A stretch of 39,338 nucleotides of DNA from a virus. The stretch covers positions 1-39,338 of the IMG/VR virus record IMGVR_UViG_3300022924_000013; one strand, given 5' to 3'. The position numbers and the translations under genes are program-made. Positions 1 to 39,338 of this stretch are shown piece by piece; position 1 is the stretch's first letter, and each line of letters starts with the position of its first letter. The notes beneath the pieces were generated by a model. It had not been told where the DNA came from and made no database searches. It saw only the letters and a list, made by a program, of their open reading frames with translations.

Positions 1-127
1 CGATTGCTTTTGTGTAATTTGTCATCTTATCTCTCCGTGTTGGATGGGCATCATTGCCTCTCTGAATATCAGTATATGGGTATTGTGACAGGATGTCAAT
101 AACTATTTTCAGTTATTTTAAATTATT
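1..127. repeat. 127-bp terminal direct repeat (circular-contig overlap), left copy
   Basis: These 127 bases are identical to the last 127 bases of the window. An exact end overlap of this size is the usual sign that an assembler walked round a circular or circularly permuted molecule. Bases 1-25 are a second copy of the start of the gene that begins at 39236, and the rest is its upstream promoter region. A true short terminal repeat of a T7-like virion is the alternative. Confidence 0.95.
71..117 (-). promoter_or_regulatory. Near-consensus leftward promoter with adjoining palindrome (late/left operon)
   Basis: On the minus strand TTGACA (99-94) and TATACT (76-71) are 17 bp apart, which is close to the sigma-70 consensus. 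Just upstream, 98-117 is a palindrome with arms AATAACT and AGTTATT around a 6-nt loop, and it overlaps the -35 by two bases, a usual place for an operator. On the circle this promoter reads into the gene starting at 39236 and from there toward the late genes. The second copy is at 39282-39328. Confidence 0.75.
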
Positions 128-157
128 TTTGTCATCTCTAATGTCCCTTTGTTAGTG

Positions 158-358
158 TTAATCTTTATATTCAAGAGCGCGTTTGCATCTTTTCCAAACG
201 TAATCCCTTAAAACCTTCTCTGCTTCCATGAATTTGTCATTAGACTGAGCTTTAACACCAGCAGCATCAAAGATTGAATGAAGCATCATATAAACTTCAC
301 CAACGAATACGGATGGATTTGGCATTTTATCGGCTGTGTAATCAATCTTTTCATTCAT
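158..358 (-). CDS. Hypothetical protein, 66 aa
   Basis: This small, mostly helical, charged protein has no family I recognise. AAGGAA lies about 9 nt before the ATG. It is the last gene of the leftward replication block, following the HNH endonuclease. Only about 130 bp separate its stop from the next leftward gene on the circle. No terminator is visible between them, so read-through into the late operon is possible. Confidence 0.6.
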   Translation of the reverse strand: MNEKIDYTADKMPNPSVFVGEVYMMLHSIFDAAGVKAQSNDKFMEAEKVLRDYVWKRCKRALEYKD

Positions 359-387
359 CGTCTTGTTCCTTTGTTAGGGGTTGTTAA

Positions 388-693
388 TCAATTAGTTAAT
401 TGGATAAATTCTATCAGCTTGGCAGGATTTAAGGTTGGTTTTCGGGATGGTGGTCTCCAATCCGTCTCGTCTTTATTGGACTTCCCCTTGTTGCAGGGTC
501 GGCATAGCGGCTGGCAATTGGTAAACTCCAATTCAAGTTCCGGATACTTAGAGCGCGGCAGTATGTGATCAACATCTATGATAACGCCCTTGCCGTGGTT
601 TCCGCATAATTGGCATATCCGGCCATACTGCTTAAGGACCTTATACCGTAAGTCCAGCCATTCTCGGGATTCGTAAAAATTAGATTTCGTCAA
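388..693 (-). CDS. HNH endonuclease
   Basis: A 101-aa HNH-family nuclease expected to cut DNA with one metal ion. Two zinc-knuckle pairs are visible, C27-x2-C30 and C64-x2-C67, around the catalytic V-D-H at residues 41-43. The usual final histidine is replaced in C-N-K-G-K. The N-terminal F-Y-x-S-x-E-W and L-R-Y-x-V-L are typical of free-standing phage HNH proteins. I chose a TTG start at 693 because it overlaps the end of the helicase gene and gives the usual family length. ATG codons further upstream (747, 810) would add an N-terminus encoded inside the helicase gene. It may assist headful packaging, as HNH proteins do in some phages, or act in replication or recombination. The family call is firm and the role is open. 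Confidence 0.85.
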   Translation of the reverse strand: MTKSNFYESREWLDLRYKVLKQYGRICQLCGNHGKGVIIDVDHILPRSKYPELELEFTNCQPLCRPCNKGKSNKDETDWRPPSRKPTLNPAKLIEFIQLTN

Positions 694-1867
694 AATAAGG
701 CCCCACTCGTTTATTGATTGATAACGGTGGATCAAGCTCTGAACCATAATCCATCTTTTCGGTATATCTGGTTGCAGACATTTCCAACCAACGGGTATCA
801 TCCGTACCATGAATCATGTAAAGCTGGTCACAAGCTTTAATCAATCCCTGTCCGGCAAAGGTTTTTCCTTCTTCATTCGTCTGGCTAAGCAATAAAATCC
901 ATATGCCATGCCGCTTTGCGAAGTCTGCCAATCCTTGAGCCACATCTCGCAAGTGTTTTTCCTCTGTCTGTCGGCTATCCTGACCCTGAACTAACTGCCA
1001 GTAGTCGATAATAGCCCCCGTAATTTGGTGACGCGCTACTGTTTCCAGAAGTCTGGACTTCAATTCGTTAAAGGTAATTCCAGGAGCATCAAGGTAACGA
1101 ATATTAGGATTAGGTACAATTCCTTCCCATGTTCTCTTGCCCTGAATAAACTCAAGACTATTAAACCCGCCTTTTCGAGCAAATTTACGCTGCGCAATCT
1201 CGTTTGCACCCATTTCCATAGCAACATAAAGGTGCTTACAGCCGTTTTCCCCTAGGTTGTAGCTAATAGTCGAGGCCAACAGCGTCTTTCCAGCCTTTGC
1301 CTTACCGGAGAATCCGTAAACCTTTCCTCTAAACATCCCGCCACCCATCAGAGCATCTAATCCCCTTAAACCGGTAGAGAACTTTTCACGAACAACACCA
1401 TTATTACGCATATCGTTAATAATATCAGTTTGAGTAAGGATGCTGTCAGATGCCATCAATTCGGCGCTTAGGCTTTGCAGTATGGTCATTGAATGGTCGT
1501 GTGGCACGCTAAGGTCATTTGCAGCACTAACCGCATCCATAGCTCGTTTAATCGACTTTCTTCTCAAAGCATAACCCTTGAGCATTTCAATCAGGTAGTC
1601 AAAGTTAACCACCGAGACAACACAAGACGAATATTCAGAAGGTAACCAGTGCTGCAATCCAGCGTTGGCAAACTTAGCGGATAGGGATGTTACCGATAGA
1701 TTAGCTGATTCGTAATACTCAGACTGCATAATCTCAAATGGCAAAGCATTTAATTCAAAATCAGAAACATCTAGGTTAGCAACCATGAATAATTCAGGCT
1801 TAAGGATTAATATACCCAATATCTGGCTTTCAAGGTCTTGGATAATATCTGGCTGCACGTTAAGCAT
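680..1867 (-). CDS. DnaB-like replicative DNA helicase
   Basis: A 395-aa protein with a short N-terminal DnaB-like helical domain (about 10-110), a linker, and a RecA-type ATPase core. Walker A is G-K-A-K-A-G-K-T at 188-195, Walker B is A-I-I-D-Y-W at 285-290, and the later L-L-S-Q-T-N (about 326-331) matches the DnaB sensor motif. By family it forms a hexamer that unwinds the fork 5' to 3' for the host polymerase, since the phage encodes no polymerase. I chose the ATG at 1867 because AGGTGG sits 5 nt upstream; a GTG at 1876 is also in frame. It overlaps the preceding DUF1376 gene by 8 bp, which suggests initiator and helicase are co-translated. It is shorter than bacterial DnaB (about 470 aa), as is common in phages. 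Confidence 0.92.
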   Translation of the reverse strand: MLNVQPDIIQDLESQILGILILKPELFMVANLDVSDFELNALPFEIMQSEYYESANLSVTSLSAKFANAGLQHWLPSEYSSCVVSVVNFDYLIEMLKGYALRRKSIKRAMDAVSAANDLSVPHDHSMTILQSLSAELMASDSILTQTDIINDMRNNGVVREKFSTGLRGLDALMGGGMFRGKVYGFSGKAKAGKTLLASTISYNLGENGCKHLYVAMEMGANEIAQRKFARKGGFNSLEFIQGKRTWEGIVPNPNIRYLDAPGITFNELKSRLLETVARHQITGAIIDYWQLVQGQDSRQTEEKHLRDVAQGLADFAKRHGIWILLLSQTNEEGKTFAGQGLIKACDQLYMIHGTDDTRWLEMSATRYTEKMDYGSELDPPLSINKRVGPYFDEI

Positions 1868-2558
1868 TGGAACCACCTGTCAAGTGAGCATATGGGTCAT
1901 TTCGGTTTACAGGTGTCTTTGGCTTAGTCCAACCCTTAGAGACGTTCTCACCATGTTCCTTAACTGCCCATGTTCTCATTGCGGCAAAGTAGTCCTTATA
2001 GGTCTTTCCTTTTGCACTACACCAATCAAGAATCTTTGATCTCAACTTTTCCTTGTTTACGGAAGGGGCGTTTAATGAAAACCAATCATTCATTTCCGAT
2101 AGGTCGGAATCTCTGAAAGCTGAAATCCCCTTAATATTTATTCTATTCTCTTCTCCTCTCTTCTCCTCTGGCATAGCAGTGGGCATAGCTAAGGCATAGC
2201 TGCTGCTATCGGTCAATTGATTTAATTCATTTTTTTTCCATCTTTTTTCAGCGCCTTTTTTACCAATCATAGACTTTTTATTGGAAACTTGATCTTGCTC
2301 GTCCAGGTTTTTATCGCAAAAATCATGATAAAGCCTGCCTTCTGATTGTCTAAAAAATGCCTTAACTATAGCAGAGGCATGGCACCAGCTATCAATTGAA
2401 ACACCGGCATAGCGAGCAAGAGCATTGTCATTGTCTGGCAATGGTTGTCTTGTCTGCATATATCTGTCAATTAATCTGCGGTAAATTCCGTCTTGTTCAG
2501 CGGTTAGGTGCGCTGTGTCTGCTTCATAAAGAGCAGGATACCATTTAAACCATTCCAT
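1860..2558 (-). CDS. DUF1376 (YdaU-like) replication protein
   Basis: This 232-aa protein opens with W-F-K-W-Y-P and continues into L-T-x-E-x-D-G-I-Y-R-R-L-I-D, the signature of the DUF1376/YdaU family in phage and prophage replication modules. A basic patch with G-K-K-G-A-E-K-R-W-K-K follows at about 118-132, then a low-complexity linker. The C-terminus resembles replication-initiator tails, with K-I-L-D-W-C-S-A-K-G-K near the end. Its position directly before a DnaB-type helicase supports a role in origin recognition or helicase loading, but this is inferred from context. I chose the ATG at 2558 because the family begins at this tryptophan-rich motif; a GTG 12 nt upstream is possible. Confidence 0.8.
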   Translation of the reverse strand: MEWFKWYPALYEADTAHLTAEQDGIYRRLIDRYMQTRQPLPDNDNALARYAGVSIDSWCHASAIVKAFFRQSEGRLYHDFCDKNLDEQDQVSNKKSMIGKKGAEKRWKKNELNQLTDSSSYALAMPTAMPEEKRGEENRINIKGISAFRDSDLSEMNDWFSLNAPSVNKEKLRSKILDWCSAKGKTYKDYFAAMRTWAVKEHGENVSKGWTKPKTPVNRNDPYAHLTGGSNA

Positions 2559-2596
2559 TTTTCTCAACACTTTCTTTAAATCACACTAGACGGGTA

Positions 2597-2737
2597 TTAA
2601 TAGTAGAGCGTCCAACCGTGTGAGGAATTGGTAAAGGCTGTCTTACGGCCACCGCTATCAGGATATGCTACACATCCTAATTCTTTTGTCAAACTATTTT
2701 ATTGTTCCCATGCTTCTAGGAATTGGCTGGAATACAT
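2597..2737 (-). pseudogene. Small reading frame interrupted by an in-frame TAA (12 + 33 codons)
   Basis: On the minus strand an ATG at 2737 with a good Shine-Dalgarno (TAGGAG, 7 nt upstream) opens a frame of 12 codons ending in TAA. The same frame then stays open for 33 more codons to a second TAA at 2599-2597. The downstream part has protein-like composition (G-C-V-A-Y-P-D-S-G-G-R-K-T-A-F). A single base change, TAA to CAA (Gln), would restore a 46-aa protein. It could be a recent nonsense mutation, two tiny coupled peptides (a TTG lies just after the stop), or a leader peptide ahead of the DUF1376 gene. Confidence 0.45.
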
Positions 2738-2746
2738 TATAAACTC

Positions 2747-3004
2747 CTAATTTATTTCTACTGTTGATATATAAAATTCATACCAGACATCATCATTAGA
2801 AAAACTAATCTTTCCATTATCCCAAGTTTTTGCTCTATCCATGTCGTAACCAGATGACATATGAGCATCTTTAATGGCGCATTTTTCGATTGCTTCTTTT
2901 GCGTCTGATTTATTCTTAAATGTCCCTAAAGAGCCATAGCTCCAATCTCTGTACTTAGTATTTCTAACTGCTCTATATACTACTAACTTGTTATCTTCAC
3001 TCAT
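2747..3004 (-). CDS. Hypothetical protein, 85 aa
   Basis: The N-terminal half has repeated aromatic and basic residues (V-V-Y-R-A-V-R-N-T-K-Y-R-D-W-S-Y-G-S-L-G-T-F), suggesting a small alpha/beta fold. I do not recognise a family. An ATG at 3004 and a GTG at 3007 are adjacent, with AGGGAA upstream of both. It is the first gene of the leftward replication operon, divergent from the recombination operon. A 7-bp inverted repeat (GCTAACG at 3038-3044, CGTTAGC at 3063-3069) lies in its leader and could be an operator or an mRNA hairpin. Confidence 0.6.
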   Translation of the reverse strand: MSEDNKLVVYRAVRNTKYRDWSYGSLGTFKNKSDAKEAIEKCAIKDAHMSSGYDMDRAKTWDNGKISFSNDDVWYEFYISTVEIN

Positions 3005-3075
3005 CACATTTTCCCTGTGTTCCCTATATGAAAGAAAGCTAACGAAGCCAGGGAAATAACCCCGTTAGCAGATTT

Positions 3076-3103
3076 ACGATAGCATAGTGGGGATGGATTG
3101 CAA
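3076..3103 (-). promoter_or_regulatory. Possible leftward promoter of the replication operon
   Basis: On the minus strand TTGCAA (3103-3098) and TATCGT (3081-3076) are 16 bp apart, each matching about 4 of 6 consensus bases. The position, 70-100 bp before the first leftward gene and back-to-back with a much better rightward promoter, is sensible. The match is weak. Confidence 0.3.
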
Positions 3104-3111
3104 CAAAATAA

Positions 3112-3128
3112 TTTCATCTTTGATGAAA
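3112..3128. promoter_or_regulatory. Operator-like palindrome between divergent promoters
   Basis: TTTCATC and GATGAAA form a perfect 7-bp inverted repeat around a 3-nt centre. It ends 8 bp before the -35 of the rightward promoter and lies upstream of the possible leftward promoter, so one bound regulator could affect both. It differs from the palindrome at 98-117, so a different regulator is likely. Confidence 0.5.
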
Positions 3129-3136
3129 ATAGACTA

Positions 3137-3164
3137 TTGACTTATATTTTCACCCGTGTATTAT
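3137..3164 (+). promoter_or_regulatory. Rightward promoter of the recombination operon
   Basis: TTGACT (3137-3142) and TATTAT (3159-3164) are 16 bp apart, each one mismatch from the sigma-70 consensus. The first gene of the rightward operon starts 25 bp downstream of the -10 with a strong AAGGAG ribosome site. Confidence 0.7.
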
Positions 3165-3188
3165 GATGGATAACAACAAGGAGATGTT

Positions 3189-3377
3189 ATGGGTCGTAAG
3201 ATTGAAATTCACTTTAAAATGGTTGATAGGCGCAATACATTTTACGCTACCAATAACCCAGAGAGCGCATATAGAAGTGCCAGGCGTTTTGCAAAGGATA
3301 AGGGTTTTACAGTATCTCGTCAAAAAGCGGATGGCGGTATTAAGTTAAGATTCACGAAGGTGTCAGATGTTTTTTAA
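3189..3377 (+). CDS. Hypothetical protein, 62 aa (first gene of recombination operon)
   Basis: A small basic protein with no recognised family. Alternating hydrophobic and charged residues at the start (K-I-E-I-H-F-K-M) followed by a helical R-S-A-R-R-F-A-K-D-K suggest a small beta-alpha nucleic-acid-binding fold, but this is only a guess from composition. AAGGAG lies 5 nt before the ATG, the best ribosome site in this operon. The end overlaps the next gene by 11 bp. Confidence 0.65.
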   Translation: MGRKIEIHFKMVDRRNTFYATNNPESAYRSARRFAKDKGFTVSRQKADGGIKLRFTKVSDVF

Positions 3378-3705
3378 GAAGCCCAGAATAAAGGATATAA
3401 AGTATCTGGATTTTGTGGCCACGCTTCCTTGCATGATCTATGGAATAGAAGACGGTACGGTATCAGGACACCATTTGCTAAAAACGGGAATGCGCGGAAT
3501 TGGCCTAAAGTCTCCAGATGATTACGTTGTTCCTTTAAGCTATGAAGCACACCATTACCTGCATAATAGTGGATTAAATGAAGATGACTTCTTCTCTGAA
3601 AACGGAATTACCAACCAAGTAGAAATAGCCCAAGCGTTATACGGACACTGGGTAAATAAACAATACGAAGCTGCCAGGGAACTGGTATTACGGAGGGGAA
3701 AATGA
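3367..3705 (+). CDS. Ref/YbcO-like (DUF968-type) putative nuclease
   Basis: This 112-aa protein carries the pattern seen in the DUF968/YbcO/Ref group of small phage nucleases: V-S-G-H-H-L-L at 32-38, then G-x-G-L-K-S-P-D-D at 45-53, V-P-L at 56-58, and E-A-H-H-Y-L-H-N-S-G at 61-70. The histidine clusters are where the family binds metal. P1 Ref is a RecA-dependent HNH-like nuclease, and YbcO of lambdoid phages is a related small DNase. The paired cysteines of YbcO are missing; only C18 is seen. Its place two genes before an Erf-type annealing protein supports a recombination or end-processing role. Confidence 0.7.
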   Translation: MFFKKPRIKDIKYLDFVATLPCMIYGIEDGTVSGHHLLKTGMRGIGLKSPDDYVVPLSYEAHHYLHNSGLNEDDFFSENGITNQVEIAQALYGHWVNKQYEAARELVLRRGK

Positions 3706-3956
3706 CTATTTTAGCAAGAAAGATTGATTACAAAAATCTTCATGTCGGATTTGAGGCTTTGGTTACCGAAAATGGTGGAGAGTTCCATTATGCTATGTGG
3801 GACACTGATGAATATGATGAGATGAGGGGTTATCATAGAGCGTGTTGGAATTATGGTTCTGCTGAAATTGATCCCAGTAACTTTCATCCTACACACTATA
3901 TAGATATACCAGAAGTAAAATTGGAGTGCGAAGATGACAAAACCACAGAAGCGTAG
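3702..3956 (+). CDS. Hypothetical protein, 84 aa
   Basis: An acidic protein rich in aromatic residues (W-D-T-D-E-Y-D-E-M, H-R-A-C-W-N-Y-G) with no family I recognise. The ATG overlaps the previous stop as ATGA and has GAGGGG just upstream, so it is coupled to the nuclease gene. Its last 23 bp overlap the next small gene in another frame. Confidence 0.65.
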   Translation: MTILARKIDYKNLHVGFEALVTENGGEFHYAMWDTDEYDEMRGYHRACWNYGSAEIDPSNFHPTHYIDIPEVKLECEDDKTTEA

Positions 3957-4077
3957 AGACATACAAGCCCTTGACAGATACATCCCGTTATTATCTGCCG
4001 AAAACTGCAAAACCGCCCGATTGCTTTTGTTAAAAGAGCGTATGAGATTATCACTAGAACTGGAGAAGAAGAAATGA
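3934..4077 (+). CDS. Small basic helical protein, 47 aa
   Basis: The ATG has GGAG 8 nt upstream and the frame runs to a TGA that overlaps the next ATG as ATGA. The product is basic and strongly helical (L-L-L-L-K-E-R-M-R-L-S-L-E-L-E-K-K-K). Function is unknown. Coupling at both ends within a tightly packed operon is the evidence that it is real. Confidence 0.6.
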   Translation: MTKPQKRRDIQALDRYIPLLSAENCKTARLLLLKERMRLSLELEKKK

Positions 4078-4301
4078 ACTTTAAGATAGATAAAAACATT
4101 ACTCCAATAAACTATAGAAAAAGTATAGACTTCCCATTTCCTGAAATGTCAGTAGGGGACAGCTTCTTTGTTCCTTGGGATATTGCCAGTACAGCAAGAA
4201 ATAAGGCATATCAGTGGGGGAAATATAATGGTCAACAGTTTCTAACAAGAAAGCTAACAGAAAACGATGTTTTTGGGGTAAGATTGTGGAGAATTTTATG
4301 A
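4074..4301 (+). CDS. Conserved phage protein, 75 aa (DUF7303-like)
   Basis: The layout matches a small protein common in phage replication and recombination modules: a basic N-terminus, F-P-F-x-E-M-S-V-G-D-S-F-F-V-P at about 20-34, a helix with S-T-A-R-N-K-A-Y-Q-W-G-K, and a C-terminal G-V-R-L-W-R-I ending. The biochemical role of that family is unknown to me; a small DNA-binding function is sometimes suggested. The start overlaps the previous stop as ATGA, and the end overlaps the next micro-gene the same way. Confidence 0.65.
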   Translation: MNFKIDKNITPINYRKSIDFPFPEMSVGDSFFVPWDIASTARNKAYQWGKYNGQQFLTRKLTENDVFGVRLWRIL

Positions 4302-4357
4302 ACCGCAATGACCAAATTGACAGCCTTGTATGGCACCGTAACCTAGGAGAATTATAA
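4298..4357 (+). CDS. Micro-gene, 19 aa, coupled to both neighbours
   Basis: GTGGAG lies 6-8 nt before the ATG. The ATG overlaps the upstream stop as ATGA, and the TAA shares its last base with the ATG of the Erf gene (TAATG). The 19-residue product is polar with one central tryptophan-histidine. It could be a functional microprotein, or a relay whose translation delivers ribosomes to the Erf gene, whose own ribosome site (AGGAG at about 4348) lies inside it. Confidence 0.5.
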   Translation: MNRNDQIDSLVWHRNLGEL

Positions 4358-5022
4358 TGACCAACGGACTTTCCGGAAGTAAATACCCTGAGACTCTTGA
4401 AATGGCTATGCTGGCCGTTCAGGATGACATTACAAACCCTATAAAGACAGCCGTAAATCCACACTTCAAGAACAAGTACGCCACCCTGCCAGAGATTTGT
4501 GACTTGTACCGCCCAATGCTGGCCAAATACGGGCTGTACATCACACACCGTAAGAAGATAACAGATCACGGAAACGAATATCTTATTACAGAGATTGTCC
4601 ACGCTCCTACTGGTAAATCGGTATCATCGGAATCCATGCTGCATCTAGAGAAAAACACGCCACAGGGTGTAGGTTCAGCTATGACTTATCTACGCCGCTA
4701 TGACGCACAGGCTTTGCTAGGTGTTGCCCAAGATGATGACGATGGCCAAAGTGCTGAAAAGCCAGTCAAGGCTACTAATAACGCCCTTAAGAACGAGCCA
4801 GCCGTAAAGGCCGATATGAAAGCCCTTGGTTACGATGCAGAGAAAGTATATGCAGAAGTTATCGAGGAACTAGGAACGGTTATTGATAGCGAAACACTAG
4901 CCCTATGGGTTAAGCGTAACAAGGAAACACGCCGTATTGCAGGGATGCCTGACGATCTTAAGGCGGATATTACCAATCGTCATAATACATTGAAAACCCA
5001 CTTTAGCAGTAAAGGAATCTAA
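4357..5022 (+). CDS. erf: Erf-family single-strand annealing recombinase
   Basis: A 221-aa ERF-superfamily protein. The signature segment N-P-H-F-K-N-K-Y-A-T-L-P-E-I is at about 33-46, followed by the conserved L-A-K-Y-G-L-Y-I and, at about 108-118, G-S-A-M-T-Y-L-R-R-Y-D. These belong to the ring-forming annealing domain of P22 Erf. The family binds ssDNA and anneals complementary strands, circularising terminally redundant genomes after injection, which fits a headful-packaged, circularly permuted phage. After an acidic stretch (D-D-D-D) and a variable linker comes a helical C-terminal domain. The nuclease-like, SSB-tip and NinB-like neighbours complete a recombination module. Confidence 0.9.
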   Translation: MTNGLSGSKYPETLEMAMLAVQDDITNPIKTAVNPHFKNKYATLPEICDLYRPMLAKYGLYITHRKKITDHGNEYLITEIVHAPTGKSVSSESMLHLEKNTPQGVGSAMTYLRRYDAQALLGVAQDDDDGQSAEKPVKATNNALKNEPAVKADMKALGYDAEKVYAEVIEELGTVIDSETLALWVKRNKETRRIAGMPDDLKADITNRHNTLKTHFSSKGI

Positions 5023-5024
5023 TA

Positions 5025-5267
5025 ATGGCATTTGAAGTAAAACCAAATGAAGCTTTCTGCTTTGCAAAAGAAGGATTCGCCGGATATAGCGGTGTAATTA
5101 AGCTGGAAGATGGGACAGAATATTGGGTATCAGTTTATGATAATGACGGTAAAAAAGGCCCATACCGTGCCGTTAAGCTAAAGAAGAAAGCCGCCCGTAT
5201 CGATGAGTTGAAGCAGGAGACACAATCCCGCCAGCAACCAGATTTTGACGATTCATCGCCATTCTGA
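5025..5267 (+). CDS. Small protein with SSB-like acidic C-terminal tip
   Basis: An 80-aa protein immediately after the Erf gene. The first 50 residues are beta-rich with regular glycines (F-A-G-Y-S-G-V-I-K-L-E-D-G-T-E-Y-W-V-S-V-Y). A lysine-rich turn and a polar tail follow, and the last residues are D-F-D-D-S-S-P-F. This ending closely resembles the D-D-D-I-P-F tip of bacterial SSB, through which SSB recruits partner proteins. The body could be a small OB-like domain, so the protein may be a phage ssDNA-binding protein or may dock SSB partners onto the Erf complex. The tip is visible; the function is inferred. Confidence 0.6.
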   Translation: MAFEVKPNEAFCFAKEGFAGYSGVIKLEDGTEYWVSVYDNDGKKGPYRAVKLKKKAARIDELKQETQSRQQPDFDDSSPF

Positions 5268-5644
5268 TGGAAGCCACTTACATTATCAAGAGCGATAGAG
5301 TTAAAGCCAATTGCCTGACAGCAGTGGCCTCTATTCCTGATGGTTGGGTGGTATCTATCCGTAAGCCAGGGAAGAGCAATGCACAGCGTTCTTACTGGCA
5401 CATGGCTGTAGGGTTACTCGCAGAACATTCGGGCTATACGCTTGAACAGACAAAGTACCTGATTAAAGAAGCCGTCTTGGGTGTTGAGAAGTTTACGGAT
5501 AAGAAGGGGAAAGATCATTATCTAGTACCTTCCTCCGAAAGCCTAAGCAAAGAGGATTACTCCCGCCTCATAGACTACACACTAATGGCAGCCGGTAAGA
5601 TTGGCTGTGTTATCCCTAGCGCAACAGATTATGGATTGGAATGA
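5267..5644 (+). CDS. NinB/YbcN-like recombination protein
   Basis: A 125-aa protein with the pattern of the NinB-like family: a basic strand then K-S-N-A-Q-R-S-Y-W-H-M-A-V-G-L-L-A (about 36-52), H-S-G-Y-T-L-E-Q-T-K-Y-L-I-K-E (54-68), S-L-S-K-E-D-Y-S-R-L-I-D-Y (about 91-103) and a final C-V-I-P. Lambda NinB (Orf) binds ssDNA and SSB and helps load strand-exchange proteins, bypassing RecFOR. Here it follows Erf and an SSB-tip protein, the expected company. The ATG shares a base with the previous stop (TGATG). Confidence 0.65.
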   Translation: MEATYIIKSDRVKANCLTAVASIPDGWVVSIRKPGKSNAQRSYWHMAVGLLAEHSGYTLEQTKYLIKEAVLGVEKFTDKKGKDHYLVPSSESLSKEDYSRLIDYTLMAAGKIGCVIPSATDYGLE

Positions 5645-5811
5645 TAATGTGGATTAGAATTAAAGGATATGGCGTATCCATAAGAACGTCTCCTCTGTTG
5701 TTTTCAGAACGAAACGGTTATCAAAAAATACTTGTTATTGGAAAATATAAGATAAAAGTTCTACGCCCTGAAAATGGTTATAAACACAAATTACTGGAGT
5801 ATATGTTTTGA
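5641..5811 (+). CDS. Conserved small basic protein, 56 aa
   Basis: The frame starts with ATGA overlapping the NinB-like stop and ends in TGA overlapping the TTG start of the next gene. The sequence (W-I-R-I-K-G-Y-G-V-S-I-R-T, then F-S-E-R-N-G-Y, then Y-K-I-K-V-L-R-P) resembles a small beta-rich protein found in many phage recombination modules next to DUF1064 genes. No function is known to me. Confidence 0.65.
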   Translation: MIMWIRIKGYGVSIRTSPLLFSERNGYQKILVIGKYKIKVLRPENGYKHKLLEYMF

Positions 5812-6143
5812 GCAAATATGGCAACAAAAAGGTTAAGGGAACTATCTATGGTGACTTCGATTCACAAGGAGAGTACCAACACTACCTATACCTAAAAGAA
5901 CGCCAGCGACAGGGTGATATTACCATCCTAGAGCGTCAGGTGACATACAAACTTATCGTTAATGGAAAATTAGTTTGTAAAGTAGTTCCAGACTACCGCT
6001 ATACGCTCAAATCCGGCCTTACAGCAGTTTCCGATTATAAAGGCTTGTTACTACCTATCTCAAAGCTAAAATACAAGCTTCTGGATGCTCTGTATGACAT
6101 TCCGGTAGTTATTGTGACTAAGCCGGGTCAGTGGTTACATTAA
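5808..6143 (+). CDS. DUF1064 family putative nuclease
   Basis: A 111-aa protein matching DUF1064: N-terminal Y-G-N-K-K, then F-D-S-Q-G-E-Y-Q-H-Y-L-Y-L at about 17-29, I-x-x-L-E-R-Q-V-T-Y-K-L at 38-50, V-P-D-Y-R-Y (61-66) and S-D-Y-K-G (75-79). The E/D...D...D-x-K layout is that of a PD-(D/E)XK-like nuclease, and small phage nucleases of this type often act in recombination or as Holliday-junction enzymes. Its place at the end of the Erf/NinB operon fits that job. The start is TTG, overlapping the previous stop by 4 bp; an ATG at residue 1 is absent. Confidence 0.75.
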   Translation: MSKYGNKKVKGTIYGDFDSQGEYQHYLYLKERQRQGDITILERQVTYKLIVNGKLVCKVVPDYRYTLKSGLTAVSDYKGLLLPISKLKYKLLDALYDIPVVIVTKPGQWLH

Positions 6144-6219
6144 AACCCCCGCCATTACAGCAGGGGTTGAGGTAGGGTCGCATGGCTCTGACCGCCTTGA
6201 AAGAATACTATGAAGTATT
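6144..6219. terminator. Hairpins between two converging operons (weak terminator region)
   Basis: AACCCC (6144-6149) can pair with GGGGTT (6163-6168) just after the rightward stop. AATACT (6204-6209) pairs with AGTATT (6214-6219) around a 4-nt loop, overlapping the end of the leftward gene. Neither is followed by a long U-tract, so termination strength is uncertain. The site is where both converging transcripts should end. Confidence 0.4.
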
Positions 6220-6505
6220 AATTCCCGGTAGAAACCTTTTGAATGGTTTTACCTTCGTCAGAGCATATATAAGCATGACCGAATACTATTAAACGGTGAC
6301 TAATTCCATCTCTTTTAAAATCTATGTGGCATCGTTCTTGATCTGATGTTACATTCTCACCCGTATAAATAAACGATGTAATATATTCCTCGCCTTTGAA
6401 ATCAGATGTATGGATATTGGTATCGACAATAACATCTGTAACATGGTCAAAGATGTGGATTTTGTCTACAGGGGCATTTGTTAGCTCATAAGCTTTAATA
6501 ATCAT
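6218..6505 (-). CDS. Hypothetical protein, 95 aa
   Basis: A beta-rich acidic protein of unknown family (H-I-F-D-H-V-T-D-V-I-V-D-T-N-I-H early on). AGGA lies 9 nt before the ATG. It is the last gene of the leftward regulatory operon, separated from the preceding genes by the tRNA and non-coding RNA cluster, so it may be made from the processed 3' part of that transcript. Confidence 0.6.
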   Translation of the reverse strand: MIIKAYELTNAPVDKIHIFDHVTDVIVDTNIHTSDFKGEEYITSFIYTGENVTSDQERCHIDFKRDGISHRLIVFGHAYICSDEGKTIQKVSTGN

Positions 6506-6574
6506 GGTGTAATCCTAATGTTAATAATGATGATAGTAGACTGTACTATATCATGGGTTATCAGGATTGTAAAG

Positions 6575-6649
6575 TGGTACAGCCAGTACGAGTTGAACGT
6601 ACATCTTGAGCTTAGAAGGCTCTTGTTCTCTCCATTGAACTATGGCCGT
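6575..6649 (-). tRNA. tRNA-Arg (anticodon UCU)
   Basis: A 75-nt cloverleaf on the minus strand. The acceptor ACGGCCA pairs with TGGCTGT (one G-U), followed by discriminator A and an encoded CCA. The D arm is GTTC/GAAC, the anticodon stem is GAGC/GCTC with loop CTTCTAA, and the T arm is GTACG/CGTAC around TTCAACT. Anticodon UCU reads AGA/AGG, arginine codons that phages often supplement. There is one A-A mismatch at the base of the anticodon stem. Confidence 0.9.
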
Positions 6650-6650
6650 A

Positions 6651-6725
6651 TGGTACACCTTAAGGGAGTTGAACCCTAATCCGACCAGTTATGAGCTGGC
6701 AGCTCTACCGTTGAGCTATAGGTGC
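6651..6725 (-). tRNA. tRNA with anticodon CAU (Met elongator, or Ile2)
   Basis: A 75-nt cloverleaf one base from the tRNA-Arg gene, also with encoded CCA. The anticodon loop is CTCATAA on a GCCAG/CTGGT stem, and the D arm is GCTC/GAGC around AACGGTA. The T loop is TTCAACT, identical to that of the Arg gene. The acceptor has a G-U first pair and a mismatch at position 7, and the T stem has one T-T mismatch, so it is less perfect than its neighbour. CAU could be elongator Met or, if lysidine-modified, Ile for AUA. Confidence 0.85.
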
Positions 6726-6730
6726 GTAGC

Positions 6731-7056
6731 GTGGTGTAACGAGTGAATCCTTCCGGGCATCACGGCCAGACTTTTTATCGTCTGAACCTTTAGACAATTA
6801 CACCACTTTCGAGATATTCTAACCGCACAGAAAGAATACCTTGAGAGTGGTGGACAGGCGTATCTTTTAAGATTTAAGGCCTAGGGCTAACCGACGCGCT
6901 TTCCGGGTCTGTACCACCTGTATGACCTATCCAGAAGTAAGCAGCTTCGCACATACGATGTAGAATGACTACATAACTTACGGTACCTGACTGCTTACAT
7001 CTCGATAGGTTGCACGTTTAAACAGAATGCCGCTGTTTGAAAACAGGAGACCCTGT
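6731..7056 (-). ncRNA. Unassigned hairpin-rich non-coding region upstream of the tRNAs
   Basis: About 325 nt without a credible gene holds several paired elements. 6731-6806 is a 76-nt unit closed by a 10-bp stem (one G-U on the minus strand) with a D-arm-like hairpin but no T loop or usable anticodon. In 6849-6918, GGTGG-ACAG pairs with CTGT-A-CCACC, with an inner ATCTT/AAGAT hairpin. In 6926-7009, an 84-nt unit is closed by 6+3+8 bp with two 1x1 mismatches and has an inner ATGTAG/CTACAT hairpin. AAACAG/CTGTTT at 7020-7038 has a 7-nt loop, and a last stem is at 7043-7056. Two minus-strand elements end in ACCA, as the real tRNAs do. It may be decayed or highly divergent tRNA genes, or a new structured RNA. 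Transcription is assumed leftward like its neighbours. Confidence 0.5.
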
Positions 7057-7077
7057 CTTCGGTTCAGGATTTAAATA

Positions 7078-7236
7078 TTACCCATTATCGGTATGTTTGT
7101 CAATAAAAACATTGTTAGCGATTTCCAGTAACAATTCTCCATGTTGCTTCAATAGAGCCTTATTACCCGCATCCTTCACAAACTCCTGGAAGCCTATTTC
7201 TGATAGCTCTTTTAGGGCGGCGGTGTATTTATTCAT
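7078..7236 (-). CDS. Small hypothetical protein, 52 aa
   Basis: The ATG overlaps the previous stop as ATGA, with GGGAGAATTG upstream as ribosome site. The product is a helical protein (A-A-L-K-E-L-S-E-I-G-F-Q-E-F-V-K-D-A-G-N-K-A-L-L-K) without a recognised family. It is the last protein gene before the non-coding RNA and tRNA stretch. Confidence 0.6.
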   Translation of the reverse strand: MNKYTAALKELSEIGFQEFVKDAGNKALLKQHGELLLEIANNVFIDKHTDNG

Positions 7237-7442
7237 TTTTTCAATTCTCCCTTTTTAAACTTTTTAAGTAGTCCAGATGAACGAAGTAGTTTAATCTTTC
7301 TATTACATTTCTCTCTAGTAAAATAATTTGTACTATTGTGATGGTTTAATAGAAATGCACATTGATCATAATTCATTTTATCAACAAACCTATATTTTAA
7401 TAGCTGACTAACTGATTCATCATTCCATACTAATACTGGCAT
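7233..7442 (-). CDS. Small HTH-like protein, distantly GcrA-like
   Basis: A 69-aa basic protein. The pattern W-N-D-E-S-V-x-x-L-L-K, then Y-D-Q-C-A-F-L-L-N, then T-R-E-K-C-N-R-K-I-K-L-L-R is like the helix-turn-helix of GcrA-type and similar small DNA-binding proteins, where W-x-x-E opens helix one and the last basic helix contacts DNA. The tail is very lysine-rich. I chose the ATG at 7442, one base after the previous stop, because AGGA lies 6 nt before it. The GcrA likeness is only a pattern impression; if real it would hint at an alphaproteobacterial host. Confidence 0.5.
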   Translation of the reverse strand: MPVLVWNDESVSQLLKYRFVDKMNYDQCAFLLNHHNSTNYFTREKCNRKIKLLRSSGLLKKFKKGELKK

Positions 7443-7443
7443 C

Positions 7444-7725
7444 TCAATCCTCAAATCTATATTCTGGTGCTGTTTGAACCATAGACGTGAATAATTCTGA
7501 TAGATCATCACGGCCAAAATTTTCCCATCCCATTCTTTCTATAATATTCATAATATTATCAAACATCCATTCCGTTGGCTCTACAGGAACAATCCGTACC
7601 TTACCACTCTCTAAATCCTGTAGGAGTTTAAGATGCTGGCGTGCTGCTTTGAATACTGGCTCTAATCCTAAATCCGCAAGCTTCAGGCAATCAGAAAGAT
7701 ATTTAATCTGTTCTTGGCGTGTCAT
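7444..7725 (-). CDS. Conserved phage protein with V-P-V-E-P-T-E-W-M motif
   Basis: A 93-aa protein with a helical N-terminal half and then I-V-P-V-E-P-T-E-W-M-F. That motif introduces a domain found in many small phage proteins of unknown function, usually continuing to an A-A-P or T-A-P ending; here the end has V-Q-T-A-P. The protein at 12085-12426 has the same motif (V-P-I-E-P-T-E-A-M-M) and S-A-A-P ending. I chose the ATG at 7725 because AGGAG lies 6 nt upstream and the ATG overlaps the previous stop as ATGA. Confidence 0.6.
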   Translation of the reverse strand: MTRQEQIKYLSDCLKLADLGLEPVFKAARQHLKLLQDLESGKVRIVPVEPTEWMFDNIMNIIERMGWENFGRDDLSELFTSMVQTAPEYRFED

Positions 7726-7916
7726 TTCGTCTCCTGCCATGCTCTGTAAGCGGTTAGTGTTTCATTAACGTTCATATCTGTTTCCAAAGCATCCACCATC
7801 TTTTCCAGCAGTGATTGGGGGATTATAACAGAATCTGATAAGACAAATAAAAGATCATGCAGTTCTTTTTTAGTTATGGCGTTATTGGCTGCCCATTCGT
7901 TCAATTTATTATTCAT
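7722..7916 (-). CDS. Hypothetical protein, 64 aa
   Basis: A small, predominantly helical acidic protein (K-K-E-L-H-D-L-L-F-V-L, then L-L-E-K-M-V-D-A-L-E-T-D-M). No family is recognised. GGGGA lies about 8 nt before the ATG, inside the end of the previous gene, which it overlaps by 8 bp. Confidence 0.6.
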   Translation of the reverse strand: MNNKLNEWAANNAITKKELHDLLFVLSDSVIIPQSLLEKMVDALETDMNVNETLTAYRAWQETK

Positions 7917-8064
7917 TTTTTAAATCCCCTATCTCATCAATAACTCTATCTTTGAATGCTTTATACATATCTTCAATATCTATCTTGTCTACAACAACAC
8001 CATTAAAAATGTATGTTATGTAACCAGAAGTATATTTACAAAACCATAGCTTCCAACCAGTCAT
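7909..8064 (-). CDS. Small hypothetical protein, 51 aa
   Basis: The ATG shares a base with the preceding stop (TGATG) and the TAA lies 8 bp inside the following gene. The product starts with aromatic-rich W-K-L-W-F-C-K-Y and ends in an acidic helix with K-A-F-K-D-R-V-I-D-E-I-G. It has no family I know; it may be a small beta-hairpin plus helix protein. Coupling at both ends supports it. Confidence 0.55.
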   Translation of the reverse strand: MTGWKLWFCKYTSGYITYIFNGVVVDKIDIEDMYKAFKDRVIDEIGDLKNE

Positions 8065-8252
8065 CACTTCACATCTTTCTGTTTACGGGCAGCAATTGCA
8101 TTGTCCGCATGCATGTAAGCCTTTTCAGATAAGTTATAGTCGTCTCCATATATACTAAGAAGTACAGGCAACACAGACATCATAATCTGATCCCGCAATC
8201 CACCGATCTTGTAGATTTCCTCACGTTCTCTTGCTTCTTTGTGCATTGTCAT
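8064..8252 (-). CDS. Conserved small phage protein, 62 aa
   Basis: The pattern L-R-D-Q-I-M-M-S-V-L-P-V-L-L then A-Y-M-H-A-D-N-A-I-A-A-R-K matches a small protein seen in many phage early regions, typically R-D-x-x-A-x-x-A-L-x-G-L-L then A-Y-x-x-A-D-A-M-L-A-A-R. Its function is not known. The start overlaps the membrane-protein stop as TAATG. Confidence 0.65.
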   Translation of the reverse strand: MTMHKEAREREEIYKIGGLRDQIMMSVLPVLLSIYGDDYNLSEKAYMHADNAIAARKQKDVK

Positions 8253-8500
8253 TAATCGATACTCCCGGCCTTAAATTTATCTCTGTGGTCTTTATAAAGG
8301 ACAAAAATAAATCCAATAAATAATAAAATAGATATGTTTGCTACAGTCCCAGGATAGTCATCTTTAAAATAAATCAGTAACCATATAGGACTATAAATAA
8401 CAGAAAGCATTACTATCGAACACAGTGAAATCAAAATAAAGCCAGATATTCCAATAATACTATCTTTTATGAAGCTATAAATTATATTTAATTCATTCAT
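8252..8500 (-). CDS. Two-span membrane protein, 82 aa
   Basis: Two hydrophobic segments are visible, at about 10-34 (F-I-L-I-S-L-C-S-I-V-M-L-S-V-I) and 52-68 (I-S-I-L-L-F-I-G-F-I-F-V-L), with a charged loop between and a basic C-terminus. It probably sits in the host inner membrane with both ends cytoplasmic. I chose the ATG at 8500 because GAGG lies 7 nt before it and it overlaps the Lar-like stop as ATGA. Role unknown; superinfection exclusion is one possibility for early phage membrane proteins. Confidence 0.6.
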   Translation of the reverse strand: MNELNIIYSFIKDSIIGISGFILISLCSIVMLSVIYSPIWLLIYFKDDYPGTVANISILLFIGFIFVLYKDHRDKFKAGSID

Positions 8501-8661
8501 TTCTGCGCCTCGTTCCATTTTATTGCCGCTGCCTCCTCAGGAGAATAACTATTAATAGTGCAATTAAGACACCGGTAGGCAGTATCCGTTCTATCGTCAT
8601 ATTTTATTGACAATAATGCTGGCCGCCATCCACAATTCTTACAGGGTAACAATTCAGTCAT
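8497..8661 (-). CDS. Lar-like zinc-ribbon protein (restriction alleviation type), 54 aa
   Basis: The protein opens with E-L-L-P-C-K-N-C-G, has a second pair C-L-N-C at 31-34, and closes with E-E-A-A-A-I-K-W-N. This is the layout of the Lar family (L-P-C-P-F-C-G ... C ... C ... A-I-x-x-W-N). Lambdoid Lar modulates host type I restriction-modification enzymes, and the family binds zinc. It is coupled to both neighbours by ATGA overlaps. A second protein with the same ribbon lies at 11630-12088. Confidence 0.7.
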   Translation of the reverse strand: MTELLPCKNCGWRPALLSIKYDDRTDTAYRCLNCTINSYSPEEAAAIKWNEAQK

Positions 8662-8843
8662 TTCTTCTCTCTCAATATCTGTGTTACATACGCTCTACTA
8701 AATCCCAACATCCTTGCCGCATCTGCTTTTGTATTGCCCCTTGCTGTGATCTGGTTAATCGTGCGGATGACTCGTTTAGGGTTGATCTGTTTGTCCATTA
8801 CAAGGGCGCGGAGTAGGGCTTTTGTTGTGGTTTTGTGGAGCAT
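8658..8843 (-). CDS. HTH DNA-binding protein, 61 aa
   Basis: The last 25 residues form a clear helix-turn-helix: T-K-A-D-A-A-R-M-L-G-F-S-R-A-Y-V-T-Q-I-L. The upstream part is a basic helix. It is likely a transcription regulator of the early or divergent operons. Its ATG overlaps the preceding stop as TAATG; the ribosome site is weak (GGATGAT), so coupling to the preceding frame, which is shifted by one base, may matter. Confidence 0.7.
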   Translation of the reverse strand: MLHKTTTKALLRALVMDKQINPKRVIRTINQITARGNTKADAARMLGFSRAYVTQILREKK

Positions 8844-9002
8844 TATTTATCATCCACGCACAGAACAGCAATCATATTCTTCAAGTCATCGCCAAATTTA
8901 TCCATAAATGCAGCCCTATAACTAGTATCTTCTGGCAAGTCTTTAATGTAATCCCACATCTCCATAGCTCTTTCTACTGTAACCCCCTGCTGGTCTTTTC
9001 AT
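8843..9002 (-). pseudogene. 52-codon gene with an apparent one-base frameshift near its start
   Basis: After the repressor's ATGA overlap, the ATG at 9002 gives only a 19-aa frame. The frame shifted by one base is open to a TAA that overlaps the next ATG (TAATG), and it encodes a sensible acidic protein (V-T-V-E-R-A-M-E-M-W-D-Y-I-K-D-L-P-E-D-T). Removing one A from the A4 run in codons 2-3 joins the two into M-K-D-Q-Q-G and a 52-aa protein. It could be a real mutation, a sequencing error in a homopolymer, a programmed frameshift, or a gene starting internally at ATG 8965 (40 aa). Confidence 0.6.
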
Positions 9003-9178
9003 TTCAAGAAATCCTCATATTTAACTTTGTTTTTAGTCTTTTTGGAAATAGCCGCCATATTAGCTAGTGACGGCAATCTCGATCTTTCAATCCATCTGTA
9101 AACGGTTGAGACGCTAACGCCGATCTCATGCGCGAATACTTCAACGGACTTATCTTTTAAGTAAGTTTTAAGGTCCAT
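8999..9178 (-). CDS. Cro/YdaS-like HTH repressor, 59 aa
   Basis: A small DNA-binding protein: L-K-T-Y-L-K, then V-E-V-F-A-H-E-I-G-V-S-V-S-T-V-Y-R-W-I as helix-turn-helix (13-31), then R-L-P-S-L-A-N-M-A-A-I-S, as in YdaS/Cro-type repressors. It is the first gene of the leftward regulatory operon and sits beside a divergent control region, the place of a Cro or CI-like switch protein. There is no good Shine-Dalgarno. The -10 of its promoter ends 5 bp before the ATG, so the message should start at or next to the ATG, as lambda cI does from PRM. It lacks any C-terminal dimerisation or cleavage domain, so it is Cro-like in size. Confidence 0.75.
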   Translation of the reverse strand: MDLKTYLKDKSVEVFAHEIGVSVSTVYRWIERSRLPSLANMAAISKKTKNKVKYEDFLK

Positions 9179-9183
9179 TGCCT

Positions 9184-9213
9184 ATTATAATCACACACTG
9201 GGGTAAATATCAA
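9184..9213 (-). promoter_or_regulatory. Leftward promoter giving a leaderless repressor message
   Basis: On the minus strand TTGATA (9213-9208) and a perfect TATAAT (9189-9184) are 18 bp apart. The ATG of the HTH gene (9178) lies 5 bp after the -10, so transcription should begin at or next to it. Confidence 0.7.
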
Positions 9214-9220
9214 GGAAATA

Positions 9221-9282
9221 ATTCGCCACAATGCTAATTTATTTTAGGAATAATGCTTTTTAGGTGTTGACACTTGGCGAAT
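9221..9282. promoter_or_regulatory. Two inverted copies of ATTCGCCA (candidate operators)
   Basis: ATTCGCCA lies at 9221-9228, 7 bp upstream of the leftward -35. Its exact reverse complement lies at 9275-9282 inside the spacer of the rightward promoter. One protein bound at the second copy would block the rightward promoter; at the first it could activate or repress the leftward one. The HTH protein at 8999-9178 is the obvious candidate ligand. Confidence 0.5.
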
Positions 9283-9295
9283 CCTGATTTATACT
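9267..9295 (+). promoter_or_regulatory. Rightward promoter of the accessory operon
   Basis: A perfect TTGACA (9267-9272) and TATACT (9290-9295) are 17 bp apart, the same hexamers and spacing as the promoter at 71-99. The first gene starts 31 bp after the -10 with AAGGAAA as ribosome site. Confidence 0.8.
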
Positions 9296-9326
9296 GAGAT
9301 TATCAAAACAAAAAGGAAACCGCACA

Positions 9327-9644
9327 ATGATTACAGATTACCAAACACTATCTCTCAAAGCCCCACAGGATTACATCTTAGAAGGTGACGAAGTTCTATG
9401 CATCGTTACTCTAGACGGCCTGAAAGTCGGCACTGATGAAGTATACGGACAGATCACAGCCAAGATGACTTACGATGAAGCTGCGGATTGCTTCGAGCCG
9501 GGTGATGCTGTTAGCATTGAGTTGCTAGATAACCAACACGAAAAGCCATACACAGGAACCAAAGAGCAGATTACACAGGCTATGTGGGATGCTTATGAAA
9601 GATTCCAAAATTACTTTGATTACAAAAACACACGGGAGATTTAA
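9327..9644 (+). CDS. Hypothetical acidic protein, 105 aa
   Basis: First gene of the rightward accessory operon, so probably made early. It is strongly acidic, with a beta-rich first half (D-E-V-L-C-I-V-T-L-D-G-L-K-V-G) and a helical end (A-M-W-D-A-Y-E-R-F-Q-N-Y-F-D-Y). A net-negative small early protein could be a DNA mimic or inhibitor, but nothing specific identifies it as such. Confidence 0.65.
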   Translation: MITDYQTLSLKAPQDYILEGDEVLCIVTLDGLKVGTDEVYGQITAKMTYDEAADCFEPGDAVSIELLDNQHEKPYTGTKEQITQAMWDAYERFQNYFDYKNTREI

Positions 9645-9645
9645 T

Positions 9646-9726
9646 ATGTCAGAAATAATCCACCTAGCCCTTGCTACCATTACGATAGCATTCTTTGGCC
9701 TGTTTATTATGTGCGGAGGTAAGTGA
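9646..9726 (+). CDS. Single-span membrane micropeptide, 26 aa
   Basis: GGGAG lies about 9 nt before the ATG and the stop shares a base with the next ATG (TGATG). Residues 7-23 form one hydrophobic span (L-A-L-A-T-I-T-I-A-F-F-G-L-F-I-M). Its size and coupling resemble small phage membrane peptides. Role unknown. Confidence 0.5.
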   Translation: MSEIIHLALATITIAFFGLFIMCGGK

Positions 9727-9908
9727 TGGCTTGTCCACAATGTCCTTACTGTGGCTGGAAAATCGGAGAATGGGCAGACGGTAAGACAAAAGATCGTCAG
9801 AGAGAAAAATGCCCAGCATGTGATAAAACATTTTTTTATATAACCTACACTGACCATAATGGCGGTTGGTTCCACGTTGAAAAACCATTAGGAAGGAAAT
9901 CAATATGA
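9726..9908 (+). CDS. Zinc-ribbon protein, 60 aa
   Basis: Two cysteine pairs are visible: C-P-Q-C-P-Y-C-G at the N-terminus and C-P-A-C at 32-35, followed by a beta-rich aromatic stretch (T-F-F-Y-I-T-Y). It is probably a zinc-binding nucleic-acid or protein-interaction module. GGAGGT lies 6 nt before the ATG, one of the strongest ribosome sites in the operon; an in-frame GTG three bases upstream is less likely. Confidence 0.65.
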   Translation: MACPQCPYCGWKIGEWADGKTKDRQREKCPACDKTFFYITYTDHNGGWFHVEKPLGRKSI

Positions 9909-10150
9909 CCCCCATCCACATCATATACGCGCTGTCAGTTCTGTTGATTGTATGCTCTGCTGTTCTGGTTAAGTGTTTCTTCATTATTCGTTATCAGGAT
10001 ATTGAAACCAAACAGTTAAATAAACAACTGGAATATTCTCGTACTACCCTTGAATTATTCCGATTTTCACAAACGCGGTTATTAAATCAGATAAATGAAT
10101 TAAAAGATAAGATACCAAAACGAAACCCTAAAACAGGACGATTCCAATGA
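9905..10150 (+). CDS. Membrane-anchored coiled-coil protein, 81 aa
   Basis: An N-terminal span (about 6-28, I-I-Y-A-L-S-V-L-L-I-V-C-S-A-V-L-V) is followed by a 45-residue helical region with coiled-coil spacing and the basic ending P-K-R-N-P-K-T-G-R-F. The P-K-T-G-R-F end is typical of short DNA-contacting tails, so it might tether DNA or replication proteins to the membrane, though this is conjecture. ATGA overlap with the zinc-ribbon gene. Confidence 0.55.
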   Translation: MTPIHIIYALSVLLIVCSAVLVKCFFIIRYQDIETKQLNKQLEYSRTTLELFRFSQTRLLNQINELKDKIPKRNPKTGRFQ

Positions 10151-10335
10151 TAATTAAATTTGTACTAATCATAATTGTTTCAGTAGGATATAGGGGTGGT
10201 GTTTCTACGACGGAAGTTAGAAATCCATATACAACAAGTATCGGTTGTGAAGAAGCGGCAAAGCTTATCAGAAACAAAAACTTTAATGGTCCACATATTA
10301 TAGCAAAATGCTTACCAGTCGAGGTATTAAAATGA
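10147..10335 (+). CDS. Small exported or membrane protein, 62 aa
   Basis: The N-terminus is hydrophobic (I-I-K-F-V-L-I-I-I-V-S-V-G) like an uncleaved signal. The rest is polar with two cysteines (C34, C55) that could form a disulphide in the periplasm. ATGA overlap with the previous gene. Function unknown. Confidence 0.55.
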   Translation: MIIKFVLIIIVSVGYRGGVSTTEVRNPYTTSIGCEEAAKLIRNKNFNGPHIIAKCLPVEVLK

Positions 10336-10529
10336 TCTACGAAATCACCACCCTACGCGCTAGACTTGAAAACGAACGCGCGCTAATCCGCAGCCAGTTA
10401 CAGGATCAATTCATAGAACTTCCCAAAGAAGAAGCTGACGAAATGTGCCAGAGACTGGGGGACGTTATTACGAAGCTGTCATTCCTGGAATGCCCTGTGC
10501 GTTGTATTAGTGTTCTGGAGGCGGCGTAA
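10332..10529 (+). CDS. Hypothetical helical protein, 65 aa
   Basis: The ATG at 10332 overlaps the previous stop as ATGA and has GAGG 8 nt upstream; an in-frame ATG 24 nt earlier lies inside the preceding gene. The product is an amphipathic helical protein (L-R-A-R-L-E-N-E-R-A-L-I-R-S-Q-L-Q) with three cysteines near the end. No family is recognised. Confidence 0.55.
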   Translation: MIYEITTLRARLENERALIRSQLQDQFIELPKEEADEMCQRLGDVITKLSFLECPVRCISVLEAA

Positions 10530-10530
10530 A

Positions 10531-10722
10531 ATGACAAGAGAAGAAAGTATATACGCAGCTTCACTTATGCTCATGCTTTTAATTGCGGGTATATGTATTG
10601 GTTTAATTATAGGTAATAGACCTAAGACTCCCTCGGAACAAGTAACGGCAGAAAACTGGGAATGTAGTTTTTATAACGCACAAACTGGTCAATGTTTAAC
10701 GATTGAAAGAAGGGTTAAGTGA
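10531..10722 (+). CDS. Single-span membrane protein with periplasmic cysteines, 63 aa
   Basis: A hydrophobic span at about 9-28 (A-A-S-L-M-L-M-L-L-I-A-G-I-C-I-G-L-I-I) is followed by a polar tail with W-E-C and Q-C-L that could form a disulphide outside. GGAGG lies 9 nt before the ATG at 10531. Its likely place is the inner membrane with the C-terminus out. Confidence 0.55.
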   Translation: MTREESIYAASLMLMLLIAGICIGLIIGNRPKTPSEQVTAENWECSFYNAQTGQCLTIERRVK

Positions 10723-10907
10723 TGAAAGAGATAGTAGATGAATTTACAGCAGGCTTTGGCATAGCAATGGTTGAATTAATAAAACTACATTTTGAAGATA
10801 GTATGGCGGCTGATGTATGCCGTGAATGCGGAATGAGTTACGAAAAGTTTGAGAATTCTGGCCTTGAGGAAGAAGACCTTAAAATACTGAAAGAGGCATT
10901 GTCATGA
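10722..10907 (+). CDS. Hypothetical protein, 61 aa
   Basis: An acidic helical protein with C-R-E-C at about 31-34, which is not enough for a zinc site by itself. Start and stop overlap both neighbours (TGATG and ATGA). Unknown function. Confidence 0.5.
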   Translation: MKEIVDEFTAGFGIAMVELIKLHFEDSMAADVCRECGMSYEKFENSGLEEEDLKILKEALS

Positions 10908-11221
10908 AATACCTAATCGTATTCATCCTTCTATCACTACCAGCAATCGCCTCTGACACAGGTAAATACCGTGCATGCGCTGGTAAACAGTGCCGGGAAT
11001 TCATGATGACCATCTACACACAGCAGGAGATCAAAAAGATGGATTACAATATCCTGTGCGATACCGGGAAGCTTATCTTACTGGTCGATAAAGAAGAACC
11101 AAGGCTGTTCCCTAAAGGGCATTACGCAGTCGATGACCATTGCCGAAAGATGCATAATATGTCGGACGGTATGGCGTGGAATTTCGTGAAGCCGAAGATG
11201 ACGGAACGAGGTGCGAAATGA
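10904..11221 (+). CDS. Secreted periplasmic protein, 105 aa
   Basis: A clear signal peptide (M-K-Y-L-I-V-F-I-L-L-S-L-P-A-I-A-S, cleavage likely after A-I-A) precedes a mature domain with four cysteines (C25, C30, C52, C82), able to form two disulphides. A phage protein exported to the periplasm from the early region may act in superinfection exclusion or lysis timing, but nothing here decides between these. Confidence 0.6.
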   Translation: MKYLIVFILLSLPAIASDTGKYRACAGKQCREFMMTIYTQQEIKKMDYNILCDTGKLILLVDKEEPRLFPKGHYAVDDHCRKMHNMSDGMAWNFVKPKMTERGAK

Positions 11222-11394
11222 ACTCATTCACAGAAATTACTTTAAAGTACGTTAAACTAAAGAAACAATCTGATCTAATTGCAAACATGTTGAGACAATG
11301 GGTATTCCTAGAACAAGGCATGGACTCTTCCCTAAGAAATGAGATTTACAATGAAAGTGTATATGCACTGGAACAATATGAGGAAACGAAATGA
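11218..11394 (+). CDS. Hypothetical helical protein, 58 aa
   Basis: The ATG overlaps the previous stop as ATGA, with GAGGTG upstream. The product has a basic first helix (Y-V-K-L-K-K-Q-S-D-L-I-A-N-M-L-R-Q-W) and an acidic end. No family is recognised. Confidence 0.5.
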   Translation: MNSFTEITLKYVKLKKQSDLIANMLRQWVFLEQGMDSSLRNEIYNESVYALEQYEETK

Positions 11395-11633
11395 ACCCGT
11401 TAGCGAAAAGCCGTTTGGAAGCTGCGTTGGAGTTGGCCAAGCGATCACTGAAGGATGCTCAGGGACTACTCCCATACGATCAGATCGAGCAAAGAGAAAC
11501 CATCAAATCAGCACTTGAGTTTTTGATAGCGCCAGAGGTTACGGAGGAGATGTCTTATGCATACAGTCAGAACGATGGATCACGACAAGTTTTCAAAGCA
11601 ATGATTACAGAACTTACAAAGGATACAGAATGA
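11391..11633 (+). CDS. Hypothetical protein, 80 aa
   Basis: An all-helical first half (L-A-K-S-R-L-E-A-A-L-E-L-A-K-R-S-L-K-D-A) and a short polar second half. ATGA overlaps on both sides place it firmly in the operon. Function unknown. Confidence 0.55.
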   Translation: MNPLAKSRLEAALELAKRSLKDAQGLLPYDQIEQRETIKSALEFLIAPEVTEEMSYAYSQNDGSRQVFKAMITELTKDTE

Positions 11634-12088
11634 CCGAAAATAAAACCGAACTTTTGCCATGCCCATTCTGTGGTTCAGTCGCTTCTATGGTGGATTATGC
11701 TGGTGAAGATGGCACTGTATGGCAAGTGTTTTGTACTTCATCTAAATGCGAAATACAGCCATTGCGTGAAGAATTGGAAACAAAAGAGGAATGCATAGAA
11801 TACTGGAACACCCGCGCAACGGTCACGCCATCCGATAAGGCGGCGGCTTTGGAATGGGTAGATAAAATTATTGCAAAGGACATTGATATACCAAGATATA
11901 TTATAAACACAATCCGCGCCACATTACAGCAACCGGACGATAGCGAACTGGTGAAACAGTACGAACAGATGGTTGCATTGATCGAGCTTTTATCTGATGG
12001 AAAATGTGTCATTAATTCAGAGAAGAACGCCGTTAATTTATTGCGCTGGAAAGAAACATTAGCCAAACACAAGGGATTGAAGACATGA
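11630..12088 (+). CDS. Lar-like zinc-ribbon protein with extra C-terminal domain, 152 aa
   Basis: Residues 1-63 are a Lar-type ribbon: E-L-L-P-C-P-F-C-G-S, then C-x6-C (C36, C41 region), then E-E-C-I-E-Y-W-N-T-R. The remaining 90 residues are helical and carry no motif I know. Small Lar-like proteins in phages are associated with relief from host restriction. A shorter relative lies at 8497-8661 on the opposite strand, so the phage carries two of these ribbons on either side of its switch. Confidence 0.7.
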   Translation: MTENKTELLPCPFCGSVASMVDYAGEDGTVWQVFCTSSKCEIQPLREELETKEECIEYWNTRATVTPSDKAAALEWVDKIIAKDIDIPRYIINTIRATLQQPDDSELVKQYEQMVALIELLSDGKCVINSEKNAVNLLRWKETLAKHKGLKT

Positions 12089-12426
12089 GCGATATGCCGG
12101 AAGTTAAATCTGATAGATATGAAATAGGGAATGATTATACAGTTGAGAATGCTATTGCATGGCTTCGATCTGTAGATGATGGTAGTGATTTAATGCAATC
12201 TTCTCTAGCGATTCAGACAATCGAAAAGGCATTACTGACAGCTAACAAACCGAACGTGCCAAAGGGATGGAAACTGGTCCCGATTGAGCCAACAGAAGCT
12301 ATGATGGAAGCTGGAGACTCTACAGGAGAAACAATTTTTGATGATGAAGGGGCTTATCGTGAGACATTATATTACCCTGACTATATCTACAAAGCCATGA
12401 TTTCAGCAGCACCGGAGACGAAATGA
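12085..12426 (+). CDS. Conserved phage protein with V-P-I-E-P-T-E-A-M motif, 113 aa
   Basis: After a helical acidic N-terminus comes G-W-K-L-V-P-I-E-P-T-E-A-M-M-E-A-G and, at the end, Y-K-A-M-I-S-A-A-P. This motif pair is common in small phage proteins of unknown function. The protein at 7444-7725 is a partial relative. ATGA overlaps at both ends. Confidence 0.65.
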   Translation: MSDMPEVKSDRYEIGNDYTVENAIAWLRSVDDGSDLMQSSLAIQTIEKALLTANKPNVPKGWKLVPIEPTEAMMEAGDSTGETIFDDEGAYRETLYYPDYIYKAMISAAPETK

Positions 12427-12605
12427 AACAAGACCTCGCACACTCAATAGCAGCCTATTACGTCAGAAGCTATACAAAGGAACAGATTAACAACTTCCTG
12501 ATTAACTCTGATGACGTAGCGGATAAACAAGCATTACAGATAGCGATTAATATCTTATATGATAAGTATGGTAAGCAGATGGAGCTAAACTTTGTGGGGA
12601 AGTAA
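12423..12605 (+). CDS. Hypothetical helical protein, 60 aa
   Basis: The product is helical with aromatic residues (A-A-Y-Y-V-R-S-Y-T-K-E-Q-I-N-N-F). Unknown family. The ATG overlaps the previous stop as ATGA, and its last codons overlap the TTG start of the next gene. Confidence 0.5.
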   Translation: MKQDLAHSIAAYYVRSYTKEQINNFLINSDDVADKQALQIAINILYDKYGKQMELNFVGK

Positions 12606-12750
12606 AGCCAAAAACTGCAAGAAGAAGGCAGAATACACCAGTAAGTCAGAAGCCGAAATACAAGCTGAATACTACTGGAAATGTAACAAGAAGAAATACA
12701 AACCATACCAGTGCAGCGTATGCGGTAACTGGCATTTAACGAAGGGATGA
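12592..12750 (+). CDS. Small zinc-finger-like protein, 52 aa (TTG start)
   Basis: A TTG preceded by GGAG at 7 nt opens a 52-codon frame. The product has C9, then a basic helix with E-A-E-I-Q-A-E-Y-Y-W-K-C, then P-Y-Q-C-S-V-C-G-N-W-H-L-T. This resembles a small phage family with a cysteine early, C-x2-C and a W-H-L-T ending, and probably binds zinc. It overlaps the previous gene by 14 bp. Confidence 0.6.
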   Translation: MWGSKAKNCKKKAEYTSKSEAEIQAEYYWKCNKKKYKPYQCSVCGNWHLTKG

Positions 12751-12753
12751 CTC

Positions 12754-12858
12754 ATGAAACATACCACGGAACAAGCCATAATATGTTTCTCCATGCTATT
12801 CTGGGCAGTAGTATTCGTTATATTCTCTGTCGTTGCTGTGCTTAATGGGTGGCGTTAA
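12754..12858 (+). CDS. Single-span membrane micropeptide, 34 aa
   Basis: Residues 8-30 form one hydrophobic helix (A-I-I-C-F-S-M-L-F-W-A-V-V-F-V-I-F-S). AAGGGA lies about 8 nt before the ATG. It is the last gene of the rightward operon. The 73 bp between it and the converging late operon hold no clear terminator. Confidence 0.5.
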   Translation: MKHTTEQAIICFSMLFWAVVFVIFSVVAVLNGWR

Positions 12859-12931
12859 AAAACTAGATATTGAACATATCCAGCCATAAGGCAGATAGGC
12901 TCAGAGGTTACGGGGGTGTATTGGATGATGA

Positions 12932-13207
12932 TCATTGCGGAACCGACTTAGCGACATCCATAAGGTGATGTTTGGCTTCTTCTATTCCTCCGACAAGAGC
13001 AAGGTAGTCATTACCTCCCCTATGGCTATTTCCTGTAAATCTTCCGCCTTCACGAGTTACGAACACCCAAACACCAGAATCAATATCACCCTGTTTGGCT
13101 CTATCAAGGGCATTCTGTAGTGCTTCAATAATTGGATGATTTAGCTGTGGGAAATTTTCCACAACACGTAATTTAGGCTTTACCTTACCAATCTTGCATC
13201 CGGTCAT
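12932..13207 (-). CDS. Conserved phage protein, 91 aa
   Basis: The core, A-L-D-R-A-K-Q-G-D-I-D-S-G-V-W-V-F-V followed by G-G-N-D-Y-L-A-L-V-G-G-I-E-E-A-K-H-H-L, resembles a small conserved protein found near lysis or early genes in many phages. Its function is not known to me. It is the last gene of the late operon and its start overlaps the spanin stop as ATGA. Confidence 0.6.
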   Translation of the reverse strand: MTGCKIGKVKPKLRVVENFPQLNHPIIEALQNALDRAKQGDIDSGVWVFVTREGGRFTGNSHRGGNDYLALVGGIEEAKHHLMDVAKSVPQ

Positions 13208-13416
13208 TTCATAGCCTCTAGCTTAGCTTTGCAATCTGCGTGTGCATCATGAGCGTTAATAATATAAGAACCAAGCTCACGGTATCCGTATTCACCGGAA
13301 GGAGCTATGGGCCACGGCTTGCAGGAATAAGCCTCCGGTGGGAGCTTGGCAGGGATTGTATTACAAGCTGTTAAGGACGCGCTTAAGGCTATCAGGAGCA
13401 AGGCATTTCGGATCAT
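13204..13416 (-). CDS. Outer-membrane spanin (Rz1-like lipoprotein)
   Basis: A 70-aa lipoprotein. The signal peptide ends in the lipobox L-T-A-C with the lipidated cysteine at residue 18. The mature part is short, has proline-rich stretches (L-P-P-E, K-P-W-P) and two further cysteines. The gene begins inside the i-spanin gene in another frame, the usual embedded Rz/Rz1 arrangement. With the i-spanin it bridges the periplasm and fuses inner and outer membranes in the last step of lysis. This pair is the best evidence for a Gram-negative host. Confidence 0.85.
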   Translation of the reverse strand: MIRNALLLIALSASLTACNTIPAKLPPEAYSCKPWPIAPSGEYGYRELGSYIINAHDAHADCKAKLEAMK

Positions 13417-13642
13417 GTGGTATACTCTGGGCTTGTTTCAGTAAATCTGCGGTCTTCTTGTCGTTTAAAGCCTTCTGTGCTTCGTATTTAGCTATATAGG
13501 CTATGTTGGCCTGTAAATTACCCGATAGCGTCTCATTGGCTGTTTTAAGGTCATCTATACGGTTATTTAAATATGAGACGTACAATAAGATTAAAGAACC
13601 AATCGCTAGAGCCGCCAATAGGAGTTTTATGTTCCATGTCAT
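13361..13642 (-). CDS. Inner-membrane spanin (Rz-like)
   Basis: A 93-aa type II membrane protein: one span at about 5-25 (I-K-L-L-L-A-A-L-A-I-G-S-L-I-L-L-Y-V), then a periplasmic helical, coiled-coil region of about 50 residues and a short polar end. It is small for an i-spanin (lambda Rz is 153 aa) but has the right topology. It overlaps the o-spanin gene by 56 bp and the endolysin stop by 4 bp. Confidence 0.8.
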   Translation of the reverse strand: MTWNIKLLLAALAIGSLILLYVSYLNNRIDDLKTANETLSGNLQANIAYIAKYEAQKALNDKKTADLLKQAQSIPHDPKCLAPDSLKRVLNSL

Positions 13643-14034
13643 TTCCTATAATCCCAATATCTTTCAGGTCCAGTGTCTATATGCACAAAATTGTTATAAT
13701 CGCCAATTCCACGGAATCCAACCATCTTTGCCACTTCCTTAATGGTCTGACGACTCATTCCTGGCTTAATAGGAATATCAAAAGCTTTTCCAAACCTATG
13801 TTGTGATTTCTTAGCACCGCCAACTTTACGGTTATGTGATTCTGACCTGTATGCTGAATTAGGTGAGAACGAGACACCTACAATATTTCTAAATCTCTGA
13901 AGGTAGTCCATAGCCACCATGTCAACTAGAAGCTCTCCAGTTCCTTTACAAGCTATTTCTTTAGGCGTAAATCTTGTCCAGTGCCATGCGCTTGCTGGAA
14001 CATCTAGATAGTGATTAAAGAACTTTGAAGTCAT
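13639..14034 (-). CDS. Endolysin, M15-type peptidase (D-Ala-D-Ala carboxypeptidase-like)
   Basis: A 131-aa zinc peptidase of the Peptidase_M15_3 type. The motif S-A-Y-R-S-E-S-H-N at 60-68 precedes the zinc ligands H79-x6-D86 (Q-H-R-F-G-K-A-F-D-I), and the third ligand is H118 in F-V-H-I-D-T-G. It should cleave peptide cross-links in peptidoglycan. It has no signal peptide, so it needs a holin for release. It lies directly upstream of the spanins and downstream of a four-span membrane protein, a complete lysis cassette. Confidence 0.9.
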   Translation of the reverse strand: MTSKFFNHYLDVPASAWHWTRFTPKEIACKGTGELLVDMVAMDYLQRFRNIVGVSFSPNSAYRSESHNRKVGGAKKSQHRFGKAFDIPIKPGMSRQTIKEVAKMVGFRGIGDYNNFVHIDTGPERYWDYRK

Positions 14035-14037
14035 TTA

Positions 14038-14448
14038 TTACCCCGCTGTATACATCATAATAGAAAACGCCATGAAAGCAAAGGAAATAAGGTATGCCAT
14101 AGCCCACTTCCAGTAGTTAGGCCATACATGCTGTGTTAGACCACGTGCATAGAATATACCTGCTATAAAAACCAGAACAAGGTTAACGGTAGTTAAAAAA
14201 TGGGCATGCCTAAGTAAAATAGTACCACTCTCTTTTAATAAATCTATGCTTCTACCGTTAACGGTTGCCAGCCAGTGGAAGAATATCCCCATGATTAAAA
14301 GGAATCTCTCACCCTTTGGCTTATCATCCTTCCACATCCATATTGTGCCAATGGCAAAAAACAATATCATTAATCCAAGTATCAGGTCTGTTGCTCCGAA
14401 GGCAAACCGTAGACTAGTTGAAAATTCCTTAAATTGTTCTGGGGTCAT
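14038..14448 (-). CDS. Four-span membrane protein, holin candidate, 136 aa
   Basis: Four hydrophobic spans can be seen, at about 12-38, 48-66, 82-102 and 113-134, separated by short charged loops. The gene is immediately upstream of the endolysin, the usual holin position. Four spans are more than class I-III holins have, so it is a candidate by context only. The membrane proteins at 14636-14923 and 14920-15126 are alternatives. Confidence 0.55.
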   Translation of the reverse strand: MTPEQFKEFSTSLRFAFGATDLILGLMILFFAIGTIWMWKDDKPKGERFLLIMGIFFHWLATVNGRSIDLLKESGTILLRHAHFLTTVNLVLVFIAGIFYARGLTQHVWPNYWKWAMAYLISFAFMAFSIMMYTAG

Positions 14449-14636
14449 AATTCTTCTTTCGTAATTTTACCAGATCGTAAACCGTCTAACAAAAGCTCCA
14501 GCGCTGTGAGGCCACAAACACTTTTCTTCTTATGAAATTCCCGGCCAGCAAGTTGCAAGCGTATTTCCTCCTGATGTAGCTTTGCTTCCAGTTCAGGAGC
14601 TTCCACAGTATTGGTATGGGTTTTACGGAAGAACAT
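14445..14636 (-). CDS. Hypothetical soluble protein, 63 aa
   Basis: A basic, mostly helical protein (E-L-E-A-K-L-H-Q-E-E-I-R-L-Q-L-A-G-R-E-F-H-K-K-K) with no membrane segment, between membrane-protein genes. Coupled to both neighbours by overlaps. Unknown. Confidence 0.55.
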   Translation of the reverse strand: MFFRKTHTNTVEAPELEAKLHQEEIRLQLAGREFHKKKSVCGLTALELLLDGLRSGKITKEEL

Positions 14637-14923
14637 TAACTCCCCTTACCTCTCAAGAACTCATCCCGCCATGTAGAAAGTGTTTGTGTCATGGCTGTGA
14701 TTGTTTTGTTAAAAGATTCAAGCTGATTGGCGCAGCTACTGGTTAAGGTTATCACTTTTTCCATCAAGGCTTCATACTTAACTTGGGAATTATCCCTAAA
14801 TAAGGAGTATTCTTTCTTTACAGATCGCAACTCTACTACCAGATAGGCGATAATCAGGGCCATTCCAAGGAAAAGGATGCCCTGCTCTCCGAACTTGGAA
14901 AATATTGCTGCAGCTTCCATCAT
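14636..14923 (-). CDS. Membrane-anchored coiled-coil protein, 95 aa (lysis region)
   Basis: A single span at about 14-31 (G-I-L-F-L-G-M-A-L-I-I-A-Y-L-V-V) is followed by a long helical, heptad-like region. Topology resembles class III holins or holin regulators. Two consecutive ATG codons are possible starts. The location upstream of the endolysin supports a lysis role. Confidence 0.5.
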   Translation of the reverse strand: MMEAAAIFSKFGEQGILFLGMALIIAYLVVELRSVKKEYSLFRDNSQVKYEALMEKVITLTSSCANQLESFNKTITAMTQTLSTWRDEFLRGKGS

Positions 14924-15126
14924 TCAGCATCCTTTACAATTGTCTTATAAAGCTCTGTGTGCTGCTGAGTATTGACTTTCAGTGACTCATCTAACTTATT
15001 AATTATGTGTAGTTTATATCTTTGTTCTTCGTTACGCTTCTTCATATAGGCGGCATACCAGTCATGTCCTTTAACAACAAGGATAACTAGTAATGCCGCC
15101 AGATATATGTGTAATTTAATTATCAT
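14920..15126 (-). CDS. Small membrane protein, 68 aa (lysis region)
   Basis: One hydrophobic stretch at about 2-19 (I-I-K-L-H-I-Y-L-A-A-L-L-V-I-L-V-V) is followed by a basic and helical tail. It could work with the next membrane protein as a holin pair. It overlaps the fibre gene upstream by 4 bp. Confidence 0.5.
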   Translation of the reverse strand: MIIKLHIYLAALLVILVVKGHDWYAAYMKKRNEEQRYKLHIINKLDESLKVNTQQHTELYKTIVKDAE

Positions 15127-15959
15127 GAACTCGCTAGTATTGCATTCGCTTTCAGGCTTGTAAATGTTAGGTTTAGCTTGGAGGCGATGGTATTAACAAT
15201 TCCACCCATGGTATTTTGCTTTGCAGCATTTGCGTTAACAATTGCGGCAATACTGTTTTGGGTAGCGTTTGTAGTGTTAAGACCGTCAGTCAATGTTCCC
15301 AATAATGTTGTTAGTACATTATAGTCTGTTTTTGAGTTAGTCGCCGCATTTGTGGCAGCGTCTGTCGGGGCATTCGTAGGGGCATTAGAAATAAAGGCAC
15401 CAGTGACAATGCTAGGGATTGTAGGCTTACCGGTTAAGTCCGCGTAACTTCCAGAGAATAACGATGGTTTACCCGATAGGTCTGCATAGTTACCAGAAAA
15501 CAAGGTAGGCTTTCCAGTAAGATCAGAATATACACCAGAGAAAAGTGTAGGTTTGCTGGTGATATCTGCCCAAGCGTGTGTGTGGGATACGTTGGATTTA
15601 CCGGAAAGACCAGACGAAAGTTCACTGGATGAAGCCTTGGCGTCTAATGCTCCTTGTAATCCTGTTACATCAGATATTGAGTGGCTGTGAACAGTATTTG
15701 CTTTTCCTGCAAGACTACTTGTGCTTGCAAAATCAGTTGAAGAGTATAAGGATGCACTACCCAGTCCGAGCTTAAGCCTAGCATCAGAATCAGTTTCTGA
15801 AGCCATAAGATCAATCCCCTTAGCTAATAGAGGAGTTTCTGCTAAGTTACCTGAACCATCGATATGAATCATTGCGTTGGTCATGGGTGGAAGGGAAGAA
15901 AGGCTATCCAGGATAGGGGCTTCTGTTTGTTTTTCATTAATAATTTCATCAATACGCAT
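15123..15959 (-). CDS. Tail fibre protein with tandem L-x-G-K-P-T-L-F-S-G repeats
   Basis: A 278-aa low-complexity fibre protein. Residues 70-130 contain S-D-V-T-G-L-Q-G-A-L-D-A-K and N-V-S-H-T-H-A-W-A-D-I, typical of trimeric phage fibres. Residues 131-181 carry about four copies of a 15-16-residue unit (D-L-T-G-K-P-T-L-F-S-G-x-Y-x). The C-terminus is a long alanine/asparagine-rich helical stretch. It has no obvious receptor-binding head, so it may be a shaft or connect another adhesin. Confidence 0.75.
   Translation of the reverse strand: MRIDEIINEKQTEAPILDSLSSLPPMTNAMIHIDGSGNLAETPLLAKGIDLMASETDSDARLKLGLGSASLYSSTDFASTSSLAGKANTVHSHSISDVTGLQGALDAKASSSELSSGLSGKSNVSHTHAWADITSKPTLFSGVYSDLTGKPTLFSGNYADLSGKPSLFSGSYADLTGKPTIPSIVTGAFISNAPTNAPTDAATNAATNSKTDYNVLTTLLGTLTDGLNTTNATQNSIAAIVNANAAKQNTMGGIVNTIASKLNLTFTSLKANAILASS
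15417..15569 (-). repeat. Tandem coding repeats of the fibre gene (about 4 x 15-16 codons)
   Basis: The protein unit D-L-T-G-K-P-T-L-F-S-G-x-Y-x is repeated four times with variation in the third codon positions. This shows an old expansion held by selection on protein rather than a recent DNA slippage. Confidence 0.75.
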
Positions 15960-16390
15960 TATACAACTCCTGTAATAAAAAATTGGTCATCAGCATAAGC
16001 CAGCGTGTAGGCTGCCTTGGGACGGTCAATGATGAAATTCTCCTGACCGTTAATTGTCCCGATAATTGTTACTGTATTAATTGATTCGTCTATTTTACTA
16101 ACTGTTATTTTCTTACTTAAAGGCCCAACCAAGACAACTTCAATATCGCCAGCGGTTGCATCTGCTAGAATTGTGTCGTTATAAGGTACGGTTGTATAAT
16201 CTTCCGTAATCATTTCAACCAGTTTTGGCTCTACGTAAGGTGGTGGTGTAGGACTTGTGAATGTTCCTGTCAGTGGATCATATACATCCCCGATAAAAAC
16301 CTCTTCTTCATTTTCAATCCAGCCCTCTACGTAACTGAATGAAACGTTTATAACTATATTACTTTCGTTTACTAATGCCCAAATTGTCAT
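15959..16390 (-). CDS. Tail fibre accessory protein with fibre-type beta domain, 143 aa
   Basis: The N-terminus (T-I-W-A-L-V-N-E-S-N-I-V-I-N-V) resembles small proteins encoded beside fibres. A proline-rich linker (S-P-T-P-P-P-Y-V-E-P) follows. The C-terminal 75 residues (I-T-V-S-K-I-D-E-S-I-N-T-V-T-I, then F-F-I-T-G) match a beta domain also seen in the collar fibre at 27016-27873 (K-K-V-D-T-S-A-N-T-V-T-I, then W-L-I-T). I chose the ATG at 16390 because it overlaps the fibre stop as TAATG. Confidence 0.65.
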   Translation of the reverse strand: MTIWALVNESNIVINVSFSYVEGWIENEEEVFIGDVYDPLTGTFTSPTPPPYVEPKLVEMITEDYTTVPYNDTILADATAGDIEVVLVGPLSKKITVSKIDESINTVTIIGTINGQENFIIDRPKAAYTLAYADDQFFITGVV

Positions 16391-18126
16391 TATGTGACCT
16401 TCCATGCTTCAAATGTTGAATATACTTCTGTTCCTTGTGATATGGCCCCTCCTAAGCCTGTTGTTGCAAATGCTGTTCCGATATAATGTCGAAGCTCTAA
16501 TACTGATGTAGCAGCAAGCGTAATTGCTCCCACCATTAATGCATCTGTCTGAGAATCGGCAGTACTTCTTGATAGTGCTGAGTTGCCCTCTAAAATATAA
16601 GAGGCGGTAGTTACGTTATATAAACGTATTTTATTAATATCACCAGCCCGACTTGGGGCAGATGCTCTTACATAGTAAGTACCTGCAGGTAAAGTAATCT
16701 GGTTAGAGGTAAGAGATGCACCCGTAATATTATTAATTACGGGTGTAGTTAAATCCCTTGTCTGGGTTCCAACTGAACTGCTGCCACCTTGAGTACCAGA
16801 TGTTTTCCGATCCTGGAACAGCACGTAGTTATTATAGTCAAGGTTACTGGCAACATAGACAAGAGATGTTCCGTTATTCGTTCCAAGTAATGTTTTGGCG
16901 GCACCTACTGCGGTTAGCGCTGTACCACCATTTGCAACAGCCAGTGTACCAGCAAGAGTGATAGTTCCTGATCCTGTAATAGGACCTCCAGATGTAGTCA
17001 ACCCAGTGGTTCCACCAGAAACAGCAACAGACGTAACTGTCCCTGATCCAGCAGGCGTAGTATATGTTCCTGCTGCATTCAGGAAGCTTGTCGCCGATCC
17101 ACTAGATGTAAGAGCAACGCCGTTAATAGTTGTATCGACTGTAACGCTACCAAACCTGTTTAGACCAGTTGACCATATACCATAATTTGCTCCGGTAACA
17201 GTAGCAGTTGAAACACCATTAACATAAATTGATGCGGTATTTGTCAAAGAACCTGCGCCACCCGTTACAGCCAATGGATTTACTACCTGCTGTGCAAAAA
17301 GAGCATGAGTACCGGTTGAAGCAACTGTCGCTGCTTGCTGTCCAATAATTAATCCAGTATAAGAAGCGCCTGAAGCAGGTGCTGCGCTTGTTGAACCTCT
17401 CATAAGTACACGGTATGATATAGAGGTTGCTCCTGAAAACAGTAACTGAGCTGTGGTAGATGTTGCAGCAGCAGATGTTACAGCTACAAAATTAGAATTT
17501 GCAGGGGTAGAAGTAGTCTGAAATGCGACAGCACTGGAAGAAGCGCCTGCCGTGTAAGTACCTGTAATGGTAAAACTTCCTGAGCTTGATAAAGTTGCAG
17601 CTAATGCCCCGTTTGTATTGAATGTCATGACCTCGGTTGAGTTATTATAAGTAACACGTCCTTGGCTTGGTTGACTGGTTTTACCGAACCATATATTAGC
17701 TGTATTTGTGTCTCCAGCCAGTACGTGAACGACGTTAGAAGCTGTGGCATTTTGAAAAATAGCACTAGAATTTGATGATACGCCACCAGATAAGACACTC
17801 AAGTCAGGAGTAACGACAAGTCTATTATTAACATTATCGTAGATAAGGCCGTCTGATCCGTCTAACGAACCGCTATTATTATATTGCACTTGTCTATTAA
17901 GACCTGCAGCCGCCGAACCTGTTGAGTTAACGATAAATGGATCACCGGCAACACCAGAGCCACCAAAGGTAACATTAGAACCAGCTTGTATAAGTCCGCT
18001 AAGATTGCTAGTTGTGGGACCAGCTGGACCTTGAATACCTTGATCGTTAGAAATAGTAACGGTTGTCAGATTATTATTGATCTGTAAATTGTTAGGGCTT
18101 ACATCATTGATTACCAGAATGCTCAT
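16390..18126 (-). CDS. Large tail fibre with C1q/TNF-like receptor-binding head
   Basis: A 578-aa, serine/threonine/glycine-rich fibre. A short collagen-like G-I-Q-G-P-A-G-P at about 30-37 begins the shaft. The middle has beta-helix-like repeats and L-A-V-A-N-G-G-T-A-L-T-A-V-G, a frequent motif before fibre tips. The last about 145 residues (N-Y-V-L-F-Q-D-R-K-T-S-G-T-Q-G-G-S-S onward, with L-P-A-G-T-Y-Y-V-R-A-S-A-P) resemble a C1q/TNF-like jelly roll, a receptor-binding module in phages. It probably touches the host surface. Confidence 0.75.
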   Translation of the reverse strand: MSILVINDVSPNNLQINNNLTTVTISNDQGIQGPAGPTTSNLSGLIQAGSNVTFGGSGVAGDPFIVNSTGSAAAGLNRQVQYNNSGSLDGSDGLIYDNVNNRLVVTPDLSVLSGGVSSNSSAIFQNATASNVVHVLAGDTNTANIWFGKTSQPSQGRVTYNNSTEVMTFNTNGALAATLSSSGSFTITGTYTAGASSSAVAFQTTSTPANSNFVAVTSAAATSTTAQLLFSGATSISYRVLMRGSTSAAPASGASYTGLIIGQQAATVASTGTHALFAQQVVNPLAVTGGAGSLTNTASIYVNGVSTATVTGANYGIWSTGLNRFGSVTVDTTINGVALTSSGSATSFLNAAGTYTTPAGSGTVTSVAVSGGTTGLTTSGGPITGSGTITLAGTLAVANGGTALTAVGAAKTLLGTNNGTSLVYVASNLDYNNYVLFQDRKTSGTQGGSSSVGTQTRDLTTPVINNITGASLTSNQITLPAGTYYVRASAPSRAGDINKIRLYNVTTASYILEGNSALSRSTADSQTDALMVGAITLAATSVLELRHYIGTAFATTGLGGAISQGTEVYSTFEAWKVT

Positions 18127-18476
18127 CGCGTGACCTCTGGATTAAAGACTACTTGACCCTGGAATAAACGTGTTACTTCACCATTAAATGACTGCATCTC
18201 AATATCGTAAAGATAGCTTCCTGATAAATTAGCTGTGTCTTCATCTGTAACGGTCCAGTTAATAAGGCCCATTCCAACAGTCATTCGCCCATTTGTGGTG
18301 GTAATCTCGAAGGCTATAGGCTTATCATAATTACGCTTCAAATACATACGGCCAATATAACCACCTAAATCAATCAGTGTTCCGTCATTATTAGTCCAAT
18401 TCATGGATATTTTCCACGTGGAACCCGAATCTACACTGAAATCGATATTTTCGCCGTTTTTAATAACCGTGTTCAT
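18123..18476 (-). CDS. Conserved virion-associated beta-sandwich protein, 117 aa
   Basis: The pattern S-G-S-T-W-K-I-S-M-N-W early, then L-S-G-S-Y-L-Y-D-I-E-M and G-E-V-T-R-L-F-Q-G-Q-V-V-F-N-P-E-V-T-R at the end is a recurrent small phage protein encoded beside fibres, with an Ig-like or BppU-like fold suggested by its strands. It may link fibres to the baseplate. An ATG two codons upstream (18482) is an alternative start. Confidence 0.65.
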   Translation of the reverse strand: MNTVIKNGENIDFSVDSGSTWKISMNWTNNDGTLIDLGGYIGRMYLKRNYDKPIAFEITTTNGRMTVGMGLINWTVTDEDTANLSGSYLYDIEMQSFNGEVTRLFQGQVVFNPEVTR

Positions 18477-18670
18477 AACCATACCCGGTAAGGGTTTTCA
18501 GGAAATACTTCGAACTCGGCTAGTTCTACTGGTAGATTATCACAGATAAGGTTTAAATGCCAACCGTCTTTGTCAGGAATTTCCCCAATAATATCGACCT
18601 GAACATCTTCATCAGATACCAATGTGTCAGCAAGAGCAGGTTTAGATGGGAATTTTAGGTAATATCTCAT
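18473..18670 (-). CDS. Conserved small tail-region protein, 65 aa
   Basis: The sequence G-W-H-L-N-L-I-C-D-N-L-P-V-E-L then P-E-N-P-Y-R-V-W-L resembles a small protein found next to tail-fibre genes in many prophages. Its function is not known. Start and stop overlap both neighbours by 4 bp. Confidence 0.65.
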   Translation of the reverse strand: MRYYLKFPSKPALADTLVSDEDVQVDIIGEIPDKDGWHLNLICDNLPVELAEFEVFPENPYRVWL

Positions 18671-20535
18671 GTTGTCATCGCCTGCAATTGTGTTGCACTC
18701 ATTGCTGTACGATAGTATGCAAACTTGCGGTGCCAGTATGGTCCGTTACTTCCTCCGTTAGTTGGGCTAAAATACCCCCTGATAACACCAACTGGAGAGA
18801 CAAATGCAATCGGAGCGCCATTTAGAACACCATTAACGGCAATACGATATGTACCGCCATTGGTATATGACATGGCGATTTTAAATATACCACCGACAGC
18901 ACCTATTGAAACACCGCTAATTGGGTTCGCAACTCCACCAGAAACAGAAAGAACGCCAATACTATTGTCGTTCTTTCTGTACAATTGAAGTCTGTTATTG
19001 CTTGTCGTATCTGTAAAACTGAAAAATCTTGTGTCTAGTCCTACTGTAGCTGGGTCCAACTCGATCTCACAGTAAATAGTTCCCTCTACATCGTTAAAAA
19101 TTCCGGTTGCGTCAAATGTTTCACTATCGCCTGATCTTGTTGCAGTAGCCGCGAATGTTGGTGTATAGGAAGTTTCATTTCCCAGCTCTAACTGATTTCT
19201 ACCAACATAATAGGTAGCGCCCGGCGCCCCTGTTGTGCTGCCGTTAGCGGATGCAGATCGGACAGATGCGCGTAAACTGGTTACCGTACCGTTAATAATA
19301 CCAGAAACCGAAACCCTATAAATACCGTTTGGTAAAGCTACTGATCTTGCACTAACCGAAGTTGTGGCACCGGATGCCGCTACCGTTCCAATAGCTCCAG
19401 TCGCTAGATTTACCCAAGCACGGGCCTGATCCGCTGAAATAGCGTTGTCGTACATAAAAATACGAACCCAGTCAGTATTGCCACGTTTTAGATCAGCCGT
19501 ATAAGTATATAATGTACTTGGAGTTACGGTTGCCGCCTGACTTACTGCATCAGAGGTTGTTGCTTCTGTTACAAGGTCCATATCAACAATACCAGTTGCA
19601 CCTATAGACGCATTAGGTGTAATTGTTGCGCTGCCTGCTTTTGTCCATGCAGCGTTAGATAGTTCATTACCATAAACTAAAAGGTTTGTTACAGATGGTT
19701 CATATAACAATCCACGAGCCGATAAGTTTGATGGATTCGTATCAAAACGAGGTCCGTAATATGCTGTAGCGGCTGTTTCATTATAATCAAGGGTATATGG
19801 TCCGGGGTTTATTTGCGCTCCATAAAAGTACACGCCACGGACACCATCTCCTGTGTAATTATTTGTTCCATCGCCTGATGTTGGAACATATCCAGCGCCA
19901 GCTGTTGCTGTGATTGTTGCGACAGCCGTTATGGATACCCTATAATAACCATTTCCGACTGGTGTTATTGTCGGAATACAGTTTGTAGTTGTTCCAATAC
20001 TAGGATTAGCTGATCCAACATTAAACCAAGCCTGAGAAGCCGTTCCAAAAGCTGCAGAAGGCAATGCAACCCTAACCCACAGAAATCCCCCTAGACCACC
20101 ACTTTTCGCATATATGGAGGAAGTGTAAGTCTGGCCAGCTACAAAGGCAAAGTCTTGTATAAAAGAATGTGATGAACTTGTGGCATCAGGTATGCGAAAC
20201 CATGCATTATTGCCGCCGAAAGGGTCTAGTTGACCCGGTAAAAACGACCCAGCGTTATTTTGCCATATTACGTTTGTAAATGTGTTTGAATAAAGAAGAT
20301 TGTTATTTGGACCATAAATCGCCCATGCATCACCAGAACGATATTGTGTAGCGTTCGTGCCCCGGGAGAATACCAATGGAGAACCATACAGAGGAGTTTG
20401 AGGATTCGTACCCGGGATAGTCGGGGTAAAGTTAAATGCTTCTGCAGCTCCAAAGAACTCCCCACCACCATATCCAGGCTCTATAACCTGAGATATAACG
20501 TTAGTGATCTGGTATGATAGTGGATAAGAGATCAT
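18667..20535 (-). CDS. Tail spike/fibre with two carbohydrate-binding-like domains and a lectin-like C-terminus
   Basis: A 622-aa adhesin. Two related beta-sandwich regions can be aligned by eye: about 79-250 (N-L-L-Y-S-N-T-F-T-N-V-I-W-Q, then Y-T-S-S-I-Y-A-K-S-G-G) and about 285-470 (N-L-L-V-Y-G-N-E-L-S-N-A-A-W-T, then Y-T-A-D-L-K-R-G-N). These look like duplicated CBM4/9-type modules. The last 150 residues have the LamG/concanavalin pattern, ending in Y-R-T-A-M-S-A-T-Q-L-Q-A-M. It likely binds capsule or LPS sugars. No depolymerase active site is apparent. Confidence 0.75.
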   Translation of the reverse strand: MISYPLSYQITNVISQVIEPGYGGGEFFGAAEAFNFTPTIPGTNPQTPLYGSPLVFSRGTNATQYRSGDAWAIYGPNNNLLYSNTFTNVIWQNNAGSFLPGQLDPFGGNNAWFRIPDATSSSHSFIQDFAFVAGQTYTSSIYAKSGGLGGFLWVRVALPSAAFGTASQAWFNVGSANPSIGTTTNCIPTITPVGNGYYRVSITAVATITATAGAGYVPTSGDGTNNYTGDGVRGVYFYGAQINPGPYTLDYNETAATAYYGPRFDTNPSNLSARGLLYEPSVTNLLVYGNELSNAAWTKAGSATITPNASIGATGIVDMDLVTEATTSDAVSQAATVTPSTLYTYTADLKRGNTDWVRIFMYDNAISADQARAWVNLATGAIGTVAASGATTSVSARSVALPNGIYRVSVSGIINGTVTSLRASVRSASANGSTTGAPGATYYVGRNQLELGNETSYTPTFAATATRSGDSETFDATGIFNDVEGTIYCEIELDPATVGLDTRFFSFTDTTSNNRLQLYRKNDNSIGVLSVSGGVANPISGVSIGAVGGIFKIAMSYTNGGTYRIAVNGVLNGAPIAFVSPVGVIRGYFSPTNGGSNGPYWHRKFAYYRTAMSATQLQAMTT

Positions 20536-20861
20536 GCGTTGTCGAATACTGTAATAGTGAATGGCGTGGTATATCCGGTTACCTGAGCAAACAGAGACAT
20601 TCTAGGCGGGTTGCTACGACCGCATCCTGTCTCGATATTAAATGCATCGGCTACTGCCGTTGTATAAGCGGTCCCTGCCTGATTTTTAGCAGGAACTACC
20701 GTTGCACCGTTATCAGGTGAAAGGAACAGAGATACCGTTGCTCCACCCGTGTTTCCGGTAAATACAGTGGCAAGCCACTTGCTCTTGCGAATACCATCAG
20801 GTGCTGCGATACGCACGCCATTTCCAGTAGTGTTTGCAGTGATTGGTGTTGAATAGTCCAT
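20532..20861 (-). CDS. Hypothetical virion-associated protein, 109 aa
   Basis: A beta-rich, glycine/threonine-rich protein (V-F-T-G-N-T-G-G-A-T-V-S-L-F-L-S-P-D-N-G-A) with repeated strand-turn patterns, as in small tail or fibre-binding proteins. TAAGGAG lies a few bases before the ATG. Its place between the ejection genes and the spike suggests a structural role. Confidence 0.6.
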   Translation of the reverse strand: MDYSTPITANTTGNGVRIAAPDGIRKSKWLATVFTGNTGGATVSLFLSPDNGATVVPAKNQAGTAYTTAVADAFNIETGCGRSNPPRMSLFAQVTGYTTPFTITVFDNA

Positions 20862-20869
20862 TTTTGCTC

Positions 20870-21019
20870 CTAAGGGGTTTCTGCGATATATTTGTGCACG
20901 GCTAGCACTTGGATTTGGACCACATTTACTTTTTGCTCAATGGCATCTAGTCTCTTGTCCAGTTGGTTAAAAGAATAAAGAATTGTTAACAGTACGATCA
21001 GTGATGGTAGATATTTCAT
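20870..21019 (-). CDS. Small membrane-anchored helical protein, 49 aa
   Basis: The ATG overlaps the ejection-protein stop as ATGA. The product has one hydrophobic N-terminal helix (Y-L-P-S-L-I-V-L-L-T-I-L-Y-S-F) and a heptad-like helix (L-D-K-R-L-D-A-I-E-Q-K-V). Topology suggests a membrane or tail-end peptide, perhaps part of the ejection machinery. No family is known. Confidence 0.55.
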   Translation of the reverse strand: MKYLPSLIVLLTILYSFNQLDKRLDAIEQKVNVVQIQVLAVHKYIAETP

Positions 21020-22746
21020 CTCGGCGTTACCTCTATTAGTGGGATTTCATCTTGCGCTATTCTTCCTAATTTTGCCAGAGAAGAGTTAACATATGAATTA
21101 ACTAACTTAGGATTAGCGATAGCATTCTGATAAAGACGGTTGGCACCTAGTCCAATAGCAGCATTAGGCGCTACAGCTAAAGCTAAAGCAGGATTAGCGG
21201 CTGCAGCTACACCAGCGAGGCTACCAGCATAAATACCCTTTGGAATTGTATCGGAACCGCCTTTTTTAGGAAGAAAAGTTTTTGAAATCTTAGCAATATC
21301 ACCTAAAACCCCAGCTTCACCATTAGCATAGTTCTTTTCACCAAATACCCGAGAAACACGATTTTCAAGTAATTGAGGATTGATATTACCACGAGTTGCT
21401 TTTGCCGCCAAAGGTGTAACTGTGATTAGGTTCTTGTACTGGAAACGTAGGTTTCCGAAAGCTTCTTTAGCGGCAGGATCAAGTCCATCGAAAGAAGTAT
21501 CGATTACTTTATCCAACAAGTCCCCCAGATAAGCTTGGGCAGCCTGACCATCTACACCTTTAGCATTACGGATATTCTCAGAAAGTTTTGAGCGCACCTG
21601 ATTAATTTTTTCACCACTAATAATACCATCAGAAACGTTTTGTTTAATATAGTTTACATTGTTTTTTATAATATCCTGAACATTTTTACCGACAGATTGC
21701 CCTGCATTCTCTACAACTTGATCCAGTCCACTGGTAAATTCAGGTGTTACAACAACCTCACGTCCTTTAAAGGTGTCATCAAACTGTTTTCCAAGGTTTC
21801 TATATGCCGACTTAATGACATTAGGGGTAATCTTATCATCTTCAGAACCGAAACTACTGTTAATTGCCCTCATTACAGCGGAAGATTGTGCAGCTTCACG
21901 CTTTGGAATACCAGAAAACGGTAGTTCCTGGCTAATTTTCTGTACATTATTTAAGGCAGGACTTTCAGAAACCTGATCCAAATATAAAGGAATATTTAAT
22001 TCTTCTGCACGTTTTGCCAATAATGCACTGGTTTCATCCAATTCAGGCAATAATCGATTTGCTATCTTAGACCCTACATTAGAAATGGCATTGTTTACAC
22101 TACTTGTAACAGCATTACCTAATGCAGGGGCAGAAGCTATTGCAGCACCAACCGCAGGAATGGCCCCGCCAAGAGCAGCACCACCAACAGCATACGGCAC
22201 GGCATTTTCGGCACGTTGCTGTAAACCGCCTTCACCTTCATTGAATCCATAGATGCCACTAGATATGGCACCGAGAGCAGAACCTTTAGCAATCCTCGCT
22301 CCTGCGTTGCCAGCCCTAGCATAATTTGCAAGCGCTTGACCTCCACCCGTACCTCCTGAATATATTGCAGGGATTAAACCACCTGCGATTTGCCCTGCCG
22401 TATAAGACAGAGGGCTTTGTTCTGATGCTTGTTGTTGGTCCTCACGGTTTAATTCAAGAGCCTGATCATAAGCCTCACCCATAGAAAGTCCTGAATCACC
22501 ACCCAATAGATTAGATGCTCCTACAGTACCAGCAGCAATAGCGGCTTGAATCTCATCACCTGCACCTAAGGTAAATCCATTCTTGGCACCCTCATAAGCA
22601 TTAGCGATAGAAGACAGAGCAGTTCCACGACCTTCTTGAGGTGCAGTGATATTAAGCTGGGCCTTAACAGCATTATCAATCACACTGTCAGGGGTTCCAT
22701 CAGGAAATTCTAGGATCGTGCCGTCTGGTAATTGTGCTTGAGGCAT
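21016..22746 (-). CDS. Internal virion / DNA ejection protein, 576 aa
   Basis: The N-terminus L-P-D-G-T-I-L-E-F-P-D-G-T-P-D-S-V-I-D is the short peptide module found at the start of many phage ejection proteins. Residues about 60-230 are rich in Gly and Ala with hydrophobic stretches (A-G-Q-I-A-G-G-L-I-P-A-I, A-V-G-G-A-A-L-G-G-A-I-P-A-V-G) that could enter the host membrane. The rest is helical. In podophages such proteins leave the capsid with the DNA and form a channel across the envelope. It is the last of three adjacent ejection-type genes. Confidence 0.7.
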   Translation of the reverse strand: MPQAQLPDGTILEFPDGTPDSVIDNAVKAQLNITAPQEGRGTALSSIANAYEGAKNGFTLGAGDEIQAAIAAGTVGASNLLGGDSGLSMGEAYDQALELNREDQQQASEQSPLSYTAGQIAGGLIPAIYSGGTGGGQALANYARAGNAGARIAKGSALGAISSGIYGFNEGEGGLQQRAENAVPYAVGGAALGGAIPAVGAAIASAPALGNAVTSSVNNAISNVGSKIANRLLPELDETSALLAKRAEELNIPLYLDQVSESPALNNVQKISQELPFSGIPKREAAQSSAVMRAINSSFGSEDDKITPNVIKSAYRNLGKQFDDTFKGREVVVTPEFTSGLDQVVENAGQSVGKNVQDIIKNNVNYIKQNVSDGIISGEKINQVRSKLSENIRNAKGVDGQAAQAYLGDLLDKVIDTSFDGLDPAAKEAFGNLRFQYKNLITVTPLAAKATRGNINPQLLENRVSRVFGEKNYANGEAGVLGDIAKISKTFLPKKGGSDTIPKGIYAGSLAGVAAAANPALALAVAPNAAIGLGANRLYQNAIANPKLVNSYVNSSLAKLGRIAQDEIPLIEVTPR

Positions 22747-23756
22747 TAGATTCTGTTCCCCTTTGCGTCATACCTGATCACGTTTGTGTTTACTGCTTTT
22801 GAAATAGGGGACTGTTTAGCATATGTTGGAATAGAATCCTCAGCAAATTGTCTCAAACCCTGAAGCTTTAAACGTGCCTGTTCAGGCGTATCCAGAGGAG
22901 ATGGCGCGTAGTTTTCCAAAGTAGCATTAATTTCATTTTCCCCGGCAGTTGCACCAGATTTTAGGTATAGTGTATTTTGTACAGCTCTGCGTAGCCCTTG
23001 GTTAAATGTACGGCCTGAACCTACGTAATCTTGCCCTACTACTGTACTGTTAAGTCCGCCATTTTTATCAAAAGCAAGTTTTTCAATCTGATCTAAATCA
23101 CTAATGATGGCTGAGCCTAGCTTACGGCCTTTTTCAGAATCAACCGTTGGCTTAATCTCTTGACCTAATGTTGCGCCTTCAATAGGAATAACACGGAAAC
23201 CACCAGGCGCATTTGCATCAGGGACGGGAATTGTTCCCTTAGGAAGGGTTACTCCATCTGGTAATGGCACTGTACCGCTTGTATTCGGTGCTTGTAACTG
23301 ATTTAAAGCTCCTGTTACCGGGTTAAAAGATGATATAGAACCATCTAATCCTTTAACAAGCTGTAATGGTGTCTGTTGACGCTGATTAATTGCCTGGCTC
23401 TGTAGTGCCAACTGCTGTTGCTGATAAGGCGTGATCTGCTGGCTTATTCCGTATTGTGTCAGTGCTGTTGGATCACCCGTGATAGCCGCTTGTTGTTGTA
23501 GTTGCTGTTCAGGGGATAAGTTAGCAAAGTTAGGATCAGAAGCGAGTTGCTGTAACGCTGTCTGCTGTTGTAGGATACGGTCTTGCTGCTGTACCTGATT
23601 ACGCTGCATCTGGTCACGGTTTACGGCCTGAGTGTATTTAGGAATTGTGTTAGGATCAGCTACATTCTGTAGGATGAGGCCCACTTTGCCCAATACGCCC
23701 AGGTTTTCATATGGTGTAATGCCTTCTGTCTGTGCCGGATCGAACCATTGTACCAT
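22746..23756 (-). CDS. Glutamine-rich internal virion protein, 336 aa
   Basis: Residues 45-135 are exceptionally rich in glutamine (Q-R-N-Q-V-Q-Q-Q-D-R-I-L-Q-Q-Q), forming helical, coiled-coil-like segments. The C-terminal part (T-L-Y-L-K-S-G-A-T-A-G-E-N-E-I, then P-S-P-L-D-T-P-E-Q-A-R-L-K-L) matches a motif found in podovirus ejection proteins. It probably sits in the capsid and is ejected with DNA. Confidence 0.65.
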   Translation of the reverse strand: MVQWFDPAQTEGITPYENLGVLGKVGLILQNVADPNTIPKYTQAVNRDQMQRNQVQQQDRILQQQTALQQLASDPNFANLSPEQQLQQQAAITGDPTALTQYGISQQITPYQQQQLALQSQAINQRQQTPLQLVKGLDGSISSFNPVTGALNQLQAPNTSGTVPLPDGVTLPKGTIPVPDANAPGGFRVIPIEGATLGQEIKPTVDSEKGRKLGSAIISDLDQIEKLAFDKNGGLNSTVVGQDYVGSGRTFNQGLRRAVQNTLYLKSGATAGENEINATLENYAPSPLDTPEQARLKLQGLRQFAEDSIPTYAKQSPISKAVNTNVIRYDAKGNRI

Positions 23757-24694
23757 TATGCAGCCTCTCGGAAGTTTACACCGATCAATTCATAATCTAC
23801 AGCCATAAAGCCATCAATGTCTAAGACCGCTTCTGGGTTTGTTTCTCTGACTTCATGTGCCATTACACCAATAAATGGCTTGTCAGAGCCTTTATAAGTG
23901 TATTTATAGATATTATGGCCGTTTTCTTGTCCAATATGTTCAATATTGTCTTTTAGGCGTTTGTCGGAGAACAATGCCCCTAATTGTGATGCGCCACTAG
24001 CCAATGATCCAATCTGCCCTAATCCAGCAAATAATCCACCACCAGTTGGAGATTGTGTGCTTGTGCTATTGCTTGTCGAACCACCAGCAGTGTAACCTAA
24101 ACCGCCAACAATACCAGCTTTTGCTTGCAAAGCAGCAACAGGTGATTGTGACCGTTGTAAGGCAAGGTTTCTATCAAACGCTCCAATATCCAATAACCCT
24201 TGGGTGTCGGCAGCACGTAAGGCAGGAAGTGTTGTAAGGGCGTTATTCAAGGATGTATTGAATTGGCTTTGCAAGAAACCGCCAATCTGATTTTGACGAG
24301 AAAGATCAATATCATTCGCACCTAACATCTGGCGATTAGAACCAAACTGGCCAGCACTGTTCAAATTCTGCTGTAGAATACTGTTCCCCCCCTGTGATTG
24401 GCGATTAATCTCGTCAATTACATAGGAGTTATAAGGATTCTGTTGCATCGCAATATCAGCATTTAAGGATGTTTGCGTGGGAGTAAATCCTTGTCGAATA
24501 TTGGAGAAAGCTTGTTGCTCGTCTGCGCTAGTAGCTGTCGGATAGAAATTAGAATAATTGATGTGACCTAATTCTGCATCAATACCTTGTAATGTATTTT
24601 GGGCAAATGTCGGCAATGCACCATAACCGGATACTGAATTTGAGTTTGATGTAGATTTCCCGCCGCTACCTGTTAATGCTGAAAATAATCCCAC
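23756..24694 (-). CDS. Internal/tail protein with C-terminal S74 chaperone domain
   Basis: A 312-aa protein. Residues 1-180 are helical and N/Q-rich, with repeats like those of podovirus internal proteins. A serine/glycine linker follows, and residues 243-312 are an S74-type intramolecular chaperone: S-D-K-R-L-K-D-N-I, I-Y-K-Y-T-Y-K, F-I-G-V-M-A-H-E-V and A-V-D-Y. S243 and K248 match the Ser-Lys dyad that self-cleaves the domain in endosialidases. S74 domains usually help trimerise fibres. Here it is on an ejection-type protein, so cleavage and release may be part of virion assembly. Confidence 0.7.
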   Translation of the reverse strand: MGLFSALTGSGGKSTSNSNSVSGYGALPTFAQNTLQGIDAELGHINYSNFYPTATSADEQQAFSNIRQGFTPTQTSLNADIAMQQNPYNSYVIDEINRQSQGGNSILQQNLNSAGQFGSNRQMLGANDIDLSRQNQIGGFLQSQFNTSLNNALTTLPALRAADTQGLLDIGAFDRNLALQRSQSPVAALQAKAGIVGGLGYTAGGSTSNSTSTQSPTGGGLFAGLGQIGSLASGASQLGALFSDKRLKDNIEHIGQENGHNIYKYTYKGSDKPFIGVMAHEVRETNPEAVLDIDGFMAVDYELIGVNFREAA

Positions 24695-24695
24695 G

Positions 24696-24968
24696 TTAAA
24701 ACGCTCCTATAGAAACACGCCGCCACACGTTGTTAGTGCCATCATACACGAGAATGTATAAAAAGCTAGCTGTATAATTAATATCACCAAGACGATCTTC
24801 TGATGTCACGTCCGATGATGATGTTGGAATCTTATCAACCTTGCGACCAGAAACCAATCTTTTCGGCAGGTTATCCCAGTCCTGCAAGTCTGTAACACGT
24901 TCCTGTTTTACAAACGTGCAGAAATCAAGAATATTTTCTATGCTTGGTGTAGGGTAATCATTTATCAT
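24696..24968 (-). CDS. Hypothetical virion-region protein, 90 aa
   Basis: A small acidic protein between the nozzle and ejection genes. The end has F-L-Y-I-L-V-Y-D-G-T-N-N-V-W-R-R-V, a strand-turn-strand like parts of tail proteins. No family is recognised. The start overlaps the nozzle stop by 4 bp. Confidence 0.6.
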   Translation of the reverse strand: MINDYPTPSIENILDFCTFVKQERVTDLQDWDNLPKRLVSGRKVDKIPTSSSDVTSEDRLGDINYTASFLYILVYDGTNNVWRRVSIGAF

Positions 24969-27016
24969 TGCGGGCTACTCATCTGTACATATTCATACCA
25001 TTGTCCCATAATCCACTGCTGATTTAGGACATCTCCCGAAACGGTGTATTGCCAGAAATGCCCATTTAATTGTAACGGCACATTGGTATCGTTATCCTGG
25101 AAGGTGTAATCTGTGTTAAAAGCCGGAATAGGGGAGTTTGGCCAAGTGTAATTCTCTACCTTAATCCCTATCTTACCCGTCTGGATGCTGTCAGGGACAA
25201 GGTTTACAACGCTGGTACTGTCCTTACCGCCTGATCTAAGGTTCGTTTTAATCATCCAAGGAAGCGGTGAACCGTCAGCGTTTAAGCCTGTCTCGTGCTG
25301 ATAAAGGATACTGTTTCCGTTAACTGTATTAGCCATATGAGGAATCTGGAAGTAGAAACCGTTATTCTCTGCTGCTGTACGGTCCATACGATCAGGGACC
25401 CATGAGTAATCTGTCAGGCTCAACCGTGCAATTGCATTAGGTTCTTCACTATCTGCTGTAGGGTAATGGAACCAGACCTCGTTGTATTTTTGGTTAAACT
25501 CTGCAAAACATTTAGAAGTCTGATCACGGTTAATATTCTGGAAAACATAGTTTAACAGAGTTGTGAACTTCTGGGTATTGGCCGGGATAATCTCAACCGT
25601 ACCTCCTCTATACATATAGAAATTATCATTCCCCATCCAGTAAGCAACACCGTTAATAGAGACACGGGCTTGAGGGGCGATAATCCCTACATTACCATCA
25701 AGTTTCTTGATCTGCCAAACACCTGCATCCTTACCAACATAACGGAAAGAATAGGTCTGAACAGCGGAAAACAACAGATTCTGCCCAGTTACGGGCGCAT
25801 GGGAGATAAGGTCATCTGCACCCTCGATATAGTCTTCGAATACCTGATTAAGGCTTGATGCAGTCCATTGTGTGGCATCTCCCTGATCGGATGCAAAGAT
25901 ATGATTACCTAACCCACCAGATCCAAGGGTAACAAGAATATTATCTGATACGAAAAAGTATTTAACGCCATCAGGGGCATTCGGCAGGATAGTTGGTGCG
26001 ACTTGTGCCGTTCCTGTCCATTGGTAAATCTTATCGCCATATCCGGTTAAAACACTTTCCCCAAACTTATCAAAGTACCAGATACGAGGCGTAACACGGT
26101 TAGTTGTTGAAACACCCGGCGCTCCATAAGGTCCTTCCCCATATAAACCAGCGCCATATCCCTGCTGTGTAAACTCTGTAGATGGACCAGCAAGAATCTC
26201 TGGATAGTAAGAACCACTATCCGCACTGACTGATGATGTAGCGTTACCACTGGTCATGACATCGAAGGTATTAGCTGTTACGTTCCGGATTACAAATTCC
26301 TGATTAATTTGCGGTGCTGTAATACCACCCGTAGCACTGGCGCCTTCGATCTTTACACGGTTACCTTCAGGCATCTCATGGGCAGTGTCAGTAATCGTTA
26401 AAAGCCCTGATGACCTTGTGATTGTACCACCACCCGTACCAGAAGATGTAGCAGGATCATTTACCTGAAACGTGTAATATGTAGAGCCAACAGAACGTAG
26501 GACGTGAGGGGCATTCAATAAAGCGGCACTAATCCCGTTAACGGAAGAAGCACCTGTGTAATAAACAACATCTCCAACTTCATAACGGGGGGCATCAGCA
26601 TCTAAAACATTTACGATATTCGATCCATCGACAGTAGTAACAGGATTAGCAGCCAGCGAACCATAGTTAGTAAGGATGTTGCCGATGACAATATCATCCT
26701 CCTGGAATGGGGTGATGTTAGTAAGGATGTTGCCGGATAACGCATAAAGGTGGACGTTGGATCCTATTAGAAGGATAGGATTGCCGGAATCAAAAATAGT
26801 GCTGTAAAGGGACCGTGTATATCCCTGAATTGTATTCCCGTTATAGAAAGAACGTGAAATCCAGCCGCCAATCTTACGAGGAACCCCGTTAAACATGCGG
26901 ATTCCCTGAGACATGACGTAGTGATCGGTGGCCAGAGGAGTTGAATCCGTATCTGGGTGAACACCTGCCTTGATCTCTAAAGGAATTGGCCTGACTTGGG
27001 AGTTTCTTGTTACCAT
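24965..27016 (-). CDS. Tail nozzle/tube protein (gp10/gp12-like), 683 aa
   Basis: A large beta-rich protein, with regular strand-turn units such as L-T-G-Y-G-D-K-I-Y-Q-W-T and V-A-Y-W-M-G-N-D-N-F-Y-M-Y, as expected for a beta-propeller-bearing tail protein. It follows the adaptor and collar-fibre genes in transcription order. Its size lies between P22 gp10 (472 aa) and T7 gp12 (794 aa). By family and context it forms the stub of the short tail and closes the packaged capsid. Confidence 0.75.
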   Translation of the reverse strand: MVTRNSQVRPIPLEIKAGVHPDTDSTPLATDHYVMSQGIRMFNGVPRKIGGWISRSFYNGNTIQGYTRSLYSTIFDSGNPILLIGSNVHLYALSGNILTNITPFQEDDIVIGNILTNYGSLAANPVTTVDGSNIVNVLDADAPRYEVGDVVYYTGASSVNGISAALLNAPHVLRSVGSTYYTFQVNDPATSSGTGGGTITRSSGLLTITDTAHEMPEGNRVKIEGASATGGITAPQINQEFVIRNVTANTFDVMTSGNATSSVSADSGSYYPEILAGPSTEFTQQGYGAGLYGEGPYGAPGVSTTNRVTPRIWYFDKFGESVLTGYGDKIYQWTGTAQVAPTILPNAPDGVKYFFVSDNILVTLGSGGLGNHIFASDQGDATQWTASSLNQVFEDYIEGADDLISHAPVTGQNLLFSAVQTYSFRYVGKDAGVWQIKKLDGNVGIIAPQARVSINGVAYWMGNDNFYMYRGGTVEIIPANTQKFTTLLNYVFQNINRDQTSKCFAEFNQKYNEVWFHYPTADSEEPNAIARLSLTDYSWVPDRMDRTAAENNGFYFQIPHMANTVNGNSILYQHETGLNADGSPLPWMIKTNLRSGGKDSTSVVNLVPDSIQTGKIGIKVENYTWPNSPIPAFNTDYTFQDNDTNVPLQLNGHFWQYTVSGDVLNQQWIMGQWYEYVQMSSPQ

Positions 27017-27873
27017 TAATAATTAATCACAAATGCTACAGCCTTGTTGACGGGACGGGTTTCTGCTCCACCAATACTAGACCCGTTGGTACTGTTTAAA
27101 CCACCACCTTCTAGAATACGGATAGGAGTAGCGCCACCTGATACTGATGTTGTTTGTGCTGCAATAGTATGTGAGTGATCTTGTAATGCAGCAGCCTGTG
27201 ATGTACCAGCCAAACGTGGACCGCTAGGATCAACACTCGTATTAGTAGAAATACCGCGTAAGAAGTATCCTTCATTCAAAAGAGGGAGATTAAATGTTGT
27301 TGAACCATCCCCTACGCCCCATAACGTACCGATCTTGGAAAATAGTGGGGCATATGTTGTACGTGAAACAGCAGAACCATCACAACCTAATGTTCTGGCT
27401 GGTATATTAGCTATTAAACCACCGAAATGTTCTATAATACCAACTTTGCTCAAGTCTTTTGACGTGATAAGCCATTCTGTACCTGTGGAAATCAGCGTAA
27501 TCGCATCACTCCAGCTTGTCAGGACGAAGGTGTTAAAGCCATCGATCAATTCAGAGCCGTTACCCTGAATAGTCACCGTATTTGCACTAGTATCAACCTT
27601 CTTAATGGTGGTAGTGAAACCTGCATTCGATGCCAATGGAAGTGTAATCGTAAATGAAGCCGTTGACGCATTAGCCGCAATCAAAGCCTTCTGGTCCGTG
27701 TCAAGGATCGTGTAGTTGCCACCTTTGCTCAAAGCAGTGTAATCCAGACCTCGTTTCAATTGCGTGTCAATTATATCGAAGTTGGTATTAAGCATTCCAC
27801 CCCAGATGTCAGCATCTGTAAGATCGAATGGAATTGGTTTTAATAGACCATAATTGGTAGTTGTTGTCGGCAC
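27016..27873 (-). CDS. Phage tail-collar-domain fibre protein, 285 aa
   Basis: The N-terminus (N-Y-G-L-L-K-P, then N-F-D-I-I-D) is a shaft-anchoring domain common to podovirus fibres. Residues about 75-145 are the beta domain with K-K-V-D-T-S-A-N-T-V-T-I and W-L-I-T, shared with the protein at 15959-16390. The C-terminal half is a phage tail collar domain: G-G-L-I-A-N-I-P, L-G-C-D-G-S-A-V-S-R, G-T-L-W-G-V-G-D-G-S-T-T-F-N-L-P-L and finally R-P-V-N-K-A-V. It probably binds the host or other fibres. Its place between adaptor and nozzle suggests attachment to the tail hub. Confidence 0.8.
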   Translation of the reverse strand: MPTTTTNYGLLKPIPFDLTDADIWGGMLNTNFDIIDTQLKRGLDYTALSKGGNYTILDTDQKALIAANASTASFTITLPLASNAGFTTTIKKVDTSANTVTIQGNGSELIDGFNTFVLTSWSDAITLISTGTEWLITSKDLSKVGIIEHFGGLIANIPARTLGCDGSAVSRTTYAPLFSKIGTLWGVGDGSTTFNLPLLNEGYFLRGISTNTSVDPSGPRLAGTSQAAALQDHSHTIAAQTTSVSGGATPIRILEGGGLNSTNGSSIGGAETRPVNKAVAFVINY

Positions 27874-28526
27874 TAGCGGTATCTCCCTCGACAGCCGAAG
27901 CTATCTTCAACGGTCATGCGACCAGTGGTTAAATTCTCATTTGTACGTGATTGCAGATTATTATATTCAGCGTCTGCAGCCTGTGAAAACAAAATGGCAC
28001 TCTCATTGTCCTGACGGAATTCCGAGTAAATACGGGACATGGCATCAAACATGATTAATCTGTCAGCCAGAACAGTAAAGTCATTTGTATCATCATCATC
28101 ATCAAGATCGTCATAATCACGGACCCCATGGGCGAATACCTGATAAGCCTGTTCAGGATAGAAATATAACTGGTATTGTTTATTACGGTAAACATATCCC
28201 CAAGGTCTCCCAATCTGGCCAATATCTGCGCTGTCATATTCAAGAGGGTTCATGCGGCGCAGGGGATAACGATAGGACTGGTCAATTAATGTCAGACCAT
28301 CGTCTTTATCCAGATAAAGCAGGGGGATTGTAAAGTTAGGAACGAGTGGATCGTTAGGCAAGACAGTAAACGTATCGGAAACATAGTTGAACCAGAAGCG
28401 TTTCTGTTTGTAAAATCTGATAGAAGCATTAATCGTATCGCCTACATCTGCGACAGAAACAGCGGTATTCTGAGGATCACCGATCCGTCTTGATACCATC
28501 TTTCTCAATTCTACAAATGTAGGCAT
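27873..28526 (-). CDS. Head-to-tail adaptor (P22 gp4 / T7 gp11-like), 217 aa
   Basis: The N-terminal helix with V-S-R-R-I-G-D, the D-V-G-D-T-I-N-A-S-I-R-F-Y segment and the C-terminal helix M-S-R-I-Y-S-E-F-R-Q-D-N-E-S-A-I-L-F are the pattern of the podovirus adaptor that attaches to the portal below the capsid. A very acidic patch (D-D-L-D-D-D-D-D-T) is near residue 140. It sits downstream of the capsid genes and just before the collar fibre and nozzle. Confidence 0.75.
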   Translation of the reverse strand: MPTFVELRKMVSRRIGDPQNTAVSVADVGDTINASIRFYKQKRFWFNYVSDTFTVLPNDPLVPNFTIPLLYLDKDDGLTLIDQSYRYPLRRMNPLEYDSADIGQIGRPWGYVYRNKQYQLYFYPEQAYQVFAHGVRDYDDLDDDDDTNDFTVLADRLIMFDAMSRIYSEFRQDNESAILFSQAADAEYNNLQSRTNENLTTGRMTVEDSFGCRGRYR

Positions 28527-28538
28527 ATACGTTATTCC

Positions 28539-28748
28539 TTAAGAAGCAATTGCACCAAGAGCTACAACCAGATAATTAGTACCGTTGGAAACAACAAGAC
28601 AAGGCTGTCCTGCGTTACCGTTACTAACATAAGCGAAGTGGCCGAGGTGTGTAGCAGGAGGGGCGGCGGCAATCAATTGGGCGAGGGTTTGAACCTTCAT
28701 CTTCATGGTTGGTTGGCGACCTTGATCTGCACGAGTAAAAATAGGCAT
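28539..28748 (-). CDS. Hypothetical small structural-region protein, 69 aa
   Basis: Short, with an A-A-A-P-P-A-T-H-L-G-H stretch and a beta end (C-L-V-V-S-N-G-T-N-Y-L-V-V-A-L). AAAGGAG lies close before the ATG. It lies between the decoration and adaptor genes and after a transcription terminator, so it may have its own level of expression. Not identified. Confidence 0.6.
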   Translation of the reverse strand: MPIFTRADQGRQPTMKMKVQTLAQLIAAAPPATHLGHFAYVSNGNAGQPCLVVSNGTNYLVVALGAIAS

Positions 28749-28761
28749 GTTATTCTCCTTT

Positions 28762-28796
28762 AAAAGAAAGGGGGTCCAGAGCCGAACCAGACCCCC
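28762..28796 (-). terminator. Rho-independent terminator after the decoration gene
   Basis: On the minus strand GGGGGTC (28796-28790) pairs perfectly with GACCCCC (28776-28770) around a 13-nt loop, followed by TTTCTTTT (28769-28762). It lies right after the capsid/decoration genes and before the tail genes, so it should lower tail-gene expression relative to the capsid genes. Confidence 0.8.
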
Positions 28797-28805
28797 CTAT
28801 CACCA

Positions 28806-29264
28806 TTACTGATCGTAAGTCATGGTAATTTGTGCAGTAAAGATACCAGCGTTAGCAGGGACAGTGCCGGCCATGGTCGCAACAATCCAACCATCTCCAG
28901 TAGCTTTCCAGCCCATACCAGCGTCAACGTTAGCGCCACCAACCAGAGCACCAGCAGTAGCTACCGAGACGGCAGGAGTGAAGGCAGTTTGGTTGTTGAC
29001 GTTGTTTACGTTATCGTCATAAACATAACCCAGAGAAGCCGTAGCGCCAGTACCGAAGGCGTTGTTACGGATAACCGAGTTATAGTTGAAACGAGCGCCG
29101 GCACGAAAAGGAACAAGTCCAACGATTGTACCGTTAGCGGTTGAAATAGGCACGTTAGCAACGGCATATTCCATAGTTTCCTGACCTTCGCGCTGTGCTT
29201 TACACAAACGATAGTCAGCGGATGTACCTGTATATTTAGTAGATACGATTGCAGGTGTAGTCAT
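28806..29264 (-). CDS. Head decoration / small capsid protein, 152 aa
   Basis: A beta- and alanine/valine-rich protein (V-G-L-V-P-F-R-A-G-A-R-F-N-Y-N-S-V-I-R, then D-A-G-M-G-W-K-A-T-G-D-G-W-I-V-A-T-M) with a strong ribosome site (TAAGGAG). Its place directly after the major capsid gene and before a terminator suggests a highly expressed structural protein such as a decoration protein or head stabiliser. Sequence alone does not name the family. Confidence 0.65.
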   Translation of the reverse strand: MTTPAIVSTKYTGTSADYRLCKAQREGQETMEYAVANVPISTANGTIVGLVPFRAGARFNYNSVIRNNAFGTGATASLGYVYDDNVNNVNNQTAFTPAVSVATAGALVGGANVDAGMGWKATGDGWIVATMAGTVPANAGIFTAQITMTYDQ

Positions 29265-29276
29265 AGTTTGCTCTCC

Positions 29277-30434
29277 TTAAGCTGTGTGTGGGGCTGCATA
29301 AGTAGCGATAACAACGACACCGATGTCCGAACCGTTTGAAGGGGTATTTTTCTTGATACCACCAATGAAACGAGCCTCGATACCTTTGTAGTATTCGTAG
29401 TCTTTCAACTGTGTTTTGAATACGAAAGGTACTGTTGTATCGGTTACACGGCCTGTACCCATGCGGGAAGCAAAGGACAGAGCGTTACGACCTACCAGAA
29501 CCGCACGGCGTACAGTAGTGATTGGCGCACCGTTGGCAGAGTTAACACCGTAGGCAACACGTGGGGAACGATAGATACGTACACCAGCATATTCACCAAC
29601 TGGCTTAACAAAGGAAGCAAAACCACGGCCTGTCAGGGCATCAGAGTTACCGCCAGCAGCCATAGCCAGAGCGTTGTTATACCATGTAATCGGGGAGTCA
29701 GCGTCTTGTTTCAGGTCTGTGAATTGCTCTGGGGAAATCCAAAGCTCATAACGCATACCGCCTTCAAGGCCGTCAACAGGTTGGTTTGAGTTATCCAGCA
29801 ATTCAACTGCATAATCGACCAGAGACAAGGTCATTTTACCAGCAGCAGTGATGGACTGATCGTTAGCAACACCACCAGCACGCAAGATACGGTCTGTAGA
29901 TGGAGCAATAATCGGGTTCAAACCGGTTACGTTGTAGATGTTGTTAGCAGCAGTTGGCGCAGCAGCGGATGTGTAAACGATACCACCCAGTGTTACGTTA
30001 GTCAGGTAGTTAACACCTGCAAGCTGGTTGAAGATGGAGAAATCGATCTTCTCAACCATGGCACGGGTCAGAGCAGCACGGGAGGTCTGTTCAAACTCAA
30101 TGTTTGATTGGGCCGATTCAATAGTGTCTTCATCGTTCGGGTTCAGAACAGCCAGACGGATCATACCAACACGCATGTTGAAATCACCGATGTTCAAGGC
30201 TTCTTCGTTACCGTCCATTGTGGAACCTTCGCCAAGACCAGCTTGCAACAGCTTACCGATATAGGCATAGGTTAAGGTTTGACCGACAGTGTTCTGGCCT
30301 TCGAATTCACGAGGACGATAGGTAACACCGGAGTTTAGGAAATGGCCTAGAACAGATTCTTGTGTGGTCTGAATCCAGGCTTGCTTTGCCCATACGTTTA
30401 CGCGTTGTGACAAAGGTACTGTAGTAAAAGACAT
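29277..30434 (-). CDS. Major capsid protein (N4-gp56 family)
   Basis: A 385-aa protein with features of the N4-gp56 HK97-fold capsid family: an N-terminal helix with R-V-N-V-W-A-K-Q-A-W, then T-Y-A-Y-I-G-K-L-L-Q-A-G-L-G-E-G-S-T-M-D-G-N-E-E-A-L, then R-A-A-L-T-R-A-M-V-E-K-I-D-F-S-I-F-N-Q-L-A-G, and late R-R-A-V-L-V-G-R-N-A-L. I chose the ATG at 30434 because GAGG lies 7 nt upstream and the family begins there. An in-frame extension to 30569 runs through non-coding leader. The scaffold is encoded upstream behind a strong terminator, so the gene needs its own promoter or read-through. Confidence 0.88.
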   Translation of the reverse strand: MSFTTVPLSQRVNVWAKQAWIQTTQESVLGHFLNSGVTYRPREFEGQNTVGQTLTYAYIGKLLQAGLGEGSTMDGNEEALNIGDFNMRVGMIRLAVLNPNDEDTIESAQSNIEFEQTSRAALTRAMVEKIDFSIFNQLAGVNYLTNVTLGGIVYTSAAAPTAANNIYNVTGLNPIIAPSTDRILRAGGVANDQSITAAGKMTLSLVDYAVELLDNSNQPVDGLEGGMRYELWISPEQFTDLKQDADSPITWYNNALAMAAGGNSDALTGRGFASFVKPVGEYAGVRIYRSPRVAYGVNSANGAPITTVRRAVLVGRNALSFASRMGTGRVTDTTVPFVFKTQLKDYEYYKGIEARFIGGIKKNTPSNGSDIGVVVIATYAAPHTA

Positions 30435-30830
30435 GAGTATCCTCGTTGTAAAGTTGAAAGTATTGATCAACTGTCGCGATACTCGAACGATTAAGCCCTC
30501 GGTAGGCATGTTTTTAAAGAGAACTTTAACTCTTTTTGACAGTGGCAGATTGCGTCTGCTGTCGGACATTTGAGCTTGTCAAGCCTGAGGACTACCCCGA
30601 TAAGAAGATGTTATCATCAATCAGAAAATATGCAAGGGGAAAATTACTGGATGAAATACGCGACTATTTCCTGTGGGACCCCTGTCAACTCCAATTACCC
30701 ACGTTGTTGACTACTTCGGGGTGCGTTTCTCTAATGGCTTATTATCAACGGCCTTTTACAGCCTCTCCGTCCACCATAGCTTCCAACGCCGATCCAGTTA
30801 CTAGATTGTAATGGTTATTACGAATTAGTC
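30435..30830 (-). promoter_or_regulatory. Capsid-gene leader: about 400-bp structured non-coding region
   Basis: No convincing gene lies here. On the minus-strand RNA several hairpins are visible. GAGTATC (30484-30478) is complementary to GATACTC (30441-30435), which lies between the capsid Shine-Dalgarno and its ATG, and an inner stem AGTTGA/TCAACT lies between them. Further upstream, GCAGA/TCTGC extends to GACA/TGTC. It may hold the capsid promoter, mRNA-stabilising structures or a separate RNA. I could not find a convincing -35/-10 pair. Confidence 0.55.
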
Positions 30831-30862
30831 AATAAAAATGGCCCGGAGTTTAACCCGAGCCA
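30831..30862 (-). terminator. Rho-independent terminator after the scaffold gene
   Basis: On the minus strand TGGCTCGG pairs with CCGGGCCA (8 bp including one U-G) around an 8-nt loop, and TTTTTATT follows (30838-30831). It is the strongest terminator shape seen in the window and lies just after the scaffold stop, separating packaging/scaffold genes from the capsid gene. Confidence 0.85.
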
Positions 30863-30884
30863 CTCTATCACCAGGAGGAGGTAA

Positions 30885-31784
30885 TTATCCTTGACCGTAC
30901 ATGATACGGTTAATTTCTTCATCACCCAACTCGGCCAGTTCCTTTGTGGACATCTTGTCTAGAGCATCCATCGTCAGGGTTCCCTTGCCACCAGAACCAC
31001 CTAAACCAGAAGCAGACTTCTTCTTGTTCTTCTCAATTGTCTCCAATGAGGCGCGTTGTGCTGGCTTCTGTTCAGGTTGCTCGGACACTTTAGGCTTGTA
31101 ACCCTGTAAGGTTGCCATGTTATACATCGCAAGAGCAGGGTTAATGCCCTGTGCTTCGAATGTTGCAGCAGTCTTCAGGACGCTCATGGTCAGGGTCTTA
31201 TTGAGTGTAATAGGGTCGATATTAGGGTTATTGGCCAGAATCTGCTGCTTAATAGTGTTAACATAGAAAGCAGAAGCTCCTTCGTAATCAGGCACAGTAT
31301 CCTTAATCATGGCCTCATACCGGGCTACTTCCTGAACACCGGAAGCGATGATCTTATCTGTCTCTTTCTCACGATTGATCTGCTCTACTTGAGTGCGAGT
31401 TTGCTGCAGTTCTGCCTTGATCTGACGATTCTCCCATGCCAACCAAGCTTCCATGTCTTCCTGTGGATTAGGTTCTGCGTCTACTTTGGCTGGTTGCTGC
31501 TGAAGCTGAATAGCCTTTTGAGCGGCTTCCTGTGCCTCACGTTGCTGGCGTTTTAACTCGGAATTCTCCCAGCGCATACGGGCCATAGCTTCGTTATCGA
31601 CCTTAGGCTCTTCCTTTACAGGTTCAACAGGATCAGCGGCTTCCTCCTCAGTGGCTTCAGGATCGAAAGCTTCTTCCTCTGGTTCATCTACCACATCAGC
31701 AGCAGGGACTTCTTCCTTAGGCGCGTCAGTAATAGCTTCGATAGCGGCTTCTTCTTCCTCTAGTTGTTCGTAAATTGTTTTCAT
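30885..31784 (-). CDS. Scaffolding protein, 299 aa
   Basis: Highly acidic for the first 65 residues (E-E-E-A-A-I-E-A-I, E-E-E-A-F-D-P-E-A-T-E-E-E), then long charged helices with Q- and K-rich stretches (about 70-155), a middle helical domain and a basic, glycine-rich linker before a final acidic helix (M-S-T-K-E-L-A-E-L-G-D-E-E-I). Composition and place, between portal and capsid, are those of podovirus internal scaffolds that guide procapsid assembly and leave or are degraded before packaging. Confidence 0.8.
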   Translation of the reverse strand: MKTIYEQLEEEEAAIEAITDAPKEEVPAADVVDEPEEEAFDPEATEEEAADPVEPVKEEPKVDNEAMARMRWENSELKRQQREAQEAAQKAIQLQQQPAKVDAEPNPQEDMEAWLAWENRQIKAELQQTRTQVEQINREKETDKIIASGVQEVARYEAMIKDTVPDYEGASAFYVNTIKQQILANNPNIDPITLNKTLTMSVLKTAATFEAQGINPALAMYNMATLQGYKPKVSEQPEQKPAQRASLETIEKNKKKSASGLGGSGGKGTLTMDALDKMSTKELAELGDEEINRIMYGQG

Positions 31785-31803
31785 TATTCGGCTCCTTGGG
31801 TTG

Positions 31804-33849
31804 TTAAATACTTAAACTTAGTTTCTCGACAGGGACAAACGGGATGTATTTGTTTTCAATACTGATCCGGTCTGTTTCCTCTATAGTCTTGGCAATATCA
31901 GCAGCTTTGGACTGGACATCGGCCATGTTCTTATCGACTGTTGAACGTGTCAGAAGGGTCTGAGCGTTAACCAGATCTAGCTGTGCTTTGGACTGTTCAC
32001 TGGTTAATTCCTGAATCTGCGCTGTAAGCTGTGCGATGCGTGGGTCTTCCTGGCCTTCCAGAACCTGCAGCATTTCCTGACGTTGTTCAGTATCCAGAGG
32101 CAGGACTTTAAGAGCACCAGCATAGAACGCCTTACCGGACGGATCACCCAAGGCAACCAGCTTATCACCCATACTGATAAGAATCTGGGCCTGTTCCATC
32201 TTCTCCTCATTCGTTTCCGGTGCTTCGACAATATCAATATCGTATTCAGCGGCGAAAGCATCTTTCGATATGGTGATGAATTCAGGTGTGTTGTCTTCCC
32301 CAATGATACGGCGAATCCCGCCCTCGTTGTTCTCAACATAGACTTTCATCAAGTCAAGTAACAGACGGGACCATTCTTCTTCGAATGCCGTGATACTATC
32401 GAAATAAGGAGCAAGCGTGGACTTAACCTGTTTGACAAGCTGACGATGCAATACACCGGACTGTTGTCCTTCTGTCGAAAGGATAGCAGCCAGATCAAAG
32501 CCCATCGTGTCAGACACGGCCTTGTCAGCAATACCGATAACCTGCTCGTAACCCGTAGGCTGGAACGGCGAACGCTTCTCTTTAACCTTATTCAGGCCAC
32601 CCGGACGCAGCTTGATACTTGCATCTGTCTTATTGTAATTAGCTTCCAGGCGTACCGGATCATCAGTTGCATCATCTTCGTACAATAACCCGCCCTTAGA
32701 GTTGGCGTCGATGGTGTACATCAAAGCCTCAAGACCCTTGTTGAAATACAGGGCTGGCTCCATCATAGAGTTAACAACACCTACCCATTTACGGGATTTA
32801 GCGTGCCATTTACCTGTATAAAACTTGATCGTGAACCCTTGCTGGCTAACAGAACGGTACTTGGTAAAGACCTGATTACCAGACAATACAGCAGAATAGA
32901 ACACTTTGCGAGGAAACTTGAATGACTTGATCTGGTCACCAAACTCCTCATCCAGCTTTGCCTTGATCGTACTGTCAAATACAAGACGCTCAGCAGAAGG
33001 ATCAAATTCAAACATACTATCGTCTGCTTCAGCTTCGATGGACAGTGCATCCATGAAATCCATAGCACGCTGGCGGATGAAAGGATTTGTTAACTTATAA
33101 ACTGGATTATCAGCACGGTAGAAGTCCTCTGTCTCCTGCCACTGATAGAAATAAACCCAGATTGTGTTCTCTGTCTTGCTGTTCCAGTCATATCCCTCGT
33201 CCTCTTTAAAGCGGTCATAAGGGTAAATGTCGGGATCAAACTCATATCCTGTATCATTCTCAGGGCGTACTTCCTGTACTTCTTCCTCATCGAAATCAGT
33301 GAACAGGCGCTTTGCATCCTTCTTATCGTATGATTTAGGGTAATAAGCCCAGCGTGCATCCAGAAGATTAGTCTTTCTGGCCATCGGGTCCCATCGTGCA
33401 TCGACCTTACCCATAATAACTTCGCCACCGGGATCAGTCGTAGCGTAACCTTCGGAATAAGTCATGGCCGTTTCAACCGAGGAATAACCCTGAATCAGCG
33501 TCTCTAGTGTGGCCTGTGTCTTTACCTGATCAGCGCGGGCATTACGTTTAATGTACTTAGCAATTGCGTTGGCGTTCTTGCTGTAGAATTCTTCCTGTTG
33601 CTGGTCTTGGATAACAGCAGCGTATTTAATAGACGGGCGGTTCTGGATGACCAAACCGTTAACAGCATCCACGTAAGGGCTGACCTTATCAATCTGCACA
33701 GGGCGGCGCTTCATCTTGGATGTGTCTAGGAAATCAGCCTCATAGAACGCATGGCACTTGTCGGAGTTTTCAATCTGGTGTGAAAGACCACGCTCACTGA
33801 TACCTTTATGTGACCGGAACTGCTTAATAATCTCTTTATCTGATTTCAC
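31804..33849 (-). CDS. Portal protein (P22-like)
   Basis: A 681-aa portal. The N-terminal region (Y-E-A-D-F-L-D, then Q-I-D-K-V-S-P-Y-V-D-A-V-N-G-L-V-I-Q-N-R-P) and the segment with A-R-W-D-P-M-A-R-K-T-N-L-L-D-A-R-W match the P22-type portal family (P22 gp1 is 725 aa). The dodecamer is the channel for DNA entry and, in P22-type phages, a sensor for headful packaging. The C-terminal 130 residues are helical and Q/E-rich, as in the P22 barrel region. The gene abuts the large terminase without a gap. Confidence 0.88.
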   Translation of the reverse strand: MKSDKEIIKQFRSHKGISERGLSHQIENSDKCHAFYEADFLDTSKMKRRPVQIDKVSPYVDAVNGLVIQNRPSIKYAAVIQDQQQEEFYSKNANAIAKYIKRNARADQVKTQATLETLIQGYSSVETAMTYSEGYATTDPGGEVIMGKVDARWDPMARKTNLLDARWAYYPKSYDKKDAKRLFTDFDEEEVQEVRPENDTGYEFDPDIYPYDRFKEDEGYDWNSKTENTIWVYFYQWQETEDFYRADNPVYKLTNPFIRQRAMDFMDALSIEAEADDSMFEFDPSAERLVFDSTIKAKLDEEFGDQIKSFKFPRKVFYSAVLSGNQVFTKYRSVSQQGFTIKFYTGKWHAKSRKWVGVVNSMMEPALYFNKGLEALMYTIDANSKGGLLYEDDATDDPVRLEANYNKTDASIKLRPGGLNKVKEKRSPFQPTGYEQVIGIADKAVSDTMGFDLAAILSTEGQQSGVLHRQLVKQVKSTLAPYFDSITAFEEEWSRLLLDLMKVYVENNEGGIRRIIGEDNTPEFITISKDAFAAEYDIDIVEAPETNEEKMEQAQILISMGDKLVALGDPSGKAFYAGALKVLPLDTEQRQEMLQVLEGQEDPRIAQLTAQIQELTSEQSKAQLDLVNAQTLLTRSTVDKNMADVQSKAADIAKTIEETDRISIENKYIPFVPVEKLSLSI

Positions 33850-35343
33850 TTACCTGCTCCAGTCATCCATTTCAATGCGTTCTTTAACAATCGGCTGTTT
33901 CTCTCTAAAACCGATAGCAAGACAACGGAAAGCATCTGCGCCATGAGATGCAGGATCATGCAGTGGTTGGTCATGCCATACGCCAAGTCTATCGTTCCAT
34001 TTTTTTCGGTAATTACCCAAGTGTTTTATTAATATATCACACTTTATAGCATCAAATCTACATCTAGGCAAGAAGTTACGTGTTGCCTGAATATCGCTTG
34101 CCAAGTCCTGTGTCCGAGGAACAATATTAATCCGCTTCATCCCAAGTCTCATTGCCGTTTTATATAGCTCAGAAGCTGTTACCTGATCACGTTTTACCCC
34201 GTCATGAGGCCAGTAATGCTCATCATATGAATATGGCTTACTGTCCAGATAGTCGATATAATGCTGTAAACCTTCCCCACTATTCTCATAGTAATCTATA
34301 ATATTAAAGTCTTTTCCGTCCTGTTGCATAAATACAATAGACATCTCGTCACTCAATCCAATATCCCAGAAAGTGTAAACCTTCTTTGCGGGATCCCACG
34401 AGAATGATCCGATACGCCCATCTTTGCGTAGAAATGACATCTCTCTGACAAAATACGTACCCTCTACAGCAGTCTGGAAGCTCTCTCGGCTGGTGGAAGG
34501 GAATTCCCGCAACATATCATCGCCCATCGATTGAGACTTCTTGGCATACCAAGCCTTCTGTCCCTTTGTAAGCTCAATGTCTAGGCTATCAAAATATTTC
34601 TGCAGCTCATCGGTGATTGGCACGTCAAAGTCAAGCGTATAGGTCTTGTCCTCGTACCATGGGAAGAAGTGGAAGCGCGGGTCCATTGCACTAAGCTCTT
34701 TGCCTTCATCCTCTAGCTGCTCGGAATATTGGCATAGCTCATAAAACAATCCACCCTGGCCCTCAGCAGTGGATTCGATGAATATCTGCTGGCCTACCGA
34801 TACAGTGTTGAGAGCACCCGTCTTTATCTCACGGGCCTTTTCAGGGTATTTGGCGGCAATCTTACCCAATTCCGATACGTGCAGGTATTGTAACGTACCA
34901 CCACGCAGGGAAGTCCCAACCGAGATAGACGACCCATTACTGAATACCATAGAGTTAGAGCTATCCTGAACCGCGCTGACCATCTGTTTAATCTCTGGCG
35001 GAAGGTTGTCATAGGCGAACTTGATCTTGTTACGGAATAGTTTCTTTGCGTCCTCTAATGAGTGGGCAATAACACCAGCAGACTTGTTTGGGTTGAATAG
35101 CAGGGCGTCCAGGATGTAGATCAGGATGAATGTGGAAAATCCGAGCTGACGAGATTTTAATATGATATTGTAATACCATATCTTTTTATAGAATCGTCTT
35201 TGCGCCCTATTAGGTGTGAAAGTTACTTTATTACCGTCCTTATCCTGTATCTTGTACAAGTGGGACAAGCGCCACTCACGATCAGACAGCAGGCGTACTA
35301 GCTCATCATACTTTTCTTGGGTGATCTTGGCCGATACAGCCAT
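33850..35343 (-). CDS. Terminase large subunit
   Basis: A 497-aa packaging motor. The N-terminal ATPase has the variant Walker A L-K-S-R-Q-L-G-F-S-T (62-71), Walker B L-H-V-S-E (154-158) and coupling motif S-T-A-E-G (191-195). The C-terminal nuclease has D327 in F-W-D-I-G, H380-D381 in W-P-H-D-G and D470 in H-G-A-D-A-F, the metal-binding acids of the RNase H-like fold. It cuts concatemers and pumps DNA through the portal. Its neighbours are the small subunit upstream and the portal downstream. Confidence 0.92.
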   Translation of the reverse strand: MAVSAKITQEKYDELVRLLSDREWRLSHLYKIQDKDGNKVTFTPNRAQRRFYKKIWYYNIILKSRQLGFSTFILIYILDALLFNPNKSAGVIAHSLEDAKKLFRNKIKFAYDNLPPEIKQMVSAVQDSSNSMVFSNGSSISVGTSLRGGTLQYLHVSELGKIAAKYPEKAREIKTGALNTVSVGQQIFIESTAEGQGGLFYELCQYSEQLEDEGKELSAMDPRFHFFPWYEDKTYTLDFDVPITDELQKYFDSLDIELTKGQKAWYAKKSQSMGDDMLREFPSTSRESFQTAVEGTYFVREMSFLRKDGRIGSFSWDPAKKVYTFWDIGLSDEMSIVFMQQDGKDFNIIDYYENSGEGLQHYIDYLDSKPYSYDEHYWPHDGVKRDQVTASELYKTAMRLGMKRINIVPRTQDLASDIQATRNFLPRCRFDAIKCDILIKHLGNYRKKWNDRLGVWHDQPLHDPASHGADAFRCLAIGFREKQPIVKERIEMDDWSR

Positions 35344-35496
35344 TTACTTTACCGTAATCTTTATAAAGACGTCTTTTGGGGCATTTTCGTTAACTATTGG
35401 CTTGTTCTCTACCATCTCAACACCTGGGTACATACTACGCGCTATTTCCATGTATTCCGGATTATTATAGATAAATGGGGGTAATACTAAATACAT
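35344..35496 (-). CDS. Small protein between the two terminase genes, 50 aa
   Basis: The ATG overlaps the small-terminase stop as TAATG and the stop is immediately followed by the large-terminase ATG. The product starts with Y-L-V-L-P-P-F-I-Y-N-N-P-E-Y-M-E-I-A-R-S-M-Y-P-G-V. A tiny protein translated exactly between the subunits could adjust their ratio or bridge them. No family is known. Confidence 0.6.
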   Translation of the reverse strand: MYLVLPPFIYNNPEYMEIARSMYPGVEMVENKPIVNENAPKDVFIKITVK

Positions 35497-35879
35497 TATT
35501 CCGGTATTCCCTCTGATTTACCAGCAATAGCACCGTATAATCCATCAATAGTTACTGCTCCGGCGTGCTCTGTGATAACGCGGTCTGACCAGTCGTTTTT
35601 GAATCTGTTTTTCATGTTAAACGTATATGCAGTAGCGTTGAAATTGGCTGAATTAAATACAGCATTTCTACCCTTTTTTTCCCACCAAGCCTGTGAATAT
35701 GAAATAGCTTCCTTGACGGCTTCGGAAAACTCTTTATGTACCTTTTCATATTCATCGAAACTATCTCGTGAAATCTCAAGGTTACATGCCATCTCTACCT
35801 TAGACATGCCTTCTTTACCGTATTCAATAACACGTTCGCAGAAAACTGGATCGTACTTAGTTGGTCTACCGCCGGCCAT
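35496..35879 (-). CDS. Terminase small subunit
   Basis: A 127-aa protein that starts G-G-R-P-T-K-Y-D-P, typical of a class of phage small terminases, followed by an HTH region (S-K-V-E-M-A-C-N-L-E-I-S-R-D-S-F) and a helical part with W-W-E-K-K-G-R and N-M-K-N-R-F-K-N-D-W-S-D-R. It recognises the packaging site and recruits the large subunit encoded just downstream. The pac site is often inside or near this gene. Confidence 0.85.
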   Translation of the reverse strand: MAGGRPTKYDPVFCERVIEYGKEGMSKVEMACNLEISRDSFDEYEKVHKEFSEAVKEAISYSQAWWEKKGRNAVFNSANFNATAYTFNMKNRFKNDWSDRVITEHAGAVTIDGLYGAIAGKSEGIPE

Positions 35880-35881
35880 TA

Positions 35882-36058
35882 TTATTCTCTATCTCTCAAG
35901 AAGCTTCTGCCGAATGTCTGCTCTGGTAAGTATAGCTCATAATTTTGGGCACATCGAGTTATCTTATATAATTGGCCAAACTTATTATATTCCCCTCCGG
36001 CCTTTACCCGATACACAGGTTTTTTTCCAATCAGCTTACGGAATAGGTTACGCATCAT
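35882..36058 (-). CDS. Small basic protein, 58 aa
   Basis: Two adjacent ATG codons follow AAGGAAG. The frame runs 58 codons to a TAA just before the small-terminase start. The product is basic (R-N-L-F-R-K-L-I-G-K-K) then Y-R-V-K-A-G-G-E-Y-N-K-F. Unknown family; the context suggests a late or packaging-associated role. Confidence 0.55.
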   Translation of the reverse strand: MMRNLFRKLIGKKPVYRVKAGGEYNKFGQLYKITRCAQNYELYLPEQTFGRSFLRDRE

Positions 36059-36453
36059 AGAACTTCCTTAATGCATGGCTCTGAGTAATTTTCAATCATA
36101 AAGTTCTCGCCATATTTGTATATCATGGCATCTCTAAACATCAGGTAGTCTCCCTCCAATGATCCAGTTAAATATTTACCAGTTAAGCATTCAATAGGGA
36201 TCGGCTTTATTAGATGGTAATTATTATTGTAATTATTGTTTTTAGGTGGACTTACTCGTTCGTTGTAGTTATATGTCCATCTGACTGGCTCTAGTCTCTG
36301 GTTTGATGACGGGGTATTATTGCAATTTTCAATGGTCTCTATTAATGACCTTCCGCTGTATAATGCAATTTCACCTGTTTTATGCTCTGCATGTATGCAC
36401 ACAGCGTCTTCATCAGGTAATTCAGTTATTGGAAACCATTTTGGGCTATGCAT
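36055..36453 (-). CDS. Hypothetical protein, 132 aa
   Basis: Begins with P-K-W-F-P-I-T-E-L-P-D-E-D-A-V, similar in style to short phage proteins that start with W-x-P-I-x-x-x-P, and has an asparagine-rich linker (N-N-N-Y-N-N-N-Y) at about 80-87. The C-terminal 45 residues (L-T-G-K-Y-L-T-G-S-L-E-G-D-Y-L-M-F-R-D-A-M) may be a separate domain. ATG codons at 36453, 36465 and 36483 are possible starts; the first was chosen for its overlap with the upstream stop. Confidence 0.6.
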   Translation of the reverse strand: MHSPKWFPITELPDEDAVCIHAEHKTGEIALYSGRSLIETIENCNNTPSSNQRLEPVRWTYNYNERVSPPKNNNYNNNYHLIKPIPIECLTGKYLTGSLEGDYLMFRDAMIYKYGENFMIENYSEPCIKEVL

Positions 36454-36646
36454 CGAGCTCACCATCCACCATCTTCCTTTCACTCTCAGCTATCAATTGC
36501 TCGAACTTAGGCTCTGTCAGTATATCCCATCCAGGGGGTAGAAGTCCCTTGAATAGCTTAACGTCACCACGCTTACCATCTTTGTCGGTGATGATCTTGT
36601 ACATCATCTTTGGGATACGGTCTGATTTCTTGGTAATGAGGGTCAT
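36446..36646 (-). CDS. Hypothetical protein, 66 aa
   Basis: A basic protein (K-K-S-D-R-I-P-K-M-M-Y-K-I-I-T-D-K-D-G-K-R-G) ending in an acidic helix. Unknown family. AGGAA lies about 9 nt before the ATG. Confidence 0.5.
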   Translation of the reverse strand: MTLITKKSDRIPKMMYKIITDKDGKRGDVKLFKGLLPPGWDILTEPKFEQLIAESERKMVDGELDA

Positions 36647-36651
36647 TCGGC

Positions 36652-36795
36652 TTATTCCTCTGGTAATGCGGCTACTTGAACGTTAAACATCTTGAATAAT
36701 CTTAACATATTTCCTGTGTCTACACTTGATAAACCAAAGTATACCGCTTCGTCATTCGATTCCGATACTACTTTGATCTCGTATAGGTCAGGCAT
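36652..36795 (-). CDS. Small hypothetical protein, 47 aa
   Basis: The ATG lies 8 bp inside the previous small gene. The product alternates strands and turns (Y-E-I-K-V-V-S-E-S-N-D-E-A-V-Y-F) and ends in a helix. Its stop is 6 bp before the next ATG. No family is known. Confidence 0.5.
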   Translation of the reverse strand: MPDLYEIKVVSESNDEAVYFGLSSVDTGNMLRLFKMFNVQVAALPEE

Positions 36796-36928
36796 TTAAT
36801 TCCTCGTACAATTCGGCTAGTGCAGTCTGGAAGGCTTGGTAGAGTTGTTCTGCGGTGTAGTTATCAGGAAGAGTGAATGGGACTTTAATAGCCTTATCAC
36901 CCTTCAGATTGATCTCTATGTCGTACAT
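36788..36928 (-). CDS. Small hypothetical protein, 46 aa
   Basis: The ATG overlaps the upstream stop as TAATG. The product has a beta start (Y-D-I-E-I-N-L-K-G-D-K-A-I-K-V) and a helical acidic end (L-Y-Q-A-F-Q-T-A-L-A-E-L-Y). It looks like a small beta-beta-alpha protein. Unknown. Confidence 0.5.
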   Translation of the reverse strand: MYDIEINLKGDKAIKVPFTLPDNYTAEQLYQAFQTALAELYEELNA

Positions 36929-37344
36929 TACCGGCGGGACAACATGACGTCAGCTTGACGGGCAACGATAGCGTTAGGGACGCTTAAATTACCACTGATG
37001 ACCTGACCACGGAAAGAAATGGTATAAGCTACGTCATCCGCTTCAAAGCCTACGCCACGATCAATGTGTAACTTCAGGTGGTCTTCCAGCTCTTTAGCAC
37101 GGGACTTAGCTTCTTTCGAAGGCTTAACTTCTTCCGGCTTTTCCTCAACAACAGGCTTTTCGGCCAGTACGGCAGGATTAAGGTCATGTTCTAGCTGTAA
37201 TTGGATTTCACGCTGTTTATCGGTGATGCGTTCAATCAGAGTTTCTTCTGACAGATTTCCTTTAAGCTCTAGGGCCAAGTCTTCAAAGGCGTACTTCTTC
37301 AGTTCTGCCTTATCCATTACGTTTAATTCTTCAAGTGTTTTCAT
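36928..37344 (-). CDS. Hypothetical protein with HeH/SAP-like N-terminus, 138 aa
   Basis: The first 45 residues (M-D-K-A-E-L-K-K-Y-A, then L-S-E-E-T-L-I-E-R-I) are like a HeH/SAP-type helical motif that often binds nucleic acid. An acidic, proline/lysine-rich linker follows (K-P-V-V-E-E-K-P-E-E-V-K-P-S-K), then a beta-rich C-terminal domain (Y-T-I-S-F-R-G-Q-V-I-S-G-N-L-S). TTGGAG lies upstream of the ATG. Confidence 0.55.
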   Translation of the reverse strand: MKTLEELNVMDKAELKKYAFEDLALELKGNLSEETLIERITDKQREIQLQLEHDLNPAVLAEKPVVEEKPEEVKPSKEAKSRAKELEDHLKLHIDRGVGFEADDVAYTISFRGQVISGNLSVPNAIVARQADVMLSRR

Positions 37345-37377
37345 GGTTTTTCTCCAATGGGGTAAATCTCAATGGTA

Positions 37378-37581
37378 TTATACAGGGTTTTCTTTGGAAA
37401 TCAAGTCAGCATATTCCTTCTTGATTGCCCTTATGGCTATCTTAAAATCATCCAATGGCTGAATGCCTGCATGCTCATCGAAATACGCCATTAGTTTACG
37501 CTGGTATATATCCTTCAATGATGGTTCGATTGTACCATCTGTGGTGAAGGTTCGGCCATTAGGGAGGGTTAGACGTATCAA
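37378..37581 (-). CDS. Hypothetical protein, 67 aa (TTG start)
   Basis: A TTG overlapping the previous stop by TTGA opens a frame with I-R-L-T-L-P-N-G-R-T-F-T-T-D-G-T-I-E-P-S-L and a helical second half. GGAAT lies 6 nt upstream. Longer starts further upstream would lie inside the membrane-protein gene. Unknown function. Confidence 0.5.
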   Translation of the reverse strand: MIRLTLPNGRTFTTDGTIEPSLKDIYQRKLMAYFDEHAGIQPLDDFKIAIRAIKKEYADLISKENPV

Positions 37582-37742
37582 ACAAGATTCCAAACACGGC
37601 AAATGGCCAGAACAGTGATAAGGACCACGATAGCCCGGATACACCACTGGATGACAGCGTTAGCGATAGGAGGAAGGGCATACGTAATCACTAGTCCGAG
37701 ACATAGAAGAATTATTAGGGTGAGTACTAGGGAAGTTATCAT
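37578..37742 (-). CDS. Two-span membrane protein, 54 aa
   Basis: AGGAGG lies 5 nt before the ATG, a near-ideal ribosome site. Two spans fill most of the protein: about 4-24 (L-V-L-T-L-I-I-L-L-C-L-G-L-V-I-T) and 29-49 (A-V-I-Q-W-C-I-R-A-I-V-V-L-I-T-V-L-A). Candidate for an inner-membrane effector; holin-like in form but far from the lysis genes. Confidence 0.6.
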   Translation of the reverse strand: MITSLVLTLIILLCLGLVITYALPPIANAVIQWCIRAIVVLITVLAICRVWNLV

Positions 37743-37764
37743 ATTATCCTCCTGTGGTTGAGTT

Positions 37765-37793
37765 ACTATACCCCTATGTGCTTTAGGGTGCAA
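37765..37793 (-). promoter_or_regulatory. Possible promoter upstream of the small membrane protein
   Basis: On the minus strand TTGCAC (37793-37788) and TATAGT (37770-37765) are 17 bp apart. The -10 is good and the -35 matches only 3 of 6. A short inverted repeat CCCTA/TAGGG lies in the spacer. It would serve a gene with a near-ideal ribosome site. Confidence 0.35.
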
Positions 37794-37803
37794 CTATTTA
37801 TTA

Positions 37804-37965
37804 TTAGGCATACCATTTTTCTAATTTATTAAACTGATCAACAACCTCTCCATAACCTAGTGATGATAATAATTCACATAAAATATCATCTGCTTCACAG
37901 TGGTCACGTTCTTTGTCATAGCCCTCTAAGGCTTTTAATTTATCGATTGCTTCTTGTTGCGTCAT
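37804..37965 (-). CDS. Small acidic helical protein, 53 aa
   Basis: AGGAAAG lies about 9 nt before the ATG. The product is helical throughout (Q-E-A-I-D-K-L-K-A-L-E-G-Y-D-K-E-R-D) with two cysteines. No family is recognised. Confidence 0.5.
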   Translation of the reverse strand: MTQQEAIDKLKALEGYDKERDHCEADDILCELLSSLGYGEVVDQFNKLEKWYA

Positions 37966-37982
37966 ATTCGTTCTTTCCTGTG

Positions 37983-38147
37983 TTATTGGGTGGTTAAAAA
38001 CTGTTTAACTTCATCGCGATATTTGTATAGTTCAACCTTGTGATAATTAAGCTTCTCTCTATCAGTATGTAAGGAAACTATTGCCATATCAGAAATAGCA
38101 TCTAGTGATCTTTCCAATAATTCTATGGCTTTAGATAGATCAGACAT
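37983..38147 (-). CDS. Small helical protein, 54 aa
   Basis: The product is an all-helical protein (D-L-S-K-A-I-E-L-L-E-R-S-L-D-A-I-S-D-M-A-I). The start is uncertain between ATG 38147 and ATG 38162; neither has a clear Shine-Dalgarno. It overlaps the upstream gene end by 8 bp in the form chosen. Confidence 0.45.
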   Translation of the reverse strand: MSDLSKAIELLERSLDAISDMAIVSLHTDREKLNYHKVELYKYRDEVKQFLTTQ

Positions 38148-38343
38148 TTCTAAAATACTCATCGGCTTTTTGTTCAAAATTCATAATCTGGTTTTCACGC
38201 ATGATTGAACACATATTTAAAGCGTCAGTAATAGCCATTTCATGCATTTTGATAAATTCTTTGCATAAACCGTCTAGCATCACTGCACCATTGTATTTCA
38301 TGCGTGAAAGGTCGTCTAAAGCCCTTTTAAATTCGTTGTTCAT
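38140..38343 (-). CDS. Hypothetical helical protein, 67 aa
   Basis: AGGAGATGAG lies just before the ATG. The product is helical and methionine-rich (R-M-K-Y-N-G-A-V-M-L-D-G-L and M-H-E-M-A-I-T-D-A-L-N-M). Unknown function. Confidence 0.5.
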   Translation of the reverse strand: MNNEFKRALDDLSRMKYNGAVMLDGLCKEFIKMHEMAITDALNMCSIMRENQIMNFEQKADEYFRNV

Positions 38344-38370
38344 CTCATCTCCTATCTTGAAGGGTTTGTG

Positions 38371-38538
38371 TTACAGGATACCCTGCTCAATAAGCTCCAT
38401 AAGCTTTGATACCGGGCCGCTGATTGGTACTGACCCATCCTCATAGCGTCTAATTGTCCTAGGATGGACACGGATTATGTCTGATAGTTCTGTTAGGGTC
38501 ATAGTGCTCCGTATGTTTCTAAAGGTTTCTGGGGTCAT
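38371..38538 (-). CDS. HTH transcription regulator (XRE/MqsA-antitoxin-like), 55 aa
   Basis: The sequence T-P-E-T-F-R-N-I-R, then L-T-E-L-S-D-I-I-R-V-H-P-R-T-I-R-R-Y-E-D-G-S-V-P-I-S-G-P follows the common XRE helix-turn-helix with the trailing W/Y-E-x-G-x-x-x-x-x-G-P seen in small phage regulators and MqsA-type domains. It may regulate the left/late promoter at 71-117, which lies a few genes upstream in the same operon. Its ATG directly follows the previous stop. Confidence 0.75.
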   Translation of the reverse strand: MTPETFRNIRSTMTLTELSDIIRVHPRTIRRYEDGSVPISGPVSKLMELIEQGIL

Positions 38539-39042
38539 TTAGTAATCCTTTGCTCTATTTAATGTAGCATCAATTTCTAAGATACACTGATTTTTAAATT
38601 GTGCAGATAAATTTGCCTTAGGATTATAAAGATTCAATAAATATTTTGCTTTTTCTAAAGACTTAACAAGATCATCAACAATAGATTTTTCATCTTCCTC
38701 AGGTAATAAGTCAACAAGCACACATACACCTTCTTCCCATTCAAATATAGGGGTATACCATGTATCAAGATTTAATTGTTTTTTTGTTATTAATCCCAAG
38801 ATGTCTTCATTTAAGTATTTTACATCATCTTGCACATTTACCTTAAATCCATTACAAATGAAATCTGCTTCCAAATATTCTCCCGTTTCATAGTGAGAAT
38901 GTAAAAAAACATAAAAATCAGGTGATAGGCCGATGCGATTATATTGAATATTACCGGTAACTATATTACTATCTCTTACCTCGAATTTACCATCACGATT
39001 ATAAACCCAAATTCTATTTGGATATTGTTGGTTATTTTCCAT
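38539..39042 (-). CDS. Hypothetical protein, 167 aa
   Basis: Begins N-R-I-W-V-Y-N-R-D-G-K-F-E-V-R-D with strand-rich structure and ends in a helical region (I-V-D-D-L-V-K-S-L-E-K-A-K-Y-L-L). It looks AT-richer than the structural genes, as may suit an accessory gene. Unknown family. Confidence 0.6.
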   Translation of the reverse strand: MENNQQYPNRIWVYNRDGKFEVRDSNIVTGNIQYNRIGLSPDFYVFLHSHYETGEYLEADFICNGFKVNVQDDVKYLNEDILGLITKKQLNLDTWYTPIFEWEEGVCVLVDLLPEEDEKSIVDDLVKSLEKAKYLLNLYNPKANLSAQFKNQCILEIDATLNRAKDY

Positions 39043-39044
39043 GA

Positions 39045-39236
39045 TTAAGCTCTTGATGAAAAATGAGAGTTTGCAAGCTCTTCACGGTTTCTATTTTCAA
39101 TAGCTTTATAAGCAAAATCCAGCCATTTTTCTTTGGTACAGCTGATAGCTAGGCCACTATCCATACGCGCTACTTTCCAAGCTGCGTCTTCATTTCCAGA
39201 TTTAAGAATTTCGATTGCTTTTGTGTAATTTGTCAT
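39045..39236 (-). CDS. Hypothetical protein, 63 aa (first gene of the left/late operon)
   Basis: A helical protein (K-A-I-E-I-L-K-S-G-N-E-D-A-A-W-K-V-A-R-M) with W and R residues. The first codons lie in the 127-bp terminal repeat, so bases 1-25 of the window are a second copy of its 5' end. It starts about 45 nt after the near-consensus promoter. Function unknown. Confidence 0.6.
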   Translation of the reverse strand: MTNYTKAIEILKSGNEDAAWKVARMDSGLAISCTKEKWLDFAYKAIENRNREELANSHFSSRA

Positions 39237-39338
39237 CTTATCTCTCCGTGTTGGATGGGCATCATTGCCTCTCTGAATATCAGTATATGGGTATTGTGAC
39301 AGGATGTCAATAACTATTTTCAGTTATTTTAAATTATT
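39212..39338. repeat. 127-bp terminal direct repeat, right copy (contains promoter copy 39282-39328)
   Basis: Identical to bases 1-127. It contains the -10 at 39282-39287, the -35 at 39305-39310 and the palindrome at 39309-39328 that drive the left/late operon. One copy should be removed to obtain the true circle. Confidence 0.95.

Follow-up and report, generated by a model that had tools for sequence, protein, structure and literature searches.

A strongly folded non-coding stretch upstream of two tRNA genes in a phage genome: a putative untranslated leader RNA

A stretch of about 340 nt lying directly upstream of two tRNA genes in a phage record folds, when read from the minus strand, beyond what is expected by chance, and it is non-coding, having no open frame. 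The record comprises 39,338 bases, all of which were analysed and are referred to here as the window. We consider it slightly more likely than not that the stretch serves a small phage tRNA operon as its untranslated, structured leader and is released by tRNA processing. The 342 nt of the minus strand reached an MFE of -122.3 kcal/mol as compared to -89.5 in shuffles, and none of 150 shuffles folded as well (0/150); on the plus strand the z value was -5.52, the minus strand (Table 1) being somewhat better. Most of the signal is supplied by two hairpins, namely 6925-7010 and the one within 6797-6856 (z = -6.2). In a sliding fold across the genome position 6921 ranks second, and some segments inside genes score similarly.

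The same two hairpins stand out as inverted repeats. When repeats with at least 17 matches in 20 and a gap of at most 60 were counted, the window was found to contain just two, both in the folded stretch and 72 bases apart, while 60 shuffled windows contained none (57 times) or one (3 times), with a mean of 0.05. The viral loci compared carry on average 0.57 such repeats per 39 kb, and one other close pair was found in 2.96 Mb of them. A single long inverted repeat is ordinary; two near each other are not.

The preliminary description of this region listed five consecutive paired elements. All of them exist on the minus strand, near the coordinates given there, but they are not simply consecutive, and the hairpin 6801-6852 had not been listed. 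The long unit, described as 6926-7009 with two 1x1 mismatches, was recovered as the repeat 6925-7010, the arms of which are complementary at 18 of 20 positions, with both mismatches and a further hairpin inside. The hairpin 7020-7038 is also present with its 6 bp; rival pairings compete with it and it is absent from the MFE structure of the leader alone. The element placed at 7043-7056 is present as well but proved larger. As for the two remaining elements, a 76-nt unit with a 10-bp closing stem and a bulged 9-bp stem, referred to here as units II and I, the pairs can indeed form, but the closings of both are mutually exclusive with the hairpin 6801-6852. Their closing probability is only about 0.01 because the arm 6833-6852 pairs with 6801-6820 instead (P ~0.99). 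The two units share the complementary ends GUGGU and ACCAC, and the unit arms therefore have more than one possible partner. When both tRNA-sized units were forced, the energy was -117.3 as opposed to -122.3 kcal/mol, a cost of 5 kcal/mol, which is inside the model error; since, in addition, the prediction ignores co-transcriptional folding, either form may occur, the two-unit fold being a predicted minor alternative. A pairing of 6909-6919 with the 3' end of tRNA-Arg (11 pairs; duplex p 0.02, longest perfect match p 0.17) was rejected as weak, and it would require the tRNA to unfold.

Table 1. Features of the folded stretch and its surroundings (window coordinates).
Feature	Position	Strand	Remarks
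Structured non-coding RNA, putative leader, ~340 nt	6727..7068	-	fold z -6.36; stops in all six frames
5' hairpin, 9 bp, 4-nt loop	7039..7060	-	mean pair probability 0.89
Second hairpin, 6 bp, weaker	7020..7038	-	mean pair probability 0.62
Long hairpin, 86 nt	6925..7010	-	P ~0.99, z -6.95
tRNA-sized unit I	6849..6918	-	5+4 bp, bulged U; closing pair P 0.011; minority conformer
tRNA-sized unit II	6731..6806	-	10-bp closing, one G-U; closing pair P 0.013; minority conformer
Hairpin (inverted repeat I2), arms 17/20, 12-nt gap	6801..6852	-	P 0.99
tRNA, CAU anticodon	6651..6725	-	ARAGORN and Rfam; CCA encoded
tRNA-Arg (UCU)	6575..6649	-	ARAGORN and Rfam; CCA encoded
Sigma-70-like promoter, TTGACA-17 nt-TAATAT	7075..7103	-	10/12 consensus match; predicted start ~7068
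ORF, 52 aa	7078..7236	-	directly upstream of folded RNA; no family match
ORF, 95 aa	6218..6505	-	downstream of tRNAs; promoter-like site of its own at 6573-6545; no family match

The folded stretch and the two tRNAs occupy the gap between the 52-aa and 95-aa ORFs, and the order on the minus strand is promoter-like site, folded RNA, tRNA(CAU), tRNA-Arg(UCU). The tRNA with the CAU anticodon is called Met by ARAGORN, and by analogy with T4 it is possibly an Ile2 tRNA. Given the promoter-like site just upstream of the folded RNA, a single transcript would probably run through the folded RNA and both tRNAs. This site is proposed from its consensus match and its position; it counts among the six in the window whose TTGACA box is exact, and the total of 10/12 matches in the whole window is not above that of shuffled sequence.

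Bases 1-127 of the record are repeated exactly at 39212-39338, a direct repeat which makes it probable that the record is a complete circular assembly of ~39.2 kb. It encodes terminase, portal, capsid, tail, Erf-like and DnaB-like proteins. The closest relative found (L002; 39,780 bases) shows 85% identity in the capsid and 66% in the terminase, and named phages are far off (at most 48% in the terminase and at most ~30% in the capsid). The folded stretch belongs to a minus-strand run of small genes that opens with a helix-turn-helix gene and extends from ~9178 down to 6218. None of the ORFs within 6218-9178 was matched in the closest relative, where the counterpart stretch is read from the opposite strand and the folded-RNA region is absent. 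The helix-turn-helix gene (8999-9178, minus strand) adjoins two divergently oriented promoter-like sites, one at 9213 on the minus strand and one at 9267 on the plus strand, and the region 8999-9267 is arranged like an early control region.

By sequence the folded RNA is an orphan in the collections searched, and it matches no known RNA family. With blastn at distant settings, phages were matched by the tRNAs alone and no homologue of the folded RNA was found in plasmids; nor did comparison of the stretch's DNA with 13 related viral records reveal one. Matches from four 16-mer scans of viral contigs were inspected or aligned, and none extends as a homologue, while a 20-mer scan of genome contigs gave none. 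Searches with the flanking proteins, and with the capsid protein in genome contigs, led to no homologous RNA locus. Furthermore, a single-sequence covariance model of 6727-6925, run over the relatives and tRNA-bearing phages, matched the window alone.

The preliminary description had regarded the region as a structured non-coding RNA beside the tRNAs that is not a normal tRNA set, and this was confirmed, as ARAGORN and Rfam return the two real tRNAs only. The relaxed ARAGORN check suggested there gave implausible matches on both strands, and intron-containing tRNA scans likewise yielded only implausible matches and were discarded. The Rfam tRNA model RF00005 gave no match on 6727-6925 at E<=10. 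Its hallmarks, i.e., the T arm with a UUCRA loop, the anticodon arm with U33 and an unpaired CCA, occur neither in the sequence nor in the fold, in agreement with the earlier remark that the units lack a T loop and an anticodon loop. The ACCA noticed at the unit ends is present, but it is base-paired in the closing stems, which sets it apart from the 3' end of a tRNA. Alignment of the units to the neighbouring tRNAs was not above chance, and neither was the similarity between units I and II. The folded RNA is thus neither a normal tRNA set nor a convincing tRNA mimic. A core at 6733-6804 is exactly 72 nt long and has 7/7 acceptor pairs as well as U8; it also contains a hairpin resembling a D arm, with a D-stem, A14 and a loop that carries GG. 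The acceptor and D arm need a fold with a predicted P of ~0.01, and the D-arm signature, present in 0.27% of shuffled interiors, was looked for after the sequence had been seen, so that this tRNA trace is suggestive only.

Of the three readings in the preliminary description, namely decayed tRNAs, tRNA mimics and a new phage RNA, the last fits best. Decay would mean that the operon once had more tRNAs at its 5' side and that unit II, perhaps together with unit I, is left over from them, still showing traces of the acceptor and D arm but with its 3' half rearranged. The 72-nt core lends this one weak support and a comparable remnant is known in another phage contig (L104, see below), but there is no tRNA model match or above-chance tRNA alignment, no trace of a T arm or anticodon arm, and the two long hairpins are left unexplained; we therefore consider decay unlikely. 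Less credible still is a mimic or decoy, in which the units, in the minority conformer, would keep host tRNA enzymes or anticodon nucleases busy, in a way resembling what has been put forward for the tRNA-like module of bacterial YrlA RNA; YrlA is a suggested competitive inhibitor of an anticodon nuclease (PMC7790460). Two tRNA-sized units ending in ACCA do adjoin real tRNAs, the two-unit fold is only 5 kcal/mol away and unit I would form first in transcription. However, the silent tRNA model, the missing arms, the paired ACCA, the chance-level alignments and the share of the units in the predicted ensemble (~1%) speak against mimicry, and the window proteins that were scanned included neither Ro60 nor RtcB.

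It is also conceivable, at a rather low probability, that the feature acts or arose at the DNA level, as recent inverted duplications or as a cruciform, replication or recombination site lying by chance near the tRNAs. Both strands fold well, the repeat 6801-6852 folds better still on the plus strand, and the region is an accessory one missing from the nearest relative. Nevertheless, the repeat arms are 85-90% complementary and hence not fresh perfect duplications, and the tRNAs and promoter-like site share the strand with the better overall fold. A structured untranslated leader is favoured by the non-random fold, which is somewhat better on the minus strand, the presence here of the only two long inverted repeats of the window, the lack of an open frame, the upstream promoter-like site and the two intact same-strand tRNAs downstream, with T4 rnaC and rnaD as a precedent. 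Against it stand the lack of a homologue in the collections tried and of a selection signal on the structure, the large share of the signal that stems from two long hairpins, which may have arisen recently by inverted duplication, the identification of the promoter by consensus match, and the missing sequence resemblance to T4 rnaC/rnaD.

According to the leader model, a single transcript would start from the promoter-like site at 7103-7075; its first ~340 nt would fold into hairpins and multibranched structures, and tRNA(CAU) and tRNA-Arg(UCU) would follow. The leader would be released when host RNase P, which is required to generate the 5' end of the tRNA next to it, cleaves at ~6726. Its long hairpins may then protect it, or RNase III may trim them, 6925-7010 being a candidate substrate. 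What would be left is a stable small RNA, or several, comparable to the rnaC and rnaD that T4 produces from its tRNA cluster. Co-transcription, processing and stability, as well as any action of the leader in trans, are what we infer from this arrangement. A bolder version, namely a new class of phage RNA acting as a tRNA-operon leader that switches between the hairpin and the two-unit fold and targets host tRNA enzymes or nucleases in trans, appears to us a long shot.

Several known systems were compared. T4 rnaC (species 1) and rnaD (species 2), stable RNAs from the tRNA cluster of that phage, are also structured and untranslated and are located next to tRNA-Arg(UCU); they have been classed as late RNAs of no known function (PMC9697503, PMC3014915). 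Unlike the RNA described here, which is longer and lies upstream, the T4 RNAs are located downstream of tRNA-Arg, and rnaC has a recognisable T arm, which the folded RNA lacks. Alignment with rnaC and rnaD was no better than with shuffles (p 0.2-1.0). YrlA, a bacterial Y RNA, is non-coding, has a tRNA-like domain, sits with the genes of Ro60 and RtcB and has been discussed as a tRNA nuclease inhibitor (PMC7790460). The folded RNA has no such T-loop-bearing module, no Rfam match to Y RNA or YrlA was found in the folded stretch, and no Ro60 (Rsr) partner was identified among the window proteins scanned, the Pfam scan having covered some of the ORFs. The theta (HDV-like) ribozymes of phages are also small structured RNAs directly adjoining tRNAs, but at the tRNA 3' end (PMC10879173), whereas the RNA here is upstream. 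With a simple descriptor of our own, which recovered the published positive control, an HDV-like nested double pseudoknot with a catalytic C gave 0 matches on either strand. GOLLD and ROOL are structured phage RNAs sometimes found near tRNAs; they are far larger than the folded RNA, and neither had an Rfam match in the folded stretch.

That long hairpins are general companions of phage tRNAs was considered and could not be established. In a first set, 6 of 43 repeats lay within 200 nt of a tRNA, compared with 0.67% of bases, two of the six being the window's own and one a terminator; in nine stretches of named phages the figure was 1/7, compared with 16% of bases. Individual arrangements were nevertheless observed. 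In phage contig L104, a hairpin at 956-1060 consists of the 5' half of a tRNA (acceptor and D arm) and its own inverted copy; it scores 24.5 bits with the Rfam tRNA model, below the cut-off, and is followed after 14 nt by a CAU tRNA. Long hairpins flank the tRNA-Pro gene (653-728) of L063 on both sides (513-592 and 732-827). L278, a capsid relative (46%), carries at 2430-2552 and 2836-4056 a multibranched closed unit followed by tRNA-Pro, tRNA-Gln and a gene for the RNA ligase RtcB (Pfam E 7e-125). In L281 the motif GAACTCCCYTWGGG followed by ATAAAGAG occurs twice (15072 and 15423; the second copy with one extra G), in two gaps after genes and just before a tRNA pair. Upstream of tRNA-Cys in L280, at ~1943-2002, lies a short element AGCGGAAA...UUUCCCGCUCCA that contains two hairpins and ends in CCA; it gave no match to the tRNA model. 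Finally, several long inverted repeats are found in a large tRNA-bearing gap of Roseobacter phage DSS3P8 (L293, 5047-6813).

Ever since T4, phage tRNA clusters have been known to contain untranslated RNAs, for which a function is still lacking. The present case is small and isolated, with its own promoter-like site and only two tRNAs, and would make it easy to test whether RNAs of this type arise as by-products of processing or have an action in trans.
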